Assembly (NCBI GenBank): GCA_035541755.1
Contig: DATKMQ010000016.1
Coordinates: forward strand, 1-39,348
Source: Syntrophorhabdaceae bacterium
Lineage (GTDB): Bacteria; Desulfobacterota; Syntrophorhabdia; Syntrophorhabdales; Syntrophorhabdaceae
Length of the DNA: 39,348 nucleotides
Reading direction: 5' to 3'
The position numbers and the translations under genes are program-made. The notes below the pieces were generated by a model, which saw nothing but the letters and a program-made list of their open reading frames with translations, searched no databases and was not told where the DNA came from. The stretch's first letter is position 1, and each line of letters begins with the position of its first letter. Positions 1 to 39,348 of the stretch are shown piece after piece.

Positions 1-81
1 CAAGCCAACGATGACCATGACAACAAGAAGCTCTATGAGGGTGAATCCCCTTTTGTTTCCCACGGACAACATCCTTCTCAT
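1..81 (-). CDS. type IV prepilin-like protein, N-terminus only (runs off window)
   Basis: The 27 codons visible begin with a short basic leader followed by the class III signal peptide core GFTLIELLVV, the hallmark of type IV pilins and type II secretion pseudopilins. The prepilin peptidase would cut between Gly12 and Phe13, and Glu17 is the conserved E5 of mature pilins. The ATG at 81 is preceded by a strong GGAGGGG ribosome binding site. A second ATG at 72 would give a shorter leader. A promoter lies about 115 bp upstream (204-232). The rest of the gene is outside the window, so major pilin, minor pilin and GspG/H-like pseudopilin cannot be told apart. Confidence 0.85.
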   Translation of the reverse strand, partial: MRRMLSVGNKRGFTLIELLVVMVIVGL

Positions 82-105
82 AAAATAATCCCCTCCGGCC
101 TTACC

Positions 106-189
106 TTAACCTTTCGTGGTCACGTAAGAGCCTGAAAACGCAGGCATAACAGCGCAGACACACCCGTGATACGTACTGAACAGTTTCAT
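106..189 (-). CDS. possible 27-codon upstream ORF in the prepilin leader
   Basis: Between the promoter and the prepilin start an ORF of 27 codons (beginning MKLFSTYHGC) follows a TAGGAG motif eight bases before its ATG and stops 24 bases before the prepilin ATG. The Shine-Dalgarno-like motif nearly coincides with the predicted transcription start, which weakens the case. It could be a regulatory leader peptide or chance. I recognise no similarity. Confidence 0.2.
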   Translation of the reverse strand: MKLFSTYHGCVCAVMPAFSGSYVTTKG

Positions 190-203
190 TGATAAACTCC
201 TAC

Positions 204-232
204 ATATTAAAACAAGGAACGGCGTCTGTCAA
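204..232 (-). promoter_or_regulatory. sigma-70 promoter for the prepilin gene
   Basis: On the minus strand a perfect -35 TTGACA (227-232) is followed after 17 bp by TAATAT (204-209). Transcription would start near 197, giving a leader of about 115 nt before the prepilin ATG. The promoter lies downstream of the asd stop, so the pilin gene is likely transcribed independently of the leu-asd operon. Confidence 0.7.
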
Positions 233-277
233 GTCACGCCCAATTGGGTGATGAGCGCTCCTGAACAGGGCCGTAGC

Positions 278-1294
278 TTACAAATACTTCCTGATCAATA
301 CTTCAGCTATCTGAACCGCGTTAAGTGCCGCCCCTTTTCTAATATTATCGGAGACGATCCACATGTTCAAGCCGTGGGCCACGCTTTCATCCGCCCTGAT
401 TCTGCCCACAAACGTTTCGTCCTTCCCTGCTGCCTGGATGGCAAGCGGATACTTGTTCTTTGAAGGATCGTCCACAACCTTGACGCCGGGCGCCTTCTTC
501 AGTATCTTCCGGGCTTCATCGGGTGAAATCGCCTTCTCAAATTCGACATTCACGGACTCGGAATGACCGTAGAAGACCGGGACCCTCACGGTGGTGGCTG
601 TGACCGCAATGCTCGCATCTTCCATGATCTTCTTGGTTTCGTTTACCATCTTCATCTCTTCCTTGGTATACCCGTTGTCGAGGAAAGAGTCGATGTGAGG
701 AAGGCAGTTGAAGGCTATCTGGTAAGGATATACCTTGGTTTCGATTTGTTTATTATTATAGATGGCAAGCACCTGCTGTTCTAATTCGTGAATAGCCTTC
801 TTCCCGGTGCCGGAGACCGCCTGATAGGTGGAAACAACGACTCTTTTTATTTTAGCCGCGTCGTGGAGCGGTTTTAGTACCACCACCATCTGGATTGTGG
901 AACAGTTGGGGTTCGCAATGATGCCCCTGTTCTTATAGCCTTCGATAGCATGTTCATTGACCTCGGGTACGATAAGCGGGATATCCTTCTCCATCCTGAA
1001 GGCACTTGTATTGTCGATGACCACACATCCGCTCGCAGCGGCTATGGGCGCGAATTTCAGACTCACCGATCCGCCGGGAGAAAATAGCCCTATGTCCACA
1101 CCCTTAAAAGAATCCTCTTTCAGTTCCTCGACTTTTACATCTGTTCCCCGAAAGGATATGGTCTTTCCGGCGCTGCGGGAAGATGCGAGGAGCTTCAGGT
1201 TCTTCACGGGGAATTTACGCTCACCGAGTATTTCGATCATTTCATTTCCCACTGCCCCGGTGGCTCCCGCAACTGCTACGTTATACTCTTTCAT
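278..1294 (-). CDS. asd: aspartate-semialdehyde dehydrogenase
   Basis: This enzyme makes L-aspartate 4-semialdehyde from aspartyl phosphate with NADPH, the branch point to lysine/diaminopimelate, threonine and methionine. The 338-residue protein has the usual length. It starts with the Rossmann motif GATGAVG and carries the catalytic cysteine in ANPNCST. A GGAGGAG ribosome binding site precedes the ATG, and the first 14 bases overlap the end of leuD, so it is translated as the last gene of the leuACD transcript. In many relatives leuB lies between leuD and asd; here there is no room for it. Confidence 0.96.
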   Translation of the reverse strand: MKEYNVAVAGATGAVGNEMIEILGERKFPVKNLKLLASSRSAGKTISFRGTDVKVEELKEDSFKGVDIGLFSPGGSVSLKFAPIAAASGCVVIDNTSAFRMEKDIPLIVPEVNEHAIEGYKNRGIIANPNCSTIQMVVVLKPLHDAAKIKRVVVSTYQAVSGTGKKAIHELEQQVLAIYNNKQIETKVYPYQIAFNCLPHIDSFLDNGYTKEEMKMVNETKKIMEDASIAVTATTVRVPVFYGHSESVNVEFEKAISPDEARKILKKAPGVKVVDDPSKNKYPLAIQAAGKDETFVGRIRADESVAHGLNMWIVSDNIRKGAALNAVQIAEVLIRKYL

Positions 1295-1781
1295 GTTTCT
1301 CCTCCAGTTGTCTCTTCAGATGATTTATCAGTCCACCGGCGTTGATCAGTTCAACCATAAAGGGTGGAATGGGTTTGGCTTGTATTTCAATTGAGCGGCA
1401 CTTGATGAGGCCCCTCGAGATATCAACTTCTATTTCTTCTCCTGCTTCCACGTGTTCCACGATATCCGCCTCGAGAAGCGCCAGGCCCTTATTGAATGAA
1501 TTGCGGTAGAATATTCGCGCAAAGGTCTTGGCAATGACAAGCGGTATACCGAGGGCCGAGATAGCGATAGGAGCATGTTCGCGGGATGAACCGCAGCCGA
1601 AGTTGCTTCCGGATACAATAATGTCACCGGGCTTTACCTGCCGATGGAACGTGGGTATGAGCGGTTCCATACAGTGCTCGCCAAGTATTTTCGGATCAGT
1701 GTGGGCGAGATATCGCGCCGGAATAATGATGTCGGTATCGATATTGTCTCCGAACTTCCATACTCTCCCTTTCAGTTTCAT
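1281..1781 (-). CDS. leuD: 3-isopropylmalate dehydratase small subunit
   Basis: The small (swivel) subunit of isopropylmalate isomerase pairs with LeuC to convert 2-isopropylmalate to 3-isopropylmalate in leucine synthesis. The 166-residue protein is of the short type found in archaea and many anaerobes. It contains the family motif [13 protein letters not shown] near residues 59-71. Its ATG overlaps the leuC stop codon (ATGA), with a GAGGAGG ribosome binding site inside leuC, so translation is coupled. A homoaconitase-type role cannot be excluded from sequence alone, but the adjacent leuA argues for leucine. Confidence 0.94.
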
Positions 1782-3040
1782 AGTACCTCCTCAGGGGCTG
1801 CGATGCTCCCTTTAATCGCAGTAGATGCTGCCACGGCCGGACCTGCGAGGTATACCTCACTCTCGGGATGGCCCATCCTGCCGATGAAGTTTCTGTTTGT
1901 TGTGGCCACTGCGCGCTCTCCTTTTGCCAGGATACCCATATGGCCGCCCAGGCAGGGGCCGCATGTGGGAGGCGAAATGATGCAACCGGCATCGAGGAAG
2001 ATCTCGAAATATCCCCGTTTAAGCGCTTCCCGGTAAATCTTGGGGGTTGCTGGAATAATGATGCAGCGCGTGTACTTTGCAACCTCTCGTCCTTTGAGAA
2101 TTTCCGCGGCCATCTCCAAGTCCTCGATCCTGCCGTTCGTACAGGAGCCGATCACAACCTGATCAATGTGGATTCCCTGAAGTTCACCCACGTCTTTGAC
2201 ATTGGAAGGAAGCGACGGACAGGCCACTTTGAGGCCGACCCTGCTTGCGTCGATTTCATAGACCCTCTGATAGTGCGCGTCGGGATCGCTTTCAAATACG
2301 GTGTACGGCTTGCTCGCGTGTTCCTTCATGTACGCGATGGTCTTGTCGTCGACTTTAAAGATGCCGTTTTTTCCGCCGGCTTCGATGGCCATGTTGGCTA
2401 TGGTAAAGCGGGAATCCATGGACAGGGCCGAGATGGCCTCTCCCTCATACTCCATTGCCGCATAGAGAGCGCCGTCAACGCCGATCATGCCGATGACGTT
2501 AAGGATCAGGTCTTTGCCGGTGACCCATTTTTGCCATTTTCCGAAACAATGGAATTTGATGCTCTCGGGTACCTTAAGCCAGATGCGGCCCGTCACCATT
2601 GCATAGGTGAGATCGGTGCTTCCCATCCCCGTGGAAAAGGCCCCGAGCGCCCCATATGTACAGGTATGACTGTCTGCCCCGATGATAAGATCGCCCGCTA
2701 CCACAAGTCCTTCTTCAGGGAGCAATGCGTGTTCTATGCCGCAGGCTCCCCCCTCGTAAAAGTGGGTCAGGCCATATTTCTGCGAGAACTCCCGTATCTT
2801 TTTGCAGTTTTCCGCTGAGATGATATCTTTATTCGGTGTAAAATGGTCAAGGACGAAGACGACCTTTTCCGGATCAAATACCCCCTTGGCGCCAACTCTG
2901 TCGAATTCCTCGAGCGATAGCGGTGCTGTAATGTCATTGGCCAGGGCAAGATCGACTCTTGCCTCGATGATCTCGCCCGGTTCCACCTTGTCTTTCCCCG
3001 CGTGAGCCGCAAGTATTTTTTCCGTGATTGTCATTCCCAT
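1778..3040 (-). CDS. leuC: 3-isopropylmalate dehydratase large subunit
   Basis: This is the catalytic [4Fe-4S] subunit of isopropylmalate isomerase. Cluster ligands are visible as the Cys of GSCTNGR and the CxxC of [10 protein letters not shown]. With the ATG at 3040 the protein is 420 residues, the normal size for the short-type LeuC. An in-frame TTG at 3055 would add five residues, but the GAGGGG ribosome binding site fits 3040 better. The start lies one base after the leuA stop codon. The gene sits between leuA and leuD in one operon. Confidence 0.95.
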
Positions 3041-3041
3041 T

Positions 3042-4571
3042 TTACTTCCCCTCAAGTTTTTTATTCTTCATGTATTCCAGCCGGTTGAGCGCATTGATAT
3101 AAGCCTTGGCGCTCGCCACAATGATGTCCGTATCAGCGCCCTTTCCGATAGCCACGAGACCTTTTTCCGAAACTTTGACGAAGACCTCACCCTGAGCATC
3201 CATGTCCTTTGTGATGGAGTTGACGGAGAATTTCTCCAGGGTGCTGTTTGTCTTCACGATTTTTTTGATGATTTTGTATATGGCATCCACAGGCCCATCT
3301 CCAAAGCCGACGTCCTGATGCGTCGCGCCGTTCACCTCAAGTTTTACGCTGGCTGTAGGGATCGTTGCGTTCCCGCAATTCACGTTGAGATAGATAAGCT
3401 TGTAGCATTCCGGTATTTTGTAAATCTCGTCCATGATGATCATCTCGATATCTTCATCGTAGACGAATTTCTTCATATCGGACAGGGCTTTGAAGCGCTT
3501 GAAAGCTATGTTGAGCTCTTTGTCGTTAAGCGTATAGCCCATCTCTTCGATTCTGTCCCTGAAGGCGTGTCGTCCTGAATGCTTGCCGAGAACCAGGGAG
3601 GTTTTCGCTATTCCGACCGATTCCGGCGTCATGATCTCGTAAGTGAGTTTTGCCTTGAGCAGTCCGTCCTGGTGGATTCCCGATTCATGGGCAAAGGCGT
3701 TGGCGCCGACGATGGCCTTGTTGGGCTGCACGGCTACGCCGGTGATGGTCGTGATTAGTCGGCTTGCCGGGTATATCTTTTCCGAGACGATGCGCGTATC
3801 GGCGGGGAACAGGCTCTTGCGTGTCCTCAGGATCATTGCGATCTCTTCCAGGGCGGCGTTGCCCGCGCGTTCGCCGATACCATTGATGGTGCACTCCACC
3901 TGGCGCGCTCCATTCTGGATTGCCGCAACGGAATTCGGTACGGCGAGGCCCAGGTCATTGTGACAGTGCACGCTGATGACGGTCTTTCCGATATTGGGCA
4001 CATGCTCCACGATATAACGGATGAGCTTGCCGAACTCTTCCGGTATGGCGTAACCCACCGTATCGGGCACGTTGATCGTGACAGCGCCTGCGTCGATAAC
4101 CTCTGAGAAAACCCGGCAAAGATAATCCCGGTCGCTTCTCGTTGCGTCCATTGCGGAAAACTCCACGTTCTTTGTGTGTTTTCGCGCGCGCTTTACGGAA
4201 TCGACTGCAATCTTCAGGATCTCATCCCTGGTCTTCTTAAATTGGTATTTCAGATGAATATCGGACGTCGAGATAAAAGTATGAATGCGGGGTTTCGCGG
4301 CGACCTTCACCGCTTGCCACGCCCGGTCGATGTCTTCATTATTGGCCCGGGCAAGACCGGCAACTTCGCAGTTCTTGACGGTTGAGGCGATCTGCCGTAC
4401 CGCGTCGAAATCACCTTCCGAGGCAATGGGAAAACCGGCTTCGATAATATCAACGCCTAAGGCTTCGAGCTGTCTTGCAACACGGAGCTTCTCCTGCGTG
4501 TTCATGGTATTGCCGGGAGATTGTTCTCCGTCCCTCAGCGTTGTGTCAAAAATGTATATTCTTTCTGACAC
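3042..4571 (-). CDS. leuA: 2-isopropylmalate synthase
   Basis: LeuA condenses acetyl-CoA with 2-oxoisovalerate, the committed step of leucine synthesis. The sequence opens with the HMGL/DRE-TIM signature [13 protein letters not shown] and contains the metal site [11 protein letters not shown]-terminal domain of about 120 residues matches the LeuA regulatory (leucine-binding) domain. I chose the GTG at 4571 because AAGGAGG lies six bases before it, which gives 509 residues. The upstream GTG at 4598 would place that ribosome binding site inside the gene. Citramalate synthase is the main alternative, but gene order with leuCD favours leuA. Confidence 0.94.
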
Positions 4572-4646
4572 GTCTTCCTCCTTCGCAATTTTGTGCACTC
4601 TTCATAGCATTACAGAGCATCGAATGGCATCTTAAGGATCGCACGC

Positions 4647-5738
4647 TCATTGAATAATATCCGGTCCCCTGATCCCCGTCTTGAAAAATCCGTCCGGTTG
4701 GCCTCCGATCTTCTTGAGCATCAGTTCGATCAATCTGTCCTCATCTTCTATGGCCGCATCAATGGAGAGATAAAATAGGTTCTCGGGAATCTCCATAGGG
4801 GCGATCTTTACCGCGTCCTTTTCCGTGGTCACGATACAATGCACATCATCGAACGAGGCGCATTTCTTTATGTCGGCCGGCCCGTAGCGATGGTGGTCCG
4901 GAAAAGAAATTTCGTGAGCCACTTTGGCGCCGATCTGCCTCAAAAGGTCAAAAAAGGACCTATTGTCTCCGAGGCCCGAAAAGGCGGTGACCCGCTTGCC
5001 CTTGAGAAAATCGTGTCGCGTGATAAGATTCTTCTTCATTTTGTAAAGGTGCGCCGCCCTGTAGGTGACCCTGAAGAGCGGCTTATTATTTACTTGAGCG
5101 AGGGTCTCCTGGTCGGGTTCTCCCTTGTTAATGAGAATCGCGTGCGCGGCGGCCATGCGATTCGCGGGCTCTCTCATAGGACCCAGGGGGAAAAGTGCGC
5201 TCATGCCTGGCGCATCCTTCCCGGCGAGAAGGAGCAGATCAAAATCTTTTCTCAGATTCCTTACCTGAAAACCATCATCCAGGATGGCTACATCGATATG
5301 AAAAGACCTTATGCCCTGTTCAATAGCACGCACACGGTTCTTGCCCACAATAACGGGTATACGGGTTTTTCTTGCGAGCATGAAGGCCTCATCCCCGGCG
5401 CTTTCCGCTGTCTCCTTTTTTATGTCCACAGAGAATACCCCTTTTTTTGTCCTTCCGTAGCCTCTCGTGATGATGCCGGGATGAAATCCTTGCTCCTTAA
5501 GTCGCAATGAAAGTCTTTCGGCCACCGGCGTCTTCCCTGTTCCTCCGAGCGTGATGTTACCGATGGAAAGAACTGGGATCGGCGCTTTTTCGGTTCTCAT
5601 AACGCCGGTCCTGTACGTGAGTTCCCTCAAGGAAAGTCCCATCCGGTAGAGGCAGGATAGTAAGCCGAGCGGGACATAGAGTATCTGTCGGAGACGCCTC
5701 GCCTCCCCGTTCCACACCCTCAGGATAGCGTTTCTCAT
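4647..5738 (-). CDS. lpxK: tetraacyldisaccharide 4'-kinase
   Basis: LpxK phosphorylates the lipid A disaccharide precursor at the inner membrane, so the cell makes lipopolysaccharide. The 363-residue protein has the family layout: a short hydrophobic N-terminus (residues about 20-35), the strand SIGNITLGGTGKTP with a Walker A P-loop (65-70), then TRGYGR and DDGFQ motifs typical of LpxK. It precedes leuA by 75 bp on the same strand. A promoter at 5751-5779 leaves an untranslated leader of only a few bases, and no ribosome binding site is visible before the ATG. Confidence 0.94.
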   Translation of the reverse strand: MRNAILRVWNGEARRLRQILYVPLGLLSCLYRMGLSLRELTYRTGVMRTEKAPIPVLSIGNITLGGTGKTPVAERLSLRLKEQGFHPGIITRGYGRTKKGVFSVDIKKETAESAGDEAFMLARKTRIPVIVGKNRVRAIEQGIRSFHIDVAILDDGFQVRNLRKDFDLLLLAGKDAPGMSALFPLGPMREPANRMAAAHAILINKGEPDQETLAQVNNKPLFRVTYRAAHLYKMKKNLITRHDFLKGKRVTAFSGLGDNRSFFDLLRQIGAKVAHEISFPDHHRYGPADIKKCASFDDVHCIVTTEKDAVKIAPMEIPENLFYLSIDAAIEDEDRLIELMLKKIGGQPDGFFKTGIRGPDIIQ

Positions 5739-5750
5739 AAAGGACTGAAG

Positions 5751-5779
5751 TTTATACCAGAAAAACGGCGGAAAATCAA
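5751..5779 (-). promoter_or_regulatory. sigma-70 promoter for lpxK (possibly lpxK-leu-asd)
   Basis: On the minus strand TTGATT (5774-5779) and TATAAA (5751-5756) are separated by 17 bp. Only 12 bases separate the -10 box from the lpxK ATG, so the transcript would be leaderless or nearly so. Confidence 0.6.
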
Positions 5780-5895
5780 TGATGATGAGATGTTAACAGA
5801 TAGATTGAACGACAGTATTTCCGGTTTTTTTAAACCCGGCGAGACACGATGTGAGGTATAATCCTTAAGGACCAACGTAAAAAAGGAGGTGTGGT

Positions 5896-6411
5896 ATGAA
5901 GTTCATAGTCTCGGAATCAGTCCTATGGGTCCTTGCGATTATACCGGTTCTCACCGCCTTCGGCAGTGAGGGGTTCACAATCTCGAGCCCTGCTTTTAAG
6001 GATAAGGGCATGATACCAAGACAGTACACCTGTGACGGTAAGGATGTGAGTCCCCCCTTGTCCATCGAAGGCGTGCCCGCCAACGCAAAGTCCCTTGCGA
6101 TAATTGTAGACGACCCCGATGCGCCCATGGGGACATGGGTCCACTGGGTGGTCTTTAATATAGACCCTACCGTGCGGGAATTGAAGGAAGGCGCAGTGCC
6201 CGAAGGGGCTAAGCAGGGTATGAATGACTTCAAGAAGAGCTCCTATGGAGGACCTTGTCCGCCATCGGGCGCTCACCGATACTTCTTCAAGCTCTACGCG
6301 CTTAATGCCGTGTTAAAGCTCACCGCCCCTGCAACGAAAGCCCAGTTGGAGCAGGCCATGAAGCCCCACATAGTGGGTGAGGCGCAGATTGTCGGCCTGT
6401 ACAAAAGGTGA
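5896..6411 (+). CDS. exported YbhB/YbcL-family (PEBP, Raf kinase inhibitor-like) protein
   Basis: The 171-residue protein begins with a hydrophobic stretch ending near Ala/Gly 20 that looks like a signal peptide. It continues with the phosphatidylethanolamine-binding-protein fold motifs DDPDAPMGTWVHW and GPCPPSGAHRYFF, which form the anion-binding pocket of bacterial YbhB/YbcL. The ligand of these bacterial proteins is generally unknown. An AAGGAGG ribosome binding site precedes the ATG, and a TATAAT box lies at 5857-5862 without a good -35. The gene is divergent from lpxK. Confidence 0.88.
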   Translation: MKFIVSESVLWVLAIIPVLTAFGSEGFTISSPAFKDKGMIPRQYTCDGKDVSPPLSIEGVPANAKSLAIIVDDPDAPMGTWVHWVVFNIDPTVRELKEGAVPEGAKQGMNDFKKSSYGGPCPPSGAHRYFFKLYALNAVLKLTAPATKAQLEQAMKPHIVGEAQIVGLYKR

Positions 6412-6487
6412 ACAGGCAGAAAGTAGCGGTATTCACGGGCTCCATTTCCTGTCCCCGGCTTCTGCTTGAGTGTATCGCGCCCTGTCA

Positions 6488-6844
6488 TTAACGGGTCTTT
6501 TCGATATGAAACAAGGGGGAACGTATGAGGCTCTTGTGACAGAGGGGACACTTACCAGGTTTAGAAAACCTGTCCCGCTTTTTGTAGACGAAGCCGCATC
6601 CTTCACATTGCGCCGGAGTGATAGTCAGATGGCGCTGGTTCTTGGTTAATGTTTTTCGAATGTGTTCCAGGTGCTCGCTCACATCCTTTTCCGGTATTCT
6701 CATGTATTGCGAGAGATCCCGGGCTGAAAGGGTCTCTTCTTCGAGCAGGGCCGCCATATACCTTCGGATCGTTTCGTAGCGCTCGGCAGGTACAGTCGGT
6801 TCTTTGATATGTTTTTTTCGCGCGGGATCTTGGGGGCGAACCAT
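6488..6844 (-). CDS. small HTH/zinc-ribbon predicted regulator (COG3357-like)
   Basis: The 118-residue protein has an N-terminal winged-helix-like segment (ETIRRYMAALLEEETLSARDLSQYMRIPEKDVSEHLEHI, described here in parts: ERYETIRRYM, ARDLSQYM, VSEHLEHI). A C-terminal zinc ribbon follows, with CEGCGF and CPLCH supplying four cysteines. This combination matches the predicted regulators of COG3357, found in archaea and anaerobic bacteria. The ATG at 6844 follows GAGG by six bases. An in-frame TTG at 6856 is less likely. The target is unknown. Confidence 0.72.
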   Translation of the reverse strand: MVRPQDPARKKHIKEPTVPAERYETIRRYMAALLEEETLSARDLSQYMRIPEKDVSEHLEHIRKTLTKNQRHLTITPAQCEGCGFVYKKRDRFSKPGKCPLCHKSLIRSPLFHIEKTR

Positions 6845-7025
6845 ATGTGACCTCAACCTTCACGGATTTGAATGCGGTCCGTGTCACAGATTCTGACCGA
6901 GCATTCCGTGCCCGATGGGAGTGTTAAAATAGGGGTCATGTTCTTCCAGACACTTCGGTCTACAAACCCAAAGGCGGACAGATGCTTCCGGAAGAATGCG
7001 GTTCATCCCCTCTCTCGGGATCGGC

Positions 7026-8096
7026 CTAAATGCCCAGGGCCTTGCTTAAGGCCTTGAAGTCCATGTGGTCCTCAAGAAGGGCCTCGAAGTAATCGATTTT
7101 TTTGGGTTGGTGGAAACGGGTCTTTCCGAAGAAACTTTCCACGCACTCTATGGCTTTCAGCGTATCGTGACGGGTCATAATGATCGGGATGCCGCGTTCT
7201 TCAGCGAGGCCTATGATGAGCGGACTTGGCCGCAGGTTACCGGTCAAAATCAGGCACCTTGTGGACGTTTCGAGCGCTGCGAGTTGAATGTCCGGACGGT
7301 CTCCGCCGGTGATCACCGCTTTGTTAACACCTCGGCGAAAGTGGCTCAGGGCACTCTCGGCGCTCATTGCACCGACCATAACCGCTTCCACCAGCTCGTC
7401 ACCAGCCGCCTGGCAGCAGAGAACTTCCCCATTCAGTTCATTGACGAGTTCCGCGATGCTGACCGATAGAAGCGCCTTCTTCCGTGGAATGACGGCAAGA
7501 ATAGGTATGCCCCGAAGCTCCACAAAAGGTCTTAGCTTCTCCTGGACGAGCCCTACAAGATGTTGGGGAACGCTGTTTACGACACCACCTAACATCAGGT
7601 CGCCCATAAGGCTTTGGGAGGCGAGCATGTCGTCCACTACCTGCAGAAGGTTGAGATAGGGGACGACCACGAGGGCTCTGGCGCTCAAAAGGCCTGTGAT
7701 ACGGTGCGGGGCAAGATCGATAATCCAGCCTTCTCGGAGGCTTGTCCCTCCTTCCAGAACCACAGCATCGTTATTTTTGGTAATGACCTGGTATGCGTCC
7801 ACAAGGCGCGTTTCCAAAGCCTGGTGATGAGGCCGCTCCAATATGGTCTTGGTCTCTTGGTCTGTGAGAAAGAGTGGAACAATAGCTTCGAGAGGATCGA
7901 TTTGGCCCAGTGCTGACTTAATAAAAACAGCGTCCTCATCAACTCTCGCATCGCTTACGCCCCGATCGGTGGTGCTTATCGGTTTCATGTACCCCGCTGA
8001 GAACCCTTTTCGCTGTAGCCAGTGTATCAAACCTATACATAACGCGGTCTTACCCGAGAACCTCTCGGTGGACATCACATAAATTGCTGTCGTCAT
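7026..8096 (-). CDS. P-loop / DRTGG-domain protein (phosphotransacetylase N-terminal-like)
   Basis: The 356-residue protein starts with a BioD/CobQ-type nucleotide-binding fold (MSTERFSGKTALCIGL, P-loop at about residues 9-18). It ends with a DRTGG-like domain (about 215-330, including AVITGGDRPDIQLAALE). The same pair of domains forms the N-terminal regulatory half of long phosphotransacetylases, but no acetyltransferase domain is present. It has an AAGGAGG ribosome binding site and lies directly downstream of an ADP-forming acetyl-CoA synthetase on the same strand, so an accessory or sensory role in acyl-CoA/acetate metabolism is plausible. Confidence 0.82.
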   Translation of the reverse strand: MTTAIYVMSTERFSGKTALCIGLIHWLQRKGFSAGYMKPISTTDRGVSDARVDEDAVFIKSALGQIDPLEAIVPLFLTDQETKTILERPHHQALETRLVDAYQVITKNNDAVVLEGGTSLREGWIIDLAPHRITGLLSARALVVVPYLNLLQVVDDMLASQSLMGDLMLGGVVNSVPQHLVGLVQEKLRPFVELRGIPILAVIPRKKALLSVSIAELVNELNGEVLCCQAAGDELVEAVMVGAMSAESALSHFRRGVNKAVITGGDRPDIQLAALETSTRCLILTGNLRPSPLIIGLAEERGIPIIMTRHDTLKAIECVESFFGKTRFHQPKKIDYFEALLEDHMDFKALSKALGI

Positions 8097-8165
8097 TATT
8101 CCCTCCTTGATTCGTCGCAGAAAAAGGGTTTCCTTCTTCGCCTGTTTTCTGGCCTTCCTTCAACG

Positions 8166-10268
8166 TCAGGCCAAAACCAGTCTCATGTCAATACCCATAA
8201 CACCCTTGCCTTCTTCAAAAACCATCAAGGGGTTGATGTCCATCTCGACGATATCGGGGAAGTCGACGACGAGCTGGGACACCTTGAGAAGTGTATCGAC
8301 AATTGCTTGCAGATCCGACCGGGTCTCTCCCCGGACACCCCGCAACAGATTGAAGGACCTCATTTCTCGTATCATATCCATAGCGTCTCGGCGGGAGAAT
8401 GGGGCGATCCGAAAGGTTACATCCTTTAACGCCTCCACGTAGATTCCACCGAGTCCGAACATCACGAGCGGACCGAATTGAGGATCTCTGTTCATGCCTA
8501 CGATGACCTCTCTGCCTCCATGTACCTGCTGCTGCACGAGGCAGCCCCAGATTTCGGCGTCCGGCATGTACCGGGTAGCTCTGAAGGTGACGAGGTCAAA
8601 GGAATCACGGACCTCTGTGGCGCTACGAACATTTATTCGAACACCGCCGATGTCTGTTTTGTGAAGGATGTCAGGGGAGGCGATCTTAAGTACGACGGGG
8701 TATCCTATCTGTTCCGCAAAAGCCACTGCCTCGTCGGTCGTTGCACAAAGCTTCGAGGCGGGTACGGGAATACGGTAAGCCTCGAGAATTTCACGGGCCT
8801 CGGCGTCGCCAATTTTGACCCGGCCTTCTCGTCTTACCCTCTCAAAAACCTGCGTTACTCGCTGTGTATTGAGATCCACGGATTCATAGGGCGGCGCCAA
8901 CTCTTCCTGCCAGAGCCGCTGTTTTGTCATAACCGCGAGGGCGTCAATGGCCCTTTCCGGCATGACGTAATTGGGAATATGATTTTTCGTAAGAATGTTC
9001 AACGCGTTTTGCATCGATGCTTTACCCATGAAACAGCATAGCACAGGGATCTGGGTATCTCGTGTTACATCAGCCACTGCCTGCGCAGCTTCCTCGATGG
9101 GTGTTGCGAACTGAGGCGTTAGAATTACGATCAAGGAGCCCACGTTCGGGTCTTTGAGGACTATTTCAAGCGCCGACTTGTAACGGCTCGTCCCCGCATC
9201 GCCAAGAAGATCGATGGGGTTGAGAACGCTGGCGGCGGCGGGCAAGGCCTCTTTCAAATCCGCGAGGGTTTCCTCGCCCAAGGAGGCGAGGCGCAGTCCG
9301 GCTCGCTCAATAGCATCGGTGGCCATAATACCGGGCCCCCCTGCGTTGGTGACAACCACGACCGTGTCGTTTCGCGGCAACGGCTGGTGAGCCAATGCTA
9401 TGGCAAAGTCAAAGAGTTCTCCCATTGAGTTAGCCCGAATAACTCCGGCCTGTTTGAAAGCGGCTTCATAGGCCCTTTCGCTGCCTGCCAGCGCACCGGT
9501 ATGACTGCTCACCGCGCGGGAACCGCTGGTAGTTACACCCGCCTTGATGGCCACGATAGGTGTCGTTTTGGTGAACTGTCTCGCTGTCTCAATGAACTTC
9601 GCCCCATCGGTGATGCCTTCCAAATAGGCCAGAACTACCCTTACTTCGGGAAGATTAACCCAAGCCTGCAGGAAATCTATCTCGTTTAGGTCTGCCTTAT
9701 TACCGAGACTTACAAAGTAGGAAAATCCCACATTATCGGCAATGGCTATGTCGAGAATGGAGGTGCAAAGAGCGCCGGATTGGGACATGAAGCCGATCTT
9801 CCCTTGAGGGGGCGTATCCTTGGCGAAAGTTACATTCATAGGAGTGAATGTGTCGATAAGGCCAAGACAATTGGGGCCTAAAATGGGCATCTGATAGCGC
9901 TGGGCAAGCCTCGCTATAGCCTGCTCCGCAATAAGCCCTTCGTGTCCCGTTTCCCTGAAGCCGGCTGATATCACGACTGCCGATTCGACCCCCAGCTTGC
10001 CACACATCTCCAAAGTCTCAAGGACCATTTTCCCCGGAATGACGATGACGGCCAGATCGATCTTGCCATCAATTGCATCGAGGCTTTTGTAACAGGGAAG
10101 CCCCAGAATCGTTTCTTTGCCAGGATTAACCGGATAGATGGTTCCGCCAAACCCGCTACTTAGGAGATTAAAAAGAATAGCGTAACCGGGCTTGTCCTGA
10201 CTTTCCGTTGCGCCGACAATAGCGATGGATTGTGGGGAAAAAAGCGGTTTCAGACTCCGGTAACTCAT
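8166..10268 (-). CDS. ADP-forming acetate/acyl-CoA ligase, fused alpha-beta
   Basis: This family interconverts acyl-CoA, ADP and phosphate with the free acid, CoA and ATP, often conserving energy in anaerobes. Domain order is a CoA-binding Rossmann domain (IAIVGATE), a succinyl-CoA ligase-like flavodoxin domain carrying the phosphohistidine in SSHTGALAG (His256 from this start), and a C-terminal ATP-grasp domain (AYRIPVPASKL onward, to about 700). All parts needed for catalysis appear intact. I prefer the ATG at 10268 because homologues begin close to this point. A TTG at 10289 would add seven residues. The acyl substrate cannot be read from sequence. Confidence 0.88.
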   Translation of the reverse strand: MSYRSLKPLFSPQSIAIVGATESQDKPGYAILFNLLSSGFGGTIYPVNPGKETILGLPCYKSLDAIDGKIDLAVIVIPGKMVLETLEMCGKLGVESAVVISAGFRETGHEGLIAEQAIARLAQRYQMPILGPNCLGLIDTFTPMNVTFAKDTPPQGKIGFMSQSGALCTSILDIAIADNVGFSYFVSLGNKADLNEIDFLQAWVNLPEVRVVLAYLEGITDGAKFIETARQFTKTTPIVAIKAGVTTSGSRAVSSHTGALAGSERAYEAAFKQAGVIRANSMGELFDFAIALAHQPLPRNDTVVVVTNAGGPGIMATDAIERAGLRLASLGEETLADLKEALPAAASVLNPIDLLGDAGTSRYKSALEIVLKDPNVGSLIVILTPQFATPIEEAAQAVADVTRDTQIPVLCCFMGKASMQNALNILTKNHIPNYVMPERAIDALAVMTKQRLWQEELAPPYESVDLNTQRVTQVFERVRREGRVKIGDAEAREILEAYRIPVPASKLCATTDEAVAFAEQIGYPVVLKIASPDILHKTDIGGVRINVRSATEVRDSFDLVTFRATRYMPDAEIWGCLVQQQVHGGREVIVGMNRDPQFGPLVMFGLGGIYVEALKDVTFRIAPFSRRDAMDMIREMRSFNLLRGVRGETRSDLQAIVDTLLKVSQLVVDFPDIVEMDINPLMVFEEGKGVMGIDMRLVLA

Positions 10269-10507
10269 AGTGATGCGGGAATAAAGCAACGCTTGCTCTC
10301 TAATCCCTTGAGAGCATTAGGTAGGTAGTGCATATCTCGTTCGCTCCTCAAGAACCGGGGCAATCCGTCCGATTGCCGATGCCCTAAGGAGCCCCTTTCC
10401 AGTCCATCCATAATCATTAATTACCATATGCCCAATGGGTCAGAACTCAAATCACTAATGCGACTCTGTCCGCAGTGTCTCCCATAAGTTAGACCTTATA
10501 ATAACAT

Positions 10508-10873
10508 TTAGCGCAGCTTCCGTCCACTCAAATGCAGCACCCTGTGTCCCAACCCGGGTGGAGCAGGGCATCGAGCACTCTCTGCAACAGGCAGAAAATG
10601 CAGTTTTCCCCGACATCAAGATTACAAGTGTTATGGCTATGCTGGAACCGAACGCTCCCAGCCCGAACGCATCAATCTTGGACCCTTAAACACGGGATTC
10701 CCGGATCCTTACGTTCTTGAAGGAATGTATCAACACATCATCCGTCAAATGGGGTTCTACGTTCTGGCAGAATTGCTGCAACGGCCCCAGTATACCAAAA
10801 GGAGCTGTGTCCCGATGCAATGGAGAATATAAGCTTTGTATCACGTATTCGCGCCAGATTAGCGGTAAACTAA
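10508..10873 (+). pseudogene. frameshifted remnant of an unidentified gene
   Basis: The 690 bp between the two acyl-CoA ligase genes hold no intact gene. On the plus strand three successive frames give protein-like stretches. Frame A (10508-10689) contains RVEQGIEHSLQQAENAVFPD, frame B (about 10674-10832) contains GFPDPYVLEGMYQHIIRQMG, and frame C (about 10784-10873) contains CPDAMENISFVSRIRARLAV. Each ends in a stop just as the next begins, which suggests one decayed gene broken by two frameshifts. I cannot name the family. The rest of the gap (10290-10507 and 10874-10975) shows nothing I can support. Confidence 0.4.
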
Positions 10874-10975
10874 GGTGCATACAACGAGTTCTTCGTAAGA
10901 TCGGTGGCACACAGCATTCTTTTACTCTATGGAATCATCCCTTTTTTCCTGCTTCTCTTCTGTACGTTCTTTGTT

Positions 10976-13648
10976 CTACGGGTTCAGTTCGAGAACTACC
11001 CGTGTAAGCCCGTCTGAAGCCCTTTCAGGAACAAAGCCGAGCCTTCTTGTCGCGCGCAGCATCCTCTCATTATCAGAGAGCACGATTCCATATATGCTGT
11101 TTAAGTTCTTGTCCTGGGCGATTCCGATCAGGACATCCATCAACTTGTAACCGAGACCTTTTCCCTGATAGTCGTCATGGACTACAACGGCGAATTCGGC
11201 ATTCTTCATATCGGGTTCATTAACAAGCCTTCCGATGCCGATGATTTTCTTTTTTTCACCCGCCTTGAGTTCGGCTATGATAGCCATCTCCCTTTCATAG
11301 TCGATATTACAGAAGCGTACCAGCATCTCGTGACTGATGCCCATAATCGTCTGGAAGAACCTTTCCCGCATGGATTTTTCAGAAAGGGTAGTGAGCAGTT
11401 CATACTCGAGAGGCTCATCTTCCGGTCTGATCGGTCTTAAGGTGATCTCCTGCCCGTCATTCATTCTCCACGACACGATGTATCGTGACGGATATGGTGT
11501 CAGCACCAGATGTTTGTAAGGCGCCGCGTCGATATTACTAGGATCGACGATGATTCGTGCGTCAAGGGCGAAAGGTTTGCCTTTTGAAACGCCGATCGGG
11601 TTGATGTCCATTTCTGCGATTTCGGGAAAATCGATAATGAGATTTGAAAAGCTGACAATAGCCTGTTCCAGGAGTCGCATATCGGCTGGTTGTTTGCCCC
11701 GGTATCCCTGGAGCATTTTATAGATGCCGGAATCTTCGATCAAGCGACGTGCGAGGGTTTGGTTGAGCGGCGGGAGCGCGATGCCTATGCTCTTCATGAT
11801 TTCCGTGCCGATGCCGCCCAAACCGAAGACAATGACGGACCCGAAATCGTTATCCTTCTTGGCGCCCAGTATGATCTCATAATCAATCTTCTCAAGCATC
11901 TTTTGAATGGTCACGCTGGTGATATCTGCTTGAGGCGCTTTCTTCTTCACATTCTCCATGAGTGCGGCATATTCTCTTTTCAAGGCTTCTTCGGAATTTA
12001 TACCTACCACAACACCGCCGATATCAGTCTTATGGGTGATATCGGGTGAGAGTATCTTCATAACTACGGGGTAGCCCACGGTCTCGGCAACGTTCACGGC
12101 CTCATGCACGCTCAGTGCGATAAATGTCCTGATCGTCGGTATCCCGTACGCACTCAAGAACCTTTTTGATTCCACCTCGGAAAGGACTGTCCTGCCTTCT
12201 TTGATAGATTTCTTGATGAGCGCTTTCAGGTTGTTCTTCGGGGGAGCCTGATCAACAGGCAGGTCGGCCGGCGTTTCGTACAGGAGCTCGAGATTGCGCC
12301 CGTATTTATACATATAGAGATACGTTTTCACGGCTTCTTCTGGCGTTACGTATGTGGGGATATTACTGTGGATGAGAACCTCTTTGGCCTCCTCAATAGT
12401 CTTTCCACCCATCCAGGTGGCGATGATCGGCTTGCCCGCCTTTTCGGCGAGCGCCGCTGTGGCTCTGGCTAATTCAACAGGGATTGCAGGACCCTGAGGC
12501 GTATAGATCATGAGGATCGCATCGACTCCCGGATCCTGGATACACGTGTTCATGGCAAGCATGTAGCGCTCTATGGTTGCGTCCCCGAGTACGTCAACCG
12601 GATTGCCTTTACTCCAGAAAGAGGGCAGCTCTTTATCAAGACTCTTAATCGTTTTTTCGGATAAGACGGCTAACTGCCCACCGAGGCCGATGACCGTGTC
12701 CGTTGCGATAACCCCGACCCCTCCGGCGTTTGTTACGATTGCGAGTCTTCTTCCTTTCGGGAGATGACGAGAATCAAGGACCTCAGCCGTATTGAAAAGG
12801 TCCCCCGTGTCGGCTATCCTCACCACGCCAACCCTTTTGAACGCCCCATCATAGACCTGGTCGTCGCCGGCCATAGAGCCCGTGTGGGATAGGGCTGCTT
12901 TTGCGCTTTCCTTGAACCTGCCAGGCTTTAACACGATGATGGGTTTGTTCCGTGCAAAACCCCTTGCGGCACTCATGAACTTCCTTGCGTTGCCCACCCC
13001 TTCCATGTACACGAGGATACTCCTCGTGTAAGGGTCATCGCCCAAAAAATCGATGAGATCACCAAAATCAATGTCGAGCATCGATCCGAGCGATGCGAAC
13101 ATGCTAAAGCCGATATGAGCGGTAATGGCCCAGTCGAGTATTGCCGTGCCCAGGGCTCCGCTCTGCGATATGAATGCGATGTTGCCCTGACTGGGGTGTA
13201 TGTCGAGGAAAGAGGCGTTGAGTCCGATAGCGGGTCTGATGACACCAAGACAATTCGGTCCCACTATCCTCATTCCATGGGCTTTCTTGATCTCCACGAT
13301 TCTCTCTTCAAGCTTTCTGCCTTCTTCGCCGGTTTCCTTGAAGCCTGACGAAACGATAATGACCCCCTGAATCGATGTCTTTGCGCAGTCTTCGAGTATA
13401 TCGGGCACCATGGGGGCCGGCGTTGCTACCACGGCGAGGTCAACCTCTTCGGGAATACTCGCCAGATTCTTATACGCATCGATACCCATGACCGTCTTTC
13501 GATTCGGGTTGACAGCGAAAACTTTTCTCTCCGTGGACATAAGCAGATTCATGAGAACCGTTCTACCGATAGCTCCTTCTTTGTCGGTCGCGCCGATGAG
13601 CGCTACGGTTTTGGGGTTGAACATCCGTTTGATATCACCTGTTTTCAC
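10976..13648 (-). CDS. ADP-forming acyl-CoA ligase fused to GNAT acetyltransferase (Pat-like)
   Basis: The 890-residue protein joins a complete fused acyl-CoA ligase (CoA-binding domain from residue 10, SCS-like domain with LSHTGSMAG and His255, ATP-grasp about 480-700) to a GNAT domain (about 720-890) whose acetyl-CoA loop reads YQGKGLGYKL. This is the layout of the protein lysine acetyltransferases Pat/PatZ, which acetylate acetyl-CoA synthetase and other proteins. The catalytic His is kept, whereas it is lost in the enterobacterial enzymes as I recall them. The start is a GTG preceded by GGAGG. The upstream gene, rlmD, ends 159 bp away. Confidence 0.88.
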   Translation of the reverse strand: MKTGDIKRMFNPKTVALIGATDKEGAIGRTVLMNLLMSTERKVFAVNPNRKTVMGIDAYKNLASIPEEVDLAVVATPAPMVPDILEDCAKTSIQGVIIVSSGFKETGEEGRKLEERIVEIKKAHGMRIVGPNCLGVIRPAIGLNASFLDIHPSQGNIAFISQSGALGTAILDWAITAHIGFSMFASLGSMLDIDFGDLIDFLGDDPYTRSILVYMEGVGNARKFMSAARGFARNKPIIVLKPGRFKESAKAALSHTGSMAGDDQVYDGAFKRVGVVRIADTGDLFNTAEVLDSRHLPKGRRLAIVTNAGGVGVIATDTVIGLGGQLAVLSEKTIKSLDKELPSFWSKGNPVDVLGDATIERYMLAMNTCIQDPGVDAILMIYTPQGPAIPVELARATAALAEKAGKPIIATWMGGKTIEEAKEVLIHSNIPTYVTPEEAVKTYLYMYKYGRNLELLYETPADLPVDQAPPKNNLKALIKKSIKEGRTVLSEVESKRFLSAYGIPTIRTFIALSVHEAVNVAETVGYPVVMKILSPDITHKTDIGGVVVGINSEEALKREYAALMENVKKKAPQADITSVTIQKMLEKIDYEIILGAKKDNDFGSVIVFGLGGIGTEIMKSIGIALPPLNQTLARRLIEDSGIYKMLQGYRGKQPADMRLLEQAIVSFSNLIIDFPEIAEMDINPIGVSKGKPFALDARIIVDPSNIDAAPYKHLVLTPYPSRYIVSWRMNDGQEITLRPIRPEDEPLEYELLTTLSEKSMRERFFQTIMGISHEMLVRFCNIDYEREMAIIAELKAGEKKKIIGIGRLVNEPDMKNAEFAVVVHDDYQGKGLGYKLMDVLIGIAQDKNLNSIYGIVLSDNERMLRATRRLGFVPERASDGLTRVVLELNP

Positions 13649-13807
13649 AACTTTGCCTCCGTTTGTCCTTATCTATGATGAGTGCCATCACGTAAATTTC
13701 ACAACACTTATTTTACCAGAAAACCTCTGAAAATAAAAGGGTTATGAGCATCTGGCCGGGGGGAAATGTACGTCCTTGTGAAAGAAATAATTCACAAACT
13801 CAGCGTT

Positions 13808-15211
13808 TTATAAATGATCTTGGAGATATACAAATGTCTCTGAATGAGACGTATGGGGAAAAAAATCGAAAGGGGCAATCTTCCCGATCGTGTACCCTTT
13901 CGCGATGAAAAGCTTGAGATCGCGGGCTAACGTAGAGGGATTGCAGGAAATGTAGATCAGCTTACGAGGCTTGAGCGTCGCGATTAAGTTGCACGCCGCT
14001 GGCGTGAGCCCTCCCCGCGGCGGGTCAACGACCGTAATATCGGGTCGGGTGATTGAGCCTGTGACGTGCAGACGTTCGACCGCGCCCGTGAGAAAGGTGC
14101 AGTTTGACCTGTTGTTGATAAGAGAGTTCTCGACGGCGTTTGCGATATTCTGCGGAAGCGAATCGATGCCTGTCACAGTCTTCACGAAGGGCGAGAGAGA
14201 TATCTCGATGGGGCCCATGCCGCAGTAAAGCCCGAGCATGGTCTCGTCCCGGCTCAAGGGGGCCATGGACGGTATCTGTCTGTAAAGCGTCTCCGCGGAT
14301 TTCGGGTTTGGCTGGAAGAAGGACTCCGGATGGACACGGAAGATCCACGGGTCGACCTTTTCTTCTATGAAGACGTGGCCGCCCACGTGTAATATCTGTT
14401 CGAAGCGCGTACTATCTCCGGTCCGCCGATTGACAGCGCAGAAGAAACTCTTTATTTCCGGCGCCGTCTTTATCATCGCCTGCCACAGACCACTCGTGTC
14501 GGGAAGTCTTCCGGTTGTGGCTTCAAGGATTACCATGATGTCACCGCTCGCTTTAGCTTCCCTCACGATGAGGCGACGCAGCGTCCCCCGGCGGGTGAGC
14601 ATGTTGTAGCATGCGAGTCGGTGAGAGCGCGCATAGTCCGTAAAGACGGGGATTATCCTCGTAAGGGTGGCGCTGAAATTCATACAGCCGTGAAGGGGTA
14701 TGACACTGCCGTCATATTTTTCAAAGGGCGAGAGCCTTTGTCTCAGACCGAGCACGGCCTGTCCCTGTTCCTCCCCGAAAGAAAGCTCGATCTTGCTCCG
14801 GTACGAATATGTGAGCGGGGAAGGGCAGATGGGCAGTACGTCAACCTTCGTGGCATCGATATCGCCCACCCGTTTCAGCGTTTCGTGTAAATAGCGTTCC
14901 TTCATGAGAAGCTGGTGTTGGTACCCAATGTTCTGGAGTGTGCATCCCCCGCACAGACCAAAATGCGGGCAAGGCGGTTTAATCCGCAAGGGCGACGGTT
15001 GTTCAAGGGAGACCATTCTGGCATACCCGAAGTGCTTGCCCCGCTTTACTATTTCCGCCTTGATTCGGTCTTGAGGCAGGGCCCCGGGCACAAAGAGCAC
15101 GTAACCGGCAGCTTTTCCCACGCCATAGTCATTAGGAAAGGCCATATCATGAATATCAATGGATACGAGCGAGGGGCCTGATGTGGAGCTTGATAGTTTC
15201 TTTTTAGCCAT
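13808..15211 (-). CDS. rlmD: 23S rRNA (uracil-5-)-methyltransferase, RlmD/RumA type
   Basis: This SAM-dependent enzyme methylates C5 of uridine in 23S rRNA; the exact site (U1939 or U747 in E. coli numbering) cannot be set from sequence. The 467-residue protein has an N-terminal TRAM domain and an Fe-S site (C81, C87, C90 and probably C176). A C-terminal methyltransferase domain carries GLYCGMGPIEI for SAM binding, the motif VVDPPRGG, and the nucleophile in ISCNPSTLARD (C423). Its start overlaps the end of the upstream histidine kinase gene by eight bases. Confidence 0.92.
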   Translation of the reverse strand: MAKKKLSSSTSGPSLVSIDIHDMAFPNDYGVGKAAGYVLFVPGALPQDRIKAEIVKRGKHFGYARMVSLEQPSPLRIKPPCPHFGLCGGCTLQNIGYQHQLLMKERYLHETLKRVGDIDATKVDVLPICPSPLTYSYRSKIELSFGEEQGQAVLGLRQRLSPFEKYDGSVIPLHGCMNFSATLTRIIPVFTDYARSHRLACYNMLTRRGTLRRLIVREAKASGDIMVILEATTGRLPDTSGLWQAMIKTAPEIKSFFCAVNRRTGDSTRFEQILHVGGHVFIEEKVDPWIFRVHPESFFQPNPKSAETLYRQIPSMAPLSRDETMLGLYCGMGPIEISLSPFVKTVTGIDSLPQNIANAVENSLINNRSNCTFLTGAVERLHVTGSITRPDITVVDPPRGGLTPAACNLIATLKPRKLIYISCNPSTLARDLKLFIAKGYTIGKIAPFDFFPHTSHSETFVYLQDHL

Positions 15212-17048
15212 CCGAAGGATCGGTCTTTTTTCCCGCTCTAAAGGTCACGGTGAAGGTGGTGCTTCCGGCCTCAACGCAATCATCCACGGTCTTGCAGAAC
15301 TTACAGTTACTGATATCACCCGGACACAGATCGCTATCCGTGGGTATGTGGATGCACCGCGTGCTTTCGAGAGAAATGTCGAATCCATAGCGTTGCGCAT
15401 AGTACTTGATCCTTAAGAGATCGAGACCTTTTCCTCCGGCGCCGAAATCATATGGTTTTTTCGTAGAATAAAGCTCAGTTTCCTTGGTGTGAAACAGCCC
15501 GTCGAGGAGGAACTTCTGGTTCTCCTCAGTGATTCCCACTCCGTAATCCTTTACATGGAGAAGGACGCAGCCGTCCCTCTCTTCCATGGTCACATCGATG
15601 ACGCCACCGTCCGGCGTGTTCTCTACGGCATTCTTCACGATGCCCTCGGTAACCTCTCTTAGGATCACGGGGTCCATATCAATGGAGGCGTGTTTTGGCC
15701 CGGCCACGTTGAATCGAATGCTACGATGCCCTGCCGCTCCTTTTATTTTCTCGACGATGGAAGAGACTGAGGGATAGACCTCAATCGGCTGAAAGGATGC
15801 CATACTTCCGGAAAGAGACTTGCTCGTCCATTCTTTCAGCGCCTCCCAGTAAGTGCGTATGGCCTCGGGCGCCTGGGCGAGGTTTTGCATCCTCTCGAAG
15901 AGACGGTCCAACTCATTGAGCAGGATCCCCGCTTCAACCTCTTGCGAAACGTTGAAGATCTCGTCAGTTTCCCAGGAAATACTGAATAGCCGTTCGGTAT
16001 TTCTTTCGAGAGCGTCGATGATAGGGGTGAGCGAGGAAGACAGCTCAGTGCCCATGAGTTTTCGTTTGAGTAGCCTGATGCTGCCCTGGATCACCGACAG
16101 AGGGGTTTTTAGTTCATGGGAAATGTGGTTGACCGCCTTGGTTTTTGCCTTGTTTAACTGTTCCAATTCCTTATGGGATTTCATGAGGGCCGCTTCAGCC
16201 TGTTTCCGTTCGGTTATATCTCTGAGATAGAGCAGATACACCGAGGAGCCCCGGTAGGTAATATTTGCCGCAGAAACTTCAACATATATTATTTCTCCCG
16301 TACGCGTGAGCCCTTTGAACTCGTAACGTGACGGCACCGGCTCCCCACGTTGTCGTTTCCCCATGATATCCGTTACCATTTCGAGATCATCCGGGTGGAC
16401 CGTCTGTTTCATCGATTTTCCGATTATTTCTTCGGAGGGGTCATACTTAAACATTTCTTTCAATCGTTTGTTTGCGTACTGATAGATATCCTCGCGAAGA
16501 ATGATGATAGCGTCATTGGAATTTTCGATGGCAGTCCGGTATCTTTCTTCGCTTTCCAGGAGCGCCTGCTCGACTTTTTTCCTTTCTGTGATGTCGAGCA
16601 TGGTGCCCTCGTAGGAAGCTGCTCTGCCCTTTTCGTCTCTGAAGAGCATGACATTGCTTGAGACCCAGTGGACCGTTTTGTCCCTTGTCAGCATCTGAGT
16701 CTCGTAATTTCTCACACTGCCGGATTTAAACAGAAGGTCGATAAGCCTCGAGTGGTCTGCAGGATCCACAAAGAGCTCTCTTGCGTGCATGACGCCCAGG
16801 ATCTTCTTTGGTGAGTCGTATCCGTGGATACGGGCGAAGGAAGGGTTAGCCTGTGTAAAATATCCTTCGCGGTCTGTTTGAAAGATACCCTCCATTGCGT
16901 TTTCAAAGATGTTCTTGTACTTCTCTTCGGTTTCTTTTAGATGTGCTTCCAGCTCTTTCAGTTCCGCTACAGGTTCGCCGGGTATACACGACCCGGTTTC
17001 GGCGGCAGCTCCGATGGGGCTGTCAGGCGTTGTGCGTTCTTCTCTCAT
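15204..17048 (-). CDS. PAS-domain sensor histidine kinase with cysteine-rich insert
   Basis: The 614-residue protein lacks a clear transmembrane segment, so it is probably cytosolic. It has a coiled segment (28-45), PAS domains at about 42-155 and 165-285, and a HisKA helix with the phosphorylatable His311 in HISHELKTP. The HATPase domain has an N box around N473, a G1 box DYGVGI (501-506) and a G2 box GAGGKGLDL (537-545). Near its end are five cysteines (565, 575, 582, 585, 591), with CKFC in the middle. No response regulator is adjacent. The ATG follows TAGGAG. The downstream neighbour rlmD overlaps it. Confidence 0.88.
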   Translation of the reverse strand: MREERTTPDSPIGAAAETGSCIPGEPVAELKELEAHLKETEEKYKNIFENAMEGIFQTDREGYFTQANPSFARIHGYDSPKKILGVMHARELFVDPADHSRLIDLLFKSGSVRNYETQMLTRDKTVHWVSSNVMLFRDEKGRAASYEGTMLDITERKKVEQALLESEERYRTAIENSNDAIIILREDIYQYANKRLKEMFKYDPSEEIIGKSMKQTVHPDDLEMVTDIMGKRQRGEPVPSRYEFKGLTRTGEIIYVEVSAANITYRGSSVYLLYLRDITERKQAEAALMKSHKELEQLNKAKTKAVNHISHELKTPLSVIQGSIRLLKRKLMGTELSSSLTPIIDALERNTERLFSISWETDEIFNVSQEVEAGILLNELDRLFERMQNLAQAPEAIRTYWEALKEWTSKSLSGSMASFQPIEVYPSVSSIVEKIKGAAGHRSIRFNVAGPKHASIDMDPVILREVTEGIVKNAVENTPDGGVIDVTMEERDGCVLLHVKDYGVGITEENQKFLLDGLFHTKETELYSTKKPYDFGAGGKGLDLLRIKYYAQRYGFDISLESTRCIHIPTDSDLCPGDISNCKFCKTVDDCVEAGSTTFTVTFRAGKKTDPSDG

Positions 17049-17124
17049 AGCGCTCCTATGAAGTTTCTCACATTATAAGGCATTTTGGCAATATTGGAAG
17101 AGGAATCGTTTTGGTATCCCAGGT

Positions 17125-17811
17125 CTATTTCATAATACCTGACGTCTCCGCATCTATTCTGACGATCCAGTGGTCTTTGGATTTACATCTGCGCTCCACG
17201 ATGCCGCGAAGGCTGCAAGCTTTCTTGATTATCCACACCGGTCTGTTTGAAGAATGGTCGATATTGAGCTCGTAGGCGTAGCTCTCAAAACCTATGGGGC
17301 GATAATGTTTATAGGTGTTCGCTATTTCTTCAGCGGCGGCAGCGGAAAGTTTTATTCTGTCGAAACTTATGGCGTTGCCGCGGAAGATGCCTTCCTTCCT
17401 CATGTGGATGCCTTCCTCCATGCCGGCGAGGCCCCTCTCGGCCATGCGCACAATCATCGCCTTGCCTTTGCACAGAGGAATACTGTTCTCAGACGTCCTT
17501 TGCTCTTTCAGATCGGTGCACTTCACGATTTGAGCTTCCCAGAGAGGAGAGAGGCCGGCATGTCTGTCAAAACCACCCGCCGTTCCCGATGAGACTTTCC
17601 TGACATAGAGTTTGTCACCGGCCCACTTCCCGCCTTGTTCGGAGAGTCTTTGCCAGAACTCATCGAAAGAGATACCCTGAAGCTCCTTTCTGTTTCCTGC
17701 GTCTTCCTCTCTCGCAGAAGCGGTGCCGGCCATGAGGCCAACAAGGATAAACGCAACGCTGACCGCAATGAGCTTGGGCAGCGCTAATCCGATAGGTTTC
17801 GTCGAGTACAT
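17125..17811 (-). CDS. exported protein of unknown function
   Basis: The 228-residue protein has a clear Sec signal peptide (hydrophobic residues about 14-30, cleavage after ASA near 33). The mature part contains paired cysteines and a C-terminal segment (about 175-225, including SNRPVWIIKKACS and DHWIVRIDAETSGIM) faintly like a PepSY-type fold, which I cannot confirm. A GAGGAGGT ribosome binding site precedes the ATG. It lies between the histidine kinase and ygiQ genes on the same strand. A periplasmic location is likely; the role is unknown. Confidence 0.75.
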   Translation of the reverse strand: MYSTKPIGLALPKLIAVSVAFILVGLMAGTASAREEDAGNRKELQGISFDEFWQRLSEQGGKWAGDKLYVRKVSSGTAGGFDRHAGLSPLWEAQIVKCTDLKEQRTSENSIPLCKGKAMIVRMAERGLAGMEEGIHMRKEGIFRGNAISFDRIKLSAAAAEEIANTYKHYRPIGFESYAYELNIDHSSNRPVWIIKKACSLRGIVERRCKSKDHWIVRIDAETSGIMK

Positions 17812-17872
17812 ACACCTCCTCAGGGTTTGGTGCCCCTATCTTAAACGATGGGCAACACGGAAAGCAAGTTAT

Positions 17873-19678
17873 TTAGCCACGATGAAAGAACTTCTTCACG
17901 AGATCCTTCCGTTTGAGCAGCACGAGCGCCTGAATCACGGACTCTTTGTTCTTGGGGTAACGGTATTGAATGAGGGCGCGCTGCATCTTCCGCTCGCTGA
18001 ACGTCTTGGCCGTATATATCTTTTCTCCGGTAAACGGGTGCTCTTCAGTATGATAGATTGCGCCGGAAAGAGTGAGGGGGAGGGGCATGAAATCCTGGAT
18101 CTGTTCGGGATAGATATTGTTTTTCATGAGGGCGAGCGAGAGCTCAAGCGCATCACGAAGAGTCGAACCCGGGTGTGAACTGATGAAATAATGAACGAGA
18201 TACTGCTTCTTGCCTGCTTTCCCCGTTGCTTCCCGGAATTGTTTGGCAAATTCTTCGTACACGGCAAAGGTCGGTTTGTTCATAATCTTCAGGATCCGAT
18301 CCACCGTATGTTCAGGGGCCACTTTCATCTGTCCGCTCACGTGATTTCTTAAGATATGTTCAAGATATTCTTGAGCATGTTCACCTGTGAGCAGGTCATA
18401 TCTTAGGCCGCTTTCTATAAAGAGATGTTTCACCCCGGCAAGCTTGGTTATTGTCCGGTAGACGTCCATACATTGACCGTATCCGAGCTTGAGATTTTTG
18501 CACAGGGAGGGCGTAAGGCACGATCTGTTCCGGCAAGCTCCCTGTCTCACCCATAGATCACAGTGCGCCTTGTAAAGATTGGCTGTCGGCCCTCCGATGT
18601 CGCTTATAGTGCCCCGGAAATCCTTCCTCTCGGCGAGTAACTTAGCTTCTCGGACAAGCGATTCCTTGGTCCTCGATTGAATGATCCTTCCCTGGTGCAT
18701 AAAGAGAGAACAGAAACTGCACTGACCGGGGCAGCCCCTGTGAGATACCAACGAAAACTTCACCGTCTCAAAACCCGGCACACCCCCCGATGCATCGTAG
18801 ACGGGGTGGGATGCCCTGGCAAAAGGAAGCTCATATAACGCATCGAGCTCCTCTGCCGCTACGGGTTCGGCAGGAGGATACTGAACCACGAATCTGTTCT
18901 CGTGCTTTTGGACGACGCATTTTCCGCGGCGGGGATCCTGATTTTCGTAGATGGCCTTGAACGCCGCATTGAATTGCTTTTTGTCTTGCCTCACCTCTTC
19001 GTATGAGGGAATTTCCATAGCTTCGTTTCCACGTGTTGCACCGGCTTCACGCATGGCAGAATCATCTGCCGGCATTGACACTGAAACCACCACGGTTCCC
19101 CTGATACCCTTGAGACCTTCCCCGTGCGAGAGCCGACGGGCGATTTCGAGAACCTGTTTTTCTCCCATGCCGTAGACGAGGATATCAGCGCGTGAATCGA
19201 GAAGGATGGATCTACGCACCTCGTTTCCCCACCAGTCATAGTGGGCGAACCTTCTTAGGCTTGCCTCGATCCCGCCGACGACGATTACGGTATCGTGAAA
19301 GGCCTCCCTGATACGATTTGCGTAGACGATAGTAGCCCTGTCAGGTCGAAACCCGATCTTTCCTCCCGGTGAATAAGCGTCTTTCACGCGGCGCTTCTTG
19401 TGCGATGTATAGTGCGCCACCATAGAATCGAGATTTCCAGCGGTAATACCAAAGAAGAGCCGGGGTTTTCCCAGTCTTTTGAAGTCATCTACGGTTCGCC
19501 AGTTAGGCTGCGGGATAATGCCTACCCGGTATCCCGCCCTTTCTAATACCCTGCCAATCATGGCGACTCCGTAAGCAGGGTGGTCCACATATGCGTCGCC
19601 GCTTACGAGGATAATGTCGAACTCGTTCCATCCTCTTTTTTTGAGATCCTCTTTTGAAACGGGTAGAAAACGCGCCAT
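17873..19678 (-). CDS. ygiQ: YgiQ-family radical SAM protein
   Basis: The 601-residue protein matches the UPF0313/YgiQ family: an N-terminal B12-binding-like region (DIILVSGDAYVDHPAYG, GGIEASLRRFAHYDWW) followed by a radical SAM core with the cluster motif RGCPGQCSFC (C316, C320, C323). A conserved C-terminal stretch holds PEHTVDRILKIMNKP. The reaction of this family is not established. An unusual extra cysteine group (ACRNRSC, about 383-389) lies in the middle of the core and is typical of the family as far as I recall. Confidence 0.9.
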   Translation of the reverse strand: MARFLPVSKEDLKKRGWNEFDIILVSGDAYVDHPAYGVAMIGRVLERAGYRVGIIPQPNWRTVDDFKRLGKPRLFFGITAGNLDSMVAHYTSHKKRRVKDAYSPGGKIGFRPDRATIVYANRIREAFHDTVIVVGGIEASLRRFAHYDWWGNEVRRSILLDSRADILVYGMGEKQVLEIARRLSHGEGLKGIRGTVVVSVSMPADDSAMREAGATRGNEAMEIPSYEEVRQDKKQFNAAFKAIYENQDPRRGKCVVQKHENRFVVQYPPAEPVAAEELDALYELPFARASHPVYDASGGVPGFETVKFSLVSHRGCPGQCSFCSLFMHQGRIIQSRTKESLVREAKLLAERKDFRGTISDIGGPTANLYKAHCDLWVRQGACRNRSCLTPSLCKNLKLGYGQCMDVYRTITKLAGVKHLFIESGLRYDLLTGEHAQEYLEHILRNHVSGQMKVAPEHTVDRILKIMNKPTFAVYEEFAKQFREATGKAGKKQYLVHYFISSHPGSTLRDALELSLALMKNNIYPEQIQDFMPLPLTLSGAIYHTEEHPFTGEKIYTAKTFSERKMQRALIQYRYPKNKESVIQALVLLKRKDLVKKFFHRG

Positions 19679-19768
19679 AACGGTCTTAATTCTAACAGAA
19701 ATAGAACGGCCACAGATAGCAAATTGCGCTCATCAACCGTATACGATCCGGCGCTTAAGGGAAATTTA

Positions 19769-19798
19769 TTGACGGTCTGTCTGCCTTTTTCTTGTAAG
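19769..19798 (+). promoter_or_regulatory. candidate promoter for the outer-membrane barrel gene
   Basis: TTGACG (19769-19774) and TGTAAG (19793-19798) are 18 bp apart, ending 65 bp before the ATG at 19864. The -10 match is modest. Confidence 0.4.
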
Positions 19799-19863
19799 AT
19801 GCATTACGTTATGGACAGTAACCGGGCGGATGACGCCGGAATCTTATTCACAGGGGGTAGATC

Positions 19864-20499
19864 ATGAGAATGTGCACGAGATCTTTTGTCTTGGTCGGCT
19901 TGGTGATTGTTTTTTGCCTTCCCTTCTCGGCCGTGGCCCAGGATAAGAACCCTAATTATTTCGTCCTGAAAGGTGGTATCTATTCCCCTCAGACGAATGA
20001 CCTCAGTGGGTTTAACACGGGCTTTAATGGCGAGATCGCCTTCGGTCACTACTTTGCGAAGAACCTTGCTGGGGAGGGAAGCATAGGATATTTTCACTCA
20101 AGCGCGTCGCAGAACGATGACATCAGCGGAATTCCGGTCTCTGAGAGGGTAAAAATCGACGTCATGCCGGTCACTGTGGCGCTGAAAGGGTCTATCCCTG
20201 TGGAGGATCTTGAATTCTACGGTCTGGGAGGCATTGGAGCTTATTTCGTATGGACGGAAGTAGATGTATCGTCTGCTACGGCGAGCGCTTCTCCGAGCGA
20301 CACGGACGCGGTATTCGGAGGGTTTCTCGGCTTGGGGGTAAATTATAACGTGACGCCAAATGTATTCCTCGGGGTGGAAGGCAAGTACCTCTGGACTACC
20401 AAGGCCAAATTTCGCGATACCGCTTTTGGTGCGCCGCTCAACGCTGATTATCATTTGGACGGTATACAGGCAACCTTCAATATTGGCTACAGATTCTAG
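19864..20499 (+). CDS. outer-membrane beta-barrel protein
   Basis: The 211-residue protein has a signal peptide (cleavage after AVA near residue 26) followed by alternating amphipathic strands. It ends in the sequence GYRF, a C-terminal aromatic residue of the type recognised by the barrel assembly machinery. Size and pattern fit the OmpA/OmpX-like eight-stranded 'outer membrane protein beta-barrel' group, and glycine-rich turns such as GLGGIGAYFVW are visible. The function is unknown. A monocistronic unit is likely, since a promoter precedes it and a hairpin follows. Confidence 0.82.
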   Translation: MRMCTRSFVLVGLVIVFCLPFSAVAQDKNPNYFVLKGGIYSPQTNDLSGFNTGFNGEIAFGHYFAKNLAGEGSIGYFHSSASQNDDISGIPVSERVKIDVMPVTVALKGSIPVEDLEFYGLGGIGAYFVWTEVDVSSATASASPSDTDAVFGGFLGLGVNYNVTPNVFLGVEGKYLWTTKAKFRDTAFGAPLNADYHLDGIQATFNIGYRF

Positions 20500-20510
20500 A
20501 GAGATTTCTC

Positions 20511-20540
20511 ATGCCGGGCGGGCCTAAACCCTCCCGGCAT
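20511..20540 (+). terminator. hairpin after the outer-membrane protein gene
   Basis: ATGCCGGG (20511-20518) pairs with CCCGGCAT (20533-20540), and an inner GGG/CCC extends the stem. It begins 12 bp after the stop codon. No T-run follows, so termination may be weak. Confidence 0.5.
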
Positions 20541-20616
20541 GATCCCCACTTACGGTCCATCTATCTTTCCCTCAAGGGGGCAGAACCGCGTTCTGGCCAG
20601 AGCGCCGTAAATTGCC

Positions 20617-20646
20617 TTGAGTGAGACGAAACAACTGTGGTATAAA
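20617..20646 (+). promoter_or_regulatory. promoter for tRNA-Ser
   Basis: TTGAGT (20617-20622) and TATAAA (20641-20646) lie 18 bp apart, ending ten bases before the mature tRNA 5' end. A small perfect inverted repeat, CAGAAC/GTTCTG, lies just upstream at 20581-20595. Confidence 0.55.
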
Positions 20647-20656
20647 GAATGTCACC

Positions 20657-20750
20657 GGAGAGATGTCCGAGCGGCTGAAGGAGCACGACTGGAAATCGTG
20701 TGAACGTGCTAAAACGCGTTCCGAGGGTTCAAATCCCTCTCTCTCCGCCA
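20657..20750 (+). tRNA. tRNA-Ser (anticodon GGA)
   Basis: A class II tRNA of 94 nt. The acceptor stem is GGAGAGA/TCTCTCC, the anticodon GGA lies at 20691-20693 in the loop closed by CACGA/TCGTG, a long variable arm is present, the T-loop is GGTTCAAATCC, and the 3' CCA is encoded. It reads UCC and UCU codons. It lies 15 bp before the SRP RNA. Confidence 0.96.
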
Positions 20751-20764
20751 GTATGGACAGGTAA

Positions 20765-20861
20765 AACCAGGCCCTGCGCAACGTCGAGGTTATGAAACCC
20801 GTCAGGTCCGGAAGGAAGCAGCGGTAGTAGCTCATCCGTGTGCCGCAGGTAGCCTGGTCTT
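20765..20861 (+). ncRNA. ffs: signal recognition particle RNA, small bacterial type (4.5S)
   Basis: The apical loop signature GTCAGGTCCGGAAGGAAGCAGC lies at 20801-20822. The outer stem pairs ACCAGGC (20766-20772) with GCCTGGT (20852-20858), and CCTGCG pairs with CGCAGG inside. With Ffh this RNA targets membrane proteins. The order tRNA-Ser, SRP RNA, dnaX is common in bacteria. Confidence 0.95.
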
Positions 20862-20909
20862 AATTAATGCAGCATGAAGAACGCAGGGACAAAAGGTATG
20901 ATTCGCTTT

Positions 20910-20933
20910 AGGCCGGTCGTGGCCTCTTATTTT
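20910..20933 (+). terminator. candidate terminator after the SRP RNA
   Basis: AGGCC (20910-20914) and GGCCT (20921-20925) form a short stem followed by the T-rich CTTATTTTC. The stem is only five pairs, so confidence is limited. Confidence 0.35.
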
Positions 20934-20971
20934 CCAGCCCCTCACAGTGGTATCTAGCGAGGTATGACCCT

Positions 20972-22552
20972 TTGAGCTATACGGTTATCGCGAGGAGATT
21001 CCGACCGAAGAAGTTTGACGAGGTCATGGGTCAGCCGCATATCACCACGACCATCAAGAATTCTATCAGATCGGGCAGAATACCGCACGCCTATTTGTTT
21101 ACGGGTCCGAGAGGGGTGGGCAAGACGTCCCTTGCCCGGATACTCTCGAAGGCAGTAAACTGCGTCCTCGGACCCACGGAAGAGCCTTGCGACGTGTGCG
21201 AGAACTGTGTGGCCATCAATAACGGCAGTTTCGTGGACGTGATCGAGATTGACGCAGCCTCTGCGCGCGGCATCGACGATATTAAGGAGCTTCGTGAGAC
21301 CGTCCGATACGTGCCCATGAAAGGACGCTATAAGGTTTACATCCTCGATGAGGCTCACATGTTAACGACGGAAGCCCGCAACGCCTTCCTGAAAACCCTC
21401 GAAGAGCCGCCCGGCCACAACATCTTTATTCTTGCCACCACGGAACTCCAGAAAATTCCTTACACTATCATGTCGCGATGCCAGCGGTTTGATTTCCGGC
21501 GTATTCCGGAAAAGGAGATTGTGACGCAGCTTGAGCGTATCTGCACGGCGGACGGCATTGGGTACGATGAGGGAGTATTCCAGTATATGGCGATAGAAGC
21601 TGATGGTAGTCTGCGTGACGCCGAATCGATCCTCGAACAGGTCATCGCGTACAGTGGTCAGCATATCTATGCGAGAGATGTTATTAACATCGTCGGCATT
21701 GTCGAGACGGAAGTGCTGCAGGGCATCATGCAGTCGATCATGGATGAAGATTTGAAGGGCGGCCTTGAGATTATTGAAAGAACATTGAACCAGGGTTATG
21801 ACGTAAACCAGATTTTTAAAGGACTCGTCACGTTTCTGAGGAACATGATGATCGTCAAGGTGTGTGACGGCCTGCCCGCGTTTCTTTCTCTCACCGAGAG
21901 CGAATACGGGAAGATCCGTGAACTCCTGGGTGGGATTGAGTACTACGAGTTGCAGAATATGCTCCATTACCTGCTCACCTCCGAAGACCTTCTCAGGGGC
22001 CTCTTCCCAAAGGTATCCCTGGAGACAATCTATATCAATCTTTACAATATATCGAAGCTGCGCGATGTCGAAAAAATTATCGACAGTTTTGAAGCCTATG
22101 GAAAGTCGAAAGAAAAAGAGCGTGCGGGAGACCCCCAATCTTATCCCGCTCGAACCGACCCCGTGGCTACCCATCACCCGGCCCGGCAGAACCTATCGGA
22201 AAAGAAAGCAAGCGACAAACCCGTGGAAGCTAATAGCGTGACGGACGAGCTCACACCGGGCAGAGGACACGATCCCGATGCACACGCTTTTATCGAACAC
22301 TTAAAAAAGAGCAAGCCCTTTGTAGGCGGCATATTTGAGTCGTCGGAGGTGCTCGTTGAAGGTGACAGCGTTTCAGTTTCCCTGGATAAGAGATATACGG
22401 GATTCGTGAAGAACGAGCTCGAGAATATCAAAAAACTGCTCAAGGAGTATTTCGGAAGAGAGATGACGCTTAACTTGAAGGATTCGATGGAAAAGAAAAT
22501 GAACATACTCGATGAGTACGTCAAGGAAGCGGAATCTTTATTTAAGTTCTAA
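20972..22552 (+). CDS. dnaX: DNA polymerase III subunits gamma/tau
   Basis: DnaX is the ATPase of the clamp loader. The 526-residue product has a Walker A motif GPRGVGKTS (45-53), the zinc-binding cysteines C64, C73, C76 and C79, the Walker B DEAH (126-129) and a sensor region SRCQRF. Residues about 375-440 are a hydrophilic linker, and the last 80 residues form the tau-specific tail. The start is TTG at 20972; GAGG lies ten bases before it, and a nearby ATG stops after three codons. A slippery A-AAA-AAG site at 22303 could yield a shorter gamma form (see findings). Confidence 0.95.
   Translation: MSYTVIARRFRPKKFDEVMGQPHITTTIKNSIRSGRIPHAYLFTGPRGVGKTSLARILSKAVNCVLGPTEEPCDVCENCVAINNGSFVDVIEIDAASARGIDDIKELRETVRYVPMKGRYKVYILDEAHMLTTEARNAFLKTLEEPPGHNIFILATTELQKIPYTIMSRCQRFDFRRIPEKEIVTQLERICTADGIGYDEGVFQYMAIEADGSLRDAESILEQVIAYSGQHIYARDVINIVGIVETEVLQGIMQSIMDEDLKGGLEIIERTLNQGYDVNQIFKGLVTFLRNMMIVKVCDGLPAFLSLTESEYGKIRELLGGIEYYELQNMLHYLLTSEDLLRGLFPKVSLETIYINLYNISKLRDVEKIIDSFEAYGKSKEKERAGDPQSYPARTDPVATHHPARQNLSEKKASDKPVEANSVTDELTPGRGHDPDAHAFIEHLKKSKPFVGGIFESSEVLVEGDSVSVSLDKRYTGFVKNELENIKKLLKEYFGREMTLNLKDSMEKKMNILDEYVKEAESLFKF
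22303..22338 (+). promoter_or_regulatory. possible -1 ribosomal frameshift site in dnaX
   Basis: Codons TTA-AAA-AAG-AGC place A AAA AAG (22303-22309) in the same register as the E. coli dnaX slippery site. A -1 shift would add nine codons and stop at TGA 22336-22338, giving a protein of about 455 residues. I see no convincing upstream Shine-Dalgarno stimulator and only weak downstream structure. Confidence 0.45.
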
Positions 22553-22563
22553 GGGGAGGCCTT

Positions 22564-22878
22564 ATGTCAAAAGGAATCGGACAAATAATGCAGCAGGCGA
22601 AAAAGATGCAGGAAAGGCTCATGAAAATCCAGGAGGAGCTGGCCGAAAAAACCGTGGAGGGCCAGTCGGGCGGAGGCATGGTGACCTGTAAGGCAAACGG
22701 AAAACAGGAGATTATATCCCTCGCAATTGCCCCTGAAATATGGGAGGAAAAGGACAAGGAACTTTTGGAAGATCTGATTCTCGCGGCTGTGAATGAGGCG
22801 CTCGACAGATCGAGAGAGATGATGCAGGAAGAGATGGCCAAGGTAACGGGCGGTATGCAACTCCCCTTTGGGATGTAA
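22564..22878 (+). CDS. ybaB: YbaB/EbfC-family nucleoid-associated protein
   Basis: The 104-residue protein matches the YbaB family: an N-terminal helix rich in Met, Gln and Lys (IMQQAKKMQERLMKIQEEL), the central VEGQSGGGMVTCKANG motif and a C-terminal helix with EMAKVTGGM. Family members bind DNA as dimers and are almost always encoded between dnaX and recR, as here. It lies 11 bp after dnaX with an AAGGGGAGG ribosome binding site and two bases before recR. Confidence 0.94.
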   Translation: MSKGIGQIMQQAKKMQERLMKIQEELAEKTVEGQSGGGMVTCKANGKQEIISLAIAPEIWEEKDKELLEDLILAAVNEALDRSREMMQEEMAKVTGGMQLPFGM

Positions 22879-22880
22879 CC

Positions 22881-23477
22881 ATGTTCTATCCTGAACCAAT
22901 TGAACGACTGATCGAGAACTTGTCGAGACTGCCGGGCATAGGGCGCAAAACGGCAACGAGACTGGCCTTTTTCCTCCTCAACGCTCAAGAGGGCTACATC
23001 AGGGAGCTATCAAGAAGCCTTACTGACATAAAAGAAAGAATACGACTGTGCAGTGTTTGTTTCAACATTACCGACAGCGATCCCTGTGTCATATGCAGGG
23101 ACGAAAAAAGAGATAGATCGGTTATCTGTGTTGTCGAAGAATCGTCTCACATGATGGTCATAGAGTCGGCCAATCCTGGGCATCTCCGCTATCATATTCT
23201 TCACGGGGTGATCAATCCGATAGAGGGTATAGGTCCGGACGAGATCAGGATCAAGGAGCTTAGCGAGCGCATCATCAAGGAAGACATCAAAGAGGTCATC
23301 GTGGCGACGAACCTCAACATTGAGGGCAATACCACGGCTCACTATATATGCGAGATCTTAAGGCCGCTCAACGTGACGGTAACGCGAATCGCTTCGGGTA
23401 TCCCCGTGGGCGGTGACATTGTGTATATCGATCCCCTCACCATCAAAAGTTCCATGGACAACCGGAAGAACCTGTAA
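22881..23477 (+). CDS. recR: recombination mediator RecR
   Basis: RecR works with RecO/RecF to load RecA at single-strand gaps. The 198-residue protein has the usual length and parts: a helix-hairpin-helix region (LPGIGRKTATRLAF), a four-cysteine zinc finger (CSVCF and CVICRD) and a Toprim domain starting VICVVEESSHM, with the GIPVGGDIVYID motif near the end. It is the last gene of the dnaX-ybaB-recR operon. Confidence 0.96.
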   Translation: MFYPEPIERLIENLSRLPGIGRKTATRLAFFLLNAQEGYIRELSRSLTDIKERIRLCSVCFNITDSDPCVICRDEKRDRSVICVVEESSHMMVIESANPGHLRYHILHGVINPIEGIGPDEIRIKELSERIIKEDIKEVIVATNLNIEGNTTAHYICEILRPLNVTVTRIASGIPVGGDIVYIDPLTIKSSMDNRKNL

Positions 23478-23544
23478 AATAACTCGGTCAACAGCATATG
23501 AAGTGTTCTTGATCGGAACAAATCCTGTGTTTTTTCATGAAGCC

Positions 23545-23573
23545 TTGAAACCGGGAATGCCCCTCCTTATATT
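23545..23573 (+). promoter_or_regulatory. sigma-70 promoter for the pentose phosphate operon
   Basis: TTGAAA (23545-23550) and TATATT (23568-23573) are separated by 17 bp. Transcription would start near 23580, about 47 nt before gnd. The leader contains a five-pair hairpin, CCTCC-TTC-GGAGG (23593-23605), that could hide a Shine-Dalgarno-like GGAGG. Confidence 0.6.
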
Positions 23574-23626
23574 TAGACTATCGAAAACCCGCCCTCCTTC
23601 GGAGGAGATTCTCACAGGGGGATTGG

Positions 23627-24583
23627 ATGGAAATACCGCTCGACATGGAAAGGCCTGTTGCACAGAAACTGAGGCTTGGTTACATCGGCCTTGGGAAGAT
23701 GGGTTTCAATATGGTGGAACGGCTCCTTGAAAAAGGGTACCGGCCCGTTACCTTCGACGTAAACGAAGACGCGACAAAGAAGACCGCCGGACTTGGGGCC
23801 GAGCCAACGGCGTCTCTCAAGTCTCTAGCCGGTACCCTTTTGCCACCGCGTCTCGTCTGGCTCATGGTCCCCCAGGAGACCGTGGATCATGTTCTCGAGG
23901 GCATTGTCCCTTTTCTCGGTTTCGGGGACACGATCATAGACGGGGGAAACTCTCATTACAAAGATTCCATGCGCCGGGCTCAAGCGCTCACCCCCGCGGG
24001 CATTGAGTTTCTCGATGTGGGTGTGAGCGGAGGCCCATCTGGAGCCCGAAACGGGGCCTGCATCATGGTGGGCGGAAAGAAAAGCGTTTTCGACGGATAC
24101 GAAGACCTATTTCGCGATCTCTCTGTGCCCGGAGGGTATGAGTATATAGGCGTACAGGGAGCCGGCCATTTTGTGAAGATGATCCACAACGGTATCGAAT
24201 ACGGCATGATGCAGTCCATGGCAGAGGGGTTCGCGGTTATGAGGGAGGCACCTTTCAATCTGAGTCTCACGGCTATTGCTTCCCTGTTTAGCCACGGGAG
24301 CGTTATCGCGTCCAGGCTCACAGAGTGGCTCGGCCAGGCTTTTCGGGAATACGGGGAGGGCTTGGAAGCTGTCTCGGGGGCCGTGGCCCAGAGCGGAGAG
24401 GGCATGTGGACCGTGGAAGCGGGCAAAGAATACGGAGTCTCGACCGCCGGCATAGCCGCAGCCGTTCAGTTCAGAGCTGAATCGCTCACACATCCGAGTT
24501 ATGGCGGACAGATTCTTTCGGCCTTACGAAACCAGTTCGGACAGCACGACGTTTTTCGAAAACCACGGGAAGACGCGGCATGA
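23627..24583 (+). CDS. gnd: 6-phosphogluconate dehydrogenase, short (YqeC/GntZ-like) form
   Basis: The enzyme oxidatively decarboxylates 6-phosphogluconate to ribulose 5-phosphate. The 318-residue protein is the short form, often NAD-dependent. It has the nucleotide-binding motif GLGKMGFNM (about 19-27), the substrate motif IDGGNSHYKDS and the signature DVGVSGGPSGARNGACIMVGG, listed here in its two halves DVGVSGGPSG and ARNGACIMVGG. Asp after the second strand (TFDVNED) suggests NAD rather than NADP. AGGGGG precedes the ATG. Its stop overlaps the tkt start (ATGA), so the two are translationally coupled. Confidence 0.92.
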   Translation: MEIPLDMERPVAQKLRLGYIGLGKMGFNMVERLLEKGYRPVTFDVNEDATKKTAGLGAEPTASLKSLAGTLLPPRLVWLMVPQETVDHVLEGIVPFLGFGDTIIDGGNSHYKDSMRRAQALTPAGIEFLDVGVSGGPSGARNGACIMVGGKKSVFDGYEDLFRDLSVPGGYEYIGVQGAGHFVKMIHNGIEYGMMQSMAEGFAVMREAPFNLSLTAIASLFSHGSVIASRLTEWLGQAFREYGEGLEAVSGAVAQSGEGMWTVEAGKEYGVSTAGIAAAVQFRAESLTHPSYGGQILSALRNQFGQHDVFRKPREDAA

Positions 24584-26421
24584 CAGCTCCCGTCTCCCCT
24601 CAACCACTGGAAAAGCTGGCACGACTGATCAGGTACTATATCCTTGCGTCGACGACTGAGGCCGGCTCCGGGCATCCCACGTCCTCACTCTCTGCCACCG
24701 ACCTCATGACGGGACTTTTTTTTGGAGGCGCTTTCAGATTTGATGTAGATGATCCGCACCATCCCAACAACGATCGGATAATCTTTTCAAAAGGCCACGC
24801 GTCTCCTCTGTTCTATGCCATGTGGGCCGCTGCCGGCGGCGTGGATTTCTCGGAACTTATGACCATGAGAAAATTCGGAAGTCGTCTCGAAGGCCATCCC
24901 ACTGTTGCTTTCCATTACACCGAGGCGGCAACCGGTTCCCTTGGCCAAGGTCTTTCGATCGGCGTCGGCATGGCGCTTAATGCCAGGTATCTCGACAAAT
25001 TGCCGTACAGGACCTACGTGCTCTTAGGCGACAGCGAAATGGCCGAGGGTTCCCAGTGGGAAGCCATTCAGATAGCTGCCCATTATAAGCTCAATAACCT
25101 CGTCGGCATCATCGACGTGAACCGACTCGGCCAACGCGGCGAGACCATGTACGGCCATGACCTTAAGGCGTATGAGCAAAGGATTGCGCCTATGGGATGG
25201 GAGACTCTCCTCATTGACGGCCACGATTTCAATCAGATCGTCGCCGCCTATGAACACGCGGCGGCGTCTCAATACAAACCCGTTATGATCATCGCAGGGA
25301 CGATCAAAGGCAAGGGCGTTTCGTTTATCGAAGACAAGAACGGCTGGCACGGCAAGGCCTTGAGTAAGGGGGAGTTTGAGAAGGCCGTTCTTGAACTTGG
25401 TCCCATTGATCGTTCGCTCAAAGGAGAAATACTCAAGCCGGAGGACACAAAGCCACGCACACCCCAAGCGGGACGTGTTGTAGACCCGGATTATCCCGCC
25501 GTAAAGCCCGTAGCCACGCGCAGGGCCTACGGCAACGCCCTGGCCAGGATATTCCCCGGTTTCCCCGATATCGTGGCCCTTGACGGGGAGGTGAGCAACT
25601 CCACCTATTCTGAGATCTTTGAGGCTATCCACGGGGACCGTTTCTTTGAGATGTATATTGCAGAGCAGAACATGGTTGGATGCGCGGGCGGATTGGCGGT
25701 CCGAGGTAAAACCCCCTTCGTCTCTACCTTTGCCGCTTTTTTCACCCGTGCGTTTGACCAGATACGAATGAGCGAGTATTCCGGAATGAACATCAAGTTC
25801 GTAGGGTCCCATGCCGGAGTCTCCATCGGACAGGACGGTCCTTCCCAGATGGGTCTTGAGGACATTGCCATGTTCAGGACACTACTAAACGGTGTGGTTC
25901 TCTATCCATGTGATGCGCTCTCCACGGAAAGACTTGTCGAAAGAGCGGCAGAGCACAGAGGGATTGTCTATATCCGGACCACCAGGATGGATACGCCGAT
26001 TCTCTACGACATAGGGGAAGACTTCATAATCGGCGGAAGCAAGGTGCTCCGTCAAAGCGCGTCCGATTCGGTGACGGTGATCGGGGCGGGGGTGAGTGTT
26101 TTCGAGGCCCTGGCAGCTTTTGAGGTGCTGAAAAAGGAAGGTGTGGCAGTGAGGGTTATAGACCTTTATAGCATCAAGCCTCTCGATGCCGCCACGCTCC
26201 ACAATGCTGCCAGGACTACCAAAGCGATCATTACCGTTGAGGATCACTATGCAGAGGGTGGCCTGGGAGAGGCCGTACAGAGCGCCCTCGCACTCCATCC
26301 GACTCCCGTCCATATCCTCGCGGTGCGCAGGATGCCGGCAAGCGGTACCCCACAGGAACTTCTCGACTACGAAGGCATTTCGAGAAATGCCATTGTTGAG
26401 AAGGTGAAGGAGGTTTTGTGA
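24580..26421 (+). CDS. tkt: transketolase
   Basis: This is the thiamine-diphosphate enzyme that moves two-carbon ketol units in the non-oxidative pentose phosphate pathway. The 613-residue protein is a single chain of the shorter type, resembling animal transketolases in size. Visible motifs are GHPTSS (N-terminal), GSLGQGLSIGVG, the TPP/Mg motif GDSEMAEGSQ with VNRLGQ, and in the pyrimidine domain AEQNMVGCAGGLA with the activating Glu. It overlaps gnd upstream by four bases and the transaldolase gene downstream by four. Confidence 0.93.
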   Translation: MTAPVSPQPLEKLARLIRYYILASTTEAGSGHPTSSLSATDLMTGLFFGGAFRFDVDDPHHPNNDRIIFSKGHASPLFYAMWAAAGGVDFSELMTMRKFGSRLEGHPTVAFHYTEAATGSLGQGLSIGVGMALNARYLDKLPYRTYVLLGDSEMAEGSQWEAIQIAAHYKLNNLVGIIDVNRLGQRGETMYGHDLKAYEQRIAPMGWETLLIDGHDFNQIVAAYEHAAASQYKPVMIIAGTIKGKGVSFIEDKNGWHGKALSKGEFEKAVLELGPIDRSLKGEILKPEDTKPRTPQAGRVVDPDYPAVKPVATRRAYGNALARIFPGFPDIVALDGEVSNSTYSEIFEAIHGDRFFEMYIAEQNMVGCAGGLAVRGKTPFVSTFAAFFTRAFDQIRMSEYSGMNIKFVGSHAGVSIGQDGPSQMGLEDIAMFRTLLNGVVLYPCDALSTERLVERAAEHRGIVYIRTTRMDTPILYDIGEDFIIGGSKVLRQSASDSVTVIGAGVSVFEALAAFEVLKKEGVAVRVIDLYSIKPLDAATLHNAARTTKAIITVEDHYAEGGLGEAVQSALALHPTPVHILAVRRMPASGTPQELLDYEGISRNAIVEKVKEVL

Positions 26422-27281
26422 GGCCCAAAGGACTGAAAACAAGAATATTCCTTGACGGCGGAAACCCTTCGGAGACCATGCAAATCATCGACTTACTGGG
26501 GTTTGTTGACGGCCAGACCACGAACCCCACGCTCATATCGAGGAATCCGGAAGCCAGAAAGCGTCTTGAGACGGGCCACAAATTCAGTGCCGGAGAAATC
26601 CTGGACTTCTATAAGGATGTGGTTAAAACCATATCATCCATGATACCCGAGGGGTCTATTTCCGTGGAGGTCTACGCGGAACCCTTATCGAATGCCACCG
26701 ACATGGTGCATCAGGGCATGGAAATGTTCTCGTGGATACCCAACGCTCACATTAAATTCCCCACTTCTCATGAAGGACTTAAGGCGGCAAATACGGCGAT
26801 AGCCCAAGGCCTGAGGATCAATATGACACTCTGTTTTTCTCAGGCACAGGCTGCCGCCGTGTATGCTGCAACAAGGGGGGCACGCAAAGGGCAGGTTTTT
26901 GTTTCCCCCTTTATCGGGCGCCTTGATGACAGGGGCGAGGACGGCATGGATGTTATCGCGAATATTATGAAGATGTATGAGCAGGGCGACGGTCACGTCG
27001 AGGTGCTTACGGCCAGTGTACGAAACCTGGATCATTTTTTGTATGCGTTGAAGCTCGGCTCGGATATTATTACGGCGCCTTTTGAAATCCTTAAAGCGTG
27101 GGGCAAGGAGGGGCTTAAGCTTCCCGGGCCCAATTACCGGTATAATCGTAAAGAATTGAAGGCCATTCCCTATAAGGAGATCGATCTCTCCCTTAACTGG
27201 CAGGAGTATGATATCGTCCACGATCTTACACAGGCGGGCATGGAACGGTTCTCGGCGGACTGGAATGCGCTCATCGGATGA
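26418..27281 (+). CDS. tal: transaldolase-family protein
   Basis: The 287-residue protein has the transaldolase strand motifs DGQTTNPTLIS and INMTLCFSQAQA, the Schiff-base lysine in HIKFPTSHEG, and [10 protein letters not shown]. In this operon it would exchange three-carbon units between sedoheptulose 7-phosphate and glyceraldehyde 3-phosphate. The GTG start overlaps the tkt stop codon. It is intermediate in size between short FSA/TalC (about 215) and long TalB (about 315) proteins. An extra segment (KFSAGEILDFYKDVVKTI) lies between the first strands. Confidence 0.87.
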   Translation: MRPKGLKTRIFLDGGNPSETMQIIDLLGFVDGQTTNPTLISRNPEARKRLETGHKFSAGEILDFYKDVVKTISSMIPEGSISVEVYAEPLSNATDMVHQGMEMFSWIPNAHIKFPTSHEGLKAANTAIAQGLRINMTLCFSQAQAAAVYAATRGARKGQVFVSPFIGRLDDRGEDGMDVIANIMKMYEQGDGHVEVLTASVRNLDHFLYALKLGSDIITAPFEILKAWGKEGLKLPGPNYRYNRKELKAIPYKEIDLSLNWQEYDIVHDLTQAGMERFSADWNALIG

Positions 27282-27397
27282 GCCATAATGAGTACGGCTG
27301 CCATCATTTCTCGCTCGTGACGTAATAGACGGCAGTGCGTCCCGGCCTCTGGTTTTGAGAGGGTCCTTAAACAAGGGCAGGAAAGGAGCGATCTGGT

Positions 27398-27856
27398 ATG
27401 AAGGTTGCGATCGGTTCGGACCACGGCGGTTTCGGGCTTAAAGAGGCGCTCGTGGCTTTTGTGTTGTCCAGGGGCCATGAAGTGACCGATGTGGGGGCCT
27501 TTTTCATGGACCGGGATGATGATTATCCTGATTATACCCGTCTTGTTGCCGAGATGATCCTGAAGGCGGAGGCTGAGCGAGGCATCGTGGTGTGTGGAAG
27601 CGGTGTCGGCGCCTCCATAGCCGCGTCAAAATTTCCCGGCATCAGGGCGGCGGTATGCCACGATGCGTACTCGGCCCATCAGGGCGTGGAGCACGACGAT
27701 ATGAACGTGCTTTGCCTGGGACAAGCGATTATCGGAGAGGAGTCGGCCAAGGAGATTGTGTCAAATTTCCTGAAAGCGCACTTCATGGACGAAGTGCGCT
27801 ACGTGAGGAGGCTCCAAAAGGTGAGGGCCATAGAGCGAGAATTCATGAAGCCGTGA
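27398..27856 (+). CDS. rpiB: ribose-5-phosphate isomerase B
   Basis: RpiB interconverts ribose 5-phosphate and ribulose 5-phosphate. The 152-residue protein has the family motifs GSDHGGFGLKE (residues 5-15), VVCGSGVGASIAASK with the catalytic cysteine, and CHDAYSAHQGVEHDDMNVL. It follows the transaldolase gene by 116 bp and has an AAAGGAG ribosome binding site. Allose-6-phosphate or lactose-pathway isomerases (LacAB) share the fold, but the operon points to ribose. Confidence 0.93.
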   Translation: MKVAIGSDHGGFGLKEALVAFVLSRGHEVTDVGAFFMDRDDDYPDYTRLVAEMILKAEAERGIVVCGSGVGASIAASKFPGIRAAVCHDAYSAHQGVEHDDMNVLCLGQAIIGEESAKEIVSNFLKAHFMDEVRYVRRLQKVRAIEREFMKP

Positions 27857-27892
27857 GAGATTGGGGAAACACGTCACATCGAAGGGTGGGGT

Positions 27893-29446
27893 ATGGACGA
27901 GAGGGGATTTGAAAAGATTATTGAGGGGCGGTTCCTTCAGACCTGCGATATACCCGAAGAGACCCTGAACGTAGAGCCCTTCACCATGGTGATCTTTGGC
28001 GGTGCCGGCGATTTAAGCAAGAGAAAGCTCCTACCGTCACTCTACCACCTGTATTCGTCAAACGAACTGACGGATGAATTTTCCGTACTGGCCTTTGACA
28101 AACTGACACTTACGCGCGATGAATATCTTGCCATGACGAGGGAAGCGGTGAAGACCTTCGAGGAGTCATCATTTCATGAGGACGCCTGGAGGAGCTTTGC
28201 CGGTCACCTCCACTACATGTCGGGATTCTTTGAATACGATGAGAACTATCGCAAGCTGAATAGTGAGCTGGAACGACTGTCCAGGTCCGCAATCCGGGAC
28301 GTGAAGAATGTCATATACTACATGGCAGTACCCCCCCAGGTCGCGCCACCGCTCATAGAAAAGCTGAGATTGAATAACTTCTGTAAGGGCGCCTTCCAAA
28401 CCAGGATCGTCATGGAAAAGCCTTTCGGCCGGGATCGGAACTCCGCTCAGGCCTTGAACAAGATTCTCACCAATGCCTTCGATGAAAACCAGATTTACAG
28501 AATTGACCATTACCTTGCAAGAGACCCTGTACAGAACATCATCTTCTTCCGTTTCACCAATACACTTTTTGAAGAGGTTTGGGACCGCCGTCTCGTGGAC
28601 AACGTACAGATAACGGTAGCGGAAAGCATCGGCATCGAACATCGCGGGCAGTTCTATGAGCAAGCCGGTGTGGTGCGAGATATGCTGCAGAACCATATCA
28701 TGCAAATCTTGGGGCTTACGGCCATGGAACCTCCGGTAGGCTTTGATGCCGATTCTGTGCGGGATGAGAAGCTCAAAATCATGCGTTCGTTAAGACCCGT
28801 GGACTCAGATTATATCGACAGGTTCATGGTGCGGGGCCAGTATGGAGGCGGTCTTGTCGGGGGTCAACCTGCGGTTGGGTACAGGGCAGAGCCCAATGTG
28901 TCTTCTCACTCCACAGAGGCAACCTTCTTCGCGGGAAAATTCTACATTGACAATCTTCGATGGGCCGGTATACCTTTTTTTATCCGCACGGGCAAGAGAA
29001 TGCCAGCCCAGGTCACGGAGATATGTATAGAACTCAAGCGGCTGCCCCTGAGGTTGTTCGGACGGACCTGCGACATTTTGGAGCCGAATATTTTGAGGCT
29101 TACCATACAGCCGGACGAAAAGATTTCGCTTGGCTTTGGAGTAAAATATCCGTACTCGCACAATCAGATCTATTCTGTGAACATGGTTTTCAGCTATAAG
29201 GAGGCCTTCAAGATGCATCTCCACCATCCGTATAACCGGCTTCTCATCGACGTGATAAAGGGAGACCTCACCCTTTTTGTGAGAGAGGATGAGATAGAGG
29301 CCATGTGGACGGTTGTGGATCCCATTGTGAAGAGGTGGGAAGAGCGTGCGCCCGAGAATTTTCCAAATTACGAAGCGGGTACCTGGGGGCCGAGTGAAGC
29401 TCAAAATCTTGTTTCCAGGGAAGGAAGAACATGGAACACGGCGTGA
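27893..29446 (+). CDS. zwf: glucose-6-phosphate 1-dehydrogenase
   Basis: This is the entry enzyme of the oxidative pentose phosphate pathway. The 517-residue protein has the cofactor motif GGAGDLSKRKLLP (36-48), EKPFGRD (175-181) and the active-site segment RIDHYLARDPVQN (203-215). That segment differs from the common RIDHYLGKE by Gly to Ala, Lys to Arg and Glu to Asp. The catalytic His207 and Asp206 are kept. It lies 36 bp after rpiB and precedes pgl, as in many bacterial operons. Confidence 0.94.
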   Translation: MDERGFEKIIEGRFLQTCDIPEETLNVEPFTMVIFGGAGDLSKRKLLPSLYHLYSSNELTDEFSVLAFDKLTLTRDEYLAMTREAVKTFEESSFHEDAWRSFAGHLHYMSGFFEYDENYRKLNSELERLSRSAIRDVKNVIYYMAVPPQVAPPLIEKLRLNNFCKGAFQTRIVMEKPFGRDRNSAQALNKILTNAFDENQIYRIDHYLARDPVQNIIFFRFTNTLFEEVWDRRLVDNVQITVAESIGIEHRGQFYEQAGVVRDMLQNHIMQILGLTAMEPPVGFDADSVRDEKLKIMRSLRPVDSDYIDRFMVRGQYGGGLVGGQPAVGYRAEPNVSSHSTEATFFAGKFYIDNLRWAGIPFFIRTGKRMPAQVTEICIELKRLPLRLFGRTCDILEPNILRLTIQPDEKISLGFGVKYPYSHNQIYSVNMVFSYKEAFKMHLHHPYNRLLIDVIKGDLTLFVREDEIEAMWTVVDPIVKRWEERAPENFPNYEAGTWGPSEAQNLVSREGRTWNTA

Positions 29447-29533
29447 GGAAGAAGACCCGTGGGGTGAGCCTTAAAGGCGGAGAATGAATTGAGGACTGAT
29501 AGAGGGCGCAAAAACGAAAAGAAGGATGAGGCC

Positions 29534-30295
29534 ATGGATCAGGCGAGGAAAGTGATTGTCTTCGATACCGAAGCGGCGCTCGTCAGTTTTGTGATGAAGA
29601 TATGGCGCCGTACCGCGCTCACCGCCGTCGCACAAAGGGGATCGATGAGGGCTGCCATTTCGGGAGGAAAGACGCCGCTTGGCTTCTATCGGGCCATGGG
29701 AGAGCATGCAAGAGATCTTCCCTGGGACAGAACCACCCTTTTTTTGGTCGACGAACGGTTTGTCCCCCACACGGATGCTCAGAGTAATTTCGGCATGATA
29801 CGTAAGGTCCTCCTCGAAGCGCTGCCGCTCGCCAGAGAGAACGTCCATGCTGTGGAAACGCAAGGGCTCACGGGTGAGGAAGCAGCAGAGAGATATGAGC
29901 GAGAATTGATACGGGTATTTAGCCTGAAGCCGCACGAGCTCCCACGGTTCGATCTCATTATGCTCGGCATGGGTCAGGATGGGCATGTGGCGTCGCTATT
30001 TCCGGGAAGCGCCCTCCTCAGCGAGACGAGGCGTCTCGTAGGATATGCTGACCGGGAAAACGGTCTCACCGGCCGGGTCACTCTGACTATGCCGGTGTTG
30101 AACGGCGCCCGAAGCGTCATCTTTCTCATCGAGGGACTCGATAAGGCAGAGACACTCAAGAAGGTAATAGAGGAGCGGGACGCGTCCCTGCCTGCAACCC
30201 GTGTGAGGGCCGTTGACGGCGACGTTCTCTTTGCGGTGGATAAAGAGGCCGCTGACAAATTGACACCGAATGCTTACGTCAAAGGTGCGCCGTGA
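29534..30295 (+). CDS. pgl: 6-phosphogluconolactonase (DevB/SOL type)
   Basis: Pgl hydrolyses 6-phosphoglucono-lactone, linking zwf to gnd. The 253-residue protein has the family motifs ISGGKTPLGFYRAM, LVDERFVPHTDAQSNFGM and LGMGQDGHVASLFPG. I chose the ATG at 29534, preceded by AAGGATGAGG. An in-frame TTG at 29489 would add 15 charged residues without a ribosome binding site. The remnant of pgi follows immediately. Confidence 0.92.
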   Translation: MDQARKVIVFDTEAALVSFVMKIWRRTALTAVAQRGSMRAAISGGKTPLGFYRAMGEHARDLPWDRTTLFLVDERFVPHTDAQSNFGMIRKVLLEALPLARENVHAVETQGLTGEEAAERYERELIRVFSLKPHELPRFDLIMLGMGQDGHVASLFPGSALLSETRRLVGYADRENGLTGRVTLTMPVLNGARSVIFLIEGLDKAETLKKVIEERDASLPATRVRAVDGDVLFAVDKEAADKLTPNAYVKGAP

Positions 30296-30349
30296 AGATC
30301 GAGATAACAGTGAAGAATGGAAAAAGACCGCTTTCTCATACGGATGAAC

Positions 30350-30640
30350 TGATATTATTGGGGCCGGGACCTCGTGATCACTACCCCGGGGCTGCGGTTG
30401 GTGCAATTGATCGCGGAGAATATAGGCAAAGACTTCAACCGGCATCCTGCCGGTTGCCGGCAAAGAACCTCTCAGCCAACCTCCTTATTCTGGCGACGAC
30501 AGGCTCTTTGTCCATATTTTCCCGGGGGACAATCGGGCCGGCCCCTCTCTTATAGACCGCATACTTAACGGGCATATCGTTTACCGTTAAGGTAATTCAT
30601 ACGACGTGTTAGATGCACAATTGCAGGGCCGTTAAGATCT
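30350..30640 (+). pseudogene. pgi: decayed glucose-6-phosphate isomerase fragment
   Basis: No intact gene lies between pgl and the cytochrome gene. Translation gives GRDLVITTPGLRLVQLIAEN from 30362 in one frame. After a one-base shift at about 30440 it continues as GILPVAGKEPLSQPPYSGDD and RLFVHIFPGD to a TAA at 30588. The same frame then reads on as GNSYDVLDAQL to a stop at 30633. Joined, this resembles phosphoglucose isomerase around its C-terminal sugar-isomerase domain (GRDK, FGLWVEQLIAESTGK, GIVPV, DDRLFVYL). Only about 95 codons of an enzyme of roughly 450-550 remain. The identification is by motif memory, not alignment. Confidence 0.6.
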
Positions 30641-30681
30641 CGTTTAGGTGACGGTTCCGGAATGACTAAGGAGCGATGCGC

Positions 30682-31413
30682 ATGATTGATTCGTGGAGCA
30701 AGGCAATTTATGGTTTTATGAGCAGGATGGGCTTTCCTGATCCTATCCATCCCGCCCTCGTACACATACCAATGGGCCTCATAATAGGGGCTTTCATATT
30801 CGGTTGGATAGCGGTCGTGTTTAAGCGGGAGAGACTTGCTCTCTCGACCAGGGATTGTCTCATCCTGGCCCTCATCAGCTTTTTTCCCACGGTCTTTTTC
30901 GGTCTCATGGACTGGCGACACTTCTATGCCGGTCAGTGGCTTACACCCGTTATCATAAAGATGATCCTCGCCGGAGTCCTTCTCATTCTCCTCTGCATCG
31001 CGCTCGGTTTCTCCTTAACGGGCAAGGCACGCTCAACAGGCGCTCTTGTTACGTATACTTTATGCGTGGTCGTGGTTGTGCTTCTCGGGTGGTTTGGGGC
31101 CCGTCTCATCTATTCCAGTAAGCCGTTAAGTGGCGGGGTGAAGCCAACCGAGCTCGCCGGCGAGAAGACCTACAACGCCTATTGCGCCGGCTGCCACCCC
31201 CGGGGTGGAAACGTAGTGAAGCCCGACAAACCGTTGCGAAGCGCCCCTCAACTCACGAGTTTTGAAGCGTTTCTCACGCTTCTGCGTGGCCCTGTCGCAC
31301 CCATGCCTTCCTTTTCGGACAAGCAGATATCGGACGGTGAGGCAAGAAATCTCTACGATTATATTACGAATGTGCTCAAAGCCTCCGATGGGGGCGAGAC
31401 GCTTAAGCGATGA
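30682..31413 (+). CDS. DUF2231-like membrane protein with C-terminal cytochrome c domain
   Basis: The 243-residue protein starts with FPDPIHPALVHIPMGLIIGAFI and continues with four hydrophobic helices (about 22-45, 58-78, 88-112 and 122-145), the layout of DUF2231 membrane proteins with conserved histidines. A mono-heme cytochrome c domain follows, with the motif CAGCH (heme attachment, about residue 166-170) and a possible axial Met in APMPSFSD. Electron transfer at the periplasmic face is likely; the partner is unknown. The ATG at 30682 is eight bases from AAGGAG. The ATG at 30676 is too close to it. Confidence 0.85.
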   Translation: MIDSWSKAIYGFMSRMGFPDPIHPALVHIPMGLIIGAFIFGWIAVVFKRERLALSTRDCLILALISFFPTVFFGLMDWRHFYAGQWLTPVIIKMILAGVLLILLCIALGFSLTGKARSTGALVTYTLCVVVVVLLGWFGARLIYSSKPLSGGVKPTELAGEKTYNAYCAGCHPRGGNVVKPDKPLRSAPQLTSFEAFLTLLRGPVAPMPSFSDKQISDGEARNLYDYITNVLKASDGGETLKR

Positions 31414-31536
31414 TGGTTGTCGACTTGAGGCTCCGACTCAGGGCTTTCTTGGGTGCGCCTCACTCATGCGGAGGTCGATCCTAAAGGGCTCAAGCTCCCG
31501 AGAGAAACGTGAGTCCTCACCGTAAGGGTTACCCTC

Positions 31537-32181
31537 TTATTTCTGTATGCTCTGCCAGTCCTTCAGGAATCGCTCGATACCGATGTCGGTCAAGGGATGA
31601 TTCATGAGCTGTTTGAGCACGTTAAAAGGGATTGTGGCGATGTCGGCGCCGATGAGCGCGGCATCGAGCACGTGGACGGGATTGCGGATGCTTGCCACGA
31701 TGACTTCCGTCTCGTACCCGTAATTCATGAATATTCTGCAGGTGTCGTCGATTATGGCCATGCCCTTTTGTGAGATATCGTCGAGGCGGCCGATGAAGGG
31801 GCTCACGTAGGTGGCGCCTGCCTTGGCTGCGATAAGCGCCTGGACAGGCTGAAAGATGAGCGTCACATTTGTTTTGATCCCCTCAAGCGAAAGAGTCCGG
31901 ACGGCTTTTACGCCCTGTTCGGTCATAGGGATTTTGATAACGGCATTTCTTCCCAGAGAAGCGAGCTTTCGTGCCTCCTCACACATGCCTTCGGCGTCTT
32001 TGGCGATGACTTCAAGGCTTACCGGCCCGTCAACGGTCTTGAGTATTTCTTCGATGACGCGTTGAGGGTCCTTCTTTTCCTTAGAGAGGAGCGTAGGATT
32101 TGTGGTTACCCCGTCGACCAAGCCCATCTCCAGGCCCTTTCTTATTTCCTCGATATTCGCCGTGTCAATAAAGAATTTCAT
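31537..32181 (-). CDS. fructose-6-phosphate aldolase/transaldolase (FSA/TalC family)
   Basis: The 214-residue protein begins [13 protein letters not shown] and has the family motifs [13 protein letters not shown], the Schiff-base lysine in [22 protein letters not shown] and SPFIGRLDD. Short proteins of this type act as transaldolase or fructose-6-phosphate aldolase, and sequence alone does not decide. The ATG at 32181 follows GGAGGG; upstream in-frame codons to 32235 lack a ribosome binding site. It converges with the cytochrome gene and is divergent from trpB2. It is the second transaldolase-type gene within 5 kb. Confidence 0.9.
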
Positions 32182-32218
32182 GTAGTCCCTCCGGGAAACA
32201 ATTTCGGTTTGAAAAAAA

Positions 32219-32236
32219 CGTGTGTAATTATACACG
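32219..32236 (-). promoter_or_regulatory. -10 box and overlapping palindrome upstream of the TalC-like gene
   Basis: TATAAT reads on the minus strand at 32227-32232, with no clear -35. It lies inside an 18-bp near-perfect inverted repeat, CGTGTGTAATTATACACG (one mismatched pair), a good position for a repressor operator. Confidence 0.4.
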
Positions 32237-32282
32237 ATCGAGCAAAAGAATAGAAAACTTATTTTTGTGCTGGCGATTCATC

Positions 32283-32312
32283 TTGACAGCCTTTGTTCTT
32301 GTGTGTTATGAA
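32283..32312 (+). promoter_or_regulatory. promoter for trpL-trpB2
   Basis: A perfect -35 TTGACA (32283-32288) is followed after 18 bp by TATGAA (32307-32312). The likely transcription start falls on or within a base or two of the trpL ATG at 32319. Confidence 0.55.
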
Positions 32313-32318
32313 CATACC

Positions 32319-32369
32319 ATGACGAGAAAGACCTACACAGCGCAATGGTGGTGGTGGCAGTTATCATAG
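32319..32369 (+). CDS. trpL: trp operon leader peptide with four consecutive Trp codons
   Basis: The ORF encodes 16 residues, MTRKTYTAQWWWWQLS, with four TGG codons in a row at 32346-32357, followed directly by mutually exclusive hairpins and trpB2. Such a run of Trp codons is the sensor of ribosome-mediated attenuation. No Shine-Dalgarno motif is visible, and the promoter position suggests a leaderless start, as described for trpL of Sinorhizobium meliloti. Confidence 0.9.
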   Translation: MTRKTYTAQWWWWQLS

Positions 32370-32425
32370 GTGTGAAACCGTAATAACTGGCCATGAACGG
32401 TTTCACACTGTTCATGGCCTTTTTT
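32358..32425 (+). promoter_or_regulatory. tryptophan attenuator: competing anti-terminator and terminator hairpins
   Basis: Three competing helices are visible. CAGTTAT (32358-32364) can pair with ATAACTG (32383-32389). The anti-terminator pairs GTGTGAAACCGT (32370-32381) with ACGGTTTCACAC (32397-32408), 12 perfect pairs. The terminator pairs GGCCATGAAC (32389-32398) with GTTCATGGCC (32410-32419), then TTTTTT. A ribosome stalled on the Trp codons would cover the first arm and leave the anti-terminator free. A ribosome reaching the TAG at 32367 would cover 32370-32381 and let the terminator form. Confidence 0.9.
32389..32425 (+). terminator. intrinsic terminator of the trp attenuator
   Basis: A ten-pair perfect stem (GGCCATGAAC/GTTCATGGCC) with an 11-nt loop, followed by six T. 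It ends about 58 bp before trpB2. Confidence 0.9.
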
Positions 32426-32429
32426 ATTT

Positions 32430-32457
32430 GAGGCCGTGGGCTTAAACTCATGGCCTC
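32430..32457 (+). promoter_or_regulatory. second hairpin between attenuator and trpB2
   Basis: GAGGCCGTG (32430-32438) pairs with CATGGCCTC (32449-32457) with one G-U pair, ten-base loop, ending 12 bases before the GGGAGG ribosome binding site. Its CATGGCC arm could also pair with GGCCATG of the terminator 5' arm. Confidence 0.45.
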
Positions 32458-32482
32458 AAATACTATTTAGGGAGGAATACAA

Positions 32483-33847
32483 ATGGAGAAAAAAATATTG
32501 TTGAGTGAAAAGGATATGCCAAGGGCATGGTACAATATCCAGGCAGATCTGCCGAGTCCGCTTCCGCCCCCTCTGAATCCGGCGACGGGTGAGCCTATCA
32601 CACCTGACATGCTCACACCCATCTTTCCCATGAACCTTATCGAACAGGAAGTGAGTTCGGAGCGCTGGATTGATATCCCTGAAGAAGTGCTCGAACGGCT
32701 CCTCATGTGGAGACCAACCCCTCTATGCAGGGCCACCGCCCTGGAGAAATTTCTCGGAACGCCCGCCCGGATTTATTACAAGAATGAAGGTACGAGCCCT
32801 CCGGGAAGCCATAAACCAAACACGGCCCTGGCCCAGGCATACTACAACAAAGTCGCGGGTATCAAACGGCTCACCACGGAGACAGGGGCGGGCCAGTGGG
32901 GGAGCGCTCTGGCTTTTGCGTGTAACCAGTTCGGCCTTGAGTTGAAAGTCTACATGGTGCGGGTGAGCTATAATCAGAAACCCTATCGCAGGGTCATGAT
33001 GGAGACCTGGGGCGGCAAGTGTATACCGAGCCCTAGCCCCGAGACAAACGCAGGGAGAAAGTTCCTCGAAGAGAACCCCGACCACCCGGGAAGTCTCGGC
33101 ATCGCGATCAGCGAAGCGATTGAAGACGCCGTTACGTCCAAGAATACAAAGTACTCCCTGGGCAGCGTGTTGAACCATGTCATGATGCACCAGACAGTCA
33201 TAGGCCTCGAGGCGGAAAAACAGCTCGCTGCTGTGGGAGATTACCCGAACATCGTGATCGGCTGTGCCGGCGGCGGGAGCAATTTTGCCGGCGTCTCCTT
33301 TCCATTTGTGCGCGACAAGATTCACGGAAGACAGATCAGGATCATCGCATCAGAGCCGACCTCATGCCCGTCGCTCACTCGCGGTGATTATGTCTACGAT
33401 TTCGGCGACACGGCGCAGACCACCCCTTTATTGCCCATGTACTCCATCGGTCACAATTTTGTACCGGCCCCGATCCACGCAGGGGGACTCAGGTATCACG
33501 GTATGGCGCCGCTCGTAAGCAAGTTGTATACCGACGGTCTTATCGAGGCCAGGGCATATAACCAACTGGAAACGTTCGCTGCGGGCCTCATCTTTGCACG
33601 AACGGAAGGCTTCATTCCCGCGCCCGAGACAAATCATGCCATTGCATGCGCCATTGACGAGGCCAAGCGGGCCAAAGAGGAAGGCAAACAAAAGACCATC
33701 TTGATGAACTTCAGCGGTCATGGAATTATCGACCTTCCGTCCTATGACGCCTTCATGTCGGGAAAACTCCAGGATTACGTGCTGCCGAACGATGAGATAC
33801 AGAGACTGCTGAAAGATCTTGAGAAGTTCCCGAGACCAGGAAAATAG
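32483..33847 (+). CDS. trpB2: tryptophan synthase beta chain, TrpB2 type
   Basis: The PLP enzyme condenses indole with serine to form tryptophan. The 454-residue protein is of the longer TrpB2 class, with an N-terminal extension before [18 protein letters not shown]. The PLP lysine is K111 in GSHKPNTA, and the phosphate loop is [11 protein letters not shown]. TrpB2 proteins usually lack a TrpA partner, and none is adjacent. The ATG follows GGGAGGAA. The trp leader and attenuator just upstream argue that the product really serves tryptophan supply rather than an unrelated PLP reaction. Confidence 0.92.
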
Positions 33848-33876
33848 GGGTGACAAATAGGGGGTGACCGGGATAA

Positions 33877-33911
33877 GATACGGGTGACGGGCACATGCCT
33901 GTCCCCGTATC
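33877..33911 (+). terminator. strong hairpin after trpB2 (terminator or REP-like element)
   Basis: GATACGGG (33877-33884) pairs with CCCGTATC (33904-33911), and inside it GACGGGC pairs with GCCTGTC, about 15 pairs with one bulged T. No T-run follows. The GGGGACAGGC core on the reverse strand resembles REP palindromes seen in some genomes, but only one clear copy is in the window. Confidence 0.45.
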
Positions 33912-33930
33912 ACGGTTTAGGGTAGTGAGC

Positions 33931-34167
33931 ATGGAGATTTACTGCACCCAGCTTGGTATGATCATAGAGATCGGTTACTGTCTATCGGTAAACCAGGGTC
34001 TGCCTTGCAGAAACACCACAGGTTGTTGGAAGGACAGGACTGATATCGCGGCCCTGCTTAAGGCAAAGTTTACCGATGAACAGTTGAGAGAGGCATTTCA
34101 GGGTCTCCCGAAATCCAAGCTTGAACGGATCCTCGAGTCGGTCAAATCTGCACGCAAACAGAAGTGA
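33931..34167 (+). CDS. small four-cysteine protein of unknown function
   Basis: The 78-residue protein starts MEIYCTQLGM and has cysteines at 5, 17, 26 and 32 (C-x11-C-x8-C-x5-C), then a charged helical C-terminus ending KSARKQK. The cysteines could bind zinc or an Fe-S cluster. The ATG at 33931 is chosen because the upstream part (ORF open from 33895) overlaps the hairpin after trpB2. The ribosome binding site is weak. It lies between trpB2 and the IorA-like pair on the same strand. I do not recognise a named family. Confidence 0.55.
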   Translation: MEIYCTQLGMIIEIGYCLSVNQGLPCRNTTGCWKDRTDIAALLKAKFTDEQLREAFQGLPKSKLERILESVKSARKQK

Positions 34168-34301
34168 CAAATGCCTGGAATCGCTATGGGACAGGTCCGG
34201 ACCTTATTGTCCGCCATGCGTGGATGGCTTTCTCGCGATAGCGATAACACCACGGTGGTGGCGTCGAGGAATCCTCTGAGAGGGGTGTGATAGAATAAGG
34301 T

Positions 34302-35537
34302 ATGCATGAAGAAATCTGCCAAACGCTCCTCGCCAATGGTGTAGAGATCCTGTACGTGACCAACAGGGCCGTTGAAAATTCAGTGAAACGGCAGGCGACG
34401 GGTGTTCCGTCCTTCCATTGTGAAAGGGTGATCAATGAAGCTGCGGCGGTTGAGTCGGCCCTGGCGGCAAGTCTGGCTGGAAAACGAACAGCCTGTCTTT
34501 CCTCAACGGAAGCGCTCTATGAAGCCGTTTACCCTCTTACGCGTTGCGCTTCAGCAATTGTAGATCGCGGATTTCTCATCATCGCCGTCGAGGAGAATGA
34601 CCAGGAGGTAACACCGTTAGGGCTCTACTCGAAATTGCCCCTCCTTGTCACTGAAGATGTCCATGAATTCGAGGGCGCCGTAGAATACGGCTACGCACTT
34701 TCCGAGCGGTACAAGATACCCGTGATGATTGAGACTGCAGCGCTCACCGGTGGGAGAGGTGAACAACGGGCCACTGACCGGTTTGCAGGGGCCGACCGGA
34801 GACCCGGGCGTAAGAATCAAGAGCCGGAGGCCAAACCCGCGCGTACAATATACAATTTCTCTCAGGCAAGATGCGAACGTTCAAATGAGCTTGACCGAAA
34901 GATAGAAAAGATACGCACGGAGTTTGAGAACTATGAAGGAAATCGAATGATCGTGAGGAATGAGACCGGGCTCATCACGAGTCGGCTCACTTCGCTCGCG
35001 TTTTATGACGAAGATATAAGCCTTCTCAAGATATCAACGATTTTTCCCCTTCCGCTTGGGCTGGTCGCAGACTTCATCAACAAGAAAGAGATGGTTTTTA
35101 TTGCCGAGACCTATCCTGTTATGGAGGCTCAAATACATGAGCGTACAAAGCTATCGAGAGGACCGGCAGGCATGCTTCACAGGGGCCCTAAGCCCGAAGA
35201 GACCACCTATGGGTTCCACGTTGTGCGGGACAAACTCGGTCCTGCATCTTCTATCAATATGGCGCGGGGGATCAAAAGGTCTATGCCCGAAACCAAGGTG
35301 CTTGCCGTTACCTACGAGGACTTTTTCTTTGATTGCGGCATCCCGGCGTTTGTTGATACACTGATTGCCGGCACTCCCTCTGTGATCCTCATTATGTCCA
35401 ACAACAAAGAAGACGCGATCAAGGAGATATTTCGGGGTTTTGGTTTTCACAATTATTTTCATTTGAACGATTTTTCTGAAGTCCAGCGTTTTCGGGACGT
35501 GGAAGAATTGACGGTGCTCTTTTGCAAGGGCATTTGA
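34302..35537 (+). CDS. IorA-like (2-oxoacid:ferredoxin oxidoreductase alpha) protein with degraded TPP site
   Basis: The 411-residue protein follows the layout of indolepyruvate:ferredoxin oxidoreductase alpha. It has a pyrimidine-binding-like domain (about 1-150, with INEAAAVESALAASLAG and the segment IAVEENDQEVTP), a central domain (about 215-285, ISTIFPLPLGLVADF) and a shortened TPP-like domain (300-411). In the last domain TYEDFFFDCGIPAF (337-350) stands where IorA has the GDSTFFHSGI-type TPP motif. The C-terminal 2[4Fe-4S] ferredoxin domain is absent. A TAGAAT box 5 bp upstream and an AAGG next to the ATG make the start uncertain. Confidence 0.65.
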   Translation: MHEEICQTLLANGVEILYVTNRAVENSVKRQATGVPSFHCERVINEAAAVESALAASLAGKRTACLSSTEALYEAVYPLTRCASAIVDRGFLIIAVEENDQEVTPLGLYSKLPLLVTEDVHEFEGAVEYGYALSERYKIPVMIETAALTGGRGEQRATDRFAGADRRPGRKNQEPEAKPARTIYNFSQARCERSNELDRKIEKIRTEFENYEGNRMIVRNETGLITSRLTSLAFYDEDISLLKISTIFPLPLGLVADFINKKEMVFIAETYPVMEAQIHERTKLSRGPAGMLHRGPKPEETTYGFHVVRDKLGPASSINMARGIKRSMPETKVLAVTYEDFFFDCGIPAFVDTLIAGTPSVILIMSNNKEDAIKEIFRGFGFHNYFHLNDFSEVQRFRDVEELTVLFCKGI

Positions 35538-35553
35538 TGATGAGGAGCATGAA

Positions 35554-36594
35554 ATGAAACGCCGTGGATCAGGGATGGGTTTGAGAGCCGGGGCCGTCAA
35601 GCACGACAATTTTAAAATTGCGGCTTACGCGCTTGTGCAGGCAGGTGTGGACATGGTAAGCGCGTGCAGGGGAGGGTGCGCCTTAGGGATTGTCTCTCAG
35701 ATCTTTTCGCTTACGCGCGGTGCGGATAGGAAGATCTGCGCTGAATTATCGATAAACGAGAAATGCGCATTTGAGGCGGCATACGGGGCAGCGTCTCTGG
35801 GCATAAAGGCCGCCTGTGTTCTGGGAAAGGACGGTCTTAACGCGGCTTTTGCGCCCCTCGTCCGCGCCCTGGAGAAACCGATCGATGGGGGCCTCGTGAT
35901 TATGGTTATCGACGATCGGGGTGAGAACAATCGCTGCGGGGAACGAGATATAGGCCTCATGGCTTCACTTTTCGGTATCTCCGTGTACGGCCCTGTGTCG
36001 TCCAAGATGATGAACGAAACGGTGCTCGATGCGGTTACCAGTTCCGTAAAGCAGAGAAAGCCCATCATCATAGAATGCGGGCAAGAATTTTCCTGGACCC
36101 GGGCGAGGCGTTCGTCCGTGCCCCTGCTTTCCGAAATGGGGAATGCGTTTCCTCACGTCCTGTTCTTAAACGAAGGTCCCAGGTATTCTCTTCATGGGGG
36201 TAGCGAAGAGGGCTGCGACGTCCCCTTGATGAGCGAACCCGTGGCCTTTGCGGCGGGCCTCTTCGACGTGTTGAGCCAGGACAGATGCCCTCTCCAGATC
36301 GTGGTTTCGATGGAGGACTTGACGTTCTTTGGGTACTGCCTCGCCACGCTCACCGACGCCGTGCGCAAACATAAGAAATTTACCCTTGTTGTGGCCGATG
36401 GCGGGGCCTATCCGCTCGCAGTTGAGAGCGCTTTGGCAGCCCTGGGGATTTCTTTCGTAAGGGTTGTAGATTCGGATGACATTGGCGCCACGACCAAAGC
36501 AGTGCGAGAGGCATTCGAATACCTGCATGAGGACGGATCAAAGCCGGCGATTATCGTGAGAAAGTGTGATCCCGCCATTCTCGTAGAACCGTAG
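35554..36594 (+). CDS. second IorA-like protein, also with degraded TPP site
   Basis: The 346-residue protein is a paralogue of its upstream neighbour, 16 bp away, with a GAGGAG ribosome binding site. The N-terminal half keeps IorA-like features: INEKCAFEAAYGAASLG, KDGLNAAFAPLV (IorA: K-x-GLN-x-AA-x-PL) and MVIDDRGENNRCGERD. The C-terminal half has SMEDLTFFG (252-260) where GDSTFF is expected and VADGGAY (280-286) in place of the Asn-containing second half of the TPP motif. No ferredoxin cysteines follow. It may be a non-catalytic subunit or a repurposed enzyme; the two genes probably act together. Confidence 0.62.
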   Translation: MKRRGSGMGLRAGAVKHDNFKIAAYALVQAGVDMVSACRGGCALGIVSQIFSLTRGADRKICAELSINEKCAFEAAYGAASLGIKAACVLGKDGLNAAFAPLVRALEKPIDGGLVIMVIDDRGENNRCGERDIGLMASLFGISVYGPVSSKMMNETVLDAVTSSVKQRKPIIIECGQEFSWTRARRSSVPLLSEMGNAFPHVLFLNEGPRYSLHGGSEEGCDVPLMSEPVAFAAGLFDVLSQDRCPLQIVVSMEDLTFFGYCLATLTDAVRKHKKFTLVVADGGAYPLAVESALAALGISFVRVVDSDDIGATTKAVREAFEYLHEDGSKPAIIVRKCDPAILVEP

Positions 36595-36631
36595 TCGGAC
36601 AATATTATCAGGGCGTGAATTCCAAAAAATA

Positions 36632-36659
36632 TTGCACGGGAACCCCCAAGGCGTGTAAA
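36632..36659 (+). promoter_or_regulatory. candidate promoter for the glycosyltransferase gene
   Basis: TTGCAC (36632-36637) and TGTAAA (36654-36659) are 16 bp apart, 38 bp before the ATG. Confidence 0.4.
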
Positions 36660-36697
36660 GTATGTCAGACGATTAAGAACCTCCACGAACAGAAGAC

Positions 36698-37693
36698 ATG
36701 GACAAAAAACTCTCTATAGTCATTGTCACCAAAGATACAAAGGCGCTCGTCCAGGGTCTTTTGAGCTCTATCAAAAGGGATACCTCCCTGGCCCCGTCAA
36801 TAGATCAGGTCATTGTTATGGACAATGGGTCTATAGACGGGACGGTTGATGCCATCACGCGGCAGTATCCCGACGTTATCTGCGTGAGAAACGAACAGAA
36901 CAGGGGTTTTGCTGCGGCTGTGAACAAAGGCTACTCGTTAAGTAAGGGGGAGTACATTATCTTTCTCAACTCCGACACAATCCTTATCGAGGGCGAACTG
37001 ACGAAGATGATTGATTTTATGGACGAGAATCCCGATGTGGCCATATGCGGCCCGCAGCTCGTGTACGAGGACATGAAGCCCCAGCGTTCCTTCGCGGCCC
37101 TCCCGTCTCTTGCGAGAGAGATCCTGCCCTTTAAGAGGTCCGGCAGGCGTACAGGTCCGGGTCGCCACCCTGAGACCGGTGCCAAACAGTCGACTCACCC
37201 GTCTTCATTACCTGTGTCCAAGCCTCGGGCAATCGCGGGCGTTCCCGTTGACTCGCTCATCGGTGCAGCGATACTCGTGCGAGCCGAGGCGCTTGTCACG
37301 CTCAACGGTTTTGATGAGAGGTTTTTCTTCTTTCTTGAAGAGACCGACCTCTGCGTTAGAGCGCGGAGGGCAGGGTACGGGGTCGTCTTCCTGCCCGAAG
37401 CTAAAGTCATCCACCTGCAGGGAAAGACGGTTCGAAGGCATTGGATTCCCGGAAGAATCGAGTACAATATTTCGCTGTATAAGTTTATCAGGAAACACCA
37501 CAGGCCCGCATACTACACTCTGTTTACTGCCATAAGGTTCACCAAAGCCCTCATCTTTGTGGTAATCTTTTCTTTATTCTTTCCGTTTCTCTTCCACGGC
37601 GGAGTAAGGGCAAAATACATCTATTATACAAGGCTCCTTACGTGGCATCTCAAGGGTCGTCCGGATGGGGCGGGCCTGGCTCATCCGAAATAA
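36698..37693 (+). CDS. family 2 glycosyltransferase (rhamnosyltransferase-like)
   Basis: The 331-residue protein has a GT-A fold: an N-terminal strand LSIVIVTKDTKALVQGLL, the nucleotide-sugar region VMDNGSIDGTVDAI, NRGFAAAVNKGYSLS, the metal motif NSDT (about 90-93) and the acceptor/catalytic region GFDERFFFFLEETDLCVRAR. A hydrophobic C-terminal segment (about 282-305) may attach it to the inner membrane. COG1216-like enzymes add rhamnose or related sugars to polysaccharides. No other polysaccharide genes are visible here, so the acceptor is unknown. Confidence 0.9.
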   Translation: MDKKLSIVIVTKDTKALVQGLLSSIKRDTSLAPSIDQVIVMDNGSIDGTVDAITRQYPDVICVRNEQNRGFAAAVNKGYSLSKGEYIIFLNSDTILIEGELTKMIDFMDENPDVAICGPQLVYEDMKPQRSFAALPSLAREILPFKRSGRRTGPGRHPETGAKQSTHPSSLPVSKPRAIAGVPVDSLIGAAILVRAEALVTLNGFDERFFFFLEETDLCVRARRAGYGVVFLPEAKVIHLQGKTVRRHWIPGRIEYNISLYKFIRKHHRPAYYTLFTAIRFTKALIFVVIFSLFFPFLFHGGVRAKYIYYTRLLTWHLKGRPDGAGLAHPK

Positions 37694-37866
37694 AGAAAGG
37701 CATTCTCCATATAGTGATGGTTGCGCTCAGGGTGTAAGGCCCAAGACAATACCTGCATTCTTAACAAATAATACGATGTGTTCTTTCGCAAGACTATTTC
37801 TACCGCGACAATACAAAATCGGAGCACATTCGAGGCAAATCCTCCAGTCGACCCTCTTAACAATTC

Positions 37867-37895
37867 TTTACAAAACTTTAACAACACCCTAATAT
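37867..37895 (+). promoter_or_regulatory. sigma-70 promoter for the small exported protein
   Basis: TTTACA (37867-37872) and TAATAT (37890-37895) lie 17 bp apart. The predicted leader of about 160 nt to 38060 contains no riboswitch I recognise. A TGGCACG at about 37937 resembles a sigma-54 -24 element, but its -12 partner is poor. The remainder of the gap from 37694 shows nothing else I can support. Confidence 0.55.
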
Positions 37896-38060
37896 GATTG
37901 ATCTCGTTTGCGCTCAGCCGAAAACCCCCTGTCCTTGGCACGGTTTGTGATTAAGCATTCTTTTACGTGAGAAACAAAAGAGCTTTGAAAACGGATCGGC
38001 TTGAGCAAGACGATGAGTGGTTTTGCAGCGAGAGACGTTAGAATTTTAAGGAGGAAAACC

Positions 38061-38330
38061 ATGAAAAGGGTAACATCGGTAATTATTGCGGCATTATTGT
38101 TAGTTTTTGCCGCGTCACCGTGGGGAACCAGAGTGGCTCAGGCAGGACCCGGAACCAGGGCAGGTACTGACGCCTCGGCCACGCCAAGCGGAGGGACGTT
38201 CTTCGCTAACAGCCCGGCGGGCACGTGGTTCTATTTCAACGCCGCCGGGACCAAGGACCCGTTTGCCCTTGGTTCCAGTACTTCCGGAACCGCTTTGCAG
38301 AAATTCGTGGACATGGGAGTGAATCCATAA
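38061..38330 (+). CDS. small exported protein of unknown function
   Basis: The 89-residue protein starts at the ATG after AAGGAGG and has a signal peptide (VTSVIIAALLLVFAASP, cleavage probably after AQA near 31). The mature part of about 58 residues is rich in Gly, Thr, Ser and Ala and contains GTWFYFNAAGTKDPFALG. It has no cysteines. I do not recognise a family. It has its own promoter and is followed by another small exported protein with a separate promoter. Confidence 0.65.
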   Translation: MKRVTSVIIAALLLVFAASPWGTRVAQAGPGTRAGTDASATPSGGTFFANSPAGTWFYFNAAGTKDPFALGSSTSGTALQKFVDMGVNP

Positions 38331-38360
38331 TCACAATATTATGCAGAACACAAAAAACGT

Positions 38361-38389
38361 TTGACATTTTCAAGAAACAGTAAGATAAT
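38361..38389 (+). promoter_or_regulatory. sigma-70 promoter for the 115-residue exported protein
   Basis: A perfect TTGACA (38361-38366) and GATAAT (38384-38389) with 17 bp spacing. The ATG at 38404 is only 14 bases after the -10 box, so the leader would be about seven bases. Confidence 0.65.
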
Positions 38390-38403
38390 TAAGTAATTAG
38401 GAA

Positions 38404-38751
38404 ATGGGTGTGGGGACGATCACGAAAACGCTGCGCAAATCAAAATCGACCCTTCTTATTCTCTGCATGCTTGCCTTCTTTCCCGGAACATACTTATGTG
38501 CGGACGAGCCCTCTCCAAAGGAGCCAAAGCAGCAAGGAAATCCTTGCGCAGGGGCGGAGATAACCATACAGATCATATCGCCCGTGAACAACGCTTTCAG
38601 ATATGGCATACTCATATACGATCCGCTGGTGCATGAGCTCGGCGTATATGGGCGGCCAGGAAATGAAGGCTTTGCCGCGCAGGAAAGACCACAGACCGCA
38701 ACTGAACTTGTGTCAAGAAGATCGGAAACCACCGGATGCTTCCCAATGTGA
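38404..38751 (+). CDS. exported protein of unknown function, 115 residues
   Basis: The N-terminus is a basic stretch and hydrophobic core (STLLILCMLAFFPGTYLC) ending in a cysteine, so it could be a lipoprotein or a normal signal peptide with cleavage after LCA. The mature part has two further cysteines (NPCAGAE and TTGCFPM) that could form a disulfide. The segment ITIQIISPVNNAFRYGILIYDP looks like beta structure (given here as ITIQIISPV and FRYGILIYDP). The start has only AGGAA directly before the ATG. The family is unknown. Confidence 0.55.
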   Translation: MGVGTITKTLRKSKSTLLILCMLAFFPGTYLCADEPSPKEPKQQGNPCAGAEITIQIISPVNNAFRYGILIYDPLVHELGVYGRPGNEGFAAQERPQTATELVSRRSETTGCFPM

Positions 38752-38817
38752 CCATGAAAGAGTCGAATGCCGTGTGTATGTCACATGATACCCAAAAACC
38801 CTGAAGGTGTAGACATC

Positions 38818-39348
38818 GTGCAAAAGACCCTAGTCAAGAAATACACTATAGGAGTTATCGCGGTATTTATTTTGCTCCTCTGCATCAATGAGCTCTTTGC
38901 CGACCCCGACATTTGGACGGAGAGGGCCGATTTCGGTGGAACAGCACGCGGCAGCGCCGTGGGTTTCTCGATAGGAAGCAGAGGTTACGTAGGAACCGGA
39001 TGGGACAATTCAGACAGACGAGATTTCTGGGAGTATGATCCCGCCACAGATACATGGACGCAGAAGGCCGATTTCGGGGGGGCGGCCCGGGTTCTTGCCG
39101 TGGGCTTCTCCATCGGGACCAAAGGTTATGTGGGTACGGGATTCGATAGCGCATATTTATTTTATAACGACTTCTGGGAGTATGATCCCGTCGCAAATAC
39201 ATGGACGCAGAAGGCCGATTTCGGGGGGGCGGCCCGATATGCCGCAGCGGGATTTTCAATCGGGACAAAAGGCTACATAGGGACGGGATGGGACGGAGTA
39301 GCGGACTACGCAGATTTCTGGGAGTATGATCCCGCCACAGATACATGG
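38818..39348 (+). CDS. exported kelch-repeat protein, N-terminal part (runs off window)
   Basis: The 177 codons present have no stop. The GTG at 38818 follows AAGGTG by eight bases. An in-frame ATG at 38785 without a ribosome binding site is an alternative. A signal peptide (IGVIAVFILLLCINELFA) precedes repeats of about 49-52 residues with the pattern ADFGG-AR, GFSIG-KGYVGTG, DFWEYDP, TWTQK, typical of kelch/galactose-oxidase-like propellers. Three repeats are visible. A beta-propeller in the periplasm or on the surface is expected; the ligand is unknown. Confidence 0.85.
   Translation, partial: MQKTLVKKYTIGVIAVFILLLCINELFADPDIWTERADFGGTARGSAVGFSIGSRGYVGTGWDNSDRRDFWEYDPATDTWTQKADFGGAARVLAVGFSIGTKGYVGTGFDSAYLFYNDFWEYDPVANTWTQKADFGGAARYAAAGFSIGTKGYIGTGWDGVADYADFWEYDPATDTW
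39024..39348 (+). repeat. tandem DNA repeats within the kelch gene
   Basis: The segment starting GATTTCTGGGAGTATGATCC occurs at about 39024, 39172 and 39317, spaced by about 145-150 bp. It is followed each time by near-identical DNA (ACATGGACGCAGAAGGCCGA, then a run of G). The identity at DNA level suggests recent duplication or conversion of the repeats. Confidence 0.8.

Follow-up and report, generated by a model that had tools for sequence, protein, structure and literature searches.

Organisation of the locus

The window analysed here is a 39,348-nucleotide stretch of DNA from a Syntrophorhabdaceae genome, a MAG-like assembly of 180 contigs. Two open reading frames, P1 and P2, lie on the same strand 16 bp apart, and partial matches to the alpha-subunit profile of indolepyruvate:ferredoxin oxidoreductase (IOR_alpha, TIGR03336) give both an IorA ancestry, as the original prediction had proposed. 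They stand between the genes for TrpB2 and a small four-cysteine protein on one side and a GT2 glycosyltransferase gene on the other (Table 1). The trpB2 product belongs to the TrpB2 (trpB_rel) family, scoring 679.6 bits against a curated cut-off of 518.85. In the small protein the cysteines, read by eye, are spaced C-x12-C-x8-C-x5-C. The gap ahead of P2 contains GAGGAG, which resembles a ribosome-binding site. Kelch-like repeats (WTQKADFGGAARxxAVGFSIGTKGYVGTG) are found at the contig end, at positions 38767–39348.

Table 1. Genes, and sites of genes lost, around P1 and P2 (positions in the window)
Feature	Position	Strand	Evidence and remarks
trpB2, standalone TrpB-like PLP enzyme	32483..33847	+	NF009057 6e-226, TIGR01415 1.3e-204 (profile search); opens the conserved operon
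Small four-Cys protein, operon gene 2, conserved core ~78 aa	33895..34167	+	Cluster c5, 19 loci, between trpB2 and the aminotransferase
Site of class I aminotransferase (~365 aa) in relatives	34168..34301	+	Deleted in the window, from synteny and tblastn
P1, IorA-like companion subunit, predicted TPP-impaired, 411 aa	34302..35537	+	Order-only orthologues, fold match, motif alignment
16-bp gap, site of iorB (gamma subunit, ~190 aa) in relatives	35538..35553	+	iorB deleted in the window
P2, shrunken orthologue of the operon IorA, predicted catalytically dead, 346 aa	35554..36594	+	Clade, synteny, alignment
GT2 glycosyltransferase, closes the conserved gene order	36698..37693	+	PF00535 9.5e-26; cluster c3, 24 loci

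Comparison of P1 and P2 with IorA

Both proteins match TIGR03336 over part of its length and score ~85 bits, far below the cut-off of 650.9. P1 aligns with profile positions 46–299 (86.7 bits, 1.1e-24) and P2, in its best stretch, with positions 11–163 of 595 (81.0 bits, 6.1e-23); for comparison, the P1 and the operon IorA of locus L042 score 152.6 and 532 bits, and the canonical IorA of the window genome 686.4 bits. Similarity to IorA covers the Pyr domain in both proteins, together with domain II in P1 and with parts of the PP domain in P2. At 410 (P1) and 346 (P2) residues the two are much shorter than IorA (~600), and neither has the C-terminal 2[4Fe-4S] ferredoxin domain, the absence of which had been noted in the original prediction and which is present in nearly all of the relatives' operon IorAs. 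Profile searches of Pfam and NCBIfam gave nothing above cut-off for either protein and a search of the PDB by sequence gave no match; on these grounds, membership of a characterised family other than IorA, which would have spoken against the original prediction, is rejected.

Degraded TPP motifs had been predicted for both proteins. This holds for P2, in which MED replaces GDS, DGG replaces DNG with loss of the Asn, and the CxGCPHR/GDIGCYTLG pocket segment is eroded, and it holds in part for P1. Alignment to full IorAs places the sequence IMSNN of the window P1 on IMDNG of IorA and YED on GDS, so that both the Asp and the Asn position remain. P1 has lost the TTAMTG loop and the entire stretch CxGCPHR...GDIGCYTLG, and the Gly beside the Asp is now Glu. 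The finding that would speak against degradation, intact TPP/Mg ligands in shifted positions, was not clearly obtained: P1 retains the Asp and Asn positions, but the rest of its pocket has gone. The Pyr-domain Glu is kept in both proteins (INEAAA and INEKCA, respectively). Among 28 sequences of the P1 family, this Glu is present in 27 and the Asn position in 18, and six show a weak similarity to TPP_enzyme_C (2.7e-4 at best). Strict conservation of the Asn and Asp, as seen in the operon IorAs, does not extend to the P1 family. P1 keeps the Pyr-half Glu and usually the PP-half Asp and Asn, and its TPP binding is therefore probably impaired rather than abolished.

Structural models, for which alignments of relatives were used, reach a mean pLDDT of 82.5 for P1, a confident fold, and of 73.8 for P2, a moderate one. 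The OFOR alpha fold, comprising a Pyr domain and a TK-C-like domain II, is recognised in P1, and its Pyr domain in P2. P1 consists of an OFOR alpha-like Pyr domain and domain II (residues 1–298) followed by a shrunken PP-like domain (residues 299–411). Its first part matches the alpha chain of Methanosarcina acetivorans PFOR (9bt4_A; Z 22.6, rmsd 3.2 Å over 263 residues), and the Pyr domain of P2 matches those of TPP enzymes with Z about 20 (19.9 to 9u8q_D). P1 differs from the OFOR alpha subunits in its added PP-like domain, and also in that its operon encodes an IorA with complete Pyr and PP halves of its own.

The operon in related genomes

The position of the pair after trpB2 had been taken as a hint of aromatic 2-oxoacid or indole metabolism, and the gene neighbourhoods of relatives bear this out. 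In ~28 loci the order is trpB2, four-Cys protein, class I aminotransferase, P1, IorB, IorA and GT2, and the operon from trpB2 to iorA is nearly universal in the Syntrophorhabdales. The operon IorA of these relatives has GDSTF in all cases, and CxGCPH and the ferredoxin domain in nearly all. Wherever the neighbourhood of P1 is complete an operon-type IorA is present, the exception being the window, which has P2 only; the window genome (G000) contains no operon-type IorA besides P2. In two genomes (G011 and G024) the IorA is not linked to P1 but lies elsewhere in the genome (64–65%), two others (G008 and G027) have neither P1 nor an operon-type IorA, and in G029 a fragment of an operon-type IorA is found with no P1 detected. 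At the loci and in the genomes examined for it, P1 thus co-occurs with a catalytic partner, as expected of a non-catalytic IOR subunit, the window genome excepted. A survey for recurrence of the P1/P2 pair with trpB2 or the four-Cys protein, proposed with the original prediction, gave a different picture: it is P1 that recurs, together with intact IorA and IorB, and the pair is seen in one genome only. We conclude that the P1/P2 pair is a lineage-specific end state and not a recurrent system.

In three genomes (L043:8283-12616, and similarly L046 and L052) there is an insertion between IorB and the operon IorA; its genes, named by eye, are for a ferredoxin, Vor/Por-type alpha and beta subunits, a 4Fe-4S protein and a FAD-type oxidoreductase.

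MAGs of other Deltaproteobacteria (L109, L110, L111 and L117) contain an operon that likewise opens with trpB2, the four-Cys protein and the aminotransferase, in this order, and encodes an IOR. In contrast to the Syntrophorhabdales operon, an IorA of ~700 residues with an extra Fe-S motif stands where P1 would be, and there is no IorA downstream of IorB. This arrangement is probably the ancestral form of the operon. One genome with an operon of this type (G050) gave no match to TrpA or TrpC.

Distribution and phylogeny of P1

Orthologues of P1, with 36–58% identity, are found in 33 of the 36 other genomes of the family, in one of them split in two frames, and in four more genomes of the order outside the family. 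At L070:3515-4844 (G005), P1 appears as two overlapping frames, through either a frameshift or a sequencing error. Named records of the orthologues come from Syntrophorhabdus, from Syntrophorhabdaceae and Syntrophorhabdales MAGs, or are labelled Deltaproteobacteria or Syntrophus. Among 395 genomes sampled from the phylum, full-length matches to P1 are confined to its own order; the other matches end near P1 residue 285, almost all of them in open frames of ~500 residues or longer, and the named records of related IorAs of this long-frame kind mostly have GDSTF.

In the phylogenetic tree P2 falls inside the operon-IorA clade (support 100), on a branch of 2.64 compared with 0.05–0.4 for other members, and P1 forms a monophyletic sister lineage, in which the branch of the window P1 is 0.75 and that of its sister 0.18. 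The branch leading to the P1 lineage is long (1.9), so that its point of attachment is uncertain; its position in the operon suggests descent from the ~700-residue IorA whose place it occupies. The original prediction had treated P1 and P2 as two adjacent diverged copies, but they belong to two old, separate clades, and a recent tandem duplication is rejected. P1 is an ancient paralogue of IorA whose PP half is broken; the full-length IorA, a separate protein, is the catalytic subunit. Apparently the P1 proteins make up an undescribed, order-restricted family of TPP-impaired IorA paralogues.

Gene loss and divergence in the window lineage

Between the four-Cys protein and GT2 the window holds just P1 and P2, the aminotransferase and IorB having gone, and tblastn of the intergenic stretches found no remnant of the aminotransferase or iorB. 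No relocated copy of either gene was found elsewhere in the genome, where the best matches are distant paralogues (37% and 35% at most). A canonical IorA/IorB pair is present separately, on another contig.

P2 is ~40% identical to its orthologue. Its losses comprise ~170 residues in the central part and 21 behind the DNG motif, together with the CxGCPH motif, the ferredoxin domain and the TPP ligands. By alignment, synteny and clade, P2 is the remnant of the operon IorA, shrunk in frame. An assembly artefact of an ordinary operon is unlikely, given the ~40% identity of P2, its in-frame losses, the single contig and the normal flanks.

P1 has also changed. Of 46 positions that show no variation among the other 29 orthologues, 18 are altered in the window P1 (0–4 when any other orthologue is treated likewise), whereas the window trpB2 is altered at 1 of 210 invariant positions. 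Branch ratios of dN between the window and its sister, derived from pairwise dN, are ~2.2 for P1 and ~5.5 for P2, compared with 1.4 for trpB2 and 1.2 for GT2; saturation of synonymous sites between the two members of the genus precludes a clean dN/dS. Constraint on P1 thus dropped along with the loss of the catalytic IorA and of IorB, and this is evidence for a normal function of P1 alongside these two subunits.

Tryptophan supply

Profile searches of the window genome found no TrpA and no TrpC, and for TrpD one modest match; TrpB2 is its sole TrpB, being the only trpB-family match of size. Standalone TrpB2 has been described previously (PMC1854888), and the window enzyme is a clear member of this group (NF009057, TIGR01415), distinguished by heading an operon of aminotransferase/IOR type, as the sole TrpB in a genome in which no TrpA was found. 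TrpA, TrpC and TrpD all fall below cut-off in 26 of the 43 other genomes of the order, several of them 98–100% complete, and 21 of these 26 carry P1.

With so many genomes of the order lacking TrpA, TrpC and TrpD, the operon is best read as a route of tryptophan salvage from indole or indoleacetate. Genomes that have these enzymes keep the operon too, however, and salvage is therefore not its sole possible use. The chemistry of IOR, of aminotransferases and of TrpB2 is well established, and the gene content suggests that the operon supplies tryptophan or runs in reverse as a catabolic route. In the collection of papers searched, none links indolepyruvate with Syntrophorhabdus, or with both TrpB2 and an oxidoreductase; IOR, an aminotransferase, an operon and tryptophan synthase are mentioned together in one paper, on Thermococcus aminotransferases.

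Interpretation of P1 and P2

The explanation that we favour, with a probability of roughly two in three, is that in the relatives P1 is a non-catalytic IOR subunit encoded in a tryptophan-supplying operon, and that in the window lineage the IOR of this locus has been lost, with P1 and P2 left as translated pseudoenzymes. In the relatives, an arylpyruvate:ferredoxin oxidoreductase of the IorA/IorB type would include P1 as a subunit without catalytic function, and its IorA would carry the TPP, CoA and ferredoxin chemistry that interconverts indolepyruvate and indoleacetyl-CoA. The aminotransferase would connect indolepyruvate with tryptophan, TrpB2 would form tryptophan from indole and serine, and the three activities would jointly feed tryptophan to organisms that mostly lack the anthranilate route. 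The four-Cys protein is a possible metal-binding partner, and P1 could also act independently of IorAB.

In the window lineage, deletion of the aminotransferase and iorB and the in-frame shrinkage of iorA to P2 would have removed oxidoreductase activity from the locus. P1 and P2 would persist as IorA-fold pseudoenzymes, probably paired as P1 was with IorA, and a P1/P2 heteromer is plausible. Their fate may be slow decay, or retention for a structural or regulatory role beside TrpB2. It seems doubtful to us that the P1 proteins are obligate non-catalytic subunits of a tryptophan-salvage oxidoreductase and that P1 and P2 of the window form a non-catalytic heteromer that selection maintains in a new role next to the genome's only TrpB.

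It is unlikely that P1 and P2 of the window are decaying, functionless pseudogenes of the lost oxidoreductase that are open by chance. Such decay would fit the disappearance of the aminotransferase and iorB, the changes at invariant positions of P1, the very long branch of P2 and a state known from one genome. Both frames are open, however, with normal coding-type codon-position composition (GC3 of P2 0.64). In a simulation that treats all excess divergence as neutral, the probability of an open frame by chance is 7e-4 for P2 at 0.4 neutral substitutions per site (one case in 1,500 simulations) and ~0.03 for P1. P2 carries ~7 internal indels, every one of them in frame and none out of frame, and the ribosome-binding-site-like sequence ahead of it has been kept. 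Open frames together with these in-frame indels are improbable under neutrality, and both genes are thus probably still translated.

Recruitment of the pair to a new, non-oxidoreductase function, for example in ligand sensing or as a scaffold or regulator of TrpB2, would explain why it was kept while all of the redox parts were shed. It accords with the selective keeping beside trpB2 of two proteins whose folds appear intact in the models, with the restriction of P2 indels to those in frame, and with the P1-like architecture that P2 has reached independently, down to the change of Gly to Glu before the Asp of GDS. We nevertheless consider it quite unlikely: there is no second genome with the pair and hence no conservation of the new state, P1 is losing the invariant residues of its own family, and no domain has been gained. 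Least probable is that P1 is still an enzyme, such as a decarboxylase needing no ferredoxin domain, with its Glu-Asp-Asn set binding TPP in a new geometry; the frequent retention of Glu and Asn and the weak TPP_enzyme_C matches in its family would favour this, but P1 lacks the section of the pocket with CxGCPHR and GDIGCYTLG, Glu stands in place of the Gly before the Asp, and the family does not strictly keep the Asn and Asp that operon IorAs keep.

Implications

For the P1 family the label 'IorA' would be misleading. With P1 as a non-catalytic companion of IorA, our preferred reading, these genomes provide a natural series that passes from a single large IorA in other Deltaproteobacteria, through an IorA accompanied by a dead P1 in the Syntrophorhabdales, to two dead paralogues with no oxidoreductase in the window. 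This series makes the role of a catalytically dead 2-oxoacid oxidoreductase subunit directly testable. It also leads to a hypothesis on the source of tryptophan in syntrophic anaerobes that lack TrpA, TrpC and TrpD, which may obtain it through reductive carboxylation of indoleacetyl-CoA followed by transamination, and through the capture of indole by TrpB2.
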